From NCBI GenBank assembly GCA_002839375.1, contig PGXY01000006.1, positions 62,001 through 126,000 of the forward strand: a DNA stretch of 64,000 nucleotides, read 5' to 3'. Below, piece by piece: positions 1 through 64,000 of this stretch (positions are counted from its first letter, which is position 1; every line of letters begins with the position of its first letter). The notes beneath the pieces were generated by a model, which searched no databases, was not told where the DNA came from, and was given only the letters and a program-made list of their open reading frames with translations. Source of the stretch: Spirochaetae bacterium HGW-Spirochaetae-1. GTDB taxonomy: Bacteria > Spirochaetota > UBA4802 > UBA5550. The translations under genes and the position numbers were made by a program.

Positions 1-199
1 GGATGGTGTCACTTTTCTGGAGAAGGTTAAGCATGACGACAGCTATTCCTCATACCGGTTCACCCCTTTTATCATGCTGACTACCGAATCGGGTGCGGAC
101 ATGAAGGCCAAGGGCAAGGATCTGGGAGCCAAGGCGTGGATGGTAAAGCCATTCCAGCCGGAGCAGTTGCTTGGTGCTGTTAAGAAACTAATAATCTAG
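1..199 (+). CDS. CheY-like response regulator, 3' end only
   Basis: The reading frame open from base 2 to the TAG at 197-199 encodes the last 65 residues of a receiver domain. It shows the conserved Thr region (MLTTES) and the conserved Lys in the VKPFQP segment, followed by the closing helix. The C-terminus closely resembles the complete CheY at 60980-61360, which also reads TTESG and VKPFQP. It lies 25 bp before a STAS gene and a cheA, so it most likely carries the phosphoryl signal from that CheA to the flagellar motor. The 5' half, with the phospho-acceptor Asp, lies outside the window. Confidence 0.93.
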   Translation, partial: DGVTFLEKVKHDDSYSSYRFTPFIMLTTESGADMKAKGKDLGAKAWMVKPFQPEQLLGAVKKLII

Positions 200-224
200 A
201 AATACAATTACCAGGAGAGTCTAT

Positions 225-524
225 ATGAATGCCAGTGTGAAGGAAGAAAAAAAAGGTTCCGGTGATATCAGCCTTTCTATAAAGGGAGATATGACCATAT
301 ATACCGTCAATGAACTGAAGCAGTCTCTGTTGAATGGCCTGGAAGGCTCAACCGGGCAGATTGAGCTCGATCTGGGCCAGGTCAGCAGGATCGATACTGC
401 CGGTTATCAACTGCTCCTGCTGCTGGACAGGGAGGCTCTCGCGGAAAATAAAAAGATTGTGATAAAGAAACTGAGTGGTGAGGTTAAAAGGCTCTTTAAT
501 CTCTATAAATATAGTTATCAATAA
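225..524 (+). CDS. STAS-domain protein (anti-anti-sigma type)
   Basis: This 99-residue protein is a single STAS domain, the fold of SpoIIAA/RsbV antagonists. The core strand-helix segment around the conserved Asp-Thr (RIDTAGYQLLLLLD, about residues 56-69) matches the usual D-S/T-x-G phospho-site region. A ribosome site (AGGAG) sits at 212-216 before the ATG. It is placed between cheY and cheA, 12 bp before the latter, so it probably belongs to the signalling complex rather than a sigma-factor switch. A small STAS gene also lies between cheA and cheY of the second cluster (60674-60922). A partner kinase is not identifiable. Confidence 0.85.
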   Translation: MNASVKEEKKGSGDISLSIKGDMTIYTVNELKQSLLNGLEGSTGQIELDLGQVSRIDTAGYQLLLLLDREALAENKKIVIKKLSGEVKRLFNLYKYSYQ

Positions 525-536
525 AGGAGATGAGCA

Positions 537-2750
537 ATGGGATCAGGAAAATTTAACCTAAATGATGCATTAAATACCTTTTTTATAGAAAGCAGGGAGA
601 TGCTGGAAAATATGGAATCCTGCCTGCTGGAGCTGGAGAAGGATTCAACCGATGCCGAATCCATGAATGCCCTGTTTCGTTCGGTTCATACCATTAAAGG
701 TTCTTCAGGCATGTTTGGTCTCGAGCCCATCGAACGATTTACGCATATAGTGGAAAATATTCTTGATGATGTGCGGACCGGTAAAATCTCCGTTGATTCC
801 GATCTCATCGGTTTGCAGCTTGAATGCCATGATTTTATGGCGCAGCTCCTCGATCTTTTTGAGCAGAATAAGAAGGCCGTGCTTAGTGACGAGATGGTCC
901 AGAAGAACGGGTATCTTGTTGAAAGACTGAACAGCTATCTCGGAGGCGGTAATACGGCTCCGGCAAAAGAAGAAAAAATTGAGTCCCAATTGGAAGTGAA
1001 CGGCGGGGAAGAAGATCAGGTTGTCAGTGAATACTGGCACGTATCTCTTCGTTTTCATAAAGACGTATTTAAAAACGGCCTGGATCCTCAATCATTCATC
1101 AATTATCTCAGCGAAATGGGTGAGATAAAAAACATTATAAGTGTTTATGATGAAATGCCCCATGCGGAAGAGATGAATCCCGAGGATTGTTACCTGGGTT
1201 TTGAAATCGTTTTTGATGGAAGTACCGATAAGGATACCCTCGAAAATGTTTTTGAATTTGTCATAGATGACTGCCAGCTGAGGATTATACCACCCAGAAG
1301 CAGCATCGCCGATTATGTCAATCTGATCGACGAGCTTCCCGAGACTCCCATGAAGATCGGCGATATGCTGAAAACCGTAGGGTCGCTGACGGAAATCGAG
1401 CTTGAAAAAGCACTGGAAATGCAGAAAGAAATGAGCGGCGGGGATGATGAAGCTGACCGGAACAGGTTCATCGGCGAAATCATGGTGAATGAAAAAATGA
1501 TCCAGAAGCCTGTTCTTGATAGGGCCTTGGAAAAGCAGAACGATATAAAACGCCTTGAAGAGAAAAAGAAAAAGTCAATCAGGATCGACGCTGACAAGCT
1601 GGATAAACTTATAAACCTCATAGGCGAGCTGGTGATTACCGGTGCCAATGTTCGGCAGCTCAGTGAACGCACGGGAGACATTGAATTGAATGAATCGGTA
1701 TCCTCCATGTCGCGGCTCATCGAAGACGTACGGGACAGCACCATGAACCTGCGCATGGTTCAGATTGGCGAGACCTTCAAACGTTATGAGAGGATTGTCC
1801 GGGATCTCAGCAGGGAACGCGGTAGAGAGATCGAGCTTGATGTAAACGGCGGTGAAACGGAACTGGATAAAACGCTCATTGAAAAAATATCCGATCCCCT
1901 AATGCATCTGATCAGGAATTCCATCGATCACGGTATCGATAATCCCGACGATCGTGTTTTACGGGGTAAACCGAGAAAAGGGACAGTTCAGCTCAATGCT
2001 TATTATGAAACGGGCAGCATCGTCATCGAAGTCATTGATGACGGTGAGGGGCTGAACCGTGAAAAGATATTCAATAAAGCGGTTCAGTCAGGGATTCTTC
2101 AGGCGGACCAGAAGATATCCGATGATGACCTGTTCCAACTCATATTCCAGCCCGGTTTTTCCACGGCGGAACAGGTCACTAATATTTCAGGCCGCGGTGT
2201 TGGCATGGATGTGGTAAAGAAGAATATCGAATCGCTCAGGGGTTCCATAATAATAGAGAGCGAGAAGGGTGTGGGGACCACCATGCGGATTCATCTGCCT
2301 CTTACACTGGCTATCGTGGATGGCTTCATGGTGAAAGTTGCCGATTCCTACTATGTCATGCCTCTCGATATGGTGACAGAATGTTCCGAAATTTCCATGG
2401 AAGAGCTTGCCGGGAAAGAGGGTGGAAATTTCATGAACCTGCGTGGAGAGGTTCTCCCCTTTATGAGGCTCCGTGAATTTTTCCGGGAAGACGGCGAGGC
2501 CCCGACAAGGGAAAACATCATTGTCCTCGAGTATGCGCGGATAAAGGCAGGGCTTGTGGTTGATAAACTAATTGGTGAATTTCAGACCGTTATCAAACCC
2601 CTGGGGAGACTGTTTAATAATCTTCAGTGGGTGAGCGGTGCGACCATTCTGGGCACGGGCGATGTGGCCCTTATACTGGATGTGCCGAAGCTGGTTCAAT
2701 ATATTCAGAAAATAGAAGCCGCCACCCTGGCCTCTGTTGAGGAATCCTGA
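537..2750 (+). CDS. cheA: Chemotaxis histidine kinase CheA (first cluster)
   Basis: A 737-residue CheA. The HPt domain comes first, with phospho-acceptor His51 in SVHTIKGSSG. A middle segment (about 160-265) resembles the extra domain of the second CheA. Residues 273-296 and 311-334 form two copies of an IG-x-L/M-…-L-…-Q motif like the N-terminal domain of GspE/MshE ATPases. Then follow the dimerisation helices (from about 348), the ATPase with N-box (LIRNSIDHGID) and G-boxes (DDGEG, GRGVGMD), and a CheW-like SH3 domain at the end. The kinase receives receptor signals and phosphorylates CheY and CheB. AAAGGAG precedes the ATG. The nearby CheB lies beyond two terminators, so it may be expressed separately. 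Confidence 0.96.
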   Translation: MGSGKFNLNDALNTFFIESREMLENMESCLLELEKDSTDAESMNALFRSVHTIKGSSGMFGLEPIERFTHIVENILDDVRTGKISVDSDLIGLQLECHDFMAQLLDLFEQNKKAVLSDEMVQKNGYLVERLNSYLGGGNTAPAKEEKIESQLEVNGGEEDQVVSEYWHVSLRFHKDVFKNGLDPQSFINYLSEMGEIKNIISVYDEMPHAEEMNPEDCYLGFEIVFDGSTDKDTLENVFEFVIDDCQLRIIPPRSSIADYVNLIDELPETPMKIGDMLKTVGSLTEIELEKALEMQKEMSGGDDEADRNRFIGEIMVNEKMIQKPVLDRALEKQNDIKRLEEKKKKSIRIDADKLDKLINLIGELVITGANVRQLSERTGDIELNESVSSMSRLIEDVRDSTMNLRMVQIGETFKRYERIVRDLSRERGREIELDVNGGETELDKTLIEKISDPLMHLIRNSIDHGIDNPDDRVLRGKPRKGTVQLNAYYETGSIVIEVIDDGEGLNREKIFNKAVQSGILQADQKISDDDLFQLIFQPGFSTAEQVTNISGRGVGMDVVKKNIESLRGSIIIESEKGVGTTMRIHLPLTLAIVDGFMVKVADSYYVMPLDMVTECSEISMEELAGKEGGNFMNLRGEVLPFMRLREFFREDGEAPTRENIIVLEYARIKAGLVVDKLIGEFQTVIKPLGRLFNNLQWVSGATILGTGDVALILDVPKLVQYIQKIEAATLASVEES

Positions 2751-2752
2751 TT

Positions 2753-2793
2753 ACCGCCATATATGATTCTGTTTTCCATATATAGCGGTTTTG
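2753..2793 (+). terminator. Rho-independent terminator after cheA
   Basis: Just after the cheA stop, ACCGCCATATATG (2753-2765) pairs with CATATATAGCGGT (2777-2789), with one mismatch in 13 pairs and an 11-base loop. It is followed by a short T run. This should end the cheY-STAS-cheA transcript. Confidence 0.75.
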
Positions 2794-2817
2794 TCCAATG
2801 ACCGGAAATTGCACTGA

Positions 2818-2848
2818 TTCTCCCCCGCCTGCAGCGGGGGAGAATTTT
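2818..2848 (+). terminator. Second, GC-rich terminator before cheB
   Basis: TTCTCCCCCGC (2818-2828) and GCGGGGGAGAA (2834-2844) form a perfect 11-bp stem with a five-base loop and are followed by TTTT. It sits 25 bp after the first hairpin and 59 bp before cheB. The two together suggest cheB is insulated from cheA transcription. Confidence 0.8.
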
Positions 2849-2906
2849 CATAAGCCTCATAGATCGGCAATTTCTGTGCGTCTAACAAAAAAAGCGGGTA
2901 TACTAT

Positions 2907-4007
2907 TTGAAAAAGATCAGAGTTGCCATTATTGATGATTCGGCTTCGGTGCGGGCGGTCCTGAGTCAGATATTGAATTCTGATCCGGCAATCGAGGTTT
3001 TGTTCACGGCAAGTGATCCCGTGTTAGCTTCCAGACATCTGGCAAAGGAGTGGCCCGATGTCTTTATCCTCGACATTGAGATGCCCCAGAAGGACGGACT
3101 TACCTACCTGAAAGAAATCATGAAAGTACGTCCCACTCCGGTGGTAATCTGTTCCTCGTTAACGGAAAAAAATACCGCTATTACCATGGAGGCCATGAGG
3201 GCCGGTGCCGTGGAGGTGTTGACGAAACCCCGGATCGGGCTCAAGGAATTTTTCAATGAATCGGCCATGATGATTGTTGATGCAGTGAAATCGGCAGCGC
3301 AGGCAAACATAAAGGTTCTCGGGAAGGCATCCTCGTCACTGGACAATAACAGGCCGGTATATGCCGACAAGGGGATTCCTCCGAAACTGAGCGCCGATGT
3401 TATATTGTCTCCTTCATCGGGTCGGATTTCTGCCAAAACCGAAAAATTTGTGGCCATAGGAGCCTCGGCTGGAGGGACACAGGCCATAGAGGCAGTTCTT
3501 AAAATGCTGCCCGTGGAAGTGCCCGGGATCGTTATCGTGCAGCATATGCCGGAGAAATTTACCAAAGCCTTTGCGGAACGTCTGGATATGGTATGCAAAC
3601 TCACCGTAAAGGAAGCATCGGACGGTGATAAAATAATTCCCGGAACGGTTCTGGTAGCGCCGGGAGACCGGCATATGCTGGTCAACCGTAAGGGTACCGC
3701 TTATTCGGTTGCGATCAAGGATGGCCCTCCCGTGAGCAGGCACAGGCCTTCGGTGGATGTTCTTTTCCGGTCCGTGGCCAAATTCGCCGGACCCAATGCA
3801 CTGGGAATAATTCTTACGGGAATGGGAGATGACGGCGCGGCAGGTATGGTCGAAATGCATGATTCGGGGGCAAGGACAATAGCGCAGGATGAGGCGACCT
3901 GTATCGTGTTCGGAATGCCCCGGGAGGCTATAAACCGCGGTAGTGTGGACAGGGTGCTTCCGCTGGATAAAATTTCCGGGGAGATAACGCGGTACGGCAG
4001 CAGTTGA
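2907..4007 (+). CDS. cheB: Protein-glutamate methylesterase CheB
   Basis: A 366-residue CheB with an N-terminal receiver (acidic pair DD10-11, phospho-acceptor Asp56 in ILDIEMPQKDG) and a C-terminal methylesterase. The catalytic triad is visible as Ser187 (GASAGG), His213 (QHMP) and Asp309 (GMGDDG). It removes methyl groups from (or deamidates) chemoreceptor glutamines and glutamates for adaptation. The start is a TTG at 2907, which gives the expected N-terminus (KKIRVAIIDDSAS); no strong ribosome site precedes it. It stands alone after two terminators. A second CheB starts at 63429. Confidence 0.95.
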   Translation: MKKIRVAIIDDSASVRAVLSQILNSDPAIEVLFTASDPVLASRHLAKEWPDVFILDIEMPQKDGLTYLKEIMKVRPTPVVICSSLTEKNTAITMEAMRAGAVEVLTKPRIGLKEFFNESAMMIVDAVKSAAQANIKVLGKASSSLDNNRPVYADKGIPPKLSADVILSPSSGRISAKTEKFVAIGASAGGTQAIEAVLKMLPVEVPGIVIVQHMPEKFTKAFAERLDMVCKLTVKEASDGDKIIPGTVLVAPGDRHMLVNRKGTAYSVAIKDGPPVSRHRPSVDVLFRSVAKFAGPNALGIILTGMGDDGAAGMVEMHDSGARTIAQDEATCIVFGMPREAINRGSVDRVLPLDKISGEITRYGSS

Positions 4008-4010
4008 GGA

Positions 4011-4901
4011 TCAGGGTTGACTGCTTTTATATTCCCGAACTCCCCTGTTGTGGAGGAGCATTTTTTTCTGCATTTCGTCCATGTCCTCTTTTGAAAGAAG
4101 CCCCTGATGTATAAAATACTCACCGATAGGACGCTGAAGATTTTTCTGTTTACAAAGGACTGCCTTGTACTGGAAGGAAGAGACAAGGCCCAGCCGCATG
4201 GAGCACTGCCCGAATTTTTCCCTGGGTTGCCGGTTTTTAAGAATGGTGATGATATCCTCGTGATTCAGTATTCTCCAGTCCATGGCAATTTTACCGAAAG
4301 ATGGTCTCTGGCCTCTCTGCCATTGTATGGCCGTAACAAGGCTCATCAGGGAGATATGTCCCGAGTAATAGAGAAACTGCCCCAGCATCAGCTCCTCCAT
4401 GGGAAAGAGCATGACCATGGAACGGGTATAAGTCCCATGCCTGGAATAATATTTATTTTCCTGCTTACTGCCGGTTCCTGAATACTGACGATTCCGTTCG
4501 CTGCTGCTCTTTTCCTCATGCTGGCGGTGCCGGTTTTTCCGAAAGTGAGCCCTGCCGTGCCAGTTCTTTTTTTCATCTTTTCCCTGAGCGTTATTATAGG
4601 TATAACTTTTTCTATGAGCCGATGGAGTCGCGCCCGTGAAGGACGATACTGATCCTTTTTCGACAACCGAAGCAAGCAGAGAGTAGGCCTCATTGATCTC
4701 TTTGAATTTTTTTTCAAGGATGCTCCGGTGAACTCCCAGGAGAACAGCCCTGTCGGGATGGCTTTTCATCGCCATCTGCTTGTAGGCGCTTTTTATCGAA
4801 TTAATTTTCAATCCGCGCAGCATTTCCGGATTAACACCGTACTTAACGGAGAAGAGGAGCTGATATGCTCGCAATACATCATAATAATTTTGATGTTTCA
4901 T
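4011..4901 (-). CDS. J-domain protein with four GspE-N/MshEN-like repeats
   Basis: The first 85 residues form a J domain with the essential HPD motif at 48-50, so the protein should stimulate an Hsp70 (DnaK). A basic, low-complexity linker (about 85-165) is rich in Lys, Arg, His and Ser. The C-terminal part holds four repeats of about 24 residues (172-195, 201-225, 229-252, 258-281), each with a hydrophobic-Gly start, a central Gly or Arg, and a closing L-x-x-Q. They look like the N-terminal repeats of type II secretion ATPases and like segments in both CheA proteins of this window. There is no Zn-finger or DnaJ C-terminal domain. It is convergent with cheB, with a 3-bp gap. The client is unknown. 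Confidence 0.82.
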   Translation of the reverse strand: MKHQNYYDVLRAYQLLFSVKYGVNPEMLRGLKINSIKSAYKQMAMKSHPDRAVLLGVHRSILEKKFKEINEAYSLLASVVEKGSVSSFTGATPSAHRKSYTYNNAQGKDEKKNWHGRAHFRKNRHRQHEEKSSSERNRQYSGTGSKQENKYYSRHGTYTRSMVMLFPMEELMLGQFLYYSGHISLMSLVTAIQWQRGQRPSFGKIAMDWRILNHEDIITILKNRQPREKFGQCSMRLGLVSSFQYKAVLCKQKNLQRPIGEYFIHQGLLSKEDMDEMQKKMLLHNRGVREYKSSQP

Positions 4902-5078
4902 GGGCCCACGTATCTCTCAGGTAGGTTTTTAATGCTCATGTATATATTTCGGTTTACTATTTCATCTTATTGATATTTTATTGAAAAAGAATGGTTTCTT
5001 TCTGTCATGCATAATTTTCTATGACATCTATTCTTTTTTCAACGATTAAATGGGGCATGGATAAAAAATATGGTATAA

Positions 5079-5188
5079 GGGAACCTCTATAAATTAGATT
5101 TTGGAAGTTCCCTTGTGGGCACAGGCATAGGAAAAATTAGGTTTTTTCATTTTTTGGTTAATGAAAAACCTAATTTTTAGAGGTTCCC
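5079..5188. repeat. MITE-like palindromic element, about 110 bp
   Basis: GGGAACCTCTA at 5079-5089 is the inverted complement of TAGAGGTTCCC at 5178-5188. The pairing continues inward for about 25 bases with a few mismatches. Inside lies a second near-perfect stem, AAAAATTAGG…CCTAATTTTT (about 5132-5178). It fills most of the gap between the J-domain gene and thioredoxin reductase, has no coding capacity, and looks like a miniature inverted-repeat element. It could also act as a bidirectional terminator. No target-site duplication is obvious. Confidence 0.55.
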
Positions 5189-5340
5189 ATAAAATAATTG
5201 TCACTATTTAGCATGTAATGCACTATGTAATTAATAATAAAAATTGAAGAAAAAGTATTGAAAAAAAAAGGGGCTTGATGCGAATAAGTAAATACTAAAA
5301 TTCTAAAAAACGTGTCAATTATTCTATGCAGGAGACTGAG

Positions 5341-6261
5341 ATGAAGGATCTTATTATTATCGGGGCGGGACCGGGAGGACTGGCGGCATCAATTTACGGC
5401 ATACGGGCCGGGCTCGATGTACAGGTTGTTGAAAAATTTTCACCGGGCGGCCAGGTTATGAATACCTATGAGGTGGAAAACTATCCGGGATTTGTGGAAC
5501 CAGTGGCAGGCTGGGAGCTCATGTCGAAAATGGAGGAACAGGCCCGGAGACTCGGTGTGAGCATTGAGAACGGCGAGGTTTCTTCTATACATAAGGATGC
5601 GGACAGGAATTTATTCGTGATACGGCTTACCAGCAACAGGGTTCTCGAGGCCAGGACGGCTATTATTACAACGGGAGCCGCCTTCAAAAAACTGGATGTG
5701 CCGGGAGAGAAGGAATTTACCGGCAGGGGAGTATCCTATTGTGCGACCTGCGACGGGGCCTTTTTCAGGGATAAGGTAACGGCCGTTGTGGGCGGCGGGG
5801 ATACGGCCCTGGAAGAGGCTATTTTCCTTACCAGGTTCGCCGGCAGGGTGTATATCATACACCGGCGCGACAGTTTTAGAGGATCGAAAATCCTGCAGGA
5901 CCGGCTTCTGGCCAATGAAAAGATAATTCCCATATATGATTCTGTTGTGGAATCAATCAATGGAGACATGAAGGTTGCAAACCTGTCATTGCTGAATAAA
6001 AAAACCGGGGAGAAATCGAATCTCGATGTGGATGGTGTCTTTATATTCGTCGGTTATACGCCCAATTCGCAGTTTTTGCCCGATGAATTACTCAATGAAT
6101 GGGGCGAGGTGAAAGTCGATATGCAGATGAGAACCGCCGTGACGGGATTATTTGCCGCCGGCGACATAAGGAGCGAGTCGAAGAGGCAGATAGTGATGGC
6201 TGCCGCCGATGGTGCTACCGCTGCCATGAATGCCTATGACTATATCACGGACATGCCGTAA
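5341..6261 (+). CDS. trxB: Thioredoxin reductase (NADPH, FAD)
   Basis: About 306 residues with an N-terminal FAD-binding Rossmann motif (GAGPGG), the redox pair CATC, a second dinucleotide motif for NADPH (VGGGDTALEEA, then HRRDSFRGS), and the C-terminal FAD motif with AAGDIR. This is the full bacterial TrxB layout; it reduces thioredoxin. I chose the ATG at 5341 because AGGAG lies six bases upstream; the in-frame ATG at 5326 has no ribosome site. No thioredoxin gene is adjacent. Confidence 0.94.
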   Translation: MKDLIIIGAGPGGLAASIYGIRAGLDVQVVEKFSPGGQVMNTYEVENYPGFVEPVAGWELMSKMEEQARRLGVSIENGEVSSIHKDADRNLFVIRLTSNRVLEARTAIITTGAAFKKLDVPGEKEFTGRGVSYCATCDGAFFRDKVTAVVGGGDTALEEAIFLTRFAGRVYIIHRRDSFRGSKILQDRLLANEKIIPIYDSVVESINGDMKVANLSLLNKKTGEKSNLDVDGVFIFVGYTPNSQFLPDELLNEWGEVKVDMQMRTAVTGLFAAGDIRSESKRQIVMAAADGATAAMNAYDYITDMP

Positions 6262-6367
6262 GTAAAATAATATCATCCCCGCGTCTTTATGGTTGACTGA
6301 ATAAAGGATTGGTGTATACTGGTGGGCGTTCCTGCTCGAAACGGGGTTTACCAAAAGGAGTTATGGC

Positions 6368-6805
6368 ATGGGAAAGAAAGTGCTTCTGCTTTGCATCATC
6401 ACCTTTATCGCATGCATGGGATGTAATAAGAGTGAGAAATACGCCGATGTCCGTGCATACATCAGTGACATGGAAGCCTACCTCAACCAGTATGCCGATA
6501 CCATGGCCAGGGCGGAAAATGCCGGGGATGTGGCCCGTGCCATTGATCAATATATTGTGAAAATGACGGAATTTGCCGAGCGCAGCAGTTCCCTGGCGAA
6601 AAAATATCCGGAATTGGCCCGGGATGAGATTCCCGGTGAATTGAAAGCGGACTTCGAGCGCCTCAATGAAACGGCCAACGCGCTGCCGGATAAAATATCG
6701 GAACCCCTTGAGAAATATATGTCCGATCCACTTGTGCTCAACGCCATCCTGAACCGGGCGAACAAGCAGGAGGAAATCATCGGTATGGGCATGGGTAAAG
6801 AATAA
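6368..6805 (+). CDS. Small helical lipoprotein, unknown function
   Basis: A 145-residue protein with a signal peptide ending in a lipobox (ACMGC), so it should be lipid-anchored at about Cys19. The mature part is predicted to be almost wholly alpha-helical and charged, with no motif I recognise. AAAGGAG is placed well for the ATG at 6368. It is 106 bp downstream of trxB and may be cotranscribed. It converges with the amidohydrolase gene, leaving only 8 bp between the stops. Confidence 0.8.
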   Translation: MGKKVLLLCIITFIACMGCNKSEKYADVRAYISDMEAYLNQYADTMARAENAGDVARAIDQYIVKMTEFAERSSSLAKKYPELARDEIPGELKADFERLNETANALPDKISEPLEKYMSDPLVLNAILNRANKQEEIIGMGMGKE

Positions 6806-6813
6806 GCGGCAAT

Positions 6814-7614
6814 TTAGAAATTCGTTGCGTAAAAATTTTCTATGGATTCCCTGACCTGTCCTTTCAGCTCCCTTATCCGCAACTCATCCACCCTTAGATA
6901 CTCAAAGCTGAAATATTTTTCGTTGAGAAACAGTGCCTTCGACATGCTAAGCCGCATCATGGGTATATCCTTTCTTCCGTACTTTTTCATTATATAGCCC
7001 CGGCAGGGTTCAGTGCTGATGATGAATTTTTCACTGACCGTTCCTTCGGCCCGAGGGAATGATTTTTTTAGCTGCTGAAGCAGTTCATCGGCCAGGGGCG
7101 CGGGACATGTTTCCACGACGTCTCCGTTTATTTCAATTTTGTGATCAATCTGAAAGAGGGGGCGCGGCTTGCCCTTGTCCGCGGAGTTGCGGGGGCCCAC
7201 GGGCATCATGGTATGGCATTCAAGAATGAGGTCGATCTCTCCCGTTTCGCATATTTTTTCAACGGCCTCGTGAAAGGGGAAATAGTACCGGCGCAGCATT
7301 CCCGATATGGCTATTTCATCGGGGAAATGGCCCGATTTGAAAATATTTTTCCCCTGCAGGGTTTCGGTTTTCATCACGCCGTTTGTACTGGCCGGCGGTA
7401 ATACACGGTATGGTCTGTCCAGGTCGATGAGGAGGCGGGTAATATGGGTGTCCAGCCTGGCGTTGGCCATGTCATCCAGGGCGAATAATTCATTGGCGCA
7501 GGTGTCGGCTTCGATGAAAAGATCGATGTCCCTCAATGCCACGTATTCAGCCAGTTCCTCCGGAACGGTGAACCCTCCATGAGGGATCAGGATTAAAATG
7601 GGATATTTCTTCAT
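6814..7614 (-). CDS. N-formylglutamate amidohydrolase family protein
   Basis: The 266-residue protein starts with LILIPHGGFTVPEEL, has ARLDTHITRLLIDLDRPYR and a later ECHTMM stretch. These match the metal-binding and substrate signature of the N-formylglutamate deformylase (HutG2-like) family. Such enzymes hydrolyse N-formyl amino acids, typically in histidine degradation. No other hut gene is nearby, so the substrate in this organism is open. Confidence 0.8.
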   Translation of the reverse strand: MKKYPILILIPHGGFTVPEELAEYVALRDIDLFIEADTCANELFALDDMANARLDTHITRLLIDLDRPYRVLPPASTNGVMKTETLQGKNIFKSGHFPDEIAISGMLRRYYFPFHEAVEKICETGEIDLILECHTMMPVGPRNSADKGKPRPLFQIDHKIEINGDVVETCPAPLADELLQQLKKSFPRAEGTVSEKFIISTEPCRGYIMKKYGRKDIPMMRLSMSKALFLNEKYFSFEYLRVDELRIRELKGQVRESIENFYATNF

Positions 7615-7934
7615 GATAGAATTGACATGATTAAAAAGTCCGGCATTGTCAATTATTATTCCACGCCGGGGCTCTCAATATATATATAAAAAGTTATTAT
7701 ATTTTAAATACAGGGAACAGCATGGAGGGCTTCGCCAATATTGCCATCAACGATAACACAACTTCTTCTATATGCAATTGTTGCGGTTCAGGGTTGTTTA
7801 AGGGGGATGATCAAGCGGGTTAGATGAAAGCCTATGAGCGGTTCGCCGGGAATCTCAATTAAATTTAACACGGCAGAATGGGCGGAGACTGTTGGCCTCA
7901 TTTTCCCGCATGCAGGACTCTATGGGCCCTGCTC
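7615..7934. other. Intergenic region, no gene seen
   Basis: About 320 bp between the amidohydrolase and LysM/M23 genes, both on the minus strand. I see no convincing ORF, RNA gene or repeat. The stretch 7675-7710 is AT-rich and could hold the amidohydrolase promoter. Confidence 0.4.
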
Positions 7935-8906
7935 TTACCAGATAACAATCAGGGGATTGATGATTTTATCATGAAGCATGAGGGTGAAGTGAAGATGGGG
8001 CCCCGTTGACCTGCCCGTCGATCCTACAAGACCGATCACGTTTTCCTTGGTGACCCATTCGCCCACCTTTACCATCATTTTTGAGCAATGCGCATACAGA
8101 CTGCAATATCCGTCATTGTGCTGTATGACGATGGTTTGTCCGTACCCGTCACGCCATCCCGTGTATATCACCATGCCTTCCCTTGATGGATGGATTTTAC
8201 TGCTATAGGGCGCCATGATGTCCACGCCGTTATGAAATGCCATGGCATGATAAAAAGGATCCACGCGGTCGCCGAACATCGATGAATATGCACCCTTTAG
8301 GGGGGCCTGGAAAATGCTTCTGTAGCTGTACAGTCGTTCCAGCGATGGATTTACCAAGGCAGGCCGTGCATCAGGGAAGAAGACCAGGCGTATGTCGTCG
8401 TTGGATATGAGCTTGTATATTTTCGGCAGATAATCGCCGAGAATTTTCTTTTTATAGTCGAGCCTTGACGACATTCTCAGGACATCGATAAAATCGTTGA
8501 AGGCGAAAAGTACCCCGTCTTCTGCCGGGATCACCAGCTCAACACCTTCTCTGGCATTGAGGCTGTTCAGGAAGGGATTGGCCGCAATAAGAGTGTCAAT
8601 GGTTATATTGTACCTGTTAGTGACGTTCCAGTATGATTCCCCGGGCAGCATGGCATGAATTCTTAACTTTACACCTGGATCGCGGGGATAATTCTTTACC
8701 AGGGCGATATATTCCTTCTGGGCCGTGAAAAGTGGAAAACCCTGGTTCATTACATAGCTTTCGGGATTAACCCGGGTGCCTTTTTTTATGACAATGTTGT
8801 AAAAATTCAGGACGATGATTGTGAACAAAAAGAGAATTGTTGCGGCGATCGCCGCTGTTTTTATTTTTCTCATATGGTAGCGGGTGAGAGGTATGGCGTT
8901 TAACAT
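7935..8906 (-). CDS. LysM / M23 peptidoglycan endopeptidase
   Basis: A 323-residue protein with a short cytoplasmic start, one membrane anchor (about 16-38), a LysM domain (about 105-150: PGESYWNVTNRYNITIDTL) and a C-terminal M23 (LytM/NlpD-like) peptidase. The peptidase keeps the Zn ligands H…D (FHNGVDIMAP) and HLHF (GPHLHFTL). It should cut peptide cross-links or activate amidases in the periplasm. Its start overlaps the proC stop by one base, so it is the third gene of a yggS-proC-m23 operon. An internal ATG twelve codons in is also possible. Confidence 0.9.
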   Translation of the reverse strand: MLNAIPLTRYHMRKIKTAAIAATILFLFTIIVLNFYNIVIKKGTRVNPESYVMNQGFPLFTAQKEYIALVKNYPRDPGVKLRIHAMLPGESYWNVTNRYNITIDTLIAANPFLNSLNAREGVELVIPAEDGVLFAFNDFIDVLRMSSRLDYKKKILGDYLPKIYKLISNDDIRLVFFPDARPALVNPSLERLYSYRSIFQAPLKGAYSSMFGDRVDPFYHAMAFHNGVDIMAPYSSKIHPSREGMVIYTGWRDGYGQTIVIQHNDGYCSLYAHCSKMMVKVGEWVTKENVIGLVGSTGRSTGPHLHFTLMLHDKIINPLIVIW

Positions 8907-9718
8907 TATTTGCTCCCCAGTTTTTGAGATTTTTTTGTCGCCGCTTCTATGGCACTCATAACAGTGCCCGAGAAGCCCTTCTCCTCGAGAATATGCACCG
9001 CTTCTATCGTGGTGCCTCCCGGAGAAGTGACCTTATCCCTCAGTGCAATGGGATTTTCCCCCTGTGAAACCAGCATGGCGGCCGATCCATATACTGTTTG
9101 TGCCGCCAGCAAGAGGGCTTCATTTCTGGGGATACCCATTTTCACCGCACCATCGGCCATTGCCTGTATGAATGTAAAAACATAGGCAGGGCCGCTTCCC
9201 GATATTCCCGTTACAGCGTCCATAAGATGTTCCGGTAAAACAAGAACTTTCCCAATTTGTTCGAAAATCGTCTTAACCGTTTCAAGTTCCGATGTTTTTA
9301 CGCGGCTGTTAGGCGACAGAACGGTCATCGCCTCTTTGACCAACGCCGGGGTATTTGGCATTGCCCGTACAATTGCCGCATCCTGCCCCATAATCTTTTC
9401 CATGGAATCGATAGTCACGCCTGCCGCGATGGACACAATTATTTTTGAATCCGTCTCCGGTTTAATGGACCTGAGCACTTCAGGTATTATCCCGGGTTTA
9501 ACCGCCAGTATTATAATATGACATTTTTTCGCCAGCTGTGCCGCCGATGATTCCATCGTGATGGAGTAAGTCCCGGCCAGTGTTCGTGATTTATCATCAT
9601 CGGTATCAAAGACCAGGAGATCGGCGGTGTCTATAGTGCCGGCCAGCCCTGCGAGGATGGCGCCTCCCATGTTTCCGGCTCCGATGCAGCCGATTATTTT
9701 TCCTGCCGGTATCGTCAT
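8906..9718 (-). CDS. proC: Pyrroline-5-carboxylate reductase
   Basis: A 270-residue ProC: N-terminal NADP-binding Rossmann fold (IGCIGAGNMGGAIL) and the family signature near the end of the dimerisation domain (GSGPAYVFTFIQAMADGAV, then DKVTSPGGTTIEAV). It catalyses the last step of proline synthesis. It starts 2 bp after yggS; this pairing is widespread among bacteria. Confidence 0.96.
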   Translation of the reverse strand: MTIPAGKIIGCIGAGNMGGAILAGLAGTIDTADLLVFDTDDDKSRTLAGTYSITMESSAAQLAKKCHIIILAVKPGIIPEVLRSIKPETDSKIIVSIAAGVTIDSMEKIMGQDAAIVRAMPNTPALVKEAMTVLSPNSRVKTSELETVKTIFEQIGKVLVLPEHLMDAVTGISGSGPAYVFTFIQAMADGAVKMGIPRNEALLLAAQTVYGSAAMLVSQGENPIALRDKVTSPGGTTIEAVHILEEKGFSGTVMSAIEAATKKSQKLGSK

Positions 9719-9720
9719 CT

Positions 9721-10401
9721 TCAGGTCCTTTCTCCAAAAATCAGTCCGCCGATTCTCACAATTGTGGCCCCTTCTTCAACGGCTATTTCGAAATCGTGAG
9801 ACATTCCCATGGACAGTTCTTTCAGGGGTGTTCCTCCCTCTTTGTTTATCCGGTTCAACAGGTCCGCCGTCATCCTGAAACAACTGCGGATAATATCTCT
9901 GTCCTCGGTAAAGGGGGCCATTGTCATGAGGCCCAGGAGCTCAAGGTTTTTCAGCCCCCTTATTTTTTTGGCCAATTGAATCACATCGTCGGGATCTACG
10001 CCGCTCTTGGAATCCTCCTTCGATGTGTTTACCTGGATAAGAATTTTCTGGATTTTATTGATCTTCTCAGCTTCCCCGCTGACCTTTTCAGCGGTGCCGT
10101 ACTTATCTATGGAATGAATAACATCAAAGAAATTAACCGCTTCCTTCGCCTTATTTGATTGAAGATGACCAATCATATGAAAGGAGGCGTTTCCCCGCAG
10201 CCGGGGAATCTTATTCTTTGCTTCCTGAATTTTATTTTCACCGAATTCAGTTATTCCCGCGTTTAAAGCTTCCTGCATGATCTCGGGAGGAAAGGTCTTT
10301 GAAACAGCAATTATCCGTACTGAATCGGCTTCTCTCCCCGCTGAATCTGCTGCAGCTTTAACGCGCTCTCTGACCCGGTTATAGTTGTCAATTACAGCCA
10401 T
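9721..10401 (-). CDS. yggS: PLP homeostasis protein YggS (PLPBP family)
   Basis: A 226-residue alanine-racemase-like TIM barrel. The PLP-binding Lys lies in AVSKTFPPE (about residue 35), and the family segments FGENKIQEA, HMIGHLQSNK and LSMGMSHDFEIAVEEGATIVRIG are all present. It binds PLP and buffers its level rather than catalysing racemisation. It is the first gene of the operon with proC and the LysM/M23 peptidase. Confidence 0.95.
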   Translation of the reverse strand: MAVIDNYNRVRERVKAAADSAGREADSVRIIAVSKTFPPEIMQEALNAGITEFGENKIQEAKNKIPRLRGNASFHMIGHLQSNKAKEAVNFFDVIHSIDKYGTAEKVSGEAEKINKIQKILIQVNTSKEDSKSGVDPDDVIQLAKKIRGLKNLELLGLMTMAPFTEDRDIIRSCFRMTADLLNRINKEGGTPLKELSMGMSHDFEIAVEEGATIVRIGGLIFGERT

Positions 10402-10898
10402 TTTACCGTTTTATTGCGCTTCAAGCGCTTATGTATATTGGATAAAGAAATCCCTGACTTCCCTTTCCACTCTTGCGCGGCTTTATGGCCCATCCCTGAC
10501 TGCCACGGGGCACTTTGAGAAAAGAATATTTCAGTGTTTCCGGATATTCCCTCTCATGTCAAGAACAATATAGGAAAAGGAGTCTGGACGGACTGCTTTT
10601 TATATTCAGGAAACACATCTACATATATAAGTAAAGCACAATTTATCTTATGTCTCTTGATTATTTATTAAGGCCCCCATAAGAAAATTATTGAAAGAAT
10701 ATACTATGAATTGTATTTGACTTTACCCGGGATGCTGCAATGATAAAACAGCGTCGAATTATTCCTGCTTGACAACTAAAATGTGTTTGAGGCCATTTAA
10801 AGATGTCTGATGTTTTACTATGGAAATAATCAGTGTACCCATATAAAATGAAGGGTGCAGTAAAAATTAAATGATTAAAGAAGGGGTTAAATCAAAAA
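10402..10898. other. Divergent intergenic region, about 500 bp
   Basis: This gap lies between divergent yggS and the CDP-alcohol phosphotransferase gene and must hold promoters for both. I found no convincing ORF, RNA gene or strong hairpin. A TTGACA at 10769-10774 has no good -10 partner. The part from about 10600 is AT-rich. Confidence 0.4.
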
Positions 10899-11732
10899 AT
10901 GCAAGTTGATGACAGAATCTATCGGTCGCTGCTGCCTATTCTTATTATTAATGTCGCATTCATGACGGCTTTCCTGTACTATGCCGTGACTTTTAAAAAA
11001 AGGCCGAAAACACAGGAGGTTCTCTCCAGGCTGCACACAAGTTTTCTTGGCGTTTACTTCCGTGAGTTCTGGACCTGGCTGATCAGCCCTATTGTCAAAT
11101 CTCTAGCTTTCCTCCATTTCACTCCCAACATGGTGACGACTCTGTCTATTTTCATGTCCCTGTTTACGGGCTATATGATTGTTATAGGCAGACTGGATTG
11201 GGCAGGATGGCTTATCGTCCTGAGCGGCACCATGGACATGCTCGATGGACAACTGGCCCGTTTGACGGGACAGACGACCAGGTCAGGCGCTTTTTATGAT
11301 GCCTGTATGGACCGGTATAATGATGCCTTTGTGTATGCCGGCTTAGGTCTCTATTTTGTATGCAGAAATTTTAAGCTGGGAGACGCGTCTTTCACCGTGG
11401 ATTCGCTGGATTTTATGATGCTCATAGTATCAATTCTTCTCATTCTTGGTACTGAAGTCACCAGCTATTCCAAGGCGCGGGGCGAGGCCATGGGCTTTGA
11501 TACGAAAAAAGGACTGATGCAGCGTCCTGAGCGCGTAGCTTTTCTGAGTTTTTTCATAGTCCTGTATCCGTTTTTCAGGATACTCGCTGAGAATAACGGC
11601 CTTCATCCCGATATATCGCTCATCATCTCCGTTATTGTTATGACTGTTCTGGTTAATTTCACAGCCATTGTCCGCATTGTTGATCTTTTCAGGCAGATAA
11701 AAATAACCGATGTGGCCGCGAAAAATAAATAA
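10899..11732 (+). CDS. CDP-alcohol phosphatidyltransferase family protein
   Basis: A 277-residue membrane protein. The family signature D-G-x2-A-R-x8-G-x3-D-x3-D is complete (LDGQLAR … SGAFYDACMD, about residues 113-136). Several hydrophobic helices follow. Such enzymes join a CDP-activated lipid to an alcohol to make phospholipid head groups such as PI, PG or CL precursors; the acceptor cannot be told from sequence. GAAGGGG lies upstream of the ATG. Confidence 0.88.
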   Translation: MQVDDRIYRSLLPILIINVAFMTAFLYYAVTFKKRPKTQEVLSRLHTSFLGVYFREFWTWLISPIVKSLAFLHFTPNMVTTLSIFMSLFTGYMIVIGRLDWAGWLIVLSGTMDMLDGQLARLTGQTTRSGAFYDACMDRYNDAFVYAGLGLYFVCRNFKLGDASFTVDSLDFMMLIVSILLILGTEVTSYSKARGEAMGFDTKKGLMQRPERVAFLSFFIVLYPFFRILAENNGLHPDISLIISVIVMTVLVNFTAIVRIVDLFRQIKITDVAAKNK

Positions 11733-11798
11733 TTTGATGGTTGAACTACTAATACAAAAGCGCAGGCAGGTTGTGGATAGCTGCGGGGCTCCCAAAGC

Positions 11799-12215
11799 AT
11801 GAACAGTTCGTTGAGCCGGGATCAAAGCATATTGGGGTCTCACTATATTGCAGAATATCACGACTGCAACACCACTTTTCTCGATACCCGGGAGCACCTT
11901 GAAACAATTATGATGGAGGCGGCGGGCCTTTCCGGCGCCACCATCATACAGCCTTTTTTTCATTCCTTTTCTCCCCAGGGGGTGAGCGGCGTCATCGTCA
12001 TTGCCGAATCGCATTTTTCCATACACACATGGCCGGAATATGGGTATGCCGCCGTTGATCTTTTCAGCTGCGGCTTCTTTGATTTTACCAGGGCCTTCCG
12101 CCATATAAAGGAAGGCCTTGAGGCCGGGAATATGTCACTGTCCGTTGTTGAACGGGGATTGCTTCGGGGAGGAGCTACCGTTCCGGATCGCCTTGTACTG
12201 AGGGAGATAGTTTAG
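11799..12215 (+). CDS. speD: S-adenosylmethionine decarboxylase proenzyme
   Basis: A 138-residue class 1B SpeD/SpeH. The self-cleavage site is the conserved Glu-Ser at 70-71 (AESHFSIHTWPE), where Ser71 becomes the pyruvoyl group. A conserved Cys lies in DLFSCG. It makes decarboxylated SAM for spermidine synthesis. No spermidine synthase gene is in view. The 3' end overlaps a small minus-strand ORF. Confidence 0.93.
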   Translation: MNSSLSRDQSILGSHYIAEYHDCNTTFLDTREHLETIMMEAAGLSGATIIQPFFHSFSPQGVSGVIVIAESHFSIHTWPEYGYAAVDLFSCGFFDFTRAFRHIKEGLEAGNMSLSVVERGLLRGGATVPDRLVLREIV

Positions 12216-12363
12216 TCTTTTTTGACCTTTTCATGTTTAGGAACAACCTTGTGAGGAGAAGCAGAATAAGGACCGTCAGTGCCGTTATGAAATCGGCACT
12301 CTCCAGATTGGCACAGTGGGTACAGACGCCTGAACCGCTTATATTTTGCAGAATATGCCCCAT
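12175..12363 (-). CDS. Possible 62-residue membrane protein with CTHC motif
   Basis: The ORF has an AAGGA ribosome site seven bases before its ATG at 12363. It encodes a CxxC (CTHC) near residues 14-17, then one hydrophobic helix (about 26-43) and a basic tail. Its 3' end overlaps speD by about 40 bp on the opposite strand. Size, membrane helix and ribosome site favour a real gene, but there is no recognised family, so it may be spurious. Confidence 0.35.
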   Translation of the reverse strand: MGHILQNISGSGVCTHCANLESADFITALTVLILLLLTRLFLNMKRSKKTKLSPSVQGDPER

Positions 12364-12419
12364 GGATGTTTCCTTGTACAGGTGTTTATTTTAAGAGACC
12401 ATAATTAAAAGTATACCCG

Positions 12420-14306
12420 TTGACCCATATGTTTCTGAAAAAACAAAAAAAAACCAATCTGCAGCAACTGCTTCTGAGAATTTCCGTATTGCCTGCCATG
12501 GCCCTTCTTTTAATAATACTGGGGATCATTCTTACCGCCTTTGCACTTATAGAACAGAACATCGTTTCTGACATCCGTATGACCGGCAAGGAACTCTTTC
12601 ATGACACATCCAAGGCGCTGAAAAGGTCGGGAGAACTGGCTATCAGGGAAAAGGCCGGCGATATCGCGAAACAAATAGACCTTTTTATCCGGCTGCATAA
12701 GGGGGTCACGGTCGGATCGCTGCAGCGCAGCGGCGATTTTAACAAAATAGCCCTTCAACGTGTGGGAGATTCGGGGTACAGCAGCGTCATTGATATGAAA
12801 ACAGGAGTTATCGTGGTTCATCCCGACAGGGCTTCGGTAGGAATGAGCCTGAAAAATATTGCCATTGATTCCCCGCAGTTGCTCGATGCGGCCGGGAATA
12901 AAAAAGAAATCTACGGTTACTATAAATGGCGGGACTCCGATGGTGTCGTCCGGGATAAGTTTATGTACCTGGAGAGGGTAAAAACATGGACCTCCGATGG
13001 TGTGCAACTGGGAGTGATTGTGACCATTTATTTCAGTGAGTTCATAAAACCCATTGAACATATCGAGGAGAAAATCGAGGCGGAGATAGGACGGACGCTG
13101 GGGACGCTGGACAGGTATCTCGTAATCATCGTAAGTGTGGTACTGTTGACCCTTGCACTGGGAATCGTGGTGTCCTTCGTCCATTATTCAATAAAGGTCA
13201 AGGAGATTCAGCGGCCTATCGACGAGCTGCTTTTCGGGACCCATGAGCTCAGCCAGGGAAATCTTGATCACCGGATAAAAAAACTGGAGCCCGAGGAGTT
13301 CAATATCCTCGCCTCCTCTTTTAACGCCATGACCGATGAATTGAAACAGCACCGTGATTTTCTCGAAGACGAAGTCCAGCGGCGTACGGCCGTTATTGAG
13401 CTTTCCGAGCATAAATACCGCAACCTGGTGGAAAACACCAATGATATCGTCTTTTCGCTGAACGATCGATGGGAATTCATTACCGTGAACGGGGCGGTTA
13501 AAACCGAACTGGGATTTTCTCCCGAAGAAATCGTCGGGAAGCCCATAATCAATTATGTTCACATGCCCTCGGCCAAAAATGAAGAGATAGACCGGCTGCT
13601 CTTTCTGGAAAAGCTGGAATCCCTCCGCGGACGCCAGAAGATAGTCAATATTAAAACATTTTTCAAGCACAAGTTTTCCGAGGAACCACGGGAATTGCGC
13701 CTGAGATTTGAATACATTGATACGCCCTGGGGGAGTGAATTCCTGGGCAAGGCATCGAGCGTGGGCGAGGATTCACTGGCCGATTTTCTCCGTGATGAAA
13801 GCCAGACCTATGTCATCAACAATTACCTGATCAACGCCGAGAATATAAGCCAGAGGGTGACCAGAAACCTGGGCAGGTACATGGAGCGTCAGTCCGTTGT
13901 GAATATCAGGATAAGCATCAGGGAAATGATTCTCAATGCAATTGAACATGGGAACCTGGAGATAACCTTTGATGAAAAGAGCGATGCCCAGGTGAAGGGC
14001 GGATATATGAAATTCATCCGTGAGCGGCAGAAGGACCCGCGTCTCATGGACAGGAAGATCCGCATCGGGTATCACCTTTCACAGGAGGCGCTTAGCGTCA
14101 CAATCAGGGACGAGGGAAAGGGTTTTGATCATTTCACCATGCTGAAAAAACAGATGGATGATGTTTTTTCCGGCGTGGCAACCCATGGCCGGGGCATTAT
14201 GCTGGCGAAATCCGCTTTTGATACTATTACCTACAATGAAAGGGGGAATGAAGTGACACTGGTAAAAAATTTCCGGAAAGCCCCGGCCGGAAAGACATCC
14301 GCATAG
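12420..14306 (+). CDS. Cache-HAMP-PAS sensor with RsbW-like ATPase output
   Basis: About 628 residues. A membrane helix (about 20-45) is followed by an extracytoplasmic Cache domain (GYSSVIDMKTGVIVVHPD), a second helix near residue 240, HAMP, a coiled coil, and a PAS domain (YRNLVENTNDIVFSLND). The end is a GHKL ATPase of the anti-sigma serine kinase type (IREMILNAIEHGN, DEGKGFD, GRGIMLAKSAFD), with no His-phosphotransfer helix. This suggests output by binding or phosphorylating a STAS partner. The start is either TTG 12420 or ATG 12429; ATG is more likely. Confidence 0.85.
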   Translation: MTHMFLKKQKKTNLQQLLLRISVLPAMALLLIILGIILTAFALIEQNIVSDIRMTGKELFHDTSKALKRSGELAIREKAGDIAKQIDLFIRLHKGVTVGSLQRSGDFNKIALQRVGDSGYSSVIDMKTGVIVVHPDRASVGMSLKNIAIDSPQLLDAAGNKKEIYGYYKWRDSDGVVRDKFMYLERVKTWTSDGVQLGVIVTIYFSEFIKPIEHIEEKIEAEIGRTLGTLDRYLVIIVSVVLLTLALGIVVSFVHYSIKVKEIQRPIDELLFGTHELSQGNLDHRIKKLEPEEFNILASSFNAMTDELKQHRDFLEDEVQRRTAVIELSEHKYRNLVENTNDIVFSLNDRWEFITVNGAVKTELGFSPEEIVGKPIINYVHMPSAKNEEIDRLLFLEKLESLRGRQKIVNIKTFFKHKFSEEPRELRLRFEYIDTPWGSEFLGKASSVGEDSLADFLRDESQTYVINNYLINAENISQRVTRNLGRYMERQSVVNIRISIREMILNAIEHGNLEITFDEKSDAQVKGGYMKFIRERQKDPRLMDRKIRIGYHLSQEALSVTIRDEGKGFDHFTMLKKQMDDVFSGVATHGRGIMLAKSAFDTITYNERGNEVTLVKNFRKAPAGKTSA

Positions 14307-14321
14307 CCGGATTATCCGCCG

Positions 14322-15074
14322 CTATTTTTTTTTAAGCCTCAGCGCTCCTTCCGAAATGGTAACCACATCAACAAGTCCCTGCCGGGTAAACCGGTGCACC
14401 AGCCGTATGGTATCTTCCATCCTGCGTGGCGGGGTGATATATTTTCCCTGTCCGGGACCTATACGGTGGAAGCAGAGGACCAGCCAATAGCGATTTTTTA
14501 CAGCCTGGGAAATAAGTTCTTCCAGTTTTTCCCGTTCCGGCGATTCGATACAGCTGATCCTGTATGGATCGGTACTTCTGGAATTCAATGCGCCCCGGAA
14601 GCCCAGGGGATAGGTGGCTGCCGCCATGTAGTTTGTCCTGACATGGGAATCATAAAGGAAATTTGAAAGACCGTAGGGGTAGGCGAAAGTCCGGACTGCC
14701 ATGCCCCGCTGCCGCAGCAGTTCTTTGCTTTGCACCACCTGGTACTCATGATTTCCCGGTCCGGTGCAGGGCAGGTACGGGTGGGTCATGCTGTGCGAGC
14801 CGATCTCATGTCCCGACTCCTGCAGTGTTTGCAGGTCCGCCCATGTCATATAGGGTGCATGGTCAATCCTGCCGGCTATGCAGTAAATTGTCGCCTTCAT
14901 GTTCAATGAGCTTATGAGGCGGCAGGCCTCCACCTGCGAGGCAAAGGCATCGTCAAACCTGAAGGATACCATGGCCTTCTCGAAGGAGTCGTCCTTGCCC
15001 GCGCATGACCCGGGAAGCATGATCAGGATGAGCAGCAGGGCCGACAGGGATGTTTGCAGTGACTTTCCAGACAT
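14322..15074 (-). CDS. Polysaccharide deacetylase lipoprotein (NodB domain)
   Basis: A 250-residue protein with a signal peptide and lipobox (LPGSC), hence membrane-anchored outside the cytoplasm. The NodB motifs are visible: the metal/catalytic Asp pair (SFRFDDAF) and H-x3-H in GSHSMTHPYLP. Such enzymes remove acetyl groups from polysaccharides or peptidoglycan. It converges with the Cache sensor gene (15 bp apart). Confidence 0.88.
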   Translation of the reverse strand: MSGKSLQTSLSALLLILIMLPGSCAGKDDSFEKAMVSFRFDDAFASQVEACRLISSLNMKATIYCIAGRIDHAPYMTWADLQTLQESGHEIGSHSMTHPYLPCTGPGNHEYQVVQSKELLRQRGMAVRTFAYPYGLSNFLYDSHVRTNYMAAATYPLGFRGALNSRSTDPYRISCIESPEREKLEELISQAVKNRYWLVLCFHRIGPGQGKYITPPRRMEDTIRLVHRFTRQGLVDVVTISEGALRLKKK

Positions 15075-15261
15075 AGAAACAGGCTTTCCATGAGATGATC
15101 AGAATTTGGATACTTTGTTCCGTATGTCAAGGATTATGCCGTATCGCTCAACGAATATGGGAAAATAAGGAGCAAAGGGATGTAAAATTTGTTTACATAA
15201 AGCAGCAAGTGCATGAATGTTGTAAAAAATAAGAATTCCAATGATATAGAGGGGTAATACT

Positions 15262-15945
15262 ATGAATATCTTAATATTTGGTCCCAATGGCAGCGGAAAA
15301 GGAACACAGGGAGCTGTTGTTCAAAAGAAGTTTAAAATTACTCATATAGAGTCGGGAGTGATCTTCAGGGAAAATATCAAAGGCGGTACGGAATTGGGCA
15401 ACAAAGCCAAGGCATATATCGACCGCGGTGAGCTTGTTCCCGATGATATCACTATTCCCATGATTCTTGACAGGCTTCAGAAGGATGACTGCAAGTCAGG
15501 ATGGCTTCTCGACGGATTCCCCCGTAACCTGGAACAGGCGGAACAGTTGAAAATGGCCCTGGACAAGGCGAATATGAAACTGGATTTCGTCATTGAAATC
15601 CTGCTTGATCGTGAGATCGCCAAGAACAGGATAATGGGAAGAAGATTGTGCGCCGCGGATAACAATCATCCCAATAACATCTTCATTGATGCCATCAAAC
15701 CTGCGGAAAAAGACGGCGGGTTCGTATGCCGCGTATGTGGCGGTTCCCTGTCAGCGCGTTCCGATGACCAGGATGAAGTTGCCATCGGCAAGCGTCATGA
15801 TATTTACTATGATGCAAAAACCGGTACGCTGGCAGCAGTCAATTATTTCAAAAAGGTATCTAAGGATGCCGGAATTAAAGTGATTGAACTTGATGGGAAA
15901 CCCGGAGTCAAGGAAGTTGGCGACTCTCTCATGGCTCAACTGTAA
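15262..15945 (+). CDS. adk: Adenylate kinase with unusual LID
   Basis: A 227-residue nucleoside monophosphate kinase. The P-loop is GPNGSGKGT, followed by the AMP-binding segment (ESGVIFRENI), DGFPRN and R-x-R residues. The LID insertion carries CRVCGG but only one Cys (LCAAD) where zinc-binding kinases have a CxxC, so a classic four-Cys zinc site seems incomplete. It interconverts ATP, ADP and AMP. It stands alone and is followed by a terminator at 15978-16005. Confidence 0.9.
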   Translation: MNILIFGPNGSGKGTQGAVVQKKFKITHIESGVIFRENIKGGTELGNKAKAYIDRGELVPDDITIPMILDRLQKDDCKSGWLLDGFPRNLEQAEQLKMALDKANMKLDFVIEILLDREIAKNRIMGRRLCAADNNHPNNIFIDAIKPAEKDGGFVCRVCGGSLSARSDDQDEVAIGKRHDIYYDAKTGTLAAVNYFKKVSKDAGIKVIELDGKPGVKEVGDSLMAQL

Positions 15946-15977
15946 GAATTTATGAGCGGGCAGTAATTAAAGTAAGG

Positions 15978-16005
15978 AAGGCGGGACCATGAGGTGCCGC
16001 CTTTT
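15978..16005 (+). terminator. Terminator after adk
   Basis: AAGGCGG (15978-15984) pairs with CCGCCTT (15997-16003), and an inner ACC/GGT pair narrows the loop. The downstream stem leads into TTTT then GCTTT. Confidence 0.7.
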
Positions 16006-16107
16006 GCTTTCAGCCAGGCTTCGGTAACCACCGCAGCAATATTGTTGTGAATCTTTCCCGGGATAAAATTCTCCTCCGGGTTGGAGTTTTTTAATGGTTG
16101 AATAGGC

Positions 16108-16136
16108 TTGACACGGGGCGCTTGCTTAGATAAAGT
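16108..16136 (+). promoter_or_regulatory. Sigma-70-type promoter
   Basis: TTGACA (16108-16113), a 17-base spacer and TAAAGT (16131-16136) stand 34 bp upstream of the small membrane protein gene. Confidence 0.55.
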
Positions 16137-16169
16137 GACAGCAGAAGTTAATTATGTATAAAAAATATA

Positions 16170-16580
16170 ATGTATAAGAAAGTAAATGCCATGGAAAAAA
16201 AACTTAAAACAGCGTTTATACTAATGTGTCTTCCGGCAATTCTGAATCTGTCTTTAAGCGGGTATCTTCATTCGATTCCCGGGGGCACGCTGGATTTTCA
16301 GGGATACCTTCTTGGAACGATACTCAGTATATTGTTATCCTTTTTCTGGATATGGCAGGTAAAAAAAAGTATGGCCTCAAATCCCATGGTCATGCTGAAA
16401 GTGATTTTTTTCGGGTTTACGTTGAAACTGGCTGTACTGGGTCTCTTCGTCTATGGAGGATATCATGTAATCACTTTCAATAGGTCGTATTTTGCCGTGG
16501 CTTTTCTTCTCGGTATACTTTTCACGGTATTCATAGAACTCTGGCTCTATGTGTCTGTAATTCGTGAGAAAAGGGCATGA
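16170..16580 (+). CDS. Small four-helix membrane protein
   Basis: Up to 136 residues with four hydrophobic helices (about 12-32, 45-65, 73-95, 105-128 from the first ATG). Its size and helix pattern recall AtpI-like or other small four-helix proteins, but no diagnostic motif is present. Starts are possible at 16170 or at the in-frame ATG 16191; neither has a strong ribosome site. The gene has its own likely promoter and is followed by about 190 bp before the kinase-like gene. Confidence 0.75.
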   Translation: MYKKVNAMEKKLKTAFILMCLPAILNLSLSGYLHSIPGGTLDFQGYLLGTILSILLSFFWIWQVKKSMASNPMVMLKVIFFGFTLKLAVLGLFVYGGYHVITFNRSYFAVAFLLGILFTVFIELWLYVSVIREKRA

Positions 16581-16766
16581 TTCACTTCGGGGGCTGTTTT
16601 TTTGTTTTGCTTTTGATGTGATATGATGGTATACTGAAAAAAGAAAAAGAGCAATAGTAAAAATCGGAATTGTTCCTCATGGAGATCCCGTAAATTTTAC
16701 AGACTGTCCGTGGTGCCGTAATTTAATGCACAGGAGTTTATCTTACAAAAAAAAGGCTGATGATCT

Positions 16767-18377
16767 ATGCGAGATAAAAAATTGAAGGATCTTTCGAAGG
16801 AAGAACTAATTCATATTATTGAGAATCTTCAGCAGAAGTATGACATTGAGACAAAGGAACTTTTACCTCTTCAGATTGATTACCGGGCCCTGCTTGAGGC
16901 CACTTCGGATATCATCTTTGTAATTGATAAAAACGGTGAATTCGTTTTTGTCAATTCCGCCTGGAAATATTTCTATCCCTCCATGGGCGAGGGACCTATC
17001 ACGGGACATTATACCGACAACATACCCGATATCGAAAAAACTCGGGCCGCCATTGTATTCAATGATGTAATTTTCAAGGGTAAAACCATTGAGAATGAAC
17101 TGATGAAAAGCTTTGATGAGAAAGGCGAACCTATATATTTTATAGCCAGTTTCTCACCACTGAAAAACAGCGATGACGAAATAATGGGCCTTCTGGGGAT
17201 AATGAAGCACAACACGGAACGCCACCTGATAAAGAAAAAACTGAAAGCCAATACGAGAATCCTTGAAGAAAAAATTAAGGAACTGGTAGCGCAGCAGGAA
17301 GAACTGAAGTCGCTTCGCGACCTCAGCGAGGATATCATATTCAACGCCCCCATGGGAATTTTTCTCATGGATCCTTCGGGGATCATGCTCAGTGAAAATC
17401 CGGCTCTGAAAAAAATAATGGGTCACGGCAATGATTCAAGGATCGGTGTCAATCTTCTTGAGTATACCGGTTTTATCCAGAGCGGGCTGGATAAAGTTTT
17501 TGAACAGTGTCTCCGTGAAAAGAAAACGATTAAAAAAGACGATGCGCATTATATCCCCATTGCCGGTGACCGCGAGGTAATTATCGATGTCATCATGGAC
17601 CCTCTTTTCGATGAGAAGGGAAATGTAAAACGGGTCATCATAATGGTGGAGGATAAAACCGAACAATTTCGGGTTGAGAAAAGGGCAAAGCGCGCGGAAA
17701 AAATTTCATCCATTGGCAAGCTCTCTCAGGGTATTGCTCTTGAGCTCAGGGCCCCCATCGATAAAATGTACATGGACCATAATTTCATCATGAATAATAT
17801 GGAGCAGACGAGCCCGGCTTACGAATATGGAATATCCATAAAGGACCAGCTTCACCGTATTCGCAATCTCTCGGAGCAGCTTCTGGCGCTATCGGGCCCT
17901 GAAGAGGGAGAGAAAGAAGTCTGTGAAATAAACAAGGTACTCCTCAATCACCCCATTGATGTGCTCATAAGCAGGCTGAAGGAAAAGGGATTCACCGTGA
18001 ATCTGAACCTGCCTGAAATAAGCCCCACGGTAAAAGCAACCAGCGGGCAACTCAAGCAGGTTCTTTTTGATCTAATTGAAAATGCCGAAGAGGCCATGCC
18101 TGATAAGGGGACGATTACTGTTTCCGTTAAGGCGGAACCGACCAGGGAAGGCGAATTCGTAGTGATAACACTGGCGGACTCCGGTGTGGGCATACCTACG
18201 GATAAAATGCAGAAGATATTTGAACCATTCTTTACAACTAAGGGTGAAAATGCCACGGGGCTGGGGCTTATGATCGCTTCTAATGTCATTGAAAACCTGG
18301 GCGGGTGCATCGCGATTAAAAGCGCCCCTGGCCAGGGTACTACTTTTAAAATTGCGATCCCCATGTTGAAGACGTGA
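16767..18377 (+). CDS. PAS-PAS histidine-kinase-like protein lacking the H-box His
   Basis: A 536-residue soluble protein. It has an N-terminal coiled segment, a PAS domain (about 32-155), a coiled coil, a second PAS (about 190-300), a dimerisation helix pair and a GHKL ATPase (DLIENAEEAM, LADSGVGIP, EPFFTTKG, GLGLMIASNVIENLGG). In the H-box the usual GIAHE reads GIALE, so the phospho-acceptor His is Leu. ATP binding looks intact. It is the first gene of an operon with a MoxR ATPase (18 bp gap) and a VWA protein, so it may regulate those through a non-canonical route. Confidence 0.88.
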   Translation: MRDKKLKDLSKEELIHIIENLQQKYDIETKELLPLQIDYRALLEATSDIIFVIDKNGEFVFVNSAWKYFYPSMGEGPITGHYTDNIPDIEKTRAAIVFNDVIFKGKTIENELMKSFDEKGEPIYFIASFSPLKNSDDEIMGLLGIMKHNTERHLIKKKLKANTRILEEKIKELVAQQEELKSLRDLSEDIIFNAPMGIFLMDPSGIMLSENPALKKIMGHGNDSRIGVNLLEYTGFIQSGLDKVFEQCLREKKTIKKDDAHYIPIAGDREVIIDVIMDPLFDEKGNVKRVIIMVEDKTEQFRVEKRAKRAEKISSIGKLSQGIALELRAPIDKMYMDHNFIMNNMEQTSPAYEYGISIKDQLHRIRNLSEQLLALSGPEEGEKEVCEINKVLLNHPIDVLISRLKEKGFTVNLNLPEISPTVKATSGQLKQVLFDLIENAEEAMPDKGTITVSVKAEPTREGEFVVITLADSGVGIPTDKMQKIFEPFFTTKGENATGLGLMIASNVIENLGGCIAIKSAPGQGTTFKIAIPMLKT

Positions 18378-18395
18378 CGGGTAAGGTAGCGGAGT

Positions 18396-19898
18396 ATGTA
18401 TAAAAAAATAAAGAGCATAGAAGAATTATTCGCCGAAGACGGGTATACGGTTTTTTCCCATGACGATGAAGCGGTTGAGGATAAAGGCAGGGAAGGGCTT
18501 GGTGATGCTGAAAAAGAACTCATTGATCACCTTAAATACCTGGTTGACAATCAAAACCTGAGCGGCCATGTCATAACGGAAAGAACGGAGAAGATTCCCG
18601 ATAAGGAAACTGATATGACGACCTTCAAGCAGAAGGTCGAGGACCGTTATGATATTCCCACCATCGTTGAATTTCTCAACTGGCACATGAACAGGATCTC
18701 CGAAAATGTCATCGACCGTGATGAAATAGTCCGCCAGGCCTTCTTCGCCATTCTGACCGGCGAGCATATGCTGCTTCTGAGCCGTACCGGTATGGCCAAA
18801 TCATTCCTGACCAATTATATATTCCATACTTTTCAGGGAGCCAGGATTTTTTCCTCCCAGGCAAGCAAGGATCAGACACCGGACAATTATTTCGGTCCCT
18901 ATAACATAGATGAATTTAAAAAGGGGAGGATTCGTCATAATGTGCGAGGCTCCATAATCGAAGCCAACCTGGTTTTTCTCGATGAATTTTTTGATGCCAG
19001 CGACGTGGTTTTGCGCTCCCTTCTCTCCGTGCTCAACGAAAGAAAATTTATCAATGGTCAGGAACAGATCGACGCGGCCGTTCATACCGCCATAGCTACG
19101 GCAAACTACATGAGAATGAACGAGGTTACCGAAGCGGTACTGGACCGCTTCACCTATAAGTCCATCATTCCAGAGAACCATCATGTGTATTCACAGCTGC
19201 TCATCGACCATACCTACGCCTTTACCATGGGTGAGCCGGTCTACACCGAAAAGAAAATCTATTTTGACCAGATCCTCTATCTCCATAATATCATAAAAAA
19301 TAAAAATAAAGAGATAAAGGTAGAGATACCTGACTTTACCTATTTTATGAAAAATGTCATAGTCAATAAATTCGTCAGCGAAATGAGAAAGAGCGATTAT
19401 AACTTTTTCATCAGCCCCCGCAAGCAGGCCAAGCTGGGCGATTTTCTCCGTGCCTATGCCCTTATCAACAACCGCCTGGAAGTAACCCTGGATGATATAA
19501 AAGATATGCACCTGGCCCTCTGCACGCTGAACAGTTATGTTTCCGTGAAAGCCAAAGACAAGTCGGAAAAGGACGTGTTCCTTGACGCGTATCAGCAGAC
19601 CATGACGCATTTTAAGGTCACCGGTGCCATACAACAGATCGAGTTTCTTCTGAATGTGCGTAAAATATTTCAGGAACTCCGCGAGAACCCCGACAAACGC
19701 GACCAGATACTGGAGAGAAAAAATTTCATCGAAGGGATCCTCAGCCTGCTGAAAAAAATATTGCCCGGCAGGAACCGCGGTGATGAACCTCTTACTATAG
19801 AAAATCTCAGAAGAAATGTTGTTGAATTGAACCCGGCCGTTGAAGAGGTGAGCGAGCTGAAAGAGGGGATTCTCAAGGATTATCGTGATATCCATTAA
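18396..19898 (+). CDS. MoxR/RavA-type AAA ATPase
   Basis: A 500-residue protein. A variable N-terminal 90 residues precede the AAA core with Walker A (SRTGMAKS), Walker B (LVFLDEFF), sensor-1 (AIATANY) and an Arg region (AVLDRF). This is the MoxR family, whose members work as chaperone-like ATPases with VWA partners. The VWA gene follows after 8 bp. A C-terminal helical region with no recognised motif makes it longer than minimal MoxR proteins and RavA-like. Confidence 0.9.
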   Translation: MYKKIKSIEELFAEDGYTVFSHDDEAVEDKGREGLGDAEKELIDHLKYLVDNQNLSGHVITERTEKIPDKETDMTTFKQKVEDRYDIPTIVEFLNWHMNRISENVIDRDEIVRQAFFAILTGEHMLLLSRTGMAKSFLTNYIFHTFQGARIFSSQASKDQTPDNYFGPYNIDEFKKGRIRHNVRGSIIEANLVFLDEFFDASDVVLRSLLSVLNERKFINGQEQIDAAVHTAIATANYMRMNEVTEAVLDRFTYKSIIPENHHVYSQLLIDHTYAFTMGEPVYTEKKIYFDQILYLHNIIKNKNKEIKVEIPDFTYFMKNVIVNKFVSEMRKSDYNFFISPRKQAKLGDFLRAYALINNRLEVTLDDIKDMHLALCTLNSYVSVKAKDKSEKDVFLDAYQQTMTHFKVTGAIQQIEFLLNVRKIFQELRENPDKRDQILERKNFIEGILSLLKKILPGRNRGDEPLTIENLRRNVVELNPAVEEVSELKEGILKDYRDIH

Positions 19899-19906
19899 GG
19901 TAAGGG

Positions 19907-21565
19907 GTGACACCATTGCAAGCCCTTGATTTCAGCTTCGGTGCCGGGAAGGAAATAGATTTTTTTGATTATGGTGATTCCATAGGTTTTTTTGACAACC
20001 TGCAGCTTATTCTGCCCTCCAAGTTTTATATCCTCTTCGAAATAGCCAGGACGATTTTTACCGGCGAAACGACATCCGAGGCTTTGTGCGCCATCGATGA
20101 AATTACAAAAGAAGAGAAAATATACGAGCCCGACAGGGCAGAAACCATCCAGATAAACCGTGTGGACAGAACGTCGCCCCTGAGCGACAGGATGGAAATC
20201 GAGATGTACCGCACCATCAACGATCTCAAGAAGGCGCTGCCGCGTGAACTGGCCCAGGATGATGATATATTCTCAGCGAAGCTTTTCACCAAGACCCTCA
20301 TGGTACAGAAATTCTATGAATCCGAGGCCGACAGCTACAAGCCTATTTCGACAACCATGGACGAGCGCGGTAAAGAGGCAAATAAATTCGAACAGAAGTT
20401 TTATATCCTCATGGACCGCTCCCGTTCCATGGATCTCAAGTTCAGGTCTTATTATTCGAAGTGCATCGTGGCGGAATTTTTCCGGAGAAAGCTCAACAGC
20501 AAGGCCAAGCTGTACTACCGGGCCTTTGATTCAAAAATCGGGGAACTGTGTAAAATTGAAAAGCGCGAGGATTTCCCCAGCATGATCGAGAATGTCCTCA
20601 TGACGGATACGGGGGGCAGCAGTACCAATCTTCAGGAGGCCGTTTTCCAGGCCATCAAAGATATCGAATACGACAAGGAAATGCTCAATGCCGAAATCCT
20701 GGTGATAACCGACGGTGTCAGCAAGATCAATAAGCATGAAATGCGTAAGCGCCTGGGCTCCATACGGCTCAATGTCATGAAAATAGGTGATGAGCTGGCC
20801 GAGGCCGACTATTATGAACTGAAGCGAAACCTGGATCACGATAATGTCGATTTCGATCCCACATCGGTCAATCTGAAAAACATCAAGAAAAAAATGGATG
20901 AGCGTGATCCCGGGAATCCCGGCGATGAGCTGCCCCTTGCAGTGCAGCGCGCCTATCGCCTGGTGCTGGATCATTCGGAGAATGTTTTCAAGGATTTGCG
21001 GGAGATATCCCATAAGTACATCGAAATCGCCGATCTGAAGCATGATGGACTGTTCATCCCCTCCGACGAACATGTTCAGAACATTAAAGATACCGTGGAA
21101 CGTTTTTTGTCCTTTGACTTTATGAAACTGAGTATCGAACAGCGGCAGAAGGCCTATAAAAAGGTATACTTTTTCTGCCAGTACCTGCAACAGCTGATCC
21201 AGGCCGATGAGAAGCACAGGGACACCCTTCAGTGGAGCCTGGAAAAGCTTAATGAGATCAAACAGCGTATGCTCAAGGACATGGAGCTCCTTTTTACCAT
21301 ACGGAAGGTGAAGGAGCTTGATGACGATAAAAAACTGATGAAGCTGGCGAAGAAAGAGGCCAGGAAGCTTATGAAGCAGATGCAGCTTGAAAACAGAAAG
21401 CTTTCCATCAGGGAAATGAAAAAGGCCCAGGTGCTCCTCACTATGGATGTGGGCGAGGGGAGCATGGGACAGTTTATCCTGCTGCTCCTGGTTAAATTAT
21501 ACATGTTTATTAAAGAGTCCGCACAGTACCTTTTCAAAGGTTCGGCGCGGAAGAAAGAAAAATAA
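19907..21565 (+). CDS. VWA-domain protein, partner of the MoxR ATPase
   Basis: A 552-residue protein with a central VWA domain. The MIDAS motif is complete: DRSRS (about 168-172), the Thr in GGSSTN, and ITDG. A helical, charged C-terminus (about 330-530) contains long coiled segments. It has ViaA-like architecture and should act with the upstream ATPase in metal-dependent substrate binding or complex maturation. The GTG at 19907 overlaps the ribosome-site region; TTG 19916 is an alternative start. Confidence 0.88.
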   Translation: MTPLQALDFSFGAGKEIDFFDYGDSIGFFDNLQLILPSKFYILFEIARTIFTGETTSEALCAIDEITKEEKIYEPDRAETIQINRVDRTSPLSDRMEIEMYRTINDLKKALPRELAQDDDIFSAKLFTKTLMVQKFYESEADSYKPISTTMDERGKEANKFEQKFYILMDRSRSMDLKFRSYYSKCIVAEFFRRKLNSKAKLYYRAFDSKIGELCKIEKREDFPSMIENVLMTDTGGSSTNLQEAVFQAIKDIEYDKEMLNAEILVITDGVSKINKHEMRKRLGSIRLNVMKIGDELAEADYYELKRNLDHDNVDFDPTSVNLKNIKKKMDERDPGNPGDELPLAVQRAYRLVLDHSENVFKDLREISHKYIEIADLKHDGLFIPSDEHVQNIKDTVERFLSFDFMKLSIEQRQKAYKKVYFFCQYLQQLIQADEKHRDTLQWSLEKLNEIKQRMLKDMELLFTIRKVKELDDDKKLMKLAKKEARKLMKQMQLENRKLSIREMKKAQVLLTMDVGEGSMGQFILLLLVKLYMFIKESAQYLFKGSARKKEK

Positions 21566-21582
21566 ACCGGCCCCGTTGATAC

Positions 21583-22551
21583 CTACAGTTTTTCTTTAAG
21601 ATACCACTCAACCGTTTCCGTCAGTATCTCCATGTTGTCCTTTTTCGGCTGCCATCCCAGGTCCGTTTTGATGTTCTGGCAGTCCAGGATGAGGCTGTTA
21701 AGAAGATAAAAGAGGTGCTCCCTGGTGAAGTAATTGGTTTTGACGAGTTTCAGAAACAGGAAAAGGAAAATAGCTTTACCGGGTGTTATGAAGCTCAGGG
21801 GCGGGTCGATCCTGAGCCGGTCTCTGAGTCTGACAATCTGGTCCATCTGGGTCGGAACATTGTCGGAACCTATATTGTATGCCTTGCCGGTCGTGGACTT
21901 CGCTGTATAGGCGGCCATGATGGCGTCGGCCGCGTCATCGGGATGGAGGAGCTGGAACTTGGTGTTTCCGTTGTGGGCAACATACATTCTATTGGCCTCG
22001 TCCATACCCAGAGCCATGAAGAGCGACATGAGAACGACCGGGTCCTTGACCTGGGGGCCGATGATAAGGGCAGGCCGGAAAATGGTTATGGGCATGCTTT
22101 TCTTGGTTATCAGAGTCCAGCACTGGTTTTCAATTTTAAGCTTGTCTTTTCCATATGGCGTGACCGGTTTTTTCCGGTCATCCTGGCGGACCGGCATGGC
22201 TTTCGGTTTGCCGTACACTGCATAAGAGGAGAGGAAATAAAATCTTTTTATCGAAGCCTTTTGGGCGGCAAAAAGCAGGTTCTCTGAACCCTTTATATTG
22301 ATTTTTTTCATGTATTTTCTGCCCTTTTTGCCGGGCCTTTTTATATCCATGAGATGAATAATCGTTTCAACGCCATCACATGCCTTTTTCAACTGTCGGG
22401 GATCAAGAAGGTCGCCATTGATAAATTCCAGGTTTTCAGGGAAGTCTTTTGTTTTATAAAAATCGTAGCAGCGGACTTTCTCTCCCTTTTCCACTAGTTT
22501 TTTAAGCAGGGTTCTGCCGAGCAGGGTATTGCAGCCTGTTAAAAGTATCAT
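21583..22551 (-). CDS. NAD-dependent epimerase/dehydratase family protein
   Basis: A 322-residue extended SDR. The nucleotide-binding start is LLTGCNTLLG, a variant of TGxxGxxG. The catalytic Ser region (LSSYAVYG) and Y-x3-K (YGKDK) are present. It converges with the VWA gene. The substrate (nucleotide sugar, or a hopanoid- or steroid-like compound) cannot be told. Confidence 0.82.
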   Translation of the reverse strand: MILLTGCNTLLGRTLLKKLVEKGEKVRCYDFYKTKDFPENLEFINGDLLDPRQLKKACDGVETIIHLMDIKRPGKKGRKYMKKINIKGSENLLFAAQKASIKRFYFLSSYAVYGKPKAMPVRQDDRKKPVTPYGKDKLKIENQCWTLITKKSMPITIFRPALIIGPQVKDPVVLMSLFMALGMDEANRMYVAHNGNTKFQLLHPDDAADAIMAAYTAKSTTGKAYNIGSDNVPTQMDQIVRLRDRLRIDPPLSFITPGKAIFLFLFLKLVKTNYFTREHLFYLLNSLILDCQNIKTDLGWQPKKDNMEILTETVEWYLKEKL

Positions 22552-22696
22552 TCACGGCCTCCACATGATGGTGTCAAATTGAGATAAAACACTTGTTCCA
22601 AGATATATGAAAAGAACATGAAGAAAATAGTCAAGCATATTTGCATAAAAGAAAACATCCTGGCCGGTATGAACATTAAAAAAATAATGTCAATGT

Positions 22697-23623
22697 CTAG
22701 GGGCGATTATTTTTTAAAAAAGTGGTGATGAACAGGCGTTTCAGTTTCGGTGAAAAAAGGACGCCTTCGATCCTGCTCTCTGCCGCGGAACCTGCAATAG
22801 TGGCATAGGGATTTTCCATGAGCCGGTTGTCGCAGGCCATGAAATATTGTCCTTCACCCACAATAAAGGAGTCGCTCTTCACGGGTTGCTTCCGTCTCGT
22901 GGTGTCGATCATCACGGCGTATCGGCGGTTGTCTATTTCTTCCGATACCAGGTACTCGGTATAAGCGGCGTCCAGGCCGGACATTTCATTCTCAGAGAGC
23001 GCGTCCCGTTTCAGTGGATGACCATTTACCAGCAGGTCCTGGCCCCTGATCGTAACGGCATTGCCGTTAAGCGCTATCAGCCGCGCCGGCATTGCACCAT
23101 TTTCACCCTGAAAAAGAAGAACGTCTCCTTTAACAAAGCCGGTTGGATTATATTTTTTTATGATGACGATATCACCGGCAGAGATGAGGGGTGATGTGTT
23201 TTCACTTCGTATTTGGCGGAAAGAAATAAATGTGAAGAAAATTGCAAGAGTGATGATGGAAATTCCAAGATTAAGAAGGATATAGGCAATATACCAGGCC
23301 GGCCCGTTGTACTTTTTCCTGATAATTGTTTTTTTATTGATCGACATCATCATGGCTTTAAAAGGTGATATGAGGGAAATCACGAATGAAAAGAGGAGCA
23401 TGAATGTCGTGATATACAGGTATGAGGGCCGGGGATTGATCTGCATATAGGCTGGCAGCACGGCCAGGGGGATAGTGCGGAGAAGGAAAAGAATAAAGCC
23501 CGATGGCCATTTGCCGCAATACATCTCTCCGGCACCGGTGAACGCGAGAGAGAGGAAGAATGCCGCAGAGGGATTCCTTTCGATTGTTTTCTGAGAGCGT
23601 ATAATTTTTTTATGCATGGTCAC
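22697..23623 (-). CDS. Signal-peptidase-I-like membrane protein, catalytic residues lost
   Basis: About 308 residues. Four hydrophobic helices (about 20-135) are followed by an S26-like domain with the box-E relic ACDNRLMENP. Aligned with E. coli LepB, the nucleophile Ser90 of SxxPTLxxGD falls on Asn142 (NTSPLISAGD), and the Lys145 position in the IKRAVGLPGD box falls on Ala180 (PARLIALNGN). Peptidase activity is therefore unlikely. The start may be GTG 23623, overlapping the MBL stop by four bases, or ATG 23617. It is probably cotranscribed with the MBL hydrolase. Confidence 0.7.
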   Translation of the reverse strand: MTMHKKIIRSQKTIERNPSAAFFLSLAFTGAGEMYCGKWPSGFILFLLRTIPLAVLPAYMQINPRPSYLYITTFMLLFSFVISLISPFKAMMMSINKKTIIRKKYNGPAWYIAYILLNLGISIITLAIFFTFISFRQIRSENTSPLISAGDIVIIKKYNPTGFVKGDVLLFQGENGAMPARLIALNGNAVTIRGQDLLVNGHPLKRDALSENEMSGLDAAYTEYLVSEEIDNRRYAVMIDTTRRKQPVKSDSFIVGEGQYFMACDNRLMENPYATIAGSAAESRIEGVLFSPKLKRLFITTFLKNNRP

Positions 23624-24279
23624 AGATATGATTCGATAAAATTTCGTACTTCTTCTCTTCCGAAGAAGACACCGAAATGTCCTTCGCAGAGAATATCCGC
23701 CTCAAGAGAAAGCAGGAATTCCAGGGACCTGATATAATCCTTTCTGCTCGATCTGAGGACATCGTTGAGAGGGCCATGAACATCCTGGCCGAAGAGGACA
23801 AGCTGGTCGTCGGATCGCACGGTTAATACCGATGATCCCGGTGAATGTCCCGGCGTATGATAAAAGTTCAGAGTAAGCCCGTCAAGGACAAACTGTTTTT
23901 CGCCTTCCGTGACCTTAATATCAACGGCAACGGGTTTCATGAAGGAGCCGTACCATGAGGCCGCCGTTGTTTCGGAATCGCCGTCTTCAAGGAACGCGGC
24001 GTCCAGTGCATGGGCCACGATGACAGAGCCCGTTGCCTTCTGCAGTTCCAGCGCACCGCCCGTATGATCATAATGGCAGTGGGTCAGAAAGAGATACCTG
24101 ATGGAGTCAGGACCGGTTCCCGTTGACCTGATATTGTCCACAACCCTGCGTGCGCCGCCGCCCGTTCCGGCGTCGATGAGGGCCGCGACGGGGCCATCCT
24201 TTATGAGATATATGGCTGCATCAGCCGAATAGGACTGTGTGGAACCTCCCACCTGGAACACCTGTGATGTGATCTTCAT
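23620..24279 (-). CDS. Metallo-beta-lactamase-fold hydrolase
   Basis: About 220 residues. The metal motif THCHYDHTGG (HxHxDH) is complete, as are downstream ligand histidines in HTPGHSPG and EGH. This is the MBL-fold, glyoxalase-II-like superfamily; the substrate is unknown. The ATG at 24279 (MKITSQVFQVGG) fits the family start better than the upstream extension to 24315. It is divergent from the GDPD gene. Confidence 0.88.
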   Translation of the reverse strand: MKITSQVFQVGGSTQSYSADAAIYLIKDGPVAALIDAGTGGGARRVVDNIRSTGTGPDSIRYLFLTHCHYDHTGGALELQKATGSVIVAHALDAAFLEDGDSETTAASWYGSFMKPVAVDIKVTEGEKQFVLDGLTLNFYHTPGHSPGSSVLTVRSDDQLVLFGQDVHGPLNDVLRSSRKDYIRSLEFLLSLEADILCEGHFGVFFGREEVRNFIESYL

Positions 24280-24321
24280 TCTGTAAAAATGTGCAAATGA
24301 GCGGCAAATTGTCAAATAATA

Positions 24322-24350
24322 TTGATTGACTTTATGCGGAAAGTTATAAT
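24322..24350 (+). promoter_or_regulatory. Sigma-70-type promoter for the GDPD gene
   Basis: TTGATT (24322-24327), a 17-base spacer and a perfect TATAAT (24345-24350) lie just before the GDPD start. Confidence 0.65.
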
Positions 24351-24362
24351 TTATTGAAGAAT

Positions 24363-25079
24363 ATGGGAAAATTATTGAAAATAGCCCACCGGGGGTACAG
24401 CGCCCGGTATCCGGAGAACACGATCATTGCCTTTGAGCAGGCCATTGCAGCGGGTGCTGATATGATCGAATTCGATGTTCACCTCTCGAAAGACGGTGTG
24501 CCTGTCGTAATTCACGATGATTTGATCGATCGGACTTCCGATGGTGTCGGTTTTGTGAAGGATTATACACTGCATGAACTGCGCGAATACGATTTCTCCT
24601 ATCTGTTCAAACATCACGGCCCTGTTGGAATACCCACGCTGGAGGAGGTAATCGACTGCGCCGGTGAACGGGTGATGCTTAATATTGAAATCAAGAACTG
24701 TCCCATGCAGTACGAGGGAATAGAAAGCGAGATACTGAAAGTTCTGCGTGGGAAGGATTGCATAAGCCGGGTTGTCATATCTTCCTTCGATCATTTTTCC
24801 CTGGACAGGATCAAGTCAGCCGAAGGCGGCATCAGGACCGGTGTCCTGTACAGTTCACTGTGGCTCTCTTTCGAATCGGAGATTAAACTTCTCCGTCCCT
24901 ACTCCATACATCCCGAAATAGCGGTCTGCCACAGGGAGCAGCTGAAATGGGCCCGGGATAAAGGGCTTGCGGTTTTTCCCTGGGTGGCCCATGACAGGTC
25001 TGCGGCGCTGGAACTATTTCTTTCCGGGCTTGTGGACGGTGTAATGGTAAACGAGTTGGATATTTTAAGTGATCTGTGA
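24363..25079 (+). CDS. ugpQ: Glycerophosphodiester phosphodiesterase
   Basis: A 238-residue GDPD with the active-site HRG (AHRGYS), metal ligands E-x-D (EFDVHLSKDG) and HDD (VIHDDLIDRT), and the closing WVAHD region. It cleaves glycerophosphodiesters to glycerol-3-phosphate and an alcohol. It lacks a signal peptide, so it is cytoplasmic. ATG 24363 is preferred over TTG 24354. The TPR gene starts 9 bp later and may share the transcript. Confidence 0.9.
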   Translation: MGKLLKIAHRGYSARYPENTIIAFEQAIAAGADMIEFDVHLSKDGVPVVIHDDLIDRTSDGVGFVKDYTLHELREYDFSYLFKHHGPVGIPTLEEVIDCAGERVMLNIEIKNCPMQYEGIESEILKVLRGKDCISRVVISSFDHFSLDRIKSAEGGIRTGVLYSSLWLSFESEIKLLRPYSIHPEIAVCHREQLKWARDKGLAVFPWVAHDRSAALELFLSGLVDGVMVNELDILSDL

Positions 25080-25088
25080 GATAAATGT

Positions 25089-27071
25089 ATGGATGTCATG
25101 AAAAAAGCTATAAAGTGCCTGCTTCCCATGGCGATTCTTCTGTTTGCCGTCGATTTCCAGGCCCTGGGTAAAAATGCCGTTTCCTACAATAAGGATGGAT
25201 GGGAATATCTCAGGCAGAGTGAAAACCGGAGGGCAATCTTCAGTTTTAAAAACGCCCTGAAGCTGAATCCCCATTATGAAATGGCACTGCTGGGACTTGC
25301 CGATGCCTATTTCGAAGTGGGTGTCTATGACGAGGCTCTGACCCTTTATGAAAAGGTGCAGAAGCTGAATATCAAATCCGAGAAGGCGCTGACGGGGATA
25401 GCCTTTATATTCATTGAACAGGGAAAATTCACCAGGGCCATGGAATATTTCGAGAAAGCCCTGGAAATATCACAGGAAAACATGGAGGCGCATTATGGCA
25501 TAGCCTACCTGTATTACTCCATGAACAGGATCGTCTGGGCTAAAAGAAAGATAGACGGCATCTTGAAGATGGCTCCCTACCATTACAAGACCCTGCTTCT
25601 CATGGCCGACATAAAAAGTGAGGAGAAACGTCTGAATGAGGCGAAACAGTATGTACAGAAGGCCATCGATGCCCAGAGCGAAGCGACCCCGGCTTTCATA
25701 AAAATGGGCCAGATATATTTTCAGGATTATCTCAATACGGGGAACAAAGATTCGCTGACCGAGGCTGTGTACTACCTGCAGAACGCCCTGTCTATTCATC
25801 CCGGAAGCTATCAGGCAAACCGGGAAATGGGCCTTGTTTCCTATTATGAAAAGAACTATGCGGCGGCCATCGAGCATTTTAAAAGGGCGCTGGAAATTAA
25901 TGCAACACCGTCTCTTCTGTACAGCCTGGCCGACTGCTATGACAGGGCCGGAGACCAGGAGACTTCCCTGGATTATTTTCTTAAGGCCTACAAGGCAGCG
26001 CCCACAGACCCGTTCCTCAAAAGCAGGTTCGAGCAGTTTCTTGTTATGCATGATTACGCCATGGGCCATCCGGCCAGGAACATGTTCAATAATGATAACT
26101 ATTATTTGGCCCAGAAAGCAATAAAGATGAATATGCCCGATGAGGTGATCATGTACCTGAGAAGGACCCTTCTTCTCAATCCCATGAACAGGGACGCCCG
26201 TGAAGCGTTGATTAAATACTACGCCGGCATGGACTATGACCGGTTCGTTATTGATGAGCTCAAGGAATTGCAGAGGATAAATCCCGACAACAGCGTGAGG
26301 GAACGACTCAGCACGGCAATACTGAAAAGACGTAACCGTCTCTATCACCAGGAGGGCTACTCGGCGGAAATGCCGCCCCGCGATGTCCCGCGCGTCCTGG
26401 TCATGGATTTTATCTCCGGGGGATCGGTATCATTGCATCCCGATGCCGGCGAGGTTATAGCCGTTGATATGTCTTTTATTCTTCAGCAGTTCGGCCGCCT
26501 GGATCCTGTTTCCATGAGAAAAAGGGCCTCAGTGCACGGCCTGCGAAGCGACGAGGATCATTTCTCCGACAGCCTGGACAGAATGGATGCCATGATAAAG
26601 GAAGGGACACTGGAGCCCTTTGATTTTATACTCTACGGTGAATACCTGGAAAAGGGAGACCGCCTTATCCTTACCGTTAATGTCATGGATTACCGCAAGG
26701 GAATCATTATCGACACCTTCACCGTGTCCGACGGAAGCAGGGAAAGCCTGCAGCGTGTATGTCTCAGGGCCGCCCGCCATGTTTATGGCGTGATACCCTT
26801 CAAGGGAAGAATACTGAAGCTCAAGGATGAGGGGATTGTCGTCAACCTGGGCAGCTTTGACGGGATGAAACCCGGGGACAAACTGGTCATATATAAATAC
26901 GCTGATTTTTCCAACAAAAACAGGATCAAAGACAAGCTCATATTCACCATTGATCAGGCCGATATGGACGTGTCCTATGCTGTACCGCAGAAAAAAGACG
27001 TGCTCCTCGATATTGATCCCAGCGACGTGGTGTATCCCCTGGAAAGGCGCCGTGCGCGGCGCATCGAATAA
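25089..27071 (+). CDS. Exported TPR protein with FlgT-like C-terminus
   Basis: A 660-residue protein with a signal peptide (to about residue 28) and at least eight TPR units (about 33-345), e.g. AMEYFEKALEISQENMEAHYGIAYLYY. The central part (about 430-560) resembles CsgG/FlgT-like nucleotide-free folds (VLVMDFISGG…, LYGEYLEKGDRLILTVNVMD). The end (about 570-650) reads FKGRILKLKDEGIVVNLGSFDGMKPGDKLVIY, as in FlgT C-terminal domains. It is likely periplasmic, possibly linked to envelope or flagellar assembly. No flagellar gene is adjacent. Confidence 0.8.
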   Translation: MDVMKKAIKCLLPMAILLFAVDFQALGKNAVSYNKDGWEYLRQSENRRAIFSFKNALKLNPHYEMALLGLADAYFEVGVYDEALTLYEKVQKLNIKSEKALTGIAFIFIEQGKFTRAMEYFEKALEISQENMEAHYGIAYLYYSMNRIVWAKRKIDGILKMAPYHYKTLLLMADIKSEEKRLNEAKQYVQKAIDAQSEATPAFIKMGQIYFQDYLNTGNKDSLTEAVYYLQNALSIHPGSYQANREMGLVSYYEKNYAAAIEHFKRALEINATPSLLYSLADCYDRAGDQETSLDYFLKAYKAAPTDPFLKSRFEQFLVMHDYAMGHPARNMFNNDNYYLAQKAIKMNMPDEVIMYLRRTLLLNPMNRDAREALIKYYAGMDYDRFVIDELKELQRINPDNSVRERLSTAILKRRNRLYHQEGYSAEMPPRDVPRVLVMDFISGGSVSLHPDAGEVIAVDMSFILQQFGRLDPVSMRKRASVHGLRSDEDHFSDSLDRMDAMIKEGTLEPFDFILYGEYLEKGDRLILTVNVMDYRKGIIIDTFTVSDGSRESLQRVCLRAARHVYGVIPFKGRILKLKDEGIVVNLGSFDGMKPGDKLVIYKYADFSNKNRIKDKLIFTIDQADMDVSYAVPQKKDVLLDIDPSDVVYPLERRRARRIE

Positions 27072-27105
27072 TAGAGGCCATTGCACCGGCCGCATAACAG
27101 TAAAT

Positions 27106-27501
27106 ATGGGAAAGAAAAAAGGTACTGTTCCGGAAAAGGCTGAAGGCCTTTACTGGGTGTATATGCTGGAATGCGGAAACGGTTCTTATTATACGGGCTA
27201 TACCGTTGATATTGTCAGAAGATATAAACAGCATATTTCCGGGAAGGGAAGTGCCCGGTTTACCCGTGGATTCGGTGTAACGGGAATGGCCCGATGCTGG
27301 CAGGTGCGCGGTTCCAAAGGGGATGCCATGCGTATCGAGCATTTTATAAAATCCATGGACCGCCCATTTAAGGACGAGATCGTTGCCGACCCCCGCATAT
27401 TGAAGAAGACCGTAATGAAGACCTTTGCCGTAACGATAGTTCCCTTTGATCCCCGTAAAGTCGAAGAAGCCTGCAAAGAGACCGCTAAAGCTGTGCGTTA
27501 A
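27106..27501 (+). CDS. GIY-YIG nuclease-superfamily protein (UPF0213 type)
   Basis: About 131 residues. The GIY-YIG core is seen as WVYMLECGNGSYYTGYT with Arg in VRRYKQH, as in small YhbQ-like proteins thought to act in DNA repair. ATG 27106 begins the conserved region; the longer ORF to 26950 only reads through the TPR gene in another frame. It carries a long C-terminal tail after the usual end. Confidence 0.85.
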   Translation: MGKKKGTVPEKAEGLYWVYMLECGNGSYYTGYTVDIVRRYKQHISGKGSARFTRGFGVTGMARCWQVRGSKGDAMRIEHFIKSMDRPFKDEIVADPRILKKTVMKTFAVTIVPFDPRKVEEACKETAKAVR

Positions 27502-27516
27502 AAACATTCTCTCTGA

Positions 27517-27822
27517 TCAAATATTGAAGAGACTCTCGGCTTTTTTCTTTCCCGTCACCCTCTCGTAATCATCGTAATCCACAAAGGTCAGGTGAGGCAT
27601 CTTTTTTTTCGTCCTCACCACGATATCTACTTTACCGCTCCGGGCATCCTTTGAAGTGACATATTTGAATTCACGTCCGCACGACGGACAATTCTTAACG
27701 TCCTTCAGTTCAATGCCTATTTTCTTGCAGTTGGGACAGTGGCCGAATATATCCTCCACCATGATGATGTGTTCCTGTATCTCTTTTATGTCCATCTCGG
27801 TCCATATCCTGATCTGGTCCAT
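27517..27822 (-). CDS. Zinc-ribbon protein, unknown function
   Basis: A 101-residue protein with two Cys pairs, CPNC and CPSC, spaced as in a zinc ribbon (about 29-32 and 44-47). The rest is charged and shows no other motif. It converges with the GIY-YIG gene (15 bp). Confidence 0.75.
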   Translation of the reverse strand: MDQIRIWTEMDIKEIQEHIIMVEDIFGHCPNCKKIGIELKDVKNCPSCGREFKYVTSKDARSGKVDIVVRTKKKMPHLTFVDYDDYERVTGKKKAESLFNI

Positions 27823-28015
27823 CGCATCACTCCTGGAGTCCGTATTTACAATCGAGCGGCTCTTGGAGCCGGGTTATGTCAATATTCTGAATGCATTGCA
27901 GGGCATGTTGTCAAGATTATTTTCACTTACGTGGGGTTTCGGCCTGGATCCTCAGGCCGGGGAGGGGATGTGTCCCGGTTTCCCGGGACATCCTGTGCCA
28001 TCCTCGGTCGCAGCC
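27823..28015. repeat. GC-rich intergenic stretch with repeat module
   Basis: This gene-free stretch carries a short inverted repeat GTCCCGG…CCGGGAC (about 27972-27989) and the segment CCATCCTCGG-CGCAGCCCAG (ending 28017). The latter recurs at 31230-31250 and, altered, near 44397-44426, so it belongs to the dispersed GC-rich repeat family described at 31054-31400. Confidence 0.5.
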
Positions 28016-28049
28016 CAGTAAGAGAGTACATCCTTGTACTCTCTTACTG
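28016..28049. repeat. Perfect 15-bp hairpin
   Basis: CAGTAAGAGAGTACA (28016-28030) and its exact complement TGTACTCTCTTACTG (28035-28049) are separated by four bases. There is no T run, so it is not a standard terminator. It lies 78 bp upstream of the AbrB-like antitoxin gene and could be its operator or the end of a repeat element. Confidence 0.6.
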
Positions 28050-28126
28050 GTTTATCGTATTCCGGCTAAAAAGTTCTTGCCTCCGGATTACTCCTTGCAT
28101 ATTTTTAAATTCAGTAAGGAGTTTTT

Positions 28127-28360
28127 ATGCGATCAAAAATAACCGATAAATTCCGGATCACCATACCCAAGCCCGTCAGGGAAAGGCTTAAGCTCATGCG
28201 ACACGATGCGATAGAATGGGAATTTGAAGATGACAGGGTGGTGGTCCGGCCGTCAAAGCGACCCTTTATGGAGCTGATGGGTTCGATCAAGACCGGTCCG
28301 GGCGACGTGCAAAAAGACAGGGAATCGGCAAGGAAAAACATCGCGGATCGATATGAATGA
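28127..28360 (+). CDS. AbrB/SpoVT-type antitoxin, orphan
   Basis: A 77-residue protein with the swapped-hairpin AbrB DNA-binding start (KITDKFRITIPKPVRERLKL). The C-terminus is charged, as in VapB-like antitoxins that neutralise PIN toxins. TAAGGAG is well placed before the ATG. No toxin gene follows: only 61 bp remain before the dus stop, and they hold that gene's terminator. It may be a relic of a toxin-antitoxin pair or a free regulator. Confidence 0.8.
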   Translation: MRSKITDKFRITIPKPVRERLKLMRHDAIEWEFEDDRVVVRPSKRPFMELMGSIKTGPGDVQKDRESARKNIADRYE

Positions 28361-28373
28361 AATAAAAAAGATT

Positions 28374-28393
28374 CAAAAACCCCTCCCAGGGGT
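28374..28393 (-). terminator. Terminator of the dus gene
   Basis: On the minus strand, ACCCCT-GGG-AGGGGT (28379-28393) is followed by TTTTT, downstream of the dus stop at 28422. Confidence 0.65.
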
Positions 28394-28421
28394 AGCGGCA
28401 TAATGAATCGAACGGACTGGT

Positions 28422-29438
28422 TTATTCGCCGGGGTTTGCCAGATGCAGCGTACCATTGTCAATATGGTACGTCTTCACGGCCTCATGGGGATTTCTTTCG
28501 AAATAATCGCGTACAACGGGGATCATATCCTCGATGGACGAAAGGGGACGGATCTTTTTAAAGAGATCGTGGGCGAAGGCGACATTCTGGGAATAATAGA
28601 CGCAGAAGCGGTGCGCCCGGGTCTTGTGAAATTCAGGCGGGAGCATATCCTGCATATTCTTTAAGACTTCGATGAAGATTTTGTCTACGGGAATGGTTAT
28701 GGTGCTGCTTTCTCCCGACATGAGGGCATGGCAGACCTGGAATATCCAGGGTGATTTCACGGCCTCGCGGCCGATCATGATGCCGTCGCAGATTCCCGAG
28801 CGCAGGACGGCCACGGCCTCGACAGGATCAATGATATCGCCGTTGCCGATGACCGGGATGGACACATGTTTCTTTACCAGTTCGATGAGACTCCAGTCGG
28901 CCTTTCTTTTAAATGAGAGCTTGGCAAAGCGGGGATGGAGAGCGATGAAGTCCACGCCCTCGTCCTGGAACATGCGCGTGAAGTCCAGGAGAAGGGGGAT
29001 GTCATGGTCCTGGTAGCCGCTGCGCATTTTTATCGAGAGGCGGCTAGGCACGGCTTTCCGGCAGGCGCGGATGATGTCGCGCGTTTTATCGAAGTCCTGG
29101 AGGAGGCGCGCGCCCCAGCCCCGGTTGAGAATCTCCGGCGCGGAGCATCCCATGTTTATGTCGATGGCATAGCCGCCGTTTTGCGACAGCAGTTCGCAGG
29201 CCCGGGACATGAGTTCCGGCGAATCGCCCAGTATCTGGTAGATGATGGGATCGTCAAATTCGTGCCGGGACGAAAGTGAATCATTGCACATTCCCCAGTG
29301 AACCAGGGCAGTGGCGCTGAGCATCTCGGAGTACATGATCACGTGGGGGGAGAAGCCCTTAACGGTTTTGCGCAGGGCAGGCGTGGTGATTTCCGCCATG
29401 GGGGCCAGCATGAAGGGTTCGGGGAGTATGGTATTCAT
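28422..29438 (-). CDS. dus: tRNA-dihydrouridine synthase
   Basis: About 339 residues. The FMN barrel start is PFMLAPMAEITTPALRK, the catalytic Cys lies in NMGCSAPEI, and the FMN phosphate site is IGNGDI with MIGREAVKSPWIF. These fit the DusB-like group, which reduces uridine in tRNA. I chose ATG 29438; the extended ORF to 29564 reads through the palindrome region and adds unrelated sequence. Confidence 0.9.
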   Translation of the reverse strand: MNTILPEPFMLAPMAEITTPALRKTVKGFSPHVIMYSEMLSATALVHWGMCNDSLSSRHEFDDPIIYQILGDSPELMSRACELLSQNGGYAIDINMGCSAPEILNRGWGARLLQDFDKTRDIIRACRKAVPSRLSIKMRSGYQDHDIPLLLDFTRMFQDEGVDFIALHPRFAKLSFKRKADWSLIELVKKHVSIPVIGNGDIIDPVEAVAVLRSGICDGIMIGREAVKSPWIFQVCHALMSGESSTITIPVDKIFIEVLKNMQDMLPPEFHKTRAHRFCVYYSQNVAFAHDLFKKIRPLSSIEDMIPVVRDYFERNPHEAVKTYHIDNGTLHLANPGE

Positions 29439-29504
29439 GAGCGGATCATTTCTTCCGACACCCCGGGGTGTCAATATGTTTTTCACCACATGGGTGTGAT
29501 ATAT

Positions 29505-29543
29505 GGTTTGCAGGGAACGGTTTGAAACCGTTCCCTGCAAACC
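29505..29543. repeat. Perfect 19-bp inverted repeat between divergent genes
   Basis: The 19 bases from 29505 (starting GGTTTGCAGGG) are exactly complementary to the 19 bases ending at 29543, with a one-base centre at 29524. A second, partial inverted copy of the left arm lies at about 29550-29573 (CCGTTTCCTGCAACCC…). It sits in the dus/permease divergent promoter region. Confidence 0.7.
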
Positions 29544-29576
29544 CAACATAACCGTTTCCTGCAACCCATATATTTC

Positions 29577-29605
29577 TTGACTGAAATGCCTTTCTCTGCC
29601 ATAAA
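29577..29605 (+). promoter_or_regulatory. Candidate promoter of the permease gene
   Basis: TTGACT (29577-29582), a 17-base spacer and CATAAA (29600-29605) stand about 95 bp before the likely permease start and just after the inverted repeats. Confidence 0.45.
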
Positions 29606-29698
29606 GTGCCCGTTGCGGAGGGGAAATATCTGCCCCTTACAGGTTCCTGCCGCAATCCCGGTCTTACCGGTAATTTCGCAAAACTGAAAATAACCTCA

Positions 29699-31048
29699 AT
29701 GGAGACTGCCTTGGAACTGAAAAGACAACTGGGACTTGTTACGGCCGTTCTTATTATAATCGCCGATGTCATCGGCACGGGAATATTCGTCACCACGGGA
29801 TCGGCCCTGGCAATGACGGGCAGCGCGAAGGTCGTGCTCGTGCTCTGGGCCCTGGGTGGGCTTGTGGCCATTACGGGCGCCCTGTGCTATGCCGAGCTGG
29901 CCGCCATGTGGCCCGATGACGGCGGTGAATACGTATACCTGAAGAAAATATTCGGCCCCCTGCCGTCCTTCCTCACGGGATGGATATCCCTCTTTGTGGG
30001 ATTTACGGCTTCAGCGGCCATTACCTCGCTGACGCTCCTCTGGTATCTCAATGAATTCTTTCAGTCCGGTTTCCTGGCCGGCCCACTGGCGCAGAAGATG
30101 ATCGCCGCCGCAGTGATCCTCGCATTCGGTATTATGCATATACTGGGCGTGCGGCGTGGCGGCTCCGTGCAGAACCTTCTCACGGTGCTGAAACTGGTTA
30201 TTGTCATTTCCCTCATTGGCGCGGGACTCTACTGTGCCGACTGGAGCCAGGCCGGCAGGCTCGTGGCTGAATATTCGGCGCCCGGTGATGGGAAGTCCCT
30301 GGCCGATTACGGCCTGGTGCTGCTCATCATCATGTTCGCCTATTCGGGATGGAACGGTGCCACTTACATGGCCGGTGAGATCAAGGACCCGCAGCGCAAC
30401 CTGCCCCGGGCCATGTTCTGGGGCGCACTGCTCATCACGGTCATATACCTGCTTCTGAATGTGGTCTTTCTCATTTCGACACCCGGGAAGGATCTCATGG
30501 GCCAGAATGCCGTTGCCGCCATTGCGGCCTCGAACCTTTTCGGCGGCGGAATCGCTGCCTTTATCACCCTGGGAATCAGCGTCATTCTTTTTTCATCCGT
30601 ATCGGCGCAGATGATGGTGGGGCCCCGGGTGTACTTCGCCATGGCGCAGGACGGGATTCTTTTTAAGTCCCTTTCGCGGGTGCATCCCCGGTTCCAGACA
30701 CCTGACCTGGCCATCATTCTCCAGACTATCATCGCCATGGTCTATGTCTTTATCGGAAAAGACCATATCATGGTCCTTCTCAACTACATGGGTTTCGCCC
30801 TGGGAATATTTCCCCTGCTCAGTATTATCGGTCTTGTTATTATGCGCTACCGGCAGCCCGAAGCCGTGCGTCCCTTCCGGGTGCCCCTGTTTCCCCTGGT
30901 TCCCGTCATTTATATAGTTATGACCGCGGGCATGATGACTGCTTCGCTGATGAAGTGGACGGAAACATCCCTTGTGGCCGTGGCTGTCGTGGCCGTGGGT
31001 GCTGTGGTGTTTCTGGTTTGGAAGAGGTTCTTTAGGCAAGAGGCCTAG
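29699..31048 (+). CDS. APC-superfamily amino acid permease
   Basis: About 449 residues with some twelve hydrophobic helices. The first helix carries the helix-breaking motif of the family (ADVIGTGIFVTTG), and the consensus amphipathic region is present (GPRVYFAMAQDGILFKSLSRVHPRFQTPDLAI). It should be a cytoplasmic-membrane amino acid transporter or exchanger; the substrate is unclear. ATG 29699 gives the usual short N-terminus; the ORF open from GTG 29606 adds an unlikely leader. Confidence 0.88.
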   Translation: METALELKRQLGLVTAVLIIIADVIGTGIFVTTGSALAMTGSAKVVLVLWALGGLVAITGALCYAELAAMWPDDGGEYVYLKKIFGPLPSFLTGWISLFVGFTASAAITSLTLLWYLNEFFQSGFLAGPLAQKMIAAAVILAFGIMHILGVRRGGSVQNLLTVLKLVIVISLIGAGLYCADWSQAGRLVAEYSAPGDGKSLADYGLVLLIIMFAYSGWNGATYMAGEIKDPQRNLPRAMFWGALLITVIYLLLNVVFLISTPGKDLMGQNAVAAIAASNLFGGGIAAFITLGISVILFSSVSAQMMVGPRVYFAMAQDGILFKSLSRVHPRFQTPDLAIILQTIIAMVYVFIGKDHIMVLLNYMGFALGIFPLLSIIGLVIMRYRQPEAVRPFRVPLFPLVPVIYIVMTAGMMTASLMKWTETSLVAVAVVAVGAVVFLVWKRFFRQEA

Positions 31049-31053
31049 GGTTT

Positions 31054-31400
31054 CGGCAGGGGCCCTCTGCCGGGTGGGGTGTCCCTTGGGTCCGGGACAG
31101 TCCTTTTGCCGAAGGGGTGCGACGCGGCACCCCTCCGGCGCCACCCCCGCGGTCGCTGGCCGCGACGGGCTAAGAGTCTTTCTGTATCAGGGAACTCGCT
31201 CCGTGCGGCCTGCGGAGGAGCGTCCTGCTCCATCCTCGGCCGCAGCCCAGGCGCTCGGGCGTCGGTGCCCTCGCTTTTCGGTTGCTGTTTATTTCATCCT
31301 GAACTTGTTATTTTCAGCCGGGATCACCGGTTGGATGATGTATGTTCCGGTTTTCCGGAACGGGGATTGCGGCAGTGGAGGCGTCCATGCCTTCGCTGTC
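31054..31400. repeat. Modular GC-rich repeat block (copy 1)
   Basis: This gene-free block holds at least four modules also found at 44168-44460 but in another order. Module B (31054-31100, starts GGCAGGGGCCCTCTGCCG) matches 44229-44274. Module C (31175-31250, has TTTCTGTATCAGG) matches 44352-44426. Module A (31311-31375, has CAGCCGGGATCACCGG) matches 44168-44232 with about five changes in 65. Module D (31381-31402, CGTCCATGCCTTCGCTGTCC) matches 44436-44455. The 30 bases at about 31101-31131 recur exactly at 32249-32278. Confidence 0.75.
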
Positions 31401-31413
31401 CTGCGTTTGTGTG

Positions 31414-31457
31414 TTTTCATGAAAAATGATTGACTTTTCATGAAACGTAGCTATATT
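31414..31457 (+). promoter_or_regulatory. Promoter with twin palindromic operators
   Basis: Two palindromes, TTTTCATGAAAA (31414-31425) and TTTCATGAAA (31436-31445), have centres 21 bp apart, two helical turns. They flank and overlap a promoter with TTGACT at 31430-31435 and TATATT at 31452-31457 (16-base spacer). This is the expected layout for autorepression by a ribbon-helix-helix antitoxin. Confidence 0.65.
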
Positions 31458-31478
31458 ACCTGTAATGGAGGTGATATT

Positions 31479-31757
31479 ATGGCAATCTTACAAGTTCGCG
31501 ATATTGATGATAGATTATATGATTCATTAAAAGCTATGGCAAAAAGTCAAAATAGATCTATCAGCCAGGAAGTAATTTCTATTATAGAAAAGTATCTTTC
31601 AAATCCTGCAATTTATAAAAGCAATCCAACGAGAGAATTTATTGCTCTTTCCGGTGCCTGGGAAGATGATCGAAGCGCAGATGAAATAATTGACTCTATA
31701 AAAAAATCGCGTAAAAATTCTGAAAGGTTTAAAAAAGACAATGTCATATTTGATTGA
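31479..31757 (+). CDS. Ribbon-helix-helix antitoxin (FitA/VapB-like)
   Basis: About 92 residues. The N-terminus (AILQVRDIDDRLYDSLKAMA … SISQEVISIIEKYL) is an Arc/MetJ-type ribbon-helix-helix. The C-terminal tail should wrap the PIN toxin. A strong ribosome site (GGAGGTGAT) precedes ATG 31479. It overlaps the toxin gene by 17 bp. Base composition is visibly more AT-rich than the flanking repeats, which suggests transfer. Confidence 0.88.
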   Translation: MAILQVRDIDDRLYDSLKAMAKSQNRSISQEVISIIEKYLSNPAIYKSNPTREFIALSGAWEDDRSADEIIDSIKKSRKNSERFKKDNVIFD

Positions 31758-32142
31758 TACAAACATCATTATTTATAGCATTAAGGGTGATTCTATCGTT
31801 CATGATCATTTATTAAAAAATGAAAATATTCCCAAGTCAATATCCGTAATTACCTATGGAGAATTGTTATTTGGCGCTAAAAAATCACAAAGTTATGAAA
31901 AGAATTTAGCTATAGTTTATCGAATAAAAGAGTTATTCCCAATACTGGATATTGATAAAGCAATAATTGAAACATTTAGTGAGTTAAAGGCCGGTTTGCA
32001 AAAAGGCGGTTCACCGATAGATGATTTTGATTTATTGATAGCATCAACCGCATTGACCATGAATTCAACGTTAGTTACAAATAATGAAAAACATTTTAAC
32101 AGAATTAAAGGGTTAAAAATAGAAAATTGGTCTAAGAAGTAA
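31741..32142 (+). CDS. PIN-domain toxin (VapC/FitB-like)
   Basis: A 133-residue PIN ribonuclease. The acidic residues are in YLIDTN (Asp6), YGELLFGA (Glu), and PIDDFDLLIAS (Asp). It is the toxin partner of the overlapping RHH antitoxin; PIN toxins cut RNA. The locus stands between two identical 30-bp repeat copies (about 31101 and 32249). Confidence 0.9.
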   Translation: MSYLIDTNIIIYSIKGDSIVHDHLLKNENIPKSISVITYGELLFGAKKSQSYEKNLAIVYRIKELFPILDIDKAIIETFSELKAGLQKGGSPIDDFDLLIASTALTMNSTLVTNNEKHFNRIKGLKIENWSKK

Positions 32143-32189
32143 AGGCGGGCGGTGCATATAGCTAAGCTTATGCGCTTTACTCTCTGTCG

Positions 32190-32279
32190 GGACGGGGATT
32201 GCGGCAGGGGTTCCCTGCCGGGGAGGTGTTCCGGGAGGCCGGAACCAGCCTTTTGCCGAAGGGGTGCGACGCGGCACCA
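32190..32279. repeat. GC-rich repeat block (copy 2)
   Basis: ACGGGGATTGCGGCAGGGG (about 32192-32210) matches the end of module A plus the start of module B. The 30 bases at 32249-32278 (CCTTTTGCCGAAGGGG…) are the same as those at about 31101-31131. With copy 1 it brackets the toxin-antitoxin pair, and it marks the left edge of the catabolic island. Confidence 0.7.
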
Positions 32280-32337
32280 TTTTATATCACCGATCACTAT
32301 TCAACTGTCAAATGCATAACATGTGGTCTTGTAACGC

Positions 32338-34140
32338 TTATGAAAGATGATACTTCTTCATCTTTCTCCAAAGTGTACTCCTGCACATTGATAATTTATT
32401 GGCTGTATCATTTCTATTACCCTTGCACATTTCAAGAGTCTCATCAATAATTTGTCGCTCATCCTGTTCCCATGACTTAAGTGAAGATATTGTTGATTGA
32501 TCAAATGATTTTACTTGTTGCAATGGTATTGATGATATTAACTGAGGTGTCTTGCTTGAATTATTAGATAAAGTCCGGCTTGACATCATCTGGAGCGGAA
32601 AATCGCCCGTTTTGATAATATTTTCGACGCTCATCGTCAGGGCATACTCAATCGCATTTTCCAATTCACGGATATTACCAGGCCACTGATGTCTCAGTAA
32701 AAGTTGTCGAGACTCATCATCGAGCCGCTTTTGTGTCACTTCATCATGCTTCTTGTGTATTTTTATAAAGTGCTCTGCCAGATACAGAATATCCTCGCGG
32801 CGTTCCCTGAGAGGTGGGATTGTAATCGGAACTACGGCAATACGGTAAAATAAATCTTCGCGGAAAAGCCCATTGGAAATAAGGTCCGATAGGTTGCGGT
32901 TCGTAGCAGAAATAATACGCACATTTATTGGGAATGTGCGCGTACCACCCACTGGCCGAACTTCCTTTTCCTGAAGAGCCCTCAGAAGTTTAACCTGGAG
33001 GGCAATATTAAGGTCACCTACCTCGTCCAGAAATAATGTCCCTCCTTCAGCCTCCCTGAACAGGCCCATGCGAGATGTCACAGCACCGGTAAATGCGCCT
33101 TTCTCATGACCAAAAAGTTCCGATTCGAGGAGGGCTTCAGGTATTGAGCCACAATTGATAGCAACAAAATGACTTCCTTTTCGTTTACTATGTGTATGGA
33201 TTGCTCGTGCAGCAAGCTCTTTCCCAACCCCCGTTTCACCCAAGATTAAGATCGATGAATCCACTTCAGCACAACGTAAAATAAGGTCAAAAACCTTTTC
33301 CATGGCTGGGCTGACACCGATCATTTCTGATTCGATTTCGCCCCTTTGCACTTTACGTTTGATCATGCGTAATTCATGTTCACGCTCTTCCAGTTTGATT
33401 TGGTTTGTGATATCATTTAATATCTCGGCATAAGCATTAACCCGCCCAAGGTTATCATGAATTATTACTATCCGTCCTGCAAACTGACGTCGCTCCCCGG
33501 AAATATTAAAATTAAAAATCTTTTCTGCGTTTGAATCAAGTTCAATGAGTGGCGTAATCCGATCACCTCTTATTTCCTTTCCCATCGGGTTGTTTAACAT
33601 GAGGTTTCCCTCATGATCGAAGATAGTGACACAGTCGCCTATACCAAATAGGATAGTTTCGATCATTTTTTTTTCATTTTCCAGTGCTTCCTGACTTACA
33701 GCTAAAGCGTTGTTTGCCCTTCTCAGCTCCTCCTGCATACGTTTTTGTTCACGGATATCGGTCAACATAACATTCGTTGCATATGGGACTCCTTCTGCAT
33801 CCTTGTCTACAGAAAGGCTAAGAAGAAAAGGGATACTTTCTCCTTTTTTTGTTGGGAGATTAAATTCGAATTGATATTGTTGAAACCCTTTTTGAATGTA
33901 ATCCAAATCAATTGCCATTAACCGATTGAAATCATCAGGTTTAAAGAATTCCTTTGCGTTGTGCCCCACAAGATCACTGCGCTTCCCTCCATACCACTCA
34001 AGTATCTTTTCATTCACCTCAAAAATACCTGAATCCATATCCATATGAATAAAACCTATATTCAGGGTGTCTAATACCTTCAGAGTATTATAATCAATAG
34101 ATGGAAGGTTGCCATTTTTTTCATTCTGATTATTTAACAT
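32338..34140 (-). CDS. Sigma-54-dependent activator, PAS-PAS-AAA-HTH
   Basis: A 600-residue bacterial enhancer-binding protein. Two PAS sensor domains (about 15-125 and 155-255) precede the AAA core with Walker A (GETGVGKE), the sigma-54 contact loop GAFTGA, Walker B ([10 protein letters not shown]) and the Arg finger region ([11 protein letters not shown]). A Fis-type HTH closes it ([26 protein letters not shown]). It is divergent from the SCP2-glycyl radical operon, which has a near-consensus -24/-12 promoter, so it is very likely its activator and senses substrate or redox state through PAS. Confidence 0.93.
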
Positions 34141-34152
34141 TTATTCACTTCT

Positions 34153-34227
34153 ATGTTTCATTAATGTTCCATATATGTTCAATTTATGTTTCTTATATGT
34201 TGCAGATAACATACTAATGTTTCATTA
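34153..34227. promoter_or_regulatory. Array of 11-bp iterons, likely activator binding sites
   Basis: ATGTT begins at 34153, 34164, 34175, 34186 and 34197, exactly 11 bp apart, and again at 34217. The units read ATGTTTCATTA, ATGTTCCATAT, ATGTTCAATTT, ATGTTTCTTAT and ATGTTGCAGAT; the outlying sixth is identical to the first. The array is 13 bp upstream of the activator start and 200-280 bp upstream of the operon's sigma-54 promoter, the usual place for an upstream activating sequence. Confidence 0.65.
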
Positions 34228-34429
34228 AAATGTCAATATATTCATGCTAATCAATTATGTAATAGTGGTTATTTTCCTTTCAGGATACCTCTAATATTTG
34301 CTTTTTTCATTAATTTTCAAATGGGAATAAGCGATTTTTGCCAATTTTTCTGCACATAAAGGAATAACTGATTTTATTTTTCAAGGTTTCTTAATCATAA
34401 AATTAAAAAACTCATTATAAAATCACGAC

Positions 34430-34445
34430 TGGCACAATTATTGCA
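34430..34445 (+). promoter_or_regulatory. Sigma-54 (-24/-12) promoter
   Basis: TGGCAC (34430-34435), five bases, TTGCA (34441-34445): a perfect match to the RpoN consensus with the GG and GC pairs 12 bp apart. It lies 30 bp before the glycyl radical enzyme gene and faces the activator's array. Confidence 0.9.
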
Positions 34446-34474
34446 TATCTATATAAATAATATGGAGGTTAGTC

Positions 34475-37400
34475 ATGCAAGACCAATCAATAAAAAGCAA
34501 TCGCGTGCAGGAGTATATAAATCTTCTGGCAAGTTCATCACAATTCCTTGCCGGGAAATTGCTTCATAAACAGCAAATGCTGCTTCAAGGTTTTCTGGGA
34601 TACATCGCGTCAAAGTTTAATACCAATCCTGTGCTACAGAATGAAATGAAAGGGACCCAGGGTTGGATTAATGTATCTGTTGGCATGAAATCGGAAGATG
34701 ACTCTGCGAAAGGGACAATCATTTTCAAAGATGGATCAGTTAAAGTTCTCGACCATATCTCAGATAATGTTGATTGCACTCTTATTTTCTCCACACCTAA
34801 AGATCTTATTGAACAAATGGATGCCAGTCCCGATGAAGCATACCGCATGATTCTTACCGGAAGAGTAAGGACAGAAGGGAATATCATGCTCATTGGATTA
34901 TTCAATTACTATGTTAACTTGATTGTTGGCAAAGACCAGCAGAAATCTGTAGACAAACAAATCAGCGAACACAAGAAAGCAAACAAGATTGCTGGAGAAG
35001 AGGTCGCCAACACATCAAGCTGCAGAAAAGAGAAATCAACCAGAAAAATATTACGGCTCCGGGGAACCCGCATTGATCCCGGTGTTATGTTTTTAGAAGA
35101 TCCTTTTCTTGCCGATTACGGTCTTGAAGATTTTCCACGGCTTCAACAATTTCGTTCTGAGTATTTTAACAGGAAGAAGGAAGCGGTAGTTTGCCATGAA
35201 TATGGGAAACTTATAACCGATTTCCACCTTGAATACGGTTATGATGTAGATAACAATGGTAGGACATGGGATCCCAACCTCCGAAAAGCAAAAAGCCTGA
35301 AGTATATACTCGAAAGAAGAAAGCCTATCATTCGCGAAGATGATTTACTTGCCGGGACATACACTACGGATCCTGTATCCGGTTGTATCGGACATCCCTT
35401 TGCCGTGGGATGTTACAGCTGGGGAGAGCTCAGATCTTTTGCGAAACGTGAGCTCATGCCATATGAAATCAGCGAGGAAACAATTCAAATCTTACATAAG
35501 CATGTGTTTCCCTTTTGGGCAAGAAGAAACATTCATGAATTATGGAGAAGCAATACCGGTAATGGGCTGCCGGTCCAGATTCATGATAGATTCTTTTCCA
35601 TTTTTTATTGGAAAACCGTATCGATGTCAGAAATCACCCCTGATCATGAGAAAATATTGAAATATGGAACGAAGGGTGTAATTAAAAGGATACAGGACGA
35701 ATTAAATAATGATCATAGAGTCGATGAAGAAAAGAAAAACACATTAAAGGCGATGATTATATGCCTTGAGGCAATAAATATATATGCAAAGAACCTTGCC
35801 CAACAGGCTGCAAAGGATGCTCAGATAGAGAACAACCCAAAAAGAAAGATGGAACTCGAGCAAATTAGCAAGATTCTATTAAAAGTTCCGGAAAATCCCT
35901 CCACGACCATTGATGAAGCTGTTCAGGCGATGATCATCGTACACTTCTGCCTTACTATGGAGAATTCCGATGATGGGCCGATGCTGGGGAGGCTTGACCA
36001 GATACTACAGCCTTACTTTATTTCTGACATTAATAAACTTTCTACACCAGAAGAAAAAGAGATATATGTCAAGCATACCATTGATCTTCTCGGTTCACTT
36101 TTTTTTAGAGTAGCAAGCCATCAGGTCCTTATCCCGGATATAGGCAATTGGCAGAATTCAGGATCATCTCCCAATACAACCATAACTGTTGGCGGTGTTG
36201 ATCGTGATGGTGAAGATGCCGTCAATGATATGACCTATATTATTCTCAAAGTAACTGAGCTTGCGGGATTAAATGACCCGAATATGCATGCCCGTTATAA
36301 CCCTGGGAAAAACAGTCGGCATTACTTAAAACGCGTTTGCGATGTGAATTATATTACCGGTGCGACACCCTGTATTCATGGTGATGATGCCATGTTTGCC
36401 GCATTGACCAATCATGGATGGCCTATAGAAGATGTTCGTGATTGGGTGGCTAATGGATGCGTTGAACCTTCCATTCCAGGGAAGCACTCAAGCGCGACCT
36501 CCAGTTTGGAAATCAACCTGGTCGCACCTCTTGAGATGGCTCTGAATAATGGGAAACATCCCCTTGTGAAATGGGAAATTGGTCCTAAGACCGGCAGTAT
36601 TAATGGTGGTGACTTCATTACCTTCGACCAATTCTGGGGTGCATTTGAGAAACAATGCAAATTCCTGCTTGAGTTGTCTGTAGTAGGCAATAATCAGCTT
36701 GGTGAAATATACCAGAAACACCAACCGGCGCCTCTACTCTCTGTACTGATTGATGACTGTATTGAAAAAGGACGAGGCTTAACCAGAGGTGGGGGGCATT
36801 ACAATTCTACAGGAGTGTCCGTTATTGGTTTAGCAGATGTCGTAGATTCTTTTATGGTAATTAAAAAATTAGTCTTCGAGGAAAAAGCCGTTACCTTCAA
36901 GGATTTAAAGGAAGCCATTGATAATAATTTTAACAATAATTCCAAGTTACATGCGTTAGTGAAAACAAGAGTCCCGCGTTTTGGATCAGGTAACAACGAG
37001 GCCATAGAAATGGCTAACAAAGTCACCGGGATGGTGCATGATTACTACATCAATCAAAGAAATTATCGGGGAGGCATATACACTACTGGTTGGTGGTCCA
37101 TGGCCAACCACGCCGTATACGGGCGTGTTACCGGAGCTCTGCCGACGGGAAGGCTTGCCGGTGAACCATTTACCCCGGGTCTTACACCGCATCCGAGTGC
37201 ATCAGTAAACCTTCTGGATAATCTTCGAGATGTTGCACGGTTGGACCCAAGAAATCTGGACAACAATATTGCCTTCAATGTGAAAGTAGTACCAGGAGCA
37301 TCGGACACTCACGAGAAGATTGTCGATACCATGACCCATTATGCAAAAACATATTTTGAAATGGGAGGTATGCAGACACAATTCAATGTTGTAACAACTG

Positions 37401-37540
37401 ACATCCTTAAAGATGCTTTGGCAAACCCGGAGTATTATCAGGATCTCATGGTGAGAATTTCGGGATATGTAGCATATTTTACCAAACTTCAGCGCGACCT
37501 TCAGCTTGAAGTCATTCGTCGCGCCGAATACAGGATATAA
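34475..37540 (+). CDS. Glycyl radical enzyme with N-terminal SCP2 domain
   Basis: A 1021-residue fusion. Residues about 30-155 form an SCP2-like lipid-binding domain (GTIIFKDGSVKVLD…, TGRVRTEGNIMLIGLF). From about 190 to the end is a pyruvate-formate-lyase-like barrel with active-site Cys662 and Glu664 (NGCVEPSIPGK) and the glycyl radical loop RISGYVAYF (Gly997). The Cys-x-Glu pair is that of dehydratases, C-N/C-S lyases and decarboxylases, not of PFL (Cys-Cys). Substrate unknown; SCP2 suggests a hydrophobic one. GGAGG precedes the ATG. The activase follows after 5 bp. Confidence 0.92.
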   Translation: MQDQSIKSNRVQEYINLLASSSQFLAGKLLHKQQMLLQGFLGYIASKFNTNPVLQNEMKGTQGWINVSVGMKSEDDSAKGTIIFKDGSVKVLDHISDNVDCTLIFSTPKDLIEQMDASPDEAYRMILTGRVRTEGNIMLIGLFNYYVNLIVGKDQQKSVDKQISEHKKANKIAGEEVANTSSCRKEKSTRKILRLRGTRIDPGVMFLEDPFLADYGLEDFPRLQQFRSEYFNRKKEAVVCHEYGKLITDFHLEYGYDVDNNGRTWDPNLRKAKSLKYILERRKPIIREDDLLAGTYTTDPVSGCIGHPFAVGCYSWGELRSFAKRELMPYEISEETIQILHKHVFPFWARRNIHELWRSNTGNGLPVQIHDRFFSIFYWKTVSMSEITPDHEKILKYGTKGVIKRIQDELNNDHRVDEEKKNTLKAMIICLEAINIYAKNLAQQAAKDAQIENNPKRKMELEQISKILLKVPENPSTTIDEAVQAMIIVHFCLTMENSDDGPMLGRLDQILQPYFISDINKLSTPEEKEIYVKHTIDLLGSLFFRVASHQVLIPDIGNWQNSGSSPNTTITVGGVDRDGEDAVNDMTYIILKVTELAGLNDPNMHARYNPGKNSRHYLKRVCDVNYITGATPCIHGDDAMFAALTNHGWPIEDVRDWVANGCVEPSIPGKHSSATSSLEINLVAPLEMALNNGKHPLVKWEIGPKTGSINGGDFITFDQFWGAFEKQCKFLLELSVVGNNQLGEIYQKHQPAPLLSVLIDDCIEKGRGLTRGGGHYNSTGVSVIGLADVVDSFMVIKKLVFEEKAVTFKDLKEAIDNNFNNNSKLHALVKTRVPRFGSGNNEAIEMANKVTGMVHDYYINQRNYRGGIYTTGWWSMANHAVYGRVTGALPTGRLAGEPFTPGLTPHPSASVNLLDNLRDVARLDPRNLDNNIAFNVKVVPGASDTHEKIVDTMTHYAKTYFEMGGMQTQFNVVTTDILKDALANPEYYQDLMVRISGYVAYFTKLQRDLQLEVIRRAEYRI

Positions 37541-37545
37541 TTTTC

Positions 37546-38472
37546 ATGAGACCCCCCCTTATAATAGATATCAAAGGTAATTCACTGGATGACGGACCGG
37601 GCATCCGATCCGTCATCTTCTTCAAAGGTTGTCCGCTCTCCTGCGTATGGTGCCATAATCCTGAAAGCAGGCTTCCTCTTCCAGAATTATCTTTTGATCC
37701 TCAAAAATGTATCGGTTGCGGCAGCTGCATAGAGAAATGCCAGGTGGGCGCTCTTTCCCGCGATAATGTTTTTTTTGTCGATAGGATAAAATGCACATAT
37801 TGTTTCGCATGTGCGAAAGATTGCCCGACGGGCGCTCTCAGTCGAATTGGCCAGAAAATGACGCAAGAGGAAATAATCGAAAAGGTCCTTAAAGACAAAC
37901 CTTTTTTCGATTCATCAGGAGGCGGCGTAACATTTTCCGGCGGAGAACCGACACTTCACATGGATTTTCTTTCTGGGCTTCTTAAAACTCTGAAAGAAGC
38001 CGGTATTCATACACTTATTGAAACTTGCGGATACTTCGACTTTGATGAATTTAAGGAAAATGTACTTCCATATACAGACATGATATACATGGACATCAAG
38101 CTCTTTGACCCGAAGTTGCACAAGCGTTATTGCGGTGTCGAAAACGGTATCATCCTTGAAAATTTTATTAAGCTTCATGAGCTTTCTTTAAAGGGTGGAT
38201 TCGAAATAGTACCGAGGACGCCCCTCGTCCCCGGCATAACGGATACAGAAGAAAACCTCGTTGCAATTGCTCGTTTCCTCAAGTCCAATCAGGTAAAGGA
38301 AATCCAGCTGCTGCCTAATAATCCCACCTGGCATGAGAAATGTTTTTCCCTCGGGATTTCCAATAGATTTTTGGAAGATAGTCCCTTGCGAAAATGGTTG
38401 CCGCCCGCAGACGTGGAAGCATGTAAATGCATATTTGAGTGTTTAAACGACTCATATAAGACAAGGAGTTAA
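37546..38472 (+). CDS. Glycyl radical enzyme activase (radical SAM)
   Basis: A 308-residue activase. The radical SAM cluster motif is C-x3-C-x2-C (CPLSCVWCHNPES). An inserted ferredoxin region has two CxxCxxCxxxC sets (CIGCGSCIEKC, CTYCFACAKDC), as in activases of the dehydratase/lyase group. GGGVTFSGGEP is the SAM-binding GGE motif. It uses SAM and reduced iron-sulfur cluster to place the radical on the upstream enzyme's Gly997. Confidence 0.95.
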   Translation: MRPPLIIDIKGNSLDDGPGIRSVIFFKGCPLSCVWCHNPESRLPLPELSFDPQKCIGCGSCIEKCQVGALSRDNVFFVDRIKCTYCFACAKDCPTGALSRIGQKMTQEEIIEKVLKDKPFFDSSGGGVTFSGGEPTLHMDFLSGLLKTLKEAGIHTLIETCGYFDFDEFKENVLPYTDMIYMDIKLFDPKLHKRYCGVENGIILENFIKLHELSLKGGFEIVPRTPLVPGITDTEENLVAIARFLKSNQVKEIQLLPNNPTWHEKCFSLGISNRFLEDSPLRKWLPPADVEACKCIFECLNDSYKTRS

Positions 38473-38474
38473 TT

Positions 38475-40115
38475 ATGAAATCGGCTAAAAAAGGTGAGTA
38501 TACGTTGTTAAAGGACGGAATCATTATCGATGGTCTCGGAAACAGGGGAGTGAGGGGGAGCGTGCTCGTAAACGGACCATCAATCGAAAAGGTAATTTAT
38601 GGAATAACCAACGACAAAGGGCGCGTGATCGACTGTAGCGGGCTTGTCATTGCGCCGGGATTCATTGACTGCCATTCCCATCTTGACTGGTTCGCGGCAA
38701 TGAAAAACGGAGAGCGTTTCACCAGCCCTTTCATTGAACAGGGAATCACTTCTTTTGTGGGCGGAAACTGCGGTTTTTCACCTGCGGCCCTTAACAAAGA
38801 AATGAGCACCTCGAACGAGAAGGCCGTGATCGACAACCTCTTCAAGGAAGGCTTCAGGGGGATCGATAGACTTCCGTGGCGATCGATGGCGGAGTTTTTT
38901 CAATCGCTTTCGAGCGCGGGGATATCCCACAATCTGGCTATGTTCGCCGGCCATGGCAGCATACGCGCGTCTATAAAGGGTCTGGATCCTTCTCCTCTCT
39001 CATCAGATGAAAAAAAAATGATGCTGTCTCTTATGGAAGCAGCGATGGACGAGGGAGCGAAGGGCGTCTCTCTCGGACTTCAATATGAACCGGGGCAGTT
39101 TGCGCCCGATGATGAACTGGAGGATATTGCGAAGCTTGTGAAAAAGCACGACAAGATGCTGGCAGTGCATAGCCGTGCATACTCAGCCGTGTCCGCAGCG
39201 TATCCCGTGATACCGTTCGGAACGCCTCATAATCTCATCGCACTGAAGGAGATGCTCGGGCTGGCACGGCGCACGGGAGTCCGCTTGCAGTTATCGCACC
39301 TTATTTTCGTCGGCACGAAGACATGGTCCTCCTGCGACGACGCCCTGGAAATGATAGACCGTGCAATAGACGACGGCATCGATGTGAAATTCGATACCTT
39401 TGCATATAGCCATGGTGCACCATTAATCAATAGCTTCATGCCGTCGTGGTTTATTTCGAACACCGAAAAGAACTACCGTAGCCGGAAGGCTTTGATGCGC
39501 CTCAAGTTCGAGCTGAAAATACTCAAGACGATATTAGGCATCGGCTTCGAGGACATGCAGGTGATCCGCTCGAATAGCGAGGACCTGGATCGCTTCAACG
39601 GCATGTTCCTAAACGACATCGCCCGCGAACGGGGCATGAGCGAAACCGATAACTTTATCGACTTTTCGAAAAAAAGCGGCGGCAGGGCCGCCATGATTGT
39701 TCACAAATACAGTACACCTGAAATAATAAAGATGCTGATGAAACATCGCGCCTCACTTTTTATGACCGATGCATGGGTAGAACCGGGAGAGCATCAGAAC
39801 TCGGCCGCATATGGGTGCTTTCCCCGCTTTCTGCAGATTGCCAGGGAGGAAAAATGCATCTCCATTGAAGAGGCGATTCGCAAAATGACCGGCGCTGCGG
39901 CCGAACGCATGCGGCTGCACGACAGGGGCGTACTTCAGGAAAAAAAGGCCGCAGACATCGTGGTGTTCGATCCGTCAAAAATCAAGGACAACAACACCAG
40001 AGAACGCGGCAATATACGGCCGAGCGGTATTGAAGCGGTATTCGTCAACGGCATACAGGTCTTGAAAAAAGGAAAATCCGAAGTCTTAGCCAAAGGAGGC
40101 GTTGTGTTACAGTAA
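38475..40115 (+). CDS. Amidohydrolase, N-acyl-D-amino-acid deacylase type
   Basis: A 546-residue metal-dependent hydrolase: H-x-H in DCHSHLD, the bridging Cys of D-aminoacylases (GGNCGFSP), metal His residues in LAVHSRAY and QLSHLIF, and the late Asp (MTDAWVEPG). The closing beta domain (RGVLQEKKAADIVVFDP) is typical. It should cleave an N-acyl bond or a related amide or imide. It starts 2 bp after the activase, so it belongs to the pathway; perhaps it frees or processes the GRE substrate. It looks more GC-rich than its neighbours, suggesting a separate origin. Confidence 0.85.
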   Translation: MKSAKKGEYTLLKDGIIIDGLGNRGVRGSVLVNGPSIEKVIYGITNDKGRVIDCSGLVIAPGFIDCHSHLDWFAAMKNGERFTSPFIEQGITSFVGGNCGFSPAALNKEMSTSNEKAVIDNLFKEGFRGIDRLPWRSMAEFFQSLSSAGISHNLAMFAGHGSIRASIKGLDPSPLSSDEKKMMLSLMEAAMDEGAKGVSLGLQYEPGQFAPDDELEDIAKLVKKHDKMLAVHSRAYSAVSAAYPVIPFGTPHNLIALKEMLGLARRTGVRLQLSHLIFVGTKTWSSCDDALEMIDRAIDDGIDVKFDTFAYSHGAPLINSFMPSWFISNTEKNYRSRKALMRLKFELKILKTILGIGFEDMQVIRSNSEDLDRFNGMFLNDIARERGMSETDNFIDFSKKSGGRAAMIVHKYSTPEIIKMLMKHRASLFMTDAWVEPGEHQNSAAYGCFPRFLQIAREEKCISIEEAIRKMTGAAAERMRLHDRGVLQEKKAADIVVFDPSKIKDNNTRERGNIRPSGIEAVFVNGIQVLKKGKSEVLAKGGVVLQ

Positions 40116-40145
40116 TTTATCACATAACACACAATATACAAGGAA

Positions 40146-42143
40146 ATGGTGAAACGTATGGGAAAATCCTATATGGGGAAAATACTCGTCGTTGATTTGA
40201 CAAATGCTTCAATCGAAGAGGAAATAATTCCTGATGAAATATACCGCAGTGTAACATCAGGAATCGGACTCGCCGCATTGCTTCTTTACCAACGCATTCC
40301 CAAGGATGCCGACCCCCTGGGACCGGATAATGTGCTCGCATTCATGTCTGGATTGCTTACCGGAACCGGTACCTGGTTTAGCGGGAGATGGATGGTTGCA
40401 GGCAAATCCCCGCTCACCGGTGGATGGGGAGATGCCAATTGCGGCGGCACCTTCTCGCCGGCAATTAAACGCTGCGGTTACGACGGAATTTTTTTCCGGG
40501 GTATATCACCCAAGCCGGTTTACCTTTGCATCATCGATGGCAAGGTCGAAATTAAGGATGCAGCGCACCTCTGGGGAACTGATGCGATAGAAGCAGAAAA
40601 GATAATTACTGCCGAACTTGCGGTTCCTCAGGTCCGTGTCGCCGTCATTGGACCGGCAGCCGAAAAGAAATCGCTCATCACCGGCATATCAAATGACCAT
40701 GGCAGATATGCAGCACGTTCCGGTCTAGGGGCCGTAATGGGATCAAAGAATCTAAAGGCGGTAGCCCTCGCGGGCAAGGCAAAGGTCGTTGTTGATAATC
40801 CGGATAAAATTAAGGCACTGAACAAAAATTTTAGTAAATGGCTTAAAAAAGGTCCCAATATAATATCTTCTGGCGGGCTGAGTTTCATTGGAAGGTTTAT
40901 GCGAGTGTCGCCGATTGCCATGGCGCAGAGCGGCGACCTCGTTAAAATGGCTATGGGTCGATTCGGCACCATAGCGTCAAATGTACTTGCGTCAGAGAAT
41001 GGTGATTCTCCCGTTAAGAACTGGAGGGGGGCCGGATTCCGGGACTTCCCGATCAGTTCACACGCCAACAATCTGAATCCGCAGAGAATAATCGATCATG
41101 AGATAAAAAAATATCATTGTTATAACTGTCCGCTTGGATGCGGGAGCATCCTTCGTGTGGACGAAGCTAATCTTCAAGAAACACACAAACCTGAATATGA
41201 GACCTGTTGCGCATTCGGAGCGCTCCAGCTCAACAACGACATGAATGCCATATATCGATTGAATGAATTCTGTAACCGAGCAGGCTTTGATACAATCTCA
41301 GCAGGCGCTACGATCGCTTTTGCGATGGAGTGCTATGAGCATGGAATCATTACCAGGAAAGATACCGGTGGCTTGGATCTTGCCTGGGGAAACTCCGAGG
41401 CGGCGCTTGCACTGCTTGAGAAGATGTCGCGTCGTGAGGGAATTGGCGATATTCTGGCAGACGGAACCCGTAAGGCTGCGGAACGCATCGGCAAAGGGTG
41501 CGAGCGTTTTGCGATTCATGCGGGGGGACAGGAACTTCCAATGCATGATTCACGATATGATCCCGGCTTCGCCGTATCATACTCATTGGAACCAACGCCA
41601 GGCAGGCATACAAACCACGGTTACCAATGGACTGAAATGTTCGCTCTCCATCGGATATTTAAAAAACTTCCAAAACCGGCGGGGCTATCAACGGTGAAAA
41701 GTAAGTATAGGAACACGAAAGACAAAAACATTCTGTTGTCCACGGCAAGTAAATACATGCAGTTCATCAATGGAGCTGGCATATGTCTTTTTGGCGTGCA
41801 AATGGGGGGAAATTTAGACGTTCCCGCGTATACTAACGCCGCGACAGGATGGTCCTTTTCACCGGAAGAATATTTGAAAATCGGCGAACGCATTCAGAAC
41901 ATCCGCCAATCGTTCAACGTAAAACATGGAATAGTGCCGCGTCGTGATTTTTCTCTGCCAGATCGAGCATGTGGGAATCCGCCCTTGGAAGCGGGACCGA
42001 TGAGAGGAATCAAACTTGATATTAAATCTCTCCAGGACGACTTTTTAGGCAGCATGGATTGGGATGTTAATACCGGAGCTCCAACCAAAGTGAAACTCAG
42101 TGAACTTGGCCTCGATTATATTGCGAATGAGATATACAAATGA
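40146..42143 (+). CDS. Aldehyde:ferredoxin oxidoreductase (tungsten pterin)
   Basis: About 665 residues of the AOR family. The start (GKILVVDLTNASIEEEIIP) and the pterin-binding GAVMGSKNLKAVA are characteristic. The 4Fe-4S Cys set appears as YNCPLGC, with a distant Cys in GICLFG. It oxidises aldehydes to acids and reduces ferredoxin. Starts are possible at ATG 40146 or 40158 (MGKSYMGK); the second looks closer to family norms. It overlaps the MoaD-like gene by an ATGA, and is downstream of the GRE genes. Confidence 0.93.
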   Translation: MVKRMGKSYMGKILVVDLTNASIEEEIIPDEIYRSVTSGIGLAALLLYQRIPKDADPLGPDNVLAFMSGLLTGTGTWFSGRWMVAGKSPLTGGWGDANCGGTFSPAIKRCGYDGIFFRGISPKPVYLCIIDGKVEIKDAAHLWGTDAIEAEKIITAELAVPQVRVAVIGPAAEKKSLITGISNDHGRYAARSGLGAVMGSKNLKAVALAGKAKVVVDNPDKIKALNKNFSKWLKKGPNIISSGGLSFIGRFMRVSPIAMAQSGDLVKMAMGRFGTIASNVLASENGDSPVKNWRGAGFRDFPISSHANNLNPQRIIDHEIKKYHCYNCPLGCGSILRVDEANLQETHKPEYETCCAFGALQLNNDMNAIYRLNEFCNRAGFDTISAGATIAFAMECYEHGIITRKDTGGLDLAWGNSEAALALLEKMSRREGIGDILADGTRKAAERIGKGCERFAIHAGGQELPMHDSRYDPGFAVSYSLEPTPGRHTNHGYQWTEMFALHRIFKKLPKPAGLSTVKSKYRNTKDKNILLSTASKYMQFINGAGICLFGVQMGGNLDVPAYTNAATGWSFSPEEYLKIGERIQNIRQSFNVKHGIVPRRDFSLPDRACGNPPLEAGPMRGIKLDIKSLQDDFLGSMDWDVNTGAPTKVKLSELGLDYIANEIYK

Positions 42144-42451
42144 CATGTTTTTTCCCCAAAACATCGCAACCTCGGATTTCGGTCGAGTTGAAGATCATCG
42201 GGTTTTTTTGTGGAGAATATATATATATTCTCCACAAGGTCACCATAGATCAAGGTTGTTCCCCATCAGATTTACTGCGTGTTTCACGCAAGACCGGACT
42301 TGTCTCTCCTGATCTCTATAAGCAACTTCGCAATATAAAAAAGTATGTGATACAATGTAATGGAGAAGTCATTCCGACTGAGAATGTTTCTAAAACAAGT
42401 TTAGTTGATGGTGATAGCATACTCATTTTTTCCTTTGTCGCAGGAGGGTAA
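42140..42451 (+). CDS. MoaD/ThiS-like ubiquitin-fold protein
   Basis: A 103-residue protein that ends in Gly-Gly (FSFVAGG), as MoaD and ThiS do for thiocarboxylate sulfur transfer. It carries VDGDSILIF before it, a typical beta-grasp end. ATG overlaps the AOR stop. MoaD-like proteins next to AORs probably supply sulfur for the tungsten pterin. The first 15 residues look atypical, so a later start is possible. Confidence 0.82.
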   Translation: MTCFFPKTSQPRISVELKIIGFFCGEYIYILHKVTIDQGCSPSDLLRVSRKTGLVSPDLYKQLRNIKKYVIQCNGEVIPTENVSKTSLVDGDSILIFSFVAGG

Positions 42452-43351
42452 GTGAGAGTGAAAAATCAAATACTAATGATTCTGGCTATGACGACATGGG
42501 GAGGGGCATGGGTATGCGGGAAAGCAGTTTCTCATGATCTTAATTTTCAGGAACTTGCGTTTGTCAGGTTTTTACTCGCTTTTCTTTTTTCCGTACCGCC
42601 GGTCTTGTTATTTCGGAAAAGTCTGCGAATAGATAATGAAACAATAAAAAAGATAATCATAGGGAGTTTGTTTTATACCGTTTACAGCCAATTTTTTTTC
42701 CTGGGTGTTGCGCGCGGGTCTGCCGGACTTGGCGGCTTACTGGTCCATACACTAATACCGATTATCACTTTTTCGGCAACAATGTTCTTATCCAGGATTA
42801 GGATTCATTTGCTTGAAGCGTCCGGCCTTATCATGGGCTTTGCTGGGACTCTGATTATTCTAAGAATCTGGTCAATCGACTTAGAACAACTTCTGCGAAC
42901 CGGCAATCTTTTCTTTTTGATCTCCGCATTCTTATGGTCAGGCCTAACAATTAATAGTGAAAAAGCACAGGAAAAAGTATCCATCTGGGTATTCAGTTTT
43001 TATTTAAATGGATTTTCCGCTATTTTACAGTTCCTATTTGCAGCACCCATTGGGATTGGTGATCTCTTTCCAGTTACCATTTCATTCTGGGCATACATGA
43101 TCTATCTCTCCCTGTTTTCGTCCGTTTTAGCTACAGCGGTCTATTTCTATGCAGCAAAGCTACTTGGCCCTCATAAAGCGAGTGTTTTCACTTTTCTGGT
43201 GCCGACAAGCACAATCATTCTAAGTTGGATTTTTTTGAAAGAAATACCTGAAACATCTACTTTGATAGGCGGTTGCATATCCATTACCGCAGTATATCTT
43301 GTTCAATATACAAAAAAGCCAATGGCCAATGTAGCTGTAATCTCAGAATAA
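42452..43351 (+). CDS. EamA/DMT-family transporter
   Basis: About 299 residues, ten hydrophobic helices in two EamA repeats (GGAWVCGKAVSHDLNFQELAFVRF near the start; second repeat from about 150). Such proteins export or import small metabolites. The start is GTG 42452 or GTG 42458; AGGAGGG at 42442-42448 is better spaced for the second. It starts right after the MoaD-like gene, so it is part of the operon. Confidence 0.87.
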   Translation: MRVKNQILMILAMTTWGGAWVCGKAVSHDLNFQELAFVRFLLAFLFSVPPVLLFRKSLRIDNETIKKIIIGSLFYTVYSQFFFLGVARGSAGLGGLLVHTLIPIITFSATMFLSRIRIHLLEASGLIMGFAGTLIILRIWSIDLEQLLRTGNLFFLISAFLWSGLTINSEKAQEKVSIWVFSFYLNGFSAILQFLFAAPIGIGDLFPVTISFWAYMIYLSLFSSVLATAVYFYAAKLLGPHKASVFTFLVPTSTIILSWIFLKEIPETSTLIGGCISITAVYLVQYTKKPMANVAVISE

Positions 43352-43374
43352 TAATTTCACAAGGAGAATTATAT

Positions 43375-43833
43375 ATGTCAGCCTCAATAGCTTTAAAGAA
43401 AGTAGAAGGTTATATCGGAAAGGAAATCTTTCTCTCTGAATGGACTCAAATTACGCAGGATCAAATTAATCAATTTGCAGATAGTACAATGGACCACATG
43501 TGGGTGCATGTTGATGAGGAAAAAGCGGCAAAGGGTCCGTTCGGGACAACAATTGCTCATGGGTATCTTACCCTCTCCCTTCTCCCTTTTTTCAACTATC
43601 AGGTGCCCATGATACTTGAAGGTATGAAATTCTCAATCAATTATGGACTGGATAAAGTTCGATTTATCAATCCCGTGGTATCCGGCGCAAAAATGCGTGA
43701 TCGTATCGTATTAGCGACAATAGAGGAAAAACCGGGCAACCGATTGCTTATAAAACAAAATCATACGCTTGAAATCGAAGGTCAGGAAAAACCTGCCTGT
43801 ATCGCCGAAGCTTTGACCATGCTCTTTTTCTAA
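43375..43833 (+). CDS. MaoC-like (R)-enoyl-CoA hydratase
   Basis: A 152-residue hot-dog-fold hydratase. The catalytic Asp-His motif is visible (FADSTMDHMWVHVDEEKA) and is followed by FGTTIAHGYLTLSLLP. AAGGAG eight bases before ATG 43375 fixes the start. It hydrates an enoyl-CoA or a similar thioester, and fits a pathway that goes through a CoA ester. Confidence 0.9.
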   Translation: MSASIALKKVEGYIGKEIFLSEWTQITQDQINQFADSTMDHMWVHVDEEKAAKGPFGTTIAHGYLTLSLLPFFNYQVPMILEGMKFSINYGLDKVRFINPVVSGAKMRDRIVLATIEEKPGNRLLIKQNHTLEIEGQEKPACIAEALTMLFF

Positions 43834-43895
43834 CATCGATATGCAATGATGAGATTATAAAAAATTAGGATAAGATAATGTTTAAAGGAGGTAAA

Positions 43896-44060
43896 ATGTC
43901 TGAATCACGCAAAAAAATTATGACTGCAAGTGAAGCTATAAGTAAATACGTTCACAACGGTGATCATCTCGTCATCGGCAATTATACAGTCGGGACTTGC
44001 GCCGAGCTTGTGTTTGAAGTAGCCAGGCAAGGCCAAATTACTTATGGCTTGTTTCGGTGA
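43896..44060 (+). pseudogene. CoA-transferase alpha subunit, truncated
   Basis: A perfect ribosome site (AAAGGAGG) and ATG 43896 lead into about 48 residues typical of family I CoA-transferase subunit A (KIMTASEAISKYVHNGDHLVIGNYTVGTCAELVFEVARQGQIT). After about 44040 the sequence changes and stops at TGA 44058-44060, where the GC-rich repeat region begins. The rest of the alpha subunit and the beta subunit are missing. It should have fed the operon's acid product into a CoA thioester. Confidence 0.85.
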
Positions 44061-44475
44061 GCCCTTTACTAAAGGGGCGCGCGGAGCGGGGGATTTGATA
44101 CGTGCCGGAAGGCGTTCGTTTGCGGGTATTATCCGAATAATTTTTCCGGAATAATCCTTTGCGAACTTTTTCAGCCGGGATCACCGGTTGGGTGATGGAT
44201 GTTCCGGTTTCCCGGGACGGGGATTGCGGCAGGGGCCCTCTGCCGTGTGGGGGTGTCCCTTGGGGCCGGGACAGGGCCCTTTGCCCCTTTTTTGTCACGC
44301 CACAAAAAAGAGGCGAAAAAAGGGCGCTCGCTCAAACGCCGCGAGGGGCTTGGTCTTTCTGTATCAGGAAACTCTCTCCATGCACACTGCGGACGCCATC
44401 CTGGCTTGTCCTCGCGTGCAGCCCAGCAGCGAAGGCGTCCATGCCTTCGCTGTCCTTTGCTTCTCTGCGACAATA
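44061..44475. repeat. Modular GC-rich repeat block (copy 3)
   Basis: Modules A (44168-44232), B (44229-44274), C (44352-44426) and D (44436-44455) match copy 1 at 31054-31400 but stand in the order A-B-C-D instead of B-C-A-D. Overlapping ORFs in this block, on both strands, have unusual Arg/Pro/Gly-rich translations and no ribosome sites, so I do not call genes. It marks the right edge of the catabolic island. Confidence 0.75.
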
Positions 44476-45005
44476 AAATTCAAGTTTTCAAAGATCGAAT
44501 GCAAGCCTGAATCATATATGTTTAAAACCCTCGGCGGGTCCGTTATGCCCTTTGTTATTAATACGTGCCGAAATGATACCTGTTAAAAAAATTTCCGGGG
44601 TCAGGGGAAAATTTGAGTTTTTTTTCCCCGGGCTCCGCTTTTTAAAACCGGTACAGGAGCATTATGGAACGAGCAACGGAGAAGCAACGGAGGAAGAACG
44701 GAGGAGCATGGTCGGGATCTGGCCGGGAAATTTCGGTATCGGCGGGTGTTCATGGTTTTTTTTATTACAACAGGGAAATTGTTTTAATATCTGGGAAGGG
44801 GATACGTATTATACAGTAGATATGCCTGTCGACAGGAGATGTGGGCTGCATCGGGGGCAGTGGATATTTTTATAATATGGGTAACATCAGATGAAATCGG
44901 GGTTGACTTATTAGAGTTAAATCCTATGTTTGAATAATGGAGTTTGTGGGGATGGATTGAGGGTGATTTGGTTTATGGAGTTAATGCGAATTGCGGATGA
45001 GGGTT
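44476..45005. other. Gene-free stretch before the cassette array
   Basis: About 530 bp. A 107-residue ORF (44552-44875) has no recognisable motif and I do not support it. The region holds a purine-rich GAACGAGCAACGGAG repeat-like run (about 44666-44705) and a candidate promoter at 44903-44930. Nothing else is clear. Confidence 0.4.
44903..44930 (+). promoter_or_regulatory. Candidate promoter facing the cassette array
   Basis: TTGACT (44903-44908), a 16-base spacer and TATGTT (44925-44930) lie about 75 bp before the first cassette boundary (45006). It could serve as the cassette promoter in place of an integron Pc. Confidence 0.4.
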
Positions 45006-45074
45006 GTTATATGACATTGTCTCGCCAACTTTATAAAAAGCCGCCATCCGTGGCGGCAATATGAGGAATTAAAA

Positions 45075-45521
45075 ATGAATTTTAGGTTTATTCTTTTAAT
45101 TTTATTACCCTTAATAATTTTTAATATTATATCATGCAAAGAACCTAGTAGATATTCCTATAATAAAGATAAAAGACTATTTTCTTGTATGCATAAAAAC
45201 AAAACAATTTGTGTTGAATTTTATTCAAATAAATTTACTAGTAATGATGAAATTTCATCGACGAAGGATTCACAAAATTATTTATGTGATGGAGATTTAG
45301 TCAATTTCTGTGATGGCAATAATTTAAAAATTGTAGTAGAGAATATCCAGAAAACAAAAAGAACAAAAAAAATAGAAAATACAACTCATTGCTCAGATTT
45401 TGATCGTATAGATTACTATTATAATACATATAAAAATGATATTAAAACTATTAAAAATTATTATACTGCTAATTCAAATAATGAAAAAATAATATTTCAT
45501 ATAATAAATGAAAACAATTAA
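45075..45521 (+). CDS. Cassette 1: small lipoprotein
   Basis: A 148-residue protein with a hydrophobic leader and lipobox (NIISC, Cys21). The mature part is rich in Lys, Asn and Tyr, with no recognised domain. A hairpin GCCGCC-ATCCGT-GGCGGC (45040-45057) and a short GAGGAA ribosome-site-like run precede the ATG. Function unknown; an envelope role is inferred. Confidence 0.7.
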   Translation: MNFRFILLILLPLIIFNIISCKEPSRYSYNKDKRLFSCMHKNKTICVEFYSNKFTSNDEISSTKDSQNYLCDGDLVNFCDGNNLKIVVENIQKTKRTKKIENTTHCSDFDRIDYYYNTYKNDIKTIKNYYTANSNNEKIIFHIINENN

Positions 45522-45599
45522 TAACACAATAATATAAATATTATATGCCTACGCCATCCATGGCTTCGGAAACTATATGGCAAAATGGCGAGACAACGT

Positions 45600-45708
45600 C
45601 ATATAACACGGCGTCATGCGCTGCGCTCACTGCGTTCGCTTGGGCTTCGCCAAATTTTGCCTTCGCTACGCTACGGCAAAACGTCGCATACGCCGGGAAC
45701 GTTATGTG
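45600..45708. other. attC-like site 1
   Basis: The left arm CATATAAC-A-CGGCGT-CATGCG (45600-45620) pairs with the right arm CGCAT-ACGCCG-GGAAC-GTTATG (about 45686-45706), with the unpaired bases and spacer usual for attC. The right core is GTTATGT at 45701-45707, as in Vibrio-type sites. The central part has further self-complementary GC-rich runs. Cassette 2 begins at the GTT. Confidence 0.8.
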
Positions 45709-45783
45709 TAATGTCCGACTTGAATTTATTATTCTGATTCGCAAATCGGTAGTGGTCCCATAATTTTATTAAAGGAATGAATC

Positions 45784-46278
45784 ATGAGTGACGAAAAAAA
45801 CGAATTATCTGCACCAATGCGAGAACTTGTTCAAGATCTCGGGATTAATCCTGATAACGCACAAAACCTTGATTTAGGTGATATTTTTAAGACAGGAACA
45901 AGTCCTATGCTTTTTCTTACTAGAGTTAGCAATGTATATACGCATAGTCATCACCTTGAAAAAGAAAACTCTGACTTAAAAAAAAATTTAAACGATTATA
46001 AAGAAAAATTAGATGAAGCAAAATCACAAATTGTTGCCCTTCAAAAAAGTGAAATAATTTTACAAAAAGATAATGAATATTTATCAACGGTTGGACAAAA
46101 TTCTATTCCCGGAACAATTTTATTTTCAATGGGTAGCGTTTTTATTGGTGTCTGTGGGGGATACATTAATGCAAAAACTTATTTGCCAGCATTTATAACA
46201 GGCTTAATCGGACTTGGTTGTTCCGTTTTGGCTGGTTATTTAATCAATCAAAGACCAAAAAAAGGATTAATCAAATGA
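45784..46278 (+). CDS. Cassette 2: coiled-coil membrane protein
   Basis: A 164-residue protein: a soluble N-terminus, a coiled coil (about 55-105: HHLEKENSDLKKNLNDYKEKLDEAKSQ in pieces), then two hydrophobic helices (about 114-133 and 137-156) with a short basic end. AAAGGAA precedes the ATG. Its stop overlaps the next gene's ATG (ATGA), so the two proteins are probably made together. No known family is recognised. Confidence 0.75.
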   Translation: MSDEKNELSAPMRELVQDLGINPDNAQNLDLGDIFKTGTSPMLFLTRVSNVYTHSHHLEKENSDLKKNLNDYKEKLDEAKSQIVALQKSEIILQKDNEYLSTVGQNSIPGTILFSMGSVFIGVCGGYINAKTYLPAFITGLIGLGCSVLAGYLINQRPKKGLIK

Positions 46279-46733
46279 TTGAAAAAGAATATTATATCCC
46301 TTCAAATTTACAATGGAAAATTTGGAATCAGCGTCTTGAATTAATGAATAAAGAAATTAGAGAATATAGAATAACAAGTATTACAATGTCTACAATTGTT
46401 TGGGCTCTTGTTATAACTGGGAAATGGTTTGGTGAACCAAATAGTATGTCTTTCGTAGTAAGCATGACATTAGGTATGTCTGGTTTTCTTTGGGCTTTTT
46501 GTTATTTATACACATTGCAACTAAATAATTTTTTAATTCAAGATGTTTATTGGAGAGATGAGCCATACGATCTTGAACATGAGTCATATGCAATGATACT
46601 AAAAGAATTAGAATACAAAATAATAGCAAAGTCGAGAAGACTCAAGCTTATAAAAATGCTAATCTCAATTTCTATTATGATGACTATTGCAAGTATTTTT
46701 TCAGTAATCATTCTTAGTCGATCATTTTACTAA
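46275..46733 (+). CDS. Cassette 2: membrane protein, partner of the coiled-coil protein
   Basis: A 152-residue protein with about three hydrophobic helices (about 35-53, 58-82 and 122-147) and an amphipathic start. ATG 46275 overlaps the stop of the preceding gene by four bases. The ORF can be extended to TTG 46218, but that would overlap the neighbour. The size and helix pattern recall small effector proteins of defence systems, e.g. SLATT-like, but I cannot assign a family. Confidence 0.7.
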   Translation: MIEKEYYIPSNLQWKIWNQRLELMNKEIREYRITSITMSTIVWALVITGKWFGEPNSMSFVVSMTLGMSGFLWAFCYLYTLQLNNFLIQDVYWRDEPYDLEHESYAMILKELEYKIIAKSRRLKLIKMLISISIMMTIASIFSVIILSRSFY

Positions 46734-46794
46734 AAATAAGTTTAAAATAAATTCTATTAATTTGAGACTTACATGTAAGACGTCGGACACTACA

Positions 46795-46893
46795 CATAAC
46801 AAAGCTTACCTGCGGCGCTCGGAGTACCTCGCTTGGACTTCGCCACATTGCGGCAAAAGACCGCCGCAACGTCAAGTAAGCAATACGTTATGC
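46795..46893. other. attC-like site 2
   Basis: CATAAC-AAA-GCTTAC-CT-GCGGCG (46795-46814) pairs with GCCGC-AACGTCAA-GTAAGC-AATAC-GTTATG (46862-46892): the classical layout of two core pairs with unequal spacers. The right core is GTTATGC at 46887-46893. The region before the left core (46782-46800) is the inverted complement of the start of cassette 2 (45701-45719) in 18 of 19 bases. Confidence 0.85.
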
Positions 46894-46949
46894 AATTGCT
46901 CCCCCACTTTTTGTTGATCATTGAGGGATAATTGAATAGAAGGATTTAT

Positions 46950-48560
46950 ATGTACAGTGTGAACAATGAATTAGTTAAGAAAGCCATTAAATTTTTAAAA
47001 AAAGATATCTATGATGACTGGTTTTGTGACATTCAAAACTTTGATGATATTTTTAATGACATCAATAATATAACAAATATAATAAACGATAAGATTAGAA
47101 GTGGAAAAGGAATCTATTTAGCAGATAATCCAATATTATTTAATATCCCAAAAGAAAATGGTGCATTCAGATATACATTAGAATTATGTCCATTAGATAG
47201 ATTGGCATATCATATATTTGGAATTCAATTGATTCGTTATTTAGATCGTTCGCTTCCCTTTAATGTTTTAGGCCATCGGAAAAATTTAGATGATAAAATG
47301 TTATTCAAACCAATGATTGAACAATGGAATAAATTTGAAAACTATACAAGGGTTTCTGGAATAAATAAGCATATAATCCAAACAGATATTTCAAATTATT
47401 TTGATTATATAAATATCAACAGACTCCGAATCGAATTAATAAACTCGGCATCTGATGCAAACCTATCATCCGAAGACTTTGTAAATTGTATTTATGCAAT
47501 AGAGTCCATATACGCAATATTAAAACAAATATCATTCGATGGGGAAAGAGGCTTGCCTCAGAATAAAGATATATCTTCATTCTTAGCAAATATATACATG
47601 AGACCACTTGATAAATGCTTAGATGATGCAATTTATTTTAGATATATGGATGATATACGGATTATAGCTAATACTAGAGCGGATGCCAACCGCTATATGC
47701 TTTGCATTATAGAAGAATTAAGAAAATGTGGCTTATCATTAAATAGCAGTAAAACAAAAATTTTAATTCCGGGGAGCAACGAACATACAAATTTTTGTTG
47801 TGAAACGGATTTAGAGGCAAAAAAAACTGAATCATTGTTCAACAGCGGAAAAAGAAAGTACGTAATCGAGTCGTTTAATATAATTTATAACAATGTTATT
47901 AAATATATTGATGAGAGTAAAGTTAATGAAAGAAAATTTCGTTTTTACTCTAATAGAATAATTACATTTTTAAATGCAAAAGATATTAAAGTACCAAAAA
48001 AATTTAAAGAAGAGATTTCAAATAAATTAATCGGAGTTATTTCTGCAAGACCAGATTCTGCTGATAAAATATGTGCTTTAGTAAAAGCAATTGGGCCTTT
48101 TAAAAGATTACAAGAAGATCTTGTCAAGTGGGCTGTAACGCCTGATAATTTAACTTATGAATGGACAGTATATACAATTATTAAAACTCTTATTATGCAA
48201 TCCTATAAATCAAAAATTTTGGATAATTATTGTAAAGCTTGTTTAAATGATATCAACATTCCTGATAATATTAGGGGTATCTCAGCTGTATATTTAAACA
48301 AAAAAGCAAAAAAATCTATCATCAATTTACTATCAATAAATAATTCACATTTTTTTCAAAGACATTTAATAATTGCACTATCAGAAATTAAACCGGATGT
48401 TCTACTGCAAAATATTATTTCAGAAAAAATATTACCGGACTTTAAAGGTCAACACCAGAATCTTTATAAACTTTCTCTGAATGATAACTTCTTCTATGTA
48501 AAAGAACATGAGCGAATCACACAAAGAGAATTAATTCAAGAGTTAAAAAACTATGCTTAA
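46950..48560 (+). CDS. Cassette 3: reverse transcriptase (defence/UG-Abi-like)
   Basis: A 536-residue reverse transcriptase. Motif A is IIQTDISNYFDYIN (catalytic Asp146), motif B GLPQNKDISSFLANIYMRPLDK (201-222, in place of the usual GLPQG), motif C FRYMDD (Asp234-235), motif D GLSLNSSKTKIL. The last 260 residues are helical and could be HEAT-like, as in UG/Abi RTs; there is no maturase or endonuclease domain. ATG 46950 has AGAAGG upstream; TTG 46932 is also open. Its stop overlaps the DNA polymerase start by 8 bp. There is too little room upstream for a retron msr-msd. Priming and product unknown. Confidence 0.93.
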   Translation: MYSVNNELVKKAIKFLKKDIYDDWFCDIQNFDDIFNDINNITNIINDKIRSGKGIYLADNPILFNIPKENGAFRYTLELCPLDRLAYHIFGIQLIRYLDRSLPFNVLGHRKNLDDKMLFKPMIEQWNKFENYTRVSGINKHIIQTDISNYFDYININRLRIELINSASDANLSSEDFVNCIYAIESIYAILKQISFDGERGLPQNKDISSFLANIYMRPLDKCLDDAIYFRYMDDIRIIANTRADANRYMLCIIEELRKCGLSLNSSKTKILIPGSNEHTNFCCETDLEAKKTESLFNSGKRKYVIESFNIIYNNVIKYIDESKVNERKFRFYSNRIITFLNAKDIKVPKKFKEEISNKLIGVISARPDSADKICALVKAIGPFKRLQEDLVKWAVTPDNLTYEWTVYTIIKTLIMQSYKSKILDNYCKACLNDINIPDNIRGISAVYLNKKAKKSIINLLSINNSHFFQRHLIIALSEIKPDVLLQNIISEKILPDFKGQHQNLYKLSLNDNFFYVKEHERITQRELIQELKNYA

Positions 48561-50136
48561 TATTGCATTATTTTTCAACAACTCTCTTGAAGCGATTCCA
48601 TTTGCATTAACTTTAATTAATAATAAAGTTCGTATTATCAGAGATTTTAGGCGTTTACGTTTCCCAGATAATATTATCACTTTAGGGTACACTGATACTA
48701 TTGATTCATTTAGAAATCTAAGCATTCCATTTAACTCAACTCAAAGAAGACTTGAAATATTATATGCTTTAACAATATACTATTCTAAGGGTGACCAGCC
48801 GAAAAAATGGAAATTTCGTAAATCTGAAATCATTGGAAAATATATAGCACCTTCTGTAATCACCAACCTGAAACAATATGAAAATAGTGAGTTATCGTGG
48901 AGTGAATTTAGTAAAATTCTTTTTAGTCAAAAAACAAATTTATTAAATGCGGTTAAAAACGTATATGATCAACTTCTTACCGAATATACCCAAAATTCAT
49001 TAGATAAACTGGCTTGGCTCGAAACTGAATATTTTATTGATAATTATTTTTTAATGAATCAATATAATGGAATTATGGTTGATAAAAATAAAATTGAAAA
49101 ACAGCTTTTTGATATGAATTTTCAAAAATATTCTGCATTATTGTATTTAGAAAAAAATTATAATCTTGATATTTCGAGTTCATATTTATCTGATGAAAAA
49201 ATAGACGAACTTATACTTTCTGAGTATAAAGATTTTGAAAAGACAGAAGAAATTACTAGTTTAATTCAAGTGATTAATACTTCTGATAACAGAATTGAAT
49301 CAATAACTACAGTTAAAGAGTGCCGTATTGATTACGCAAATCTGATTAAACATTATTCTACGGATGATATCCCATATATATACCCACAATATGATGTAAT
49401 TGGCAGTAGTAGTGGTAGAATATTTATTGCAAGCCCCGGTACACAGTACTTAAAGAAATCAAAAAGAGATATATTTTTAGCACAAAATGATCATACACTT
49501 ACATATTTTGATTTTAGAAATTATGAACCTGGCATCGCTGCAGGTCTATCAAACGATAAAAATTTCATAAACTATTATAATTCAGGAGATATGTATTCTA
49601 AAATTGCATCTGAAGTTTATAATGAACCTGAAAGAAGAAAGGATGTAAAAATTTCAATCCTTATGTTATTATATGGAATGTCACCAGAATCATTACATTA
49701 CTATTTTAAAAAAAATAACAATTTCAATCCTGACGGGGTTATTCATATTTTAAACGGTTTTCAACAGTTACAAGAATGGAAAAAAAGTATTTTGGATGAT
49801 GTATTAAAGAAATATACTGTTGTTGATAAAACTTATACAAGAAAGTTTCTACCAAATAATGATTGGAAAATTAAAACATCAGCTGTGAATCATATAATAC
49901 AGTCAACAGGTTCACGGATTCTAAAGCGTTGCATTAAAGAAATTATTAATATTGAAGGAATTAAAATATTAATACCAATGCACGACGCACTTCTTTGTGA
50001 AATTATTGATAGCAGATATGTGGAAATTAAAGAACAGGTGATTCGTATAATGGAGAGCATCTTTACTGATGAAGTGATGTATGCTACCTCTAGAGTAATT
50101 GTAACAGATTTTTCAACGGAAAAAAAATTTCTGTAA
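48553..50136 (+). CDS. Cassette 3: family A DNA polymerase-like protein
   Basis: A 527-residue Pol I-type polymerase domain without 5' nuclease. Before motif A it has SSSGRIFIASPGTQYL, like SGRLSSxxPNLQ. Motif A is FDFRNYEPG with Asp320 and Glu325 in the D705/E710 spacing. Motif B is RRKDVKISILMLLYGMS with Arg362, Lys366 and Tyr374 in the R754/K758/Y766 spacing. Motif C is MHDALLCEI (His477, Asp478). No DEDD exonuclease is visible in the first 150 residues. Both catalytic Asp are kept, so it should polymerise. Overlap with the RT gene implies joint translation and joint function. Confidence 0.9.
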   Translation: MLNIALFFNNSLEAIPFALTLINNKVRIIRDFRRLRFPDNIITLGYTDTIDSFRNLSIPFNSTQRRLEILYALTIYYSKGDQPKKWKFRKSEIIGKYIAPSVITNLKQYENSELSWSEFSKILFSQKTNLLNAVKNVYDQLLTEYTQNSLDKLAWLETEYFIDNYFLMNQYNGIMVDKNKIEKQLFDMNFQKYSALLYLEKNYNLDISSSYLSDEKIDELILSEYKDFEKTEEITSLIQVINTSDNRIESITTVKECRIDYANLIKHYSTDDIPYIYPQYDVIGSSSGRIFIASPGTQYLKKSKRDIFLAQNDHTLTYFDFRNYEPGIAAGLSNDKNFINYYNSGDMYSKIASEVYNEPERRKDVKISILMLLYGMSPESLHYYFKKNNNFNPDGVIHILNGFQQLQEWKKSILDDVLKKYTVVDKTYTRKFLPNNDWKIKTSAVNHIIQSTGSRILKRCIKEIINIEGIKILIPMHDALLCEIIDSRYVEIKEQVIRIMESIFTDEVMYATSRVIVTDFSTEKKFL

Positions 50137-50145
50137 AATTATGAG

Positions 50146-50176
50146 AATCTTAATAAATATTATATTTATTAAGATT
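50146..50176 (+). terminator. AT-rich hairpin after the RT-PolA pair
   Basis: AATCTTAATAAAT (50146-50158) and ATTTATTAAGATT (50164-50176) form a perfect 13-bp stem with a 5-base loop, just after the polymerase stop. There is no long T run, so the role (terminator or structured RNA end) is uncertain. Confidence 0.5.
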
Positions 50177-50195
50177 TAGCACATTAAAAAAAAGG

Positions 50196-50312
50196 GGCAA
50201 CAGTATATATCGCGGCGTTATGCGCTATATCGCTTTAATCCTCGGCCTCCAACACATTTCCTCCTCTGCAACGCTGCGGTAAAAATGTGGCATATGCTGG
50301 GAATGTTGGATG
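50196..50312. other. attC-like site 3
   Basis: GCAACA at 50197-50202 pairs with TGTTGG (50304-50309). CGGCGTTATGCGC (50212-50224) pairs imperfectly with GGCATATGCTG (50289-50299). The right core GTTGGAT (50305-50311) fits GTTRRRY. The arms are less regular than in sites 1 and 2. Confidence 0.6.
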
Positions 50313-50328
50313 ACATTTTTGTTGCATT

Positions 50329-51273
50329 ATGGATATAAAAGTTAAAATCATATACTTGGATTGGAATGTTATTAATCATTTACATGATGGTATTTTACCT
50401 ATTGAATTGAAAAATCTATTAATAAGTTTACAGGAAGAACGAAAAATAATATGCCCTTATACAGCAGAACATCTTAGTGAATTATATAGAGATTCTGATT
50501 CAATACAAGATTCTGAGCATCGAATCCTTGCTTTGATAAAAACATTATCAGAAATTACTAAAAATATTCTATGGTATTTTGACTATAGGGATAATAACTA
50601 TTATTTTAAAAAAATACATCCTTACCAATACTATTTAAATCAGAAAGAAGAAAAAGAAGAATATGGTTTTTCTATAAGATTTCTATATAGATTGATATTT
50701 TACTTTATGAAATTTCAAACAATTAAATTTACTAGAATAATTTCGAAACAATCTCGAATTAAATTTAAGGATATTCATATAAAAACAATTTACGATCCAA
50801 ATAATCCGATTGGGAGTTTGATGTTAATAACTAGAAACTTAACTGAAATTAATACAAGAGCATTTGAACTTCAAAGAAATAAATTAAATTTATGTCCTAA
50901 GGAATTGAACAGTTTAGTGGGTGACGAATTGATAAAAAAAATTAATGATGAAATTGGTAAATGGACTAAAACACATGATTTCAATAGTATTGTGGATAGT
51001 TCACTTCAATATCAAAAGGGTGGTCAGTTCTATAAAGAAGCAGGTCTTAATACATTTTTAGAAATGATGGGTTATCACAAAGATAAAAAATCAATAACGA
51101 TAGAAAGTAAATTGTCTGATAGCAACCATCTAATATTTGGTTTAAAAGCACATACATTTATAACTCATGATAAACGTTTGTTCAATAGAGCCTTACAAAT
51201 TGCAAATATGGAAGATTTAACAACAAAGGTAATATGGGCAAAAGATGCAATAAATTACCTTGAATCTATATAA
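50329..51273 (+). CDS. Cassette 4: PIN-like nuclease-fold protein
   Basis: A 314-residue protein with PIN-like acidic residues: YLDWNVINHL near the start (Asp11), HLSELYRDSD, and near the end HLIFGLKAHTFITHDKRLFNRA. The layout is like large stand-alone PIN-fold proteins of defence islands. It stands alone in its cassette, with no antitoxin. RNase activity is inferred only. Confidence 0.65.
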   Translation: MDIKVKIIYLDWNVINHLHDGILPIELKNLLISLQEERKIICPYTAEHLSELYRDSDSIQDSEHRILALIKTLSEITKNILWYFDYRDNNYYFKKIHPYQYYLNQKEEKEEYGFSIRFLYRLIFYFMKFQTIKFTRIISKQSRIKFKDIHIKTIYDPNNPIGSLMLITRNLTEINTRAFELQRNKLNLCPKELNSLVGDELIKKINDEIGKWTKTHDFNSIVDSSLQYQKGGQFYKEAGLNTFLEMMGYHKDKKSITIESKLSDSNHLIFGLKAHTFITHDKRLFNRALQIANMEDLTTKVIWAKDAINYLESI

Positions 51274-51285
51274 ATAAAAACGTCG

Positions 51286-51345
51286 GCTAACGAGCCTCTA
51301 GAATAAACTGAACACTGGCACCTCCCCCTCCAAGCCCCGTTAGTG
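51286..51345. other. attC-like site 4 (short)
   Basis: CTAAC-GA-GCCTC (51287-51298) pairs roughly with AAGCC-CC-GTTAG (51332-51342). AATAAAAACGTCGGCTAAC (51273-51291) is complementary to the first 19 bases of cassette 4 (50305-50323) in 14 of 19, which supports the boundary. Fold and size (60 bp) are within attC range. Confidence 0.5.
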
Positions 51346-51359
51346 CACCATTATTCTTC

Positions 51360-51388
51360 TTGACTTTACACATAACATTGTGTAAATT
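51360..51388 (+). promoter_or_regulatory. VapBC promoter with palindromic operator
   Basis: TTGACT (51360-51365), 17 bases, TAAATT (51383-51388). Between the two boxes lies a perfect 8-bp inverted repeat, TTTACACA (51365-51372) and TGTGTAAA (51379-51386). Binding there by the antitoxin would block the polymerase. Confidence 0.6.
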
Positions 51389-51407
51389 TACCCCAGAGGT
51401 TAATCAC

Positions 51408-51605
51408 ATGGCAAGTAATTTAAATATAGATATGAAACTGTTAGATGAAGTTTATCAACTGGGAAATTTCAAAACTAAAAAGGAAGCGGTAAACGTTGCG
51501 CTTAAGGAGTATATTCAGAAGCATAGACAAAAAGACATGTTGAAATTTCTAAATAAAGTTGATTTTGATAAAGACTATGATTACAAAAAATCCAGAAATA
51601 GATGA
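51408..51605 (+). CDS. Cassette 5: VapB-type antitoxin
   Basis: A 65-residue antitoxin of the VapB family (SNLNIDMKLLDEVYQLGNFKTKKEAVNVALKEYI in pieces): ribbon-helix-helix N-terminus and an acidic/basic tail. AGAGG precedes ATG 51408; the upstream extension to 51360 would run through the operator. It overlaps vapC by four bases. Confidence 0.88.
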   Translation: MASNLNIDMKLLDEVYQLGNFKTKKEAVNVALKEYIQKHRQKDMLKFLNKVDFDKDYDYKKSRNR

Positions 51606-52039
51606 CAAAATTTATCATTGATACATCAGTATGGTCGGAAGCGCTTCGTCGAAAAAAGAATACGGTAAATTCATCAGAAACTGTTGTAAGAAAAATTATC
51701 GAAAATGATGATGAAATTGTTATTTTAGGTATTATTCTTCAGGAAATTCTAACCGGCATCTCAAATGAAAAATTATGTAGAGAGATAAAAGATATTCTGG
51801 ATGATTTTGCATACTTAGATATTACAAAGAATGACTACATTTACGCTTCCGAGTTAAGTAATAAATGCAGATCAAAAGGAATAATTGCCGGATCAATTGA
51901 CTTTTTAATAGCAAGTGCTTCCATCAGAAACGAAATACAACTGGTAACTTTCGACAAGGACTTTATTAATATCAGTAAACATTCCGATTTAAAAATTTTA
52001 GACATAGATCGTTTTCTTAAAAATAAAACTGATAAATAA
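51602..52039 (+). CDS. Cassette 5: VapC-type PIN toxin
   Basis: A 145-residue PIN ribonuclease with the acidic set Asp7 (FIIDTSVW), Glu in LQEILTG, Asp in GSIDFLIA and TFDKDF. It is the toxin of the pair and probably cuts tRNA or other RNA. Toxin-antitoxin pairs are common stabilisers of large cassette arrays. Confidence 0.9.
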   Translation: MTKFIIDTSVWSEALRRKKNTVNSSETVVRKIIENDDEIVILGIILQEILTGISNEKLCREIKDILDDFAYLDITKNDYIYASELSNKCRSKGIIAGSIDFLIASASIRNEIQLVTFDKDFINISKHSDLKILDIDRFLKNKTDK

Positions 52040-52051
52040 AATAAAAAACAG

Positions 52052-52081
52052 CATATAACAAAGCTTGGCACATCCTGTGCC
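52052..52081. other. attC half-site and small hairpin
   Basis: CATATAACAAAGCTTGGCAC (52052-52071) has the left-arm form seen in site 2 (CATAAC-AAA-GCTTAC). The matching right arm is not found. Instead a short hairpin GGCACA-TCC-TGTGCC (52067-52081) runs into the broken hicA. The array seems to end here by deletion. Confidence 0.5.
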
Positions 52082-52213
52082 GGTCGAAAAAAACTTGAAA
52101 GTGATACCACCTCGTCATCAATTCAGTGGAAGGACATCGCAGCATTATTGATATCGATAGGTGCGGTGGCATCAATAAAACGATTTCTGGAAAACGCAGG
52201 TGTAAAACCATGA
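52082..52213 (+). pseudogene. hicA: hicA toxin, broken at start and middle
   Basis: In the frame from 52082 to the TGA at 52211-52213, the translation is clearly HicA: RKKLESDTTSSIQWKDIAALLISIGA joined directly to SIKRFLENAGVKP. The middle part of the family (about 35 residues, with the dsRBD-like core and catalytic His) is missing, and no start codon precedes it. The stop overlaps the hicB ATG by four bases, as in intact hicAB. The toxin is therefore dead. Confidence 0.85.
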
Positions 52214-52542
52214 TGGAATATAAAGGATATATTGGAATAGTAAACCATGATTCAGATGCGAAGATATTTCATGGTGATGTAATAAATACAAAAGATGTAA
52301 TTACATTCCAGGGAACTTCCGTGAAAGAAATAGAAAAAGCATTTAAAGGCTCAATTGATGATAATATAAAATGGTGCAAAGAAGAGGGTGTAAATCCCGA
52401 GAAACCACATTCAGGAAAATTCAATCTAAGGATTTCTCCGGAACTTCATAGAGAAATAGCAGTAGCTTCAACGAAAATGAATATGTCTTTGAATAAATTT
52501 GTTGAGAAAGCACTTATCGATGAATTGTCACATGTGGAATAA
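52210..52542 (+). CDS. hicB: HicB-type antitoxin
   Basis: About 110 residues: a HicB partial-RNase-H fold (YKGYIGIVNHDSDAKIFHGDV…, VITFQGTSVKEIEKAFKGSIDD) followed by a ribbon-helix-helix (FNLRISPELHREIAVASTKMNMSLNKFV in pieces). It starts at ATG 52210 or 52213. It follows a broken hicA, so it is an orphan antitoxin that might still repress DNA or counter related toxins. Confidence 0.92.
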   Translation: MMEYKGYIGIVNHDSDAKIFHGDVINTKDVITFQGTSVKEIEKAFKGSIDDNIKWCKEEGVNPEKPHSGKFNLRISPELHREIAVASTKMNMSLNKFVEKALIDELSHVE

Positions 52543-52579
52543 AACTCTCTGTGTACAGTAACAGTATTTCCCCACCACC

Positions 52580-52606
52580 GCCCCCTCTCCCCGTGGGAGA
52601 GGGGGC
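52580..52606. repeat. Perfect GC hairpin
   Basis: GCCCCCTCTCCC (52580-52591) and GGGAGAGGGGGC (52595-52606) form a 12-bp stem with a 3-base loop. No T run follows on either strand. It lies at the 3' end of the minus-strand gene 52619-53803 and looks like a common intergenic palindromic repeat. Confidence 0.6.
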
Positions 52607-52618
52607 CGGGGGGTGAGG

Positions 52619-53803
52619 TCACTTCTTCCTGGCCGTCATGAGGTTCGACTGTCCCTTGCCTGCATTGTAGCCGTAGCTGAAGGGAAGCACGCCCGTGGAC
52701 TGTTTCGCAAAGGCCTCCTTCAGGTCCTTCTGGCCCCTGTTGGCGAAGAGGGCAATGGGTTTGTCATAGACGCCGTGGAAACCCAGGTCCCATTTCGCCG
52801 CCGGCAGGTACCGCAGCGGAACGCCCGAATCATCCTGAACGATAAAGCTAGAGTCGGCGATGACCGCCGCCCTGATCTTCGTGAATTTAATGTCGTCGTT
52901 GTGCATGAGGTACGAGGCCGACTTGATGAAGGTCATGTAGGGGGCGCCTTTATCGATATAGGGAATGAAATTCGGTGAATTTTTCCCCAGCGAGTAATCG
53001 ATGACGTTCAGCATGAAATAACGGATAACCTGTACCGGTCCGTTTCCCTTTCGGAAGGATATTTCCACGCCGGGGATTCTTTTTGACGCCGGGGGGTTCT
53101 GCCAGGTGATCTTCACGTCGGATTTCTCTCCGGCCACCAGTTCACTCTTCGCGTTGATGGCAACGGTGCGGGCGCTCACTATGTCGCAGTCGTTCTGTAT
53201 GAGGAAAATCATGATGAGGCCGCAGATGCTGTTGAAGGAATCATTGCCAAGTTGCTTTTCCATGCCCCTGGTTCTGAAAAAATTGACATTGAGGATGCTG
53301 TTCAGGGAATTCATCACACCCAGGAGTCCGGCGCGGATTTTATCCTCACTGATGTCGTACGGGTCCGGGACTATGCCGGGCAGTTCAAGGCCGAACATGG
53401 TATAGGTTTCATTGTTGGGGAAAAAGGCCAGAACATTCATGATGTCGGGTCCGCTGAAGGGGTAGAGGACATTTTTTTCGACTTTGGCCGGTGCATACCG
53501 TTTCCACCAGGCCGTCATGCTGTTCAGATTGGGTTTCTGAAATTTATTCCACCCGTCATTGAGCTGCCGGGTATAATTCTTGTAGTATTTTGTCTGTGTA
53601 TAGGAATAGAGCGATGATGCTTTATCGATGCTCCTGCCGGCAAGAAACCGGGCTGTTTCATTGTATCTGTTCGTATTGGCCGACCCTGGGGTCTCTTTTC
53701 CTTCCAGTACGGGTGCAAAGTGCATAACAAAGGCGAATGCAAGGGCTGAAAATAAGGCCATGGCGGTGAATATATTTTTCTGTGTTTTCCGGTTCTGTGA
53801 CAT
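52619..53803 (-). CDS. Exported protein of unknown function
   Basis: A 394-residue protein with a clear signal sequence (KNIFTAMALFSALAFAFVMHFAP, to about residue 33). The mature part is mixed and has no motif that I recognise; a GPDIMNVLAFFPNNETYTMFGLELPG segment and a Cys at NSIC are noticeable. The content suggests a periplasmic or outer-surface protein. It is well-formed and has the base composition of the core genome, so I trust it as a gene. Confidence 0.75.
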   Translation of the reverse strand: MSQNRKTQKNIFTAMALFSALAFAFVMHFAPVLEGKETPGSANTNRYNETARFLAGRSIDKASSLYSYTQTKYYKNYTRQLNDGWNKFQKPNLNSMTAWWKRYAPAKVEKNVLYPFSGPDIMNVLAFFPNNETYTMFGLELPGIVPDPYDISEDKIRAGLLGVMNSLNSILNVNFFRTRGMEKQLGNDSFNSICGLIMIFLIQNDCDIVSARTVAINAKSELVAGEKSDVKITWQNPPASKRIPGVEISFRKGNGPVQVIRYFMLNVIDYSLGKNSPNFIPYIDKGAPYMTFIKSASYLMHNDDIKFTKIRAAVIADSSFIVQDDSGVPLRYLPAAKWDLGFHGVYDKPIALFANRGQKDLKEAFAKQSTGVLPFSYGYNAGKGQSNLMTARKK

Positions 53804-53985
53804 GTGAAATCTCCCTTCTGGTTTGATAGGGTGGTGGACCAGGACAGGTCCCGTACCCCTGAAGCGGAATACTACAGCGGGGAATTAATCTTTTGTCAAG
53901 CCATATATTTTTCTTGACGGATTCATTTTAATATTACAGTAAAGCGTATTGTAAAAAAAATTAAAGCCGGAAGTTAAAACAAATC

Positions 53986-54477
53986 ATGGATAAAAAAAAT
54001 ACTGCCTTCCTCTCAGGCGCACTATTCGCCCTTGTTGTGCTGTTTTTTACGGGTTGTACGGTTAAACCGGAAAATGTCGCCTCGCCAAGTGTTAAAATCG
54101 ACTTCGCCATTCAGGATAACAAGGAAGTGTACACTGTCCATTTCAGCGGCGGTATACGCAATGAGAACAATAGCGTGGCTTTTCTCAATATGAAAGGAAC
54201 AATCCGTCTCATTGATCCCGAGACGAAAAAGGCCGTGGACTCCTTTCCCTTTGAAGTGCCGGTAATCCTTCCCTTTGATACGGGAATCCTGGATTTACAG
54301 GTAGTGCGGACCGATGCGGAAATCGGGCCTCTCCTTGATCTGCTGAAGATAAACAGGGAACAGCTGGTCAGTGAAGGATCATCGTCGGGCAATTTTATCG
54401 AGGAAAATGACCTGGTCCTGACGGACCTTGGCTATGAGAAAAAGAATATCATAACTCTCCTTCAGGAAAAAAAATAA
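53986..54477 (+). CDS. Lipoprotein, unknown (LEA-like fold possible)
   Basis: A 163-residue protein with signal peptide and lipobox (FTGC). The mature region is a beta-rich stretch (VKIDFAIQDNKEVYTVHFSGGIRNENNSVAFLNMKGTIRLID in pieces), reminiscent of LEA14-like domains. Its stop shares one base with the ATG of the next gene (TAATG), so they form an operon. Confidence 0.75.
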   Translation: MDKKNTAFLSGALFALVVLFFTGCTVKPENVASPSVKIDFAIQDNKEVYTVHFSGGIRNENNSVAFLNMKGTIRLIDPETKKAVDSFPFEVPVILPFDTGILDLQVVRTDAEIGPLLDLLKINREQLVSEGSSSGNFIEENDLVLTDLGYEKKNIITLLQEKK

Positions 54478-54920
54478 TGACTATATTCAACGACACCAAA
54501 CTCTATTTTTATTTCGCCATCGTGACTCTCGCGCTTGCCCTCATCACCGCGTCTCTTTCGGCATATTCCCGTTTTTCCGTAGAGCCCCGTATTCATTCGC
54601 TCCTTAACAGTGAAAACAACATGCAGGACAATTACCGGCAGGCCTATATCCTCCTGAGAAATCCCCAGATTTTCGCCCTCTATGAGCATTTCGATATAGA
54701 CGGTATGAAGATCAAGAACTCGCTCATATATTTTGATAACAAGGTATATGAAGGCAAGGAATTCATCCCCGATGAAAAGAAATACCTGGAGCTCCTCCTG
54801 CAGAGAAGAACCGATGGCTCACAGCTGGGTTTCAATACCGTGGTATACCTGCTGATCGTATCGTTTCTGGCATGGGCGATGTTCTTCTATGAAAGAAGGA
54901 AATTTCAGCCCGTATCATAG
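54477..54920 (+). CDS. Membrane protein with helices at both ends
   Basis: A 147-residue protein: one hydrophobic helix near the N-terminus (about 10-30), a charged helical middle, and a second helix near the C-terminus (about 120-139). No family is recognised. It probably works with the upstream lipoprotein, across the same membrane. Confidence 0.75.
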   Translation: MTIFNDTKLYFYFAIVTLALALITASLSAYSRFSVEPRIHSLLNSENNMQDNYRQAYILLRNPQIFALYEHFDIDGMKIKNSLIYFDNKVYEGKEFIPDEKKYLELLLQRRTDGSQLGFNTVVYLLIVSFLAWAMFFYERRKFQPVS

Positions 54921-54940
54921 ATTAACCTCGCAAATTCATC

Positions 54941-54970
54941 TTGACGTATTCGTTTTATTCCTGTTATACT
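54941..54970 (+). promoter_or_regulatory. Sigma-70-type promoter
   Basis: TTGACG (54941-54946), an 18-base spacer and TATACT (54965-54970) lie 41 bp before the receiver-phosphatase gene. Confidence 0.6.
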
Positions 54971-55011
54971 TGTACGGATACCTATTGAATTATTGTTAAC
55001 CGGACCGGTGT

Positions 55012-56115
55012 ATGCCCAAAAGAATCCTTGTTGTTGACGATGAAGAGCTCGTACGGAAAATGCTGCACAAAGTGCTTTCTCTTGCCGGGTACGATATTAT
55101 CCCCGTATCCAACGGCAGGGAAGCGCTGGAGCTGTTAAAGTCAGGTCCTGTGGATCTCATCATTCTCGACATGAACATGCCCGGGATGAACGGAATCGAT
55201 TTCCTCATGGCCATCAGGGAAAAAAACGTGACGCATGTTCCCGTACTCATGATGTCGGGAAGCTCCGACCCGGAACATCGGGCCGAGGCATACCGCCTGG
55301 GAGTATATGACTTCATCAGAAAACCGGAAGACACTGAAGTCATGCTGAAAAGAATTGAAAACGGCCTGCATATCGGCGATATGATCAATTTCAATGAGTT
55401 CATGAAGGTTGAACTCCTCATGGCCAGGAAGCTGCAGAAATATCTTTTCCCCGATCCCCTTGTGGCTACCGACAGATTCATCATCAATATATGGTCCAGG
55501 CCTCTCTCCGATATCGGCGGTGATCTCTATGACTATGTAATTTTCAGGAACGGCGATATCCTGTATTTTGTCGCCGATGTCTCGGGTCACAGCATATCGG
55601 CGGCCCTGTACACGGCCATCGTGAAAATGGTGTTCCGGAACGCGATTAAAGATAGCGATGACCCGGCCGGTATCATGAGCATTATGAACAGGGAGTTGAG
55701 CGAAAACCTTCCCCTGGAATCATTCGTTACCATGTTCTGCGGGCGTCTTGTGCGGGCCACAGCGGAAATGGTCTACTGCAACGCGGGTCACCCGCTTCCC
55801 TATCTTGTCAACACGCGGGGAATAAAGGAACTGCAGGGCAATGGTGCCTTCCTGGGGCCCATAAAGGACGCGGTCTACGCCGACAGCAGTATCAGGCTGG
55901 AGGCCGGTGACGGGGTACTGATCTATACCGACGGAGTCGTTGATCTGCTGAAAAATCCTCAGAATACAATAGACGAAGACATATTCATGCGGGCCCTGGA
56001 AGACACGGGGACCGATGCCCTGGAAAAGTTCAGCCGGATAAGGGATATGCTTTCCGGTGATGATACAATCTCCATCGATGACTGCACCCTCATGATGATC
56101 AAGTATACGGGCTGA
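55012..56115 (+). CDS. Response regulator with SpoIIE-type PP2C phosphatase
   Basis: A 367-residue protein: an N-terminal receiver (DDEE at 9-12, phospho-acceptor Asp53 in ILDMNMPGMNG, KPED) linked by a helix to a PP2C-like domain of the RsbU/SpoIIE kind (DIGGDLYDYV, DVSGHSISAALYTA, CNAGHPLPYLV, YTDGVVD). Such proteins dephosphorylate STAS anti-anti-sigma factors when activated by phosphorylation. Possible partners in the window are the two STAS proteins and the RsbW-like sensor. Confidence 0.92.
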   Translation: MPKRILVVDDEELVRKMLHKVLSLAGYDIIPVSNGREALELLKSGPVDLIILDMNMPGMNGIDFLMAIREKNVTHVPVLMMSGSSDPEHRAEAYRLGVYDFIRKPEDTEVMLKRIENGLHIGDMINFNEFMKVELLMARKLQKYLFPDPLVATDRFIINIWSRPLSDIGGDLYDYVIFRNGDILYFVADVSGHSISAALYTAIVKMVFRNAIKDSDDPAGIMSIMNRELSENLPLESFVTMFCGRLVRATAEMVYCNAGHPLPYLVNTRGIKELQGNGAFLGPIKDAVYADSSIRLEAGDGVLIYTDGVVDLLKNPQNTIDEDIFMRALEDTGTDALEKFSRIRDMLSGDDTISIDDCTLMMIKYTG

Positions 56116-56134
56116 CGGGGCGTTTGTCGCGAGG

Positions 56135-56608
56135 ATGAGCTACAGGATCGTTGTCGTTTCCGACAGTCATGGCAATCTTCATGCGCTACGGCGAATAGTG
56201 GAACATGAATATCCCTTTGACATGCTCATTCATTGCGGTGACGGCGTGGGGGACCTTTTTCACGCCGGGATTCCCCTGGAGGCGGTTGTTGTCAGGGTTC
56301 CCGGCAATGTCGATATGGGACGCGTAACAGACATGGAGCAGGTCGTTTTCCACGATGTGGGGGACCGGCGCATCATGGTGACCCACGGAGACCTGTTCCG
56401 GCTGCATCAGGGATATGAGGATATTCTGCGTGAAGGCCGAAAGAGCGCGGCTGACTTTATCTTCTTCGGCCATACGCATAAAAAATTCCTTCTTCCCGGA
56501 AAACCCCTGCTGTTCAATCCGGGCCCCGTCAGCAGCGGCGTTTATGGCCTTGTTACTATTGACGGGGAATGGCGGTTCGAACACAGGCGCCTGGAAGAGG
56601 GGCAATGA
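56135..56608 (+). CDS. YfcE-like metallophosphoesterase
   Basis: A 157-residue protein of the MJ0936/YfcE family: VSDSHGN at the start, HCGDGVGD, VPGNVDMG, VTHGD and FGHTHKKF, the complete metal-binding set. It should cleave phosphodiesters with Mn or another metal. It is 19 bp after the receiver-phosphatase gene and is probably cotranscribed. Confidence 0.9.
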   Translation: MSYRIVVVSDSHGNLHALRRIVEHEYPFDMLIHCGDGVGDLFHAGIPLEAVVVRVPGNVDMGRVTDMEQVVFHDVGDRRIMVTHGDLFRLHQGYEDILREGRKSAADFIFFGHTHKKFLLPGKPLLFNPGPVSSGVYGLVTIDGEWRFEHRRLEEGQ

Positions 56609-56666
56609 AACGCTATCTTAACCGGCGTGCCGCAGGTGTCGGTAATAACTGGCCGGACGAGCCCAC

Positions 56667-57413
56667 TCAGGGCATATTTTCCCCCTCTGTATGTTCTGTA
56701 TTGTCGCCACCGACAGTTTCTTCTTTTTCCTCCTCCACAGCGACTTTGCCTTCCAGGGCGGCCATTTTATCCGAGGCAAGCCCGGCGAAAATGGAGGAAG
56801 ATGATTTCAGGTTCTGCAGCTTTTCAAGGGCCTCTTCCCATAGTTCCGGCTTAACTTCAGTTTTCTTTTTTGCCAGAACGGAACAGGCCTCTTCGTAGGT
56901 CCTTGCCTCAAGGATCAGAGCGGTTTCGGTACTGAATCCGCCCTGTACCCATTGTTTTGTGATATATTTTTCTCCTATTTTGCCCACGTATACCTGTACC
57001 CAGTTACCCTTTTCTTCCATGATGAAACCGATGGTTCCCCGGGGAATCGTGGCTTCAACTTTGCTTCCTTCATTGTTCCGTACATGGGCTTTGGTATCTT
57101 CAATGAATACCAGGGGCCTGTCCGCCAGGTTGGCGGCGGCCACGAATCCCTTGCTGTCGTCGGAGAGTTTGACAGAGGCTATCTCAACGGGTTTATTTTT
57201 GATAAGCACCTTCTCCAGGGCGAGAAGATCGACTGATTCGGTTTTAGAAAGCGTGGCGAGCCATGTGTTAAGCTCCCTGTCCTTGTATACCGGTGTCGAA
57301 TAACGGGCATATTTTTTAGCAAGGGAGATTTCGTCCGAATCGGGGCTGTTTTTCTTGCAGCCCGGAGTGATGGAAATAAGAAGTATGAGAACCAGAACCG
57401 GAATTCTTTTCAT
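56667..57413 (-). CDS. Lipoprotein with SH3-like region
   Basis: About 248 residues from ATG 57413, with signal peptide and lipobox (ISITPGC). Mid-protein, VRNNEGSKVEATIPRGTIGFIMEEKGNWVQVYVGKIGEKYITKQWVQGG (in pieces) has the look of a bacterial SH3 domain. The C-terminal end is Glu-rich. AGGAGG lies nine bases before the chosen ATG; the ORF to 57479 adds a basic leader unlikely to be real. It converges with the phosphoesterase gene. Confidence 0.8.
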   Translation of the reverse strand: MKRIPVLVLILLISITPGCKKNSPDSDEISLAKKYARYSTPVYKDRELNTWLATLSKTESVDLLALEKVLIKNKPVEIASVKLSDDSKGFVAAANLADRPLVFIEDTKAHVRNNEGSKVEATIPRGTIGFIMEEKGNWVQVYVGKIGEKYITKQWVQGGFSTETALILEARTYEEACSVLAKKKTEVKPELWEEALEKLQNLKSSSSIFAGLASDKMAALEGKVAVEEEKEETVGGDNTEHTEGENMP

Positions 57414-57511
57414 TATGCGATGCCTCCTGAGTGATTTCTTCGTGAATGATATGCTCCTGGAGCGGGCTTTGTCAAGCAAATATGAAAAAGATTCGCCGTG
57501 CTTTTTCGTGA

Positions 57512-58147
57512 TCAGCGGCTGTAGATGATAACGTCGCCTTCGCTGTCGATTTTTTTATAAAGCCGTTTTACCTGGTCGGAGTAATCGGAGCTTCCCCGGT
57601 AAAGGCGCATAATGGCGTTGACATAGTGGATGGTTGAATCAATGGGCGGAATGGCCATTCTGCGTTTTACGCGGCCAAGGCCTGCGTGGTATGCGGCCAG
57701 GGCCAGGGGGATATCATTCTGGAAATAAGAGAGAAGGGATCTGAAATGTTTTACTCCCGCTCGGACATTTTGGCCGGGATCGAAGGGATCACTCACCTTG
57801 TAACAGTCCGCCGTTTCCTGCATGAGCTGCATGAGCCCCATGGCACCGGCCACGGAAACGGCATCGGCCCTGAAGTCCGATTCGATCTTGATAATGCATT
57901 TGATGAGCAGCGGGTCCACCTTCTCTTCCGATGCGACCTGTTCAATGAGGGAATCATACCTGCTGGAGAGATTTTTGGTGACGGGTTTTCCTCCCTCCCA
58001 TGGCGGCGTGTTGTAATAGGTTATGTTGCCTTCCCGGTCGACCTGCTGATATATCCTGGCGACGGCCGGGCTGTCCTGATGCATCATGGCAGCTGTAAAC
58101 AGGAGCGTCATAACGGCGGTAATTATATGGATATGTAATTTTTTCAT
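57512..58147 (-). CDS. Lytic transglycosylase (SLT) with DUF4124-like start
   Basis: About 211 residues from ATG 58147: a signal sequence, a short DUF4124-like region (IYQQVDREGNITYYNTPP), then an SLT domain with catalytic Glu in CIIKIESDF, and the family motifs GAMGLMQLMQETA and ALAAYHAGLGRV. It cuts glycan strands of peptidoglycan. The upstream extension to 58204 is less likely. Confidence 0.88.
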   Translation of the reverse strand: MKKLHIHIITAVMTLLFTAAMMHQDSPAVARIYQQVDREGNITYYNTPPWEGGKPVTKNLSSRYDSLIEQVASEEKVDPLLIKCIIKIESDFRADAVSVAGAMGLMQLMQETADCYKVSDPFDPGQNVRAGVKHFRSLLSYFQNDIPLALAAYHAGLGRVKRRMAIPPIDSTIHYVNAIMRLYRGSSDYSDQVKRLYKKIDSEGDVIIYSR

Positions 58148-58490
58148 TTGTAAATACCGAAAGTATTCTCCTGCTATCATTTTCCCTGAATCGCGCAAGT
58201 ACAATTTATTAAGTATTTATGTCGTATGACGTTTACTGGAATCAATATCCGTCCGTATATCCTCTTATTACGCGATTGCATGGTGTTTTCGTTCTATTCT
58301 AAGAACTATTAAAAAATAATATAGAAATATGACTGAATCAATGCTGGAATTTTTCATTATCCTGAAAGCTCTTTTTTTTATTGATTAATCATGTTTTCAA
58401 TGATACCATTTTTTTACTGATCCTGCTGAAGTATGAATAGCGCATGACTTAAATGTATCCAAAAAATGATCACAAAAGTGGAGCTGGGCC
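58148..58490. other. Divergent intergenic region before cheA
   Basis: About 340 bp between the transglycosylase gene and the second chemotaxis operon. It must hold both promoters. It is AT-rich; I found no clear -10/-35 pair, sigma-28-type site or gene. Confidence 0.4.
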
Positions 58491-60605
58491 ATGGGACAAA
58501 CTGATATTCTGAATGTTTTCATGGGAGAGGCCAGGGAAATCATTACCAACCTGGAATCCGATATTGTAAATCTCGAGGAGAATCCCCGGGATGAGACAAT
58601 CATCAATGGCGTGTTCCGGTCCTTTCATACGTTAAAGGGAAGTTCGGGCATTGTAGGTCTCACCGGAGTCTATGAGTTCACGCACCGGGTGGAAAGTCTC
58701 ATTGACGAAGTCCGATCGGGGAAATTGTCGATAAATGATGCGCTCATCGATGTGGTACTGGAAAGCATTGACTGGGTCAAGACAGAGATATTCGGGTCCG
58801 AGGAGAAAAAGAGCGACCACGATGAAAAACGTATTGATCTTCTCAACCGCATAACACACATCCTTGGCAAGACGGCAGTGAAGCCCCAGAAAAAGGAGCA
58901 GGAACAAAAAAGCAGGCAGGATATGCATCACGGTCTGCGTTATTATCATATAAAAGCCAGGTTCAGGGAAGATATATTCGAGTTCGGTATTGATCCGCTG
59001 ATTCTCATGGAAGACCTGGCCGGTCTGGGTGAAGTGATCGCCCGGCGCGTCGACAAAAAAAAACTGCCCCTCTTCAGGGATTTTGATCCTGAAAAGTGTT
59101 ACCTGGGCTGGGACATTGTCCTCAAATCGGACCAGCCGATTGACAAGATCAAGGCGGTTTTCCTCTTCGTTGAAGATGACAACGAAATTGAGATTAAGGA
59201 TGTTACCTTTGATTTTTATGAAAACGAGGAGCTCGATGTCACCACCGATGAAATAAAAATCGGTGAAATCATGGTGAAGAAGGGGATACTCACTGAAGAT
59301 GAACTGGAAGAGGTCATAGCCTTTCAGGACGACGTGAATAAAAAACTTGGGAACATAATAGTTGATAAGGGATACGCAACGGAAGAACAGATAAACGATG
59401 CCCTGAAAGACCAGGAAAAATTAAAGAAAAAAATTGAAACAACCACAATCCGTGTCGATACGTTAAAGCTGGACAATCTCATGAACCTCCTGGGGGAAAT
59501 TGTGATAGGACAGTCGAGCCTGATGCGGATTGCCGAGGAAATGGAGGAGGAGTCGGGATTTAAACTCAAAAACGCCCTCTATGCCCTGGACAGGACCACC
59601 CGGGAATTCCAGGGACAGATCATGTCAATCAGGATGATACCCATCGGCCCCACCTTTGAGCAGTTCAAGCGTTTCGTCAGGGACAGCTCGCATTCCCTGG
59701 GGAAGGATATCAGGCTGGTAATCGAAGGCGGGGAGACCGAGCTCGACAAAACCGTGATTGAAAAAATCGGTGATCCCCTGAAGCACATGATACGAAATTC
59801 CATCGATCACGGGATCGAGAGTCCCCGGGAGCGTGAAGCGGCAGGGAAGTCCGCGCAGGGAACTATCGTGCTTAAGGCTTACCATCAGGAAGGCAACGTA
59901 TATATCGAGATTATCGATGATGGGAAGGGAATATATGTCGACAGGGTAAAGGAAAAGGCCATTGCAATGGGACTTGTCAAGCCCGATGATGACCTGAGCA
60001 GGGAAAAGATACTGTCATTTTTGTTCATGCCCGGTTTCTCCACGGCCGAGAAGGTGGGAGATCTTTCCGGAAGGGGCGTGGGCATGGATGTTGTGAGAAC
60101 GAATATCGAAGGATTGCGCGGCAACGTGGAAATCCGGTCCAGAGAGGGCCAGGGCACGACCATGCGGTTAAAGCTGCCGCTGACACTGGCGATCATTGAC
60201 GGTATGCTGGTGAATATCGGTAATTATATCTACATCATCCCGCTCCTGTCAGTCGTGGAGTCTATACGCCCCAAACAGGACGGCATCAAAACCGTTGAAG
60301 GCAAGGGAGAGGTTATCCAGGTTCGGGGAGAATATGTTTCCCTCGTGCGGCTTTACGATATTTTCAAAATAGAATCACGCTGCCATGATCCCTGGGAGGG
60401 ACTCGTTGTAATCGTTGAGTCCAATACGTCGCGTATCGGTCTGCTGGTCGATGACCTGGTAGGGCAGCAGCAGATAGTGATCAAAAGCCTGGATAATTTT
60501 ATTACGGCCAGCCGGGCCGTTTCCGGCGCGGCAATTCTCGGTGACGGCAGGGTCGCCCTGATCATCGATATCTTCGGATTAATCGAAGAACTGGGGAATC
60601 GTTGA
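58491..60605 (+). CDS. cheA: Chemotaxis histidine kinase CheA (second cluster)
   Basis: A 704-residue CheA. HPt has His46 (RSFHTLKGSSG). The middle segment (about 145-245) resembles that of the first CheA. Two 24-residue GspE-N/MshEN-like motifs stand at 256-279 and 285-308, five residues apart, each with I/L-G, a central Gly, L/I and a final Gln. Then come dimerisation helices, the ATPase (MIRNSIDHGIE, DDGKGI, GRGVGMD) and a CheW-like domain. It is a paralogue of the first CheA and starts the second chemotaxis operon. Confidence 0.96.
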   Translation: MGQTDILNVFMGEAREIITNLESDIVNLEENPRDETIINGVFRSFHTLKGSSGIVGLTGVYEFTHRVESLIDEVRSGKLSINDALIDVVLESIDWVKTEIFGSEEKKSDHDEKRIDLLNRITHILGKTAVKPQKKEQEQKSRQDMHHGLRYYHIKARFREDIFEFGIDPLILMEDLAGLGEVIARRVDKKKLPLFRDFDPEKCYLGWDIVLKSDQPIDKIKAVFLFVEDDNEIEIKDVTFDFYENEELDVTTDEIKIGEIMVKKGILTEDELEEVIAFQDDVNKKLGNIIVDKGYATEEQINDALKDQEKLKKKIETTTIRVDTLKLDNLMNLLGEIVIGQSSLMRIAEEMEEESGFKLKNALYALDRTTREFQGQIMSIRMIPIGPTFEQFKRFVRDSSHSLGKDIRLVIEGGETELDKTVIEKIGDPLKHMIRNSIDHGIESPREREAAGKSAQGTIVLKAYHQEGNVYIEIIDDGKGIYVDRVKEKAIAMGLVKPDDDLSREKILSFLFMPGFSTAEKVGDLSGRGVGMDVVRTNIEGLRGNVEIRSREGQGTTMRLKLPLTLAIIDGMLVNIGNYIYIIPLLSVVESIRPKQDGIKTVEGKGEVIQVRGEYVSLVRLYDIFKIESRCHDPWEGLVVIVESNTSRIGLLVDDLVGQQQIVIKSLDNFITASRAVSGAAILGDGRVALIIDIFGLIEELGNR

Positions 60606-60673
60606 GCCGCTGATCAGGCAGGCTGTTGAGAATGAATTCTGTGTATACTGTCAGGGAACAGGGAGGAGTTTTT

Positions 60674-60922
60674 ATGGAAATTGACAGCGATTTTATCGGT
60701 GTAAAACAGGTGAAAAAATTCTACGATGATTTTGTCAGGGAACTGGATGCCGCCGATGAAGTAATGATTGATTTTTCCAGGGTGAAGAGGGTGGACCTTT
60801 CCATCGTGCAGGTTATCATCGCGGCAGGCCGTGAGGCTCGGGGGAGCGGTAAGATGATAAAGCTTAAAGGCGTGTCAGATACGATTAAGAAACAGATGCA
60901 TATCTGCGGTTTAAAAACATGA
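60674..60922 (+). CDS. STAS-domain protein
   Basis: About 82 residues from ATG 60674, with GGAGG seven bases upstream (the longer frame to 60626 lacks one). VMIDFSRVKRVDLSIVQVIIAAG is the STAS core, with Ser in the phospho-site region (VDLSI). It lies between cheA and cheY; the first cluster also has a STAS gene beside its cheA, but in the reverse order. Confidence 0.85.
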   Translation: MEIDSDFIGVKQVKKFYDDFVRELDAADEVMIDFSRVKRVDLSIVQVIIAAGREARGSGKMIKLKGVSDTIKKQMHICGLKT

Positions 60923-60979
60923 CATGGTATTACATAATATAACAGGAATGGCAATGAACTATTTCAGCGGGAGGACTCG

Positions 60980-61360
60980 ATGGATAATAAATATATCATG
61001 ATAATTGATGATTCACCGACAATACGAATCAGTGTCGAATTCGCAGTGAAGAAAATGGGATATCCCATACAACATGCGGAAAACGGGGAAGACGCCCTGG
61101 AAAAAATTAAAGAGATAAAATCCCAGGGCGGCGATGTGGCAATCTGTATCTGCGACATAAATATGCCCCAGATGGACGGCATAGCCTTTATCAAGGAATT
61201 CAAGAAGACGGACAAGTTCACACCGGTGATAGTTCTGACAACGGAATCGGGGGACGTTAAGATTAAAGAGGGTAAGGAAGCGGGAGCTTCGGGATGGATA
61301 GTCAAGCCGTTCCAGCCTGCGGACCTTGTCCAGGTAGTGCAGAAATTTCTTAAAGCCTGA
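60980..61360 (+). CDS. cheY: Chemotaxis response regulator CheY
   Basis: A 126-residue single receiver domain with the acidic pair DD10-11, phospho-acceptor Asp59 (CDINMPQMDG), Thr in VLTTES and Lys in VKPFQP. GGGAGG precedes the ATG. Its C-terminal half is very like the partial regulator at 1-199. It should carry the signal from the second CheA to the flagellar motor. Confidence 0.95.
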   Translation: MDNKYIMIIDDSPTIRISVEFAVKKMGYPIQHAENGEDALEKIKEIKSQGGDVAICICDINMPQMDGIAFIKEFKKTDKFTPVIVLTTESGDVKIKEGKEAGASGWIVKPFQPADLVQVVQKFLKA

Positions 61361-61395
61361 TCTGTGGGCAAGAATGGAATTCCGGCAGTCAATCG

Positions 61396-61980
61396 ATGAT
61401 TAAAAGTGATAGCAGCAAATTCAATAAGCCCTTATATATACTGTATCCCGGTGATTATTTCGCTACGAAAGATGATTGCGTCATGGGAACGGTGGCGGGG
61501 TCGTGCCTCTGCGTCTGTCTCTACGACAAGATGCGGGGTATCGGCGGCATGGGGCTTTTTATCGTGCCCGGCGGTATAGGTACGGAAGGGATTGTCATGA
61601 GCGAGATCGCACGGAGCGGTATTACCAGCATGGAGTACCTGATGGGCGAATTGGTTAAACAGGGCGGTGACAGGAAATTCGTCAAAGCGAAGATTTTTGG
61701 GGCTGGATATGCCGGCACCGGAGTCGGGACCGAATTGATTGAGGCCAACATCCGGTTTATCCATGAGTATTTTACCCTGGAGAATATTCACGTGGAGCGG
61801 AGCGACCTGGGTGGAGATTTCCGGAGGCGGCTTTATTTTATTCCGCGTGAAGGAACGGTTTACAGGCAGATACTGAAGAACAACGAGGAGGCATCGGAAT
61901 TTACAAAGCTGGAAAAGGAATATATCGACACCGAATTTCGCAGCAAGAAGAGAGTTGGAAGAATCGTGCTTTTTGAATAG
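61396..61980 (+). CDS. CheD-like protein without the catalytic His
   Basis: A 194-residue CheD-family protein. The Cys37 of GTVAGSC is present, but 17 residues on, where CheD has the catalytic His in MNHFMLP, this one reads MGLFIVP (Leu54). The Cys-His pair needed for glutamine deamidation is thus broken. The later part (AKIFGAGYAG…, IHVERSDLGGDFRR) keeps the fold. It may be a binding partner for CheA, CheC-type proteins or CheD. It sits between cheY and cheR. Confidence 0.85.
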   Translation: MIKSDSSKFNKPLYILYPGDYFATKDDCVMGTVAGSCLCVCLYDKMRGIGGMGLFIVPGGIGTEGIVMSEIARSGITSMEYLMGELVKQGGDRKFVKAKIFGAGYAGTGVGTELIEANIRFIHEYFTLENIHVERSDLGGDFRRRLYFIPREGTVYRQILKNNEEASEFTKLEKEYIDTEFRSKKRVGRIVLFE

Positions 61981-62004
61981 AATTCAGGACATACGGGTAG
62001 TGTA

Positions 62005-62841
62005 ATGCTTGTCAACGATATTGGTGATAATGAGTTTTATCTTTTCAGAGATATCATATACAGGGAAGCCGGTATTAAACTTTCCGATCTGAAAAAAAGC
62101 CTGCTGCAGGCACGGTTGTCCCGCCGCTGTCGCTTTCTCGCAATTCCCACATTCAACGATTACTACAATTTCCTTATGGAGAATTACGATGAGGAAAAAA
62201 TTCACTTCATAAACGCCATAACGACAAACAAGACGGAGTTTTTCCGGGAGAACAGGCATTTTGAGCATATGCGTGATATTTTTCTTCCGGAATTTGAATC
62301 ACGCAATACAAGGGAAATCCGCATCTGGAGCGCCGGCTGCTCAACTGGAGAGGAACCCTACAGTGTCGCCATCACGCTCATGGAATATTATGAAAACCGG
62401 AAAAAGCCCGTTATAAAAATTCTGGCCACGGACATCGATACAAATGTTTTGCAGACCGCCGCCGAAGGTATATACAAAAAGGATGTTGTCGAGAATATAG
62501 ACATGCCTGTTTTAAAAAAATATTTTCTGCGGGGGAAGGGCGAAAACGGCGGGCTTTTCAGGGTACGCGATGATTTAAAAAAGATGATATATTTCAGGAG
62601 GCTGAATCTCATGCAGGAGCACTATCCCATGAAAGACCCCTTTGATATCATTTTCTGCCGGAACGTGATCATATATTTCGACAAGGAAACCCAGGTAAAT
62701 GTTTTCAAACGATTTCACCGGTATCTTGATGACAGGGGATGCCTTTTTATAGGGCATTCGGAAAACATAACTACCATCACCGATGATTTTGTGTTAACGG
62801 GAAATACAATTTACGCCAAAGCGGGCGGAGGGAAACGGTGA
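62005..62841 (+). CDS. cheR: Chemotaxis methyltransferase CheR
   Basis: A 278-residue CheR. The N-terminal helical domain (…FRDIIYREAGIKLSDLKKSLLQ) is followed by the SAM-binding region (IRIWSAGCSTGEEPYSVAI), LATDID and FDIIFCRNVIIYF. It methylates receptor glutamates. It lies between the two CheD genes. Confidence 0.96.
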   Translation: MLVNDIGDNEFYLFRDIIYREAGIKLSDLKKSLLQARLSRRCRFLAIPTFNDYYNFLMENYDEEKIHFINAITTNKTEFFRENRHFEHMRDIFLPEFESRNTREIRIWSAGCSTGEEPYSVAITLMEYYENRKKPVIKILATDIDTNVLQTAAEGIYKKDVVENIDMPVLKKYFLRGKGENGGLFRVRDDLKKMIYFRRLNLMQEHYPMKDPFDIIFCRNVIIYFDKETQVNVFKRFHRYLDDRGCLFIGHSENITTITDDFVLTGNTIYAKAGGGKR

Positions 62842-62875
62842 TACGTTTAAGCCGTTAACCCCGGAGGATGAAGTG

Positions 62876-63457
62876 ATGTATGAAAGACATAGTCTGAAAT
62901 ATAATAAATTGATCAAGATTATTCATCCCGGCGAGTTCTTCGCCTCCAATGAGGATGAACTCATTGGCACGCTATTGGGCTCCTGTGTGGCCCTTTGTCT
63001 GCATGACGGGAAAAACGGAGTGGCCGGCATGAATCACTTCATGCTTCCCGGCAGAATATCCAGCAGCGATATATTTTCAGACCGCTCGGCCCGGTACGGC
63101 ATTACGGCCGTAAACAAGCTCCTGGCTGCCGTTCAGAATTGCGGTGCGGTTAAGGCGAACCTGACGGCGAAAATTTTCGGCGGCGGGCACGTGCTGGATT
63201 TTATGGGAAACTCCGAGAGTATCCCCATGGACAATATTCGCGTAGCCCGTGTCATGATGGAAATGGAGGATATTGAGATTGTCACCAGTGATGTGGGTGA
63301 CAATTTTACACGAAAACTCATGATGGATGTGCGGAGCGGGAAGGTGTATCTGAAAAAATCCACCAAGGTGGAGGTTTTTGAGAACATTATGCAGCGGGAA
63401 CAGGAGTTCGTTCAAAGGAGATTCCACGGTGGAAAAGATCAAAGTCCTGATAATTGA
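62876..63457 (+). CDS. cheD: Chemoreceptor glutamine deamidase CheD
   Basis: About 193 residues. The catalytic pair is intact: Cys37 in GTLLGSCVALCL and His54 in GMNHFMLPG, 17 residues apart. GGAGG lies eight bases before ATG 62876, so I prefer it to GTG 62873. It deamidates receptor glutamines to glutamates. The 3' end overlaps cheB by 29 bp. Confidence 0.93.
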   Translation: MYERHSLKYNKLIKIIHPGEFFASNEDELIGTLLGSCVALCLHDGKNGVAGMNHFMLPGRISSSDIFSDRSARYGITAVNKLLAAVQNCGAVKANLTAKIFGGGHVLDFMGNSESIPMDNIRVARVMMEMEDIEIVTSDVGDNFTRKLMMDVRSGKVYLKKSTKVEVFENIMQREQEFVQRRFHGGKDQSPDN

Positions 63458-64000
63458 CGATTCGGCAGTGATGAGGAAATTTCTGACCGACACGCTTTCC
63501 CGGTCGCCCCGGATCGAAGTGGTGGGCACTGCCATTGATCCTTTCATCGCCGTGAATAAAATAAAGGCGCTTAAACCCGATGTCCTCACCCTCGATGTGG
63601 AGATGCCTCGTATGGACGGCCTGACCTTTCTTTCGAAATTGATGATTGCCAGCCCCATGCCGGTTATCATGGTGAGCACACTCACTGTCCAGGGAGCCGA
63701 TGTGACCCTCAAGGCTCTTCATCTGGGGGCCGTTGATTTCATGCTGAAACCTGCCATTGACAACGAAAAGGAGGTGCAGGATTTTTCCCGTCTCATAATG
63801 GAAAAGGTATTCATGGCATCACAGGTGAAAATGAGCGGACGCTTGGCCGCGCCCATGCTCGAGGTGGAAGAGAAATTCAGCGCCGATGTCATTCTCGCCA
63901 AGCGTGATCCCCTGAAGACAAAGGTGCGGAGTGAGCAGATCGTGGCCATAGGCGCGTCCACGGGAGGCACCGAGGTCATAGATGAAATACTGGTGAGCCT
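63429..64000 (+). CDS. cheB: Protein-glutamate methylesterase CheB, 5' part
   Basis: The frame begins at GTG 63429, with AAGGAG eight bases before it, and stays open to the window end. The receiver (VLIIDDSAVMRKFL, LDVEMPRMDG, KPAID) and the start of the methylesterase (VAIGASTGGTEVIDE, with the catalytic Ser) are present. It overlaps the end of cheD. It is a paralogue of the cheB at 2907-4007. Confidence 0.93.
   Translation, partial: MEKIKVLIIDDSAVMRKFLTDTLSRSPRIEVVGTAIDPFIAVNKIKALKPDVLTLDVEMPRMDGLTFLSKLMIASPMPVIMVSTLTVQGADVTLKALHLGAVDFMLKPAIDNEKEVQDFSRLIMEKVFMASQVKMSGRLAAPMLEVEEKFSADVILAKRDPLKTKVRSEQIVAIGASTGGTEVIDEILVS

What the first reader, a model, noticed from the sequence alone, without database searches (positions are those of the whole stretch)
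22697..23623. Signal-peptidase-I pseudoenzyme with an enlarged membrane domain
Seen: in the two S26 boxes the nucleophile Ser maps to Asn142 and the general-base Lys to Ala180, while the fold-bearing CDNR box persists. Four N-terminal helices are more than usual LepB. Inference: a repurposed binding protein, perhaps for precursor proteins or lipoproteins, linked to a metallo-beta-lactamase-fold gene by a 4-bp overlap.
Basis: partly seen in the sequence, partly recalled or inferred. Interest (0 to 1): 0.5.

Follow-up and report, generated by a model that had tools for sequence, protein, structure and literature searches.

The report
Dead signal peptidase with membrane anchor
This gene encodes a membrane protein built on the fold of signal peptidase, the enzyme that trims exported proteins, but with its cutting machinery gone; the same dead version is kept in many related uncultured spirochaete genomes, so it probably does a non-cutting job that is still unknown.

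Summary
Window 22697-23623 (-) encodes a 308-aa S26/LepB-fold protein in which the nucleophile Ser is Asn142 and the base Lys is Ala180. The equivalents of E. coli Gly272 and Ser278 are lost too. It is not a one-off: orthologues occur in 35 of 46 genomes of its order (uncultured Spirochaetes). In 31 aligned members Lys is never present and none has both Ser and Lys. The fold-bearing Arg181, Asp265, Arg267 and Tyr235 are invariant in the 29-row alignment. The predicted structure (pLDDT 92.5) matches E. coli signal peptidase (Z 17.9). Close pairs are under purifying selection (dN/dS 0.13-0.32). Intact LepB enzymes are elsewhere in the genome. The metallo-beta-lactamase gene sits just upstream in 27 of 34 assessable genomes, but each gene occurs without the other, and the old peptide cleft is less conserved than the rest of the domain. 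The most conserved part is a DUF5683/TM2-like membrane motif. Best reading: a non-enzymatic membrane scaffold or assembly factor, comparable to Streptococcus SipA, in a new lineage with a new membrane domain. A second, shorter S26 paralogue is also losing its catalytic dyad in this order. Function remains inferred.

The parts
22697..23623 (-). S26-fold pseudo-signal-peptidase, 308 aa (GTG start; the ATG at 23617 is the start conserved among relatives)
   Evidence: model
23474..23578 (-). residues 16-50: DUF5683/TM2-like membrane motif, the most conserved part of the family (mean pairwise identity 0.446)
   Evidence: weak Pfam DUF5683 matches below cut-off
23198..23200 (-). [quoted passage not shown]
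23084..23086 (-). [quoted passage not shown] next to invariant Arg181 (23081-23083)
22823..22834 (-). CDNR box (residues 264-267): Asp and Arg invariant, Gly272-equivalent replaced, three-residue deletion follows where Ser278 would lie
   Evidence: role of Gly272 and Ser278 from PMC4049620 section 8
23620..24315 (-). metallo-beta-lactamase-fold hydrolase, adjacent upstream (likely start ATG at 24279); zinc motif HxHxDH intact by reading the translation (motif recalled)
21583..22551 (-). NAD-dependent epimerase/dehydratase family gene, downstream in the same direction

Best explanation
An order-wide family of membrane-anchored, catalytically dead signal-peptidase-like proteins. Shown by sequence and prediction: S26 fold kept; Ser, Lys, the Gly272-equivalent and the Ser278 loop lost; intact LepB elsewhere in the genome; gene kept under purifying selection. 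Inferred: the N-terminus and the 96-108 loop face the cytoplasm and the S26 domain faces the periplasm. Inferred, most likely mechanism: the protein does not cut. It is held in the inner membrane by its conserved DUF5683/TM2-like hairpin, through which it contacts a shared membrane partner, and offers its dead S26 domain at the membrane surface as a docking or chaperone platform for exported polypeptides that differ between lineages, in the way proposed for SipA in pilus assembly. The client is unknown.
For: Lys absent in 31 of 31 and Ser absent in 26 of 31 members; none has both. Gly272-equivalent never Gly and the three-residue deletion present in 31 of 31. Arg181, Tyr235, Asp265, Arg267 invariant in 29 of 29. 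LepB main family intact in 29 of 29. Tree: the long family is set apart from all other S26 by a branch with SH-aLRT 99, length 0.90. AlphaFold2 mean pLDDT 92.5; Z 17.9 to E. coli LepB 1t7d over 160 residues, Z 13.7 to SipA 4n31. dN/dS 0.13-0.32 in the 5 of 25 pairs that could be computed. Charge pattern: N-terminus mean +2.9, loop 96-108 mean +2.8. Conservation peaks in residues 16-50. SipA precedent read in PMC4049620.
Against: No partner, client or phenotype is known. The cleft is less conserved than the rest of the domain (0.185 against 0.271, p 0.04), unlike SipA, whose cleft is reported as almost entirely conserved; this weakens any claim of one common peptide ligand. SipA itself showed no peptide binding in the assays reported. 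Two divergent relatives (L101 and L134, one genus) do carry Ser and Lys at the two columns, though with Ala or Pro at the Gly272 position, the same deletion and no shared synteny in the contig available. Five genomes of one genus lack the protein, so it is not indispensable in the order.
Confidence: 0.6

Rival explanations
1. A protease with another catalytic site: the S26 fold still cuts, using residues other than the Ser/Lys dyad.
For: The fold and several box residues are conserved. Three of the 31 aligned members still read SMxP at the Ser box (L020, L024, L032).
Against: No Ser, Lys, His or Cys column of the S26 domain reaches 75% in the family; the invariant Ser25 is in the membrane motif. 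Residues at the former dyad vary freely.
Confidence: 0.05
2. A decaying, nearly neutral remnant of an S26 paralogue.
For: Fast divergence: the relatives in the 29-row alignment are 23-31% identical to the window protein, against 38-66% for LepB main and 54-68% for the neighbouring metallo-beta-lactamase. Absent from five genomes of one genus.
Against: Open over full length across six family codes; the two interrupted copies (G016, G042) contain assembly Ns. dN/dS 0.13-0.32. Invariant fold residues.
Confidence: 0.1
3. A dedicated partner of the adjacent metallo-beta-lactamase-fold hydrolase, forming one two-gene function.
For: Adjacent on the same strand within 300 bp in 27 of 34 assessable genomes, overlapping or nearly so in the window. 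Co-presence association p 0.013, not corrected for kinship.
Against: 5 genomes have only the S26 protein, 5 only the hydrolase; in G005 and G028 both exist but unlinked. The hydrolase starts MKITSQVF with no evident signal peptide (read by eye), so it would lie in the cytoplasm while the S26 domain is inferred to lie outside.
Confidence: 0.2
4. A regulator or decoy that binds signal peptides and tunes the active LepB.
For: S26 fold kept; active LepB present in the same genomes.
Against: Cleft columns are the less conserved part of the domain; no direct evidence.
Confidence: 0.1

Closest known systems
Streptococcus pyogenes SipA (pseudo-signal-peptidase of pilus assembly; PMC4049620, PDB 4n31)
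   Same: SPase-I fold, both dyad residues replaced, Gly272 and Ser278 equivalents lost, membrane-anchored, non-enzymatic role
   Different: No pilin or sortase family among the seven proteins of this locus scanned; extra DUF5683/TM2-like membrane domain; cleft not conserved; Spirochaete origin
Staphylococcus aureus SpsA (inactive SPase I paralogue; passages of PMC12445088)
   Same: Paralogue of an active SPase I that lacks both catalytic residues
   Different: Different phylum; no direct sequence comparison made here
Bacterial type I signal peptidase LepB (TIGR02227, PF10502)
   Same: Fold, box residues Arg146/DNR equivalents, inferred topology
   Different: Catalytic residues gone; enlarged N-terminal membrane part
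DUF5683 (PF18935) plus S26 fusions such as L135 (G047)
   Same: DUF5683-like membrane segment before an S26 domain
   Different: L135 keeps Ser and Lys (shown as L102) and scores 51.5 bits for DUF5683; the present family scores below the cut-off

Membership tests
Active type I signal peptidase (S26A) | S26 catalytic-domain fold | tested here: met
   Z 17.9 to 1t7d over 160 residues, rmsd 2.8; Pfam E 1.6e-14
Active type I signal peptidase (S26A) | nucleophile Ser | tested here: not met
   Asn142; Ser in 5 of 31 members
Active type I signal peptidase (S26A) | general-base Lys | tested here: not met
   Ala180; Lys in 0 of 31 members
Active type I signal peptidase (S26A) | Gly272 and Ser278 equivalents | tested here: not met
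   Gly absent and three-residue deletion in 31 of 31; roles
Active type I signal peptidase (S26A) | peptidase activity | not testable with these tools
   needs biochemistry
SipA-type pilus factor | dyad replaced in a kept S26 fold | tested here: met
SipA-type pilus factor | encoded with pilins and a sortase | tested here: not met
   none among the seven proteins at 18396-27071 scanned with Pfam
SipA-type pilus factor | conserved peptide cleft | tested here: not met
   cleft columns 0.185 against 0.271 for the rest of the domain; columns chosen by alignment to the boxes, not by a bound-ligand structure
DUF5683 / TM2 domain | score above the Pfam cut-off | tested here: not met
   DUF5683 13-16 bits against 26.7 in five of the six N-terminal fragments scanned, none in the sixth

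The most novel reading that the evidence does not exclude
These spirochaetes may have a multi-subunit signal-processing complex: intact LepB as the catalytic subunit with one or two dead S26 paralogues (this long membrane form and the short form) as non-catalytic subunits, a bacterial counterpart in principle to the accessory subunits of the eukaryotic signal peptidase complex.
Probability: 0.07. Interest if true: 0.75.

Novelty: new variant of a known kind. Interest (0 to 1): 0.4.

Why it matters
NCBI's automatic rule would call this protein signal peptidase I, since it passes the curated TIGR02227 cut-off (54.7 against 47), yet it cannot work by the known mechanism. The dead signal peptidases that I found in print are from Gram-positive bacteria (searches; passages). 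An order-wide family in Spirochaetes with a conserved gene neighbourhood would show that the S26 fold has been turned to a non-cutting use more widely. Repeated loss in a second paralogue of the same genomes suggests a lineage-wide change in how S26 paralogues are used.

Tried and rejected
Other catalytic site: looked for conserved Ser, Lys, His or Cys in the 29-row alignment; none in the S26 domain reached 75%. Operon signals: promoter-like and terminator-like counts are within shuffled expectation, so they say nothing. Known fold for the N-terminal 134 residues: model pLDDT 92.6, no PDB match with E below 3; absence of a match is not evidence of a new fold, and this part was not put through VIA-align. 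Bacteroidota-labelled relative L039 (Ser kept, Lys replaced by Phe): not followed further after one search failed. Literature: searches showed no report of this family in the held open-access library; subscription papers are not held. Whether the f3 sequences L101/L134 are orthologues is unsettled (long branch 2.18). Motif roles of Arg146 and the DNR box beyond searches are recalled. The TM2 resemblance was first recalled, then only weakly supported (one of 29 members, E 0.016).

Rows left out before counts: G002 (only a contig-edge fragment; counted as present in the 35 of 46, not in alignments); G016 and G042 (interrupted by Ns) left out of residue counts; L033 (truncated) left out of residue counts. 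Before the tree, five pieces (one unrelated, four fragments of G016 and G042) were dropped, then L033 and 12 near-duplicate or redundant rows, leaving 85 of 103. Short-paralogue counts use the 23 loci that I fetched, not all in the order. The dN/dS calculation failed for 20 of 25 pairs (math errors, probably saturation). In one search, five of 30 rows were left out as redundant or truncated.

Full report
What is there. The ORF at 22697-23623 (-) encodes 308 aa with an N-terminal membrane part and a C-terminal S26 domain (Pfam PF10502 E 1.6e-14; TIGR02227 54.7 bits against a cut-off of 47). The genome (G000, 5.2 Mb in 14 contigs) holds four S26 places. Two have both catalytic residues: L001 and L002. 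The third, L003, is a short form with Ala at the Ser position and Lys kept. The fourth is the window protein.

The residue claim. Against intact paralogues the nucleophile Ser falls on Asn142 and the base Lys on Ala180, next to Arg181; the DNR Asp and Arg are kept. An independent profile alignment to S. aureus SpsB puts the boxes in the same register. In E. [quoted passage not shown] So four catalysis-linked positions are gone together.

It is a family. A search of 59 genomes, the own one included, found matches in 36. With a profile of 29 members, the order (46 genomes held) gave, by my reading, 35 genomes with a member: one (G002) only as a contig-edge fragment, two (G016, G042) interrupted by assembly Ns. 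The other 11 are G013, G021, G025, G026, G029, G030, G034, G037, G038, G039 and G041; of these, G026 and G038 carry a divergent relative (L101, L134). In 198 genomes of the phylum no further close full-length member was listed; G047 of another family has a full-length match with intact Ser and Lys. Named records for four loci say 'Spirochaetes bacterium', one of them RBG_13_51_14; a fifth, L039, is labelled Bacteroidota. Pfam S26 was matched by 28 of 29 members at E 0.1 or better.

Residues across the family. Of 31 aligned members, the Lys column is G12 A10 L4 V2 W1 R1 S1, never Lys; the Ser column is Ser in 5, of which three still read SMxP; no member has both. Gly272 is never Gly and the deletion is present in all 31. 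Invariant in the 29-row alignment: Ser25, Gly30, Gly32, Arg181, Tyr235, Asp265, Arg267. The LepB main family keeps Ser and Lys in 29 of 29. In the 85-row tree the long family stands apart from all other S26 on a branch of SH-aLRT 99 and length 0.90 (quick method; many inner forks are open, and L101/L134 fall inside the family on a long branch). L101 and L134 carry Ser and Lys at the two columns, but with Ala or Pro for Gly272 and the same deletion, and none of the neighbouring genes in the contig available. I read these as chance or remnant residues, without proof.

Structure and topology. AlphaFold2 gave mean pLDDT 92.5, pTM 0.86. VIA-align gives Z 17.9, rmsd 2.8 over 160 residues to E. coli LepB 1t7d, and Z 13.7, rmsd 3.7 over 130 to SipA 4n31; Foldseek ranks the same proteins among its first four. 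Helices 39-62, 69-96 and 108-132 are long; 18-27 and 31-35 are short, with the GxG between and in them. Mean net charge over 30 rows is +2.9 for residues 1-17 and +2.8 for 96-108. With both inside, the S26 domain lies outside, as in LepB; this is an inference. The N-terminal motif resembles DUF5683, matched by 7 of 29 members, best E 0.0014; of six N-terminal fragments that I scanned alone, five matched it below the cut-off and one had no match. The N-terminal model alone (pLDDT 92.6) has no PDB match with E below 3.

Selection. YN00 could be computed for 5 of 25 close pairs: dN/dS about 0.25, 0.32, 0.25, 0.21 and 0.13. Divergence is nevertheless fast: 23-31% identity to the window protein among the 28 aligned relatives, against 38-66% for LepB main (28 rows), 54-68% for the metallo-beta-lactamase (34 other genomes) and 40-57% for the epimerase (35 other genomes).

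Where conservation lies. Over 25 less-redundant rows, mean pairwise identity is 0.446 for residues 16-50, 0.263 for the S26 domain, 0.185 for 16 columns taken as cleft-lining and 0.271 for the rest of the domain (p 0.04). The former active site is thus not a conserved pocket. SipA, by contrast, keeps its cleft almost entirely (PMC4049620, first part of the Discussion read). This argues against one shared peptide ligand and puts the conserved interface in the membrane part.

Neighbourhood. The metallo-beta-lactamase gene lies within 300 bp upstream on the same strand in 27 of 34 genomes where this could be judged. An epimerase lies within 500 bp downstream in about 20 of 33 loci (one of these, L064, by overlapping ORF calls), and kinase-MoxR-VWA genes often follow on the other strand. 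Presence table over 46 genomes: both S26 protein and hydrolase 30, S26 protein only 5, hydrolase only 5, neither 6 (Fisher p 0.013); with the epimerase 30, 5, 6, 5 (p 0.043); neither test corrects for kinship. The adjacency is old, but the genes are separable.

How it works. Shown: dead site, kept fold (by prediction), kept gene. Inferred: non-enzymatic, S26 domain outside, membrane hairpin as the conserved contact, variable clients at the S26 domain. The closest worked example is SipA, which is essential for pilus polymerisation without catalysis and for which peptide binding was proposed but not detected (passages of a later structural comparison, PMC12984324, agree that it lacks the dyad). 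SpsA of S. aureus is another inactive paralogue (two passages of PMC12445088). What it works like and what it belongs to differ: by homology it is in the S26 superfamily, but it fails the defining catalytic tests of signal peptidase I, and it fails the gene-context and cleft tests of SipA.

A second dead line. Of 23 short S26 paralogues (about 170-200 aa) that I sampled in the order, 14 lack an intact dyad (Lys lost in 12, Ser in 8), with about 6-7 changes on a tree built without the dyad columns (only 5 of 24 inner branches strongly supported). So S26 paralogues appear to lose catalysis repeatedly here, while LepB main does not.

Verdict. It is a new variant of a known kind (pseudo-signal-peptidases). 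The function is open.

Noticed in passing
L003:1498-2022 (G000:C9) and short S26 paralogues in L144-L148, L153-L169: A short S26 paralogue also loses its catalytic dyad: 14 of 23 sampled lack Ser+Lys, in several lineages; in the window's genome Ser is Ala while Lys is kept.
   Followed up: partly
L039:4030-4953: A contig labelled Bacteroidota encodes an S26 protein with a similar N-terminal motif whose Lys is replaced by Phe while Ser appears kept; possibly another pseudoenzyme line.
   Followed up: no
L101 (G026) and L134 (G038): Divergent relatives of one genus carry Ser and Lys at the dyad columns but lack the Gly272 equivalent and the Ser278 loop.
   Followed up: partly
window 16767-21565 and 24354-27071: A histidine kinase-MoxR-VWA block and a GDPD-TPR pair flank the locus and recur around it in many related genomes.
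   Followed up: partly
L135:5903-7051 (G047): S26 protein with intact Ser and Lys (as L102) and a DUF5683 match above the cut-off (51.5 bits), showing that this kind of membrane fusion is not peculiar to dead enzymes.
   Followed up: no

Follow-up and report, generated by a model that had tools for sequence, protein, structure and literature searches.

Among bacterial reverse transcriptases (RTs), those of class UG9 have a family A polymerase (PRK14975) as a neighbour in 94% of cases (Sharifi and Ye 2021, PMC8934634). In a 2014 survey UG9 fell close to the Abi lineage, though support was uncertain, and was listed for Proteobacteria only (PMC4244168). Class 1 UG RTs that bear helical-repeat domains need no nucleic acid template for DNA synthesis (PMC13174585); template-free synthesis is also described for AbiK and Abi-P2, protein-primed in the case of AbiK (PMC9508834). 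PADLOC holds a model for each UG9 partner, RT_UG9_small and RTasPolA, both within the DRT group. In a literature search that did not take in the main UG/Abi classification paper (10.1093/nar/gkac467), we found no functional test of UG9, so we infer its role in defence.

The window, that is, the whole 64,000-nucleotide stretch of spirochaete DNA analysed here, carries an RT gene followed by a gene for a family A polymerase (PolA), as read from the list of open reading frames and the sequence itself:

46950 to 48560, + strand: UG9-type reverse transcriptase, 536 aa (PADLOC RT_UG9_small 1e-109; RVT_1 2e-15)
48553 to 50136, + strand: RTasPolA, predicted exonuclease-less family A DNA polymerase, 527 aa (PADLOC RTasPolA 2e-101)
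48553 to 48560, + strand: 8 bp shared by the RT stop and the PolA start, ATGCTTAA, an overlap of equal length in 7/7 loci

An earlier note on this DNA had described an RT with intact motif A and YMDD that overlaps the polymerase gene by 8 bp. The overlap falls exactly where listed, motif A reads TDISNYFD, YMDD is present and Pfam RVT_1 matches. We prefer the ATG at 46950 as RT start over an alternative TTG at 46932 (giving 542 aa) because it is preceded by the ribosome-binding sequence AGAAGGA and agrees with the start in relatives. Promoter and terminator scans gave chance-level results only.

Against the PADLOC models, the RT scored best with RT_UG9_small (366 bits over residues 10-535), followed by UG9_large (194) and UG21 (146), which agrees with the UG/Abi (DRT) type proposed earlier; PolA reached 338 bits with RTasPolA. 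A plasmid UG9 RT scores 804 bits with RT_UG9_small against 366 for the window RT, which marks the latter as a divergent UG9 member. The novelty claimed for the pair does not hold: UG9 RTs are known with a PolA partner from the published UG9–PRK14975 association and from the PADLOC models (PMC8934634; PADLOC), which is one of the outcomes that the earlier note had named as refuting its reading. Judged by sequence, the window pair is a divergent branch of the catalogued UG9 + RTasPolA, a candidate anti-phage class.

The earlier note had also called for an RT phylogeny and a search for further RT–PolA pairs. Searches with the RTasPolA model returned nearly all housekeeping PolAs, so this model was not used for judging pairing. 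Six further pairs are compared here, from a Methylococcaceae metagenome-assembled genome (L032), from plasmids of Dinoroseobacter (L034), Paraburkholderia (L035) and Falsirhodobacter (L036), and from two IMG/VR contigs (L039 and L120). In all seven pairs, window included, the genes adjoin, RT first and PolA second, with the exact 8-bp overlap; across these seven loci from two branches, the order and overlap bear out the suggestion of a dedicated unit. The window and Methylococcaceae copies are 63-65% identical to each other, whereas identity to the plasmid and prophage-like copies is 27-29% for RT and 23-26% for PolA. The seven UG9 RTs form one clade with 100/100 support in a tree of 64 RTs, where most of the other sequences are viral and few come from the nearest UG classes; within the clade, the window RT and L032 branch together, far from the plasmid and IMG/VR type. 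In relative pairs where it was measurable, dN/dS was ~0.04-0.08 for RT and ~0.10-0.18 for PolA: both genes are under purifying selection. By sequence they are intact and conserved, overlap in translation and are inherited together as one unit.

The pair is rare. Samples of 393, 369 and 398 genomes each held a single match, the seed genome itself; viral contigs scanned with only the window RT as query gave no match, and no phage record matched the pair. Restriction or nuclease genes lie close by in some relatives: in L120 the pair has two such neighbours, a DEDDh exonuclease and a restriction enzyme of Type ISP, and it lies near an MmeI-type restriction enzyme in L036 and near a pPIWI-associated nuclease in L034. 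The exonuclease gene (L120:4047-4928) lies upstream of the UG9 RT at a distance of 57 bp, shows a weak BRCT match and resembles the PADLOC candidate PDC-S48. Mu-like head (Phage_Mu_F) and tail (Phage_tail_S) genes adjoin the pair at L039:4933-6741, so a prophage can carry it.

GC content is 27.5% in the RT–PolA block and 30% over the whole 44.9-52.6 kb stretch, against 46-48% in the outer window and ~46% for the genome; given this AT-richness, the block is probably foreign DNA, acquired horizontally. A spirochaete host is supported by three FlaA-family matches in the genome, where 14 control genomes gave none. Two candidate hairpins flank the pair:

46794 to 46893, + strand: left attC-like imperfect hairpin (ACATAAC ... 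GTTATGC), RNA fold of -34 kcal/mol over 46775-46900
50214 to 50330, strand not assigned: possible right attC-like hairpin, from inverted repeats and fold, a weaker case

The earlier note had read the locus as an integron-type cassette able to move as one unit. In favour, the left hairpin is attC-like and has copies in the same genome, on contigs C10 and C4 (87% and 86%, partial). However, its core, GTTATGC, deviates from the attC core GTTRRRY, the right hairpin is less clear (no second copy within the window beyond its self-inverted repeat), and no integrase encoded in the genome reaches the TIGR02249 cut-off for integron integrases, the best matches falling below it. Mobility of an AT-rich, probably foreign block stands, whereas the integron route is only suggestive; movement of the pair as an integron cassette is plausible. 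Dispersed attC-like hairpins with GTTATGY- or GTTAATT-type cores occur at 45605-45712 and 46794-46893 in the window, at C10:46466-46560 and at C4:151617-151681.

Other genes of the region were recorded as well. Between attC-like hairpins, an overlapping unit at 45784-46733 encodes two small proteins with apparent membrane segments, the first also with a coiled coil, and neither matched a family above cut-off. A 314-aa protein (50329-51273) has N-terminal YLDWNVI and C-terminal FITHDKRL motifs that look PIN-like; it gave no significant Pfam or PADLOC match and is not beside the pair in the relatives examined. Near RT–PolA lies a VapB/VapC-type toxin–antitoxin pair (51360-52039; VapB_antitoxin 4e-16, PIN 3e-15), and a HicB-family antitoxin-like protein (52207-52542; 3e-21) sits within the same AT-rich block.

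An AlphaFold2 model divides the RT into an RT domain (~1-285) and a helical C-terminal domain (~302-490), with pLDDT of ~75-90 for most of the helices at 302-490. Its best Foldseek matches were UG15/DRT4, Abi-P2, DRT9, DRT6, AbiK and AbiA. The model suggests class 1 UG/Abi architecture, an RT core with a helical-repeat C-terminal domain, and we word this as suggestive because whole-chain TM-scores against Abi/DRT structures reach no more than 0.3-0.4, and the whole-model pTM is 0.51. By analogy, this suggests class 1 behaviour, that is, DNA synthesis without a nucleic acid template. A VIA ranking of the same model put group II, DGR and G2L4 RT cores on top, the match to the G2L4 RT (Z 19.0, 328 residues, rmsd 7.7) being equalled by matches to other group II and DGR RTs. 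No RT residue for protein priming was identified; the penultimate Tyr, invariant in relatives, was considered and set aside, its invariance being partly due to the overlapping PolA start codon.

PolA matches Pfam DNA_pol_A (4e-21), and D320/E325, R362/K366/Y374 and H477-D478, named in the earlier note as motif residues of a 527-residue family A polymerase, are all present and invariant in relatives. Because the equivalents of E. coli D705, E710, R754, K758, Y766 and D882 are retained, PolA is expected to be active but unusual and non-proofreading. Competent active sites, also claimed for both enzymes, are borne out in appearance, the motif residues being present. Two pocket positions set all seven apart: motif B F762 (E. 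coli numbering) is Leu and motif C HDE is HDA (E883 to Ala) in 7/7 RTasPolA, where each of 21 host PolAs has Phe and Glu, F762 and E883 being usual in family A polymerases rather than strictly defining. Profile alignment to full-length PolAs reaches no further back than the final helix of the 3'-5' exonuclease domain, and the Asp of exonuclease motif III is absent; the earlier description of a polymerase without nuclease domains was therefore right in function, and proofreading appears to be lost.

The loss of the third motif C carboxylate and of the sugar-contacting Phe in 7/7 means that activity may be unusual, and would suit a PolA that serves as a regulator or effector (for example, by consuming dNTPs, or inactive under an RT–DNA adduct) and leaves the RT product uncopied. 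We give this a small chance, as D320, E325, R362, K366, Y374 and D478 are invariant and selection on the gene is purifying.

Because the PolA structure prediction (mean pLDDT 45) is poor outside palm and fingers, with low confidence in the first ~110 residues, we make no fold claim for the N-terminus. Across the polymerase domain, profile and model both resemble Klenow-type PolA; Pol theta and Pol nu are further matches to both. The latter matches, with the G2L4-like RT core, would fit a DNA repair or end-joining cassette in place of a defence system, RT and PolA filling broken DNA as G2L4 RT or Pol theta do; carriage by plasmids and a prophage-like contig agrees with it. We consider such a cassette improbable, since the UG/Abi class, rarity, patchy mobile distribution and restriction neighbours fit defence better.

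Nucleotide similarity between the gene pairs amounts to 69-92% and fades out where the genes end or close by. No conserved flank was found across L035, L039 and L120 (up to 2.5 kb per side, less at contig ends); a 23-bp stretch that L039 and L120 share on the downstream side was set aside, as it is not common to the other loci. Conserved flanks of the very similar L034 and L036 diverge at about the synonymous (neutral) rate. Rfam gave no match in the relatives' loci and nothing above gathering score in the window, and in a scan of synonymous variation within the genes the lowest windows lay ~2-2.6 sd below the mean, unexceptional among ~110 overlapping windows. With similarity confined to the two genes, or nearly so, no template RNA conserved in the flanks can be seen. 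Together with the Rfam and synonymous-variation results, the unconserved flanks make a neighbouring ncRNA, as in DRT2, DRT3, DRT9 and DRT10, unlikely to be present; a distant, trans-encoded or fast-changing RNA is possible. The same results count against an RT that copies a specific ncRNA, as in DRT2, DRT9 and DRT10, with PolA making the second strand. Such a scheme would draw on the intact RT core with YMDD, similar to templated group II and G2L4 RTs, and on DRT9, where the complementary strand of the product is attributed to a cellular polymerase, and we regard it as rather unlikely.

Our preferred reading, to which we assign a probability of roughly 0.4, is that the UG9 pair is a defence module in which the RT starts a strand with no RNA template encoded in cis, PolA copies it into duplex and the phage is blocked. 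That the RT makes a strand which the polymerase copies was also proposed in the earlier note, and is reasonable. The RT would begin a DNA strand, perhaps protein-primed. Upon phage infection the exonuclease-less PolA, bound to the RT or translated beside it, would extend or copy this strand into double-stranded DNA, and the duplex, or loss of dNTPs, would then block the phage or the infected cell. The PADLOC assignments, the 94% association of UG9 with PRK14975, the seven of seven paired loci in one clade and the purifying selection argue for a UG9 defence module. Defence is further indicated by what lies near the pair in relatives, namely restriction enzymes (Type ISP, MmeI-like) and the pPIWI-associated nuclease; untemplated synthesis is suggested by the unconserved flanks, the Rfam result, the Foldseek matches to Abi/DRT proteins and the precedent of class 1 UG RTs. 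For a duplex product made by two enzymes, DRT3 offers a precedent.

A more specific picture, which we hold to be doubtful, is that of a two-polymerase DNA writer, in which a PolA with an altered pocket (F762L, HDA) copies an untemplated or protein-templated RT strand into duplex. If true, it would be a mode of defence not yet shown, with a family A polymerase as the second-strand enzyme. UG9 has a built-in second, non-RT DNA polymerase, and the product of the pair would test whether DRT systems can rely for duplex DNA on a second-strand enzyme of their own, as opposed to a cellular polymerase (inferred for DRT9) or a second RT (DRT3). The conserved altered pocket of PolA may also be useful for nucleotide-tolerant polymerases.

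Among known systems, the locus is closest to UG9 + RTasPolA itself (PADLOC; Sharifi and Ye 2021), sharing best models, gene order and 8-bp overlap with the plasmid UG9 pairs. It differs in that the window and Methylococcaceae copies form a branch divergent from the plasmid and prophage-like pairs, and in its spirochaete host, as against the Proteobacteria-only UG9 of the 2014 survey (PMC4244168). DRT3 (UG3 + UG8) likewise joins two adjoining DNA-making enzymes in one defence system that together yield duplex DNA, but it uses two RTs and a cis ncRNA, whereas the window pair has a family A polymerase as partner and no visible flanking ncRNA. UG10 with an AEP primase-polymerase (AE_Prim_S_like, 61%) and CART-CAPP also combine an RT with a second, unrelated DNA polymerase; there the partner is a primase-polymerase instead of PolA, and CART-CAPP is linked to CRISPR. 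AbiK, Abi-P2, AbiA and DRT4 (UG15), the top fold matches, share the RT core and helical C-terminal domain, but act without a dedicated second polymerase.
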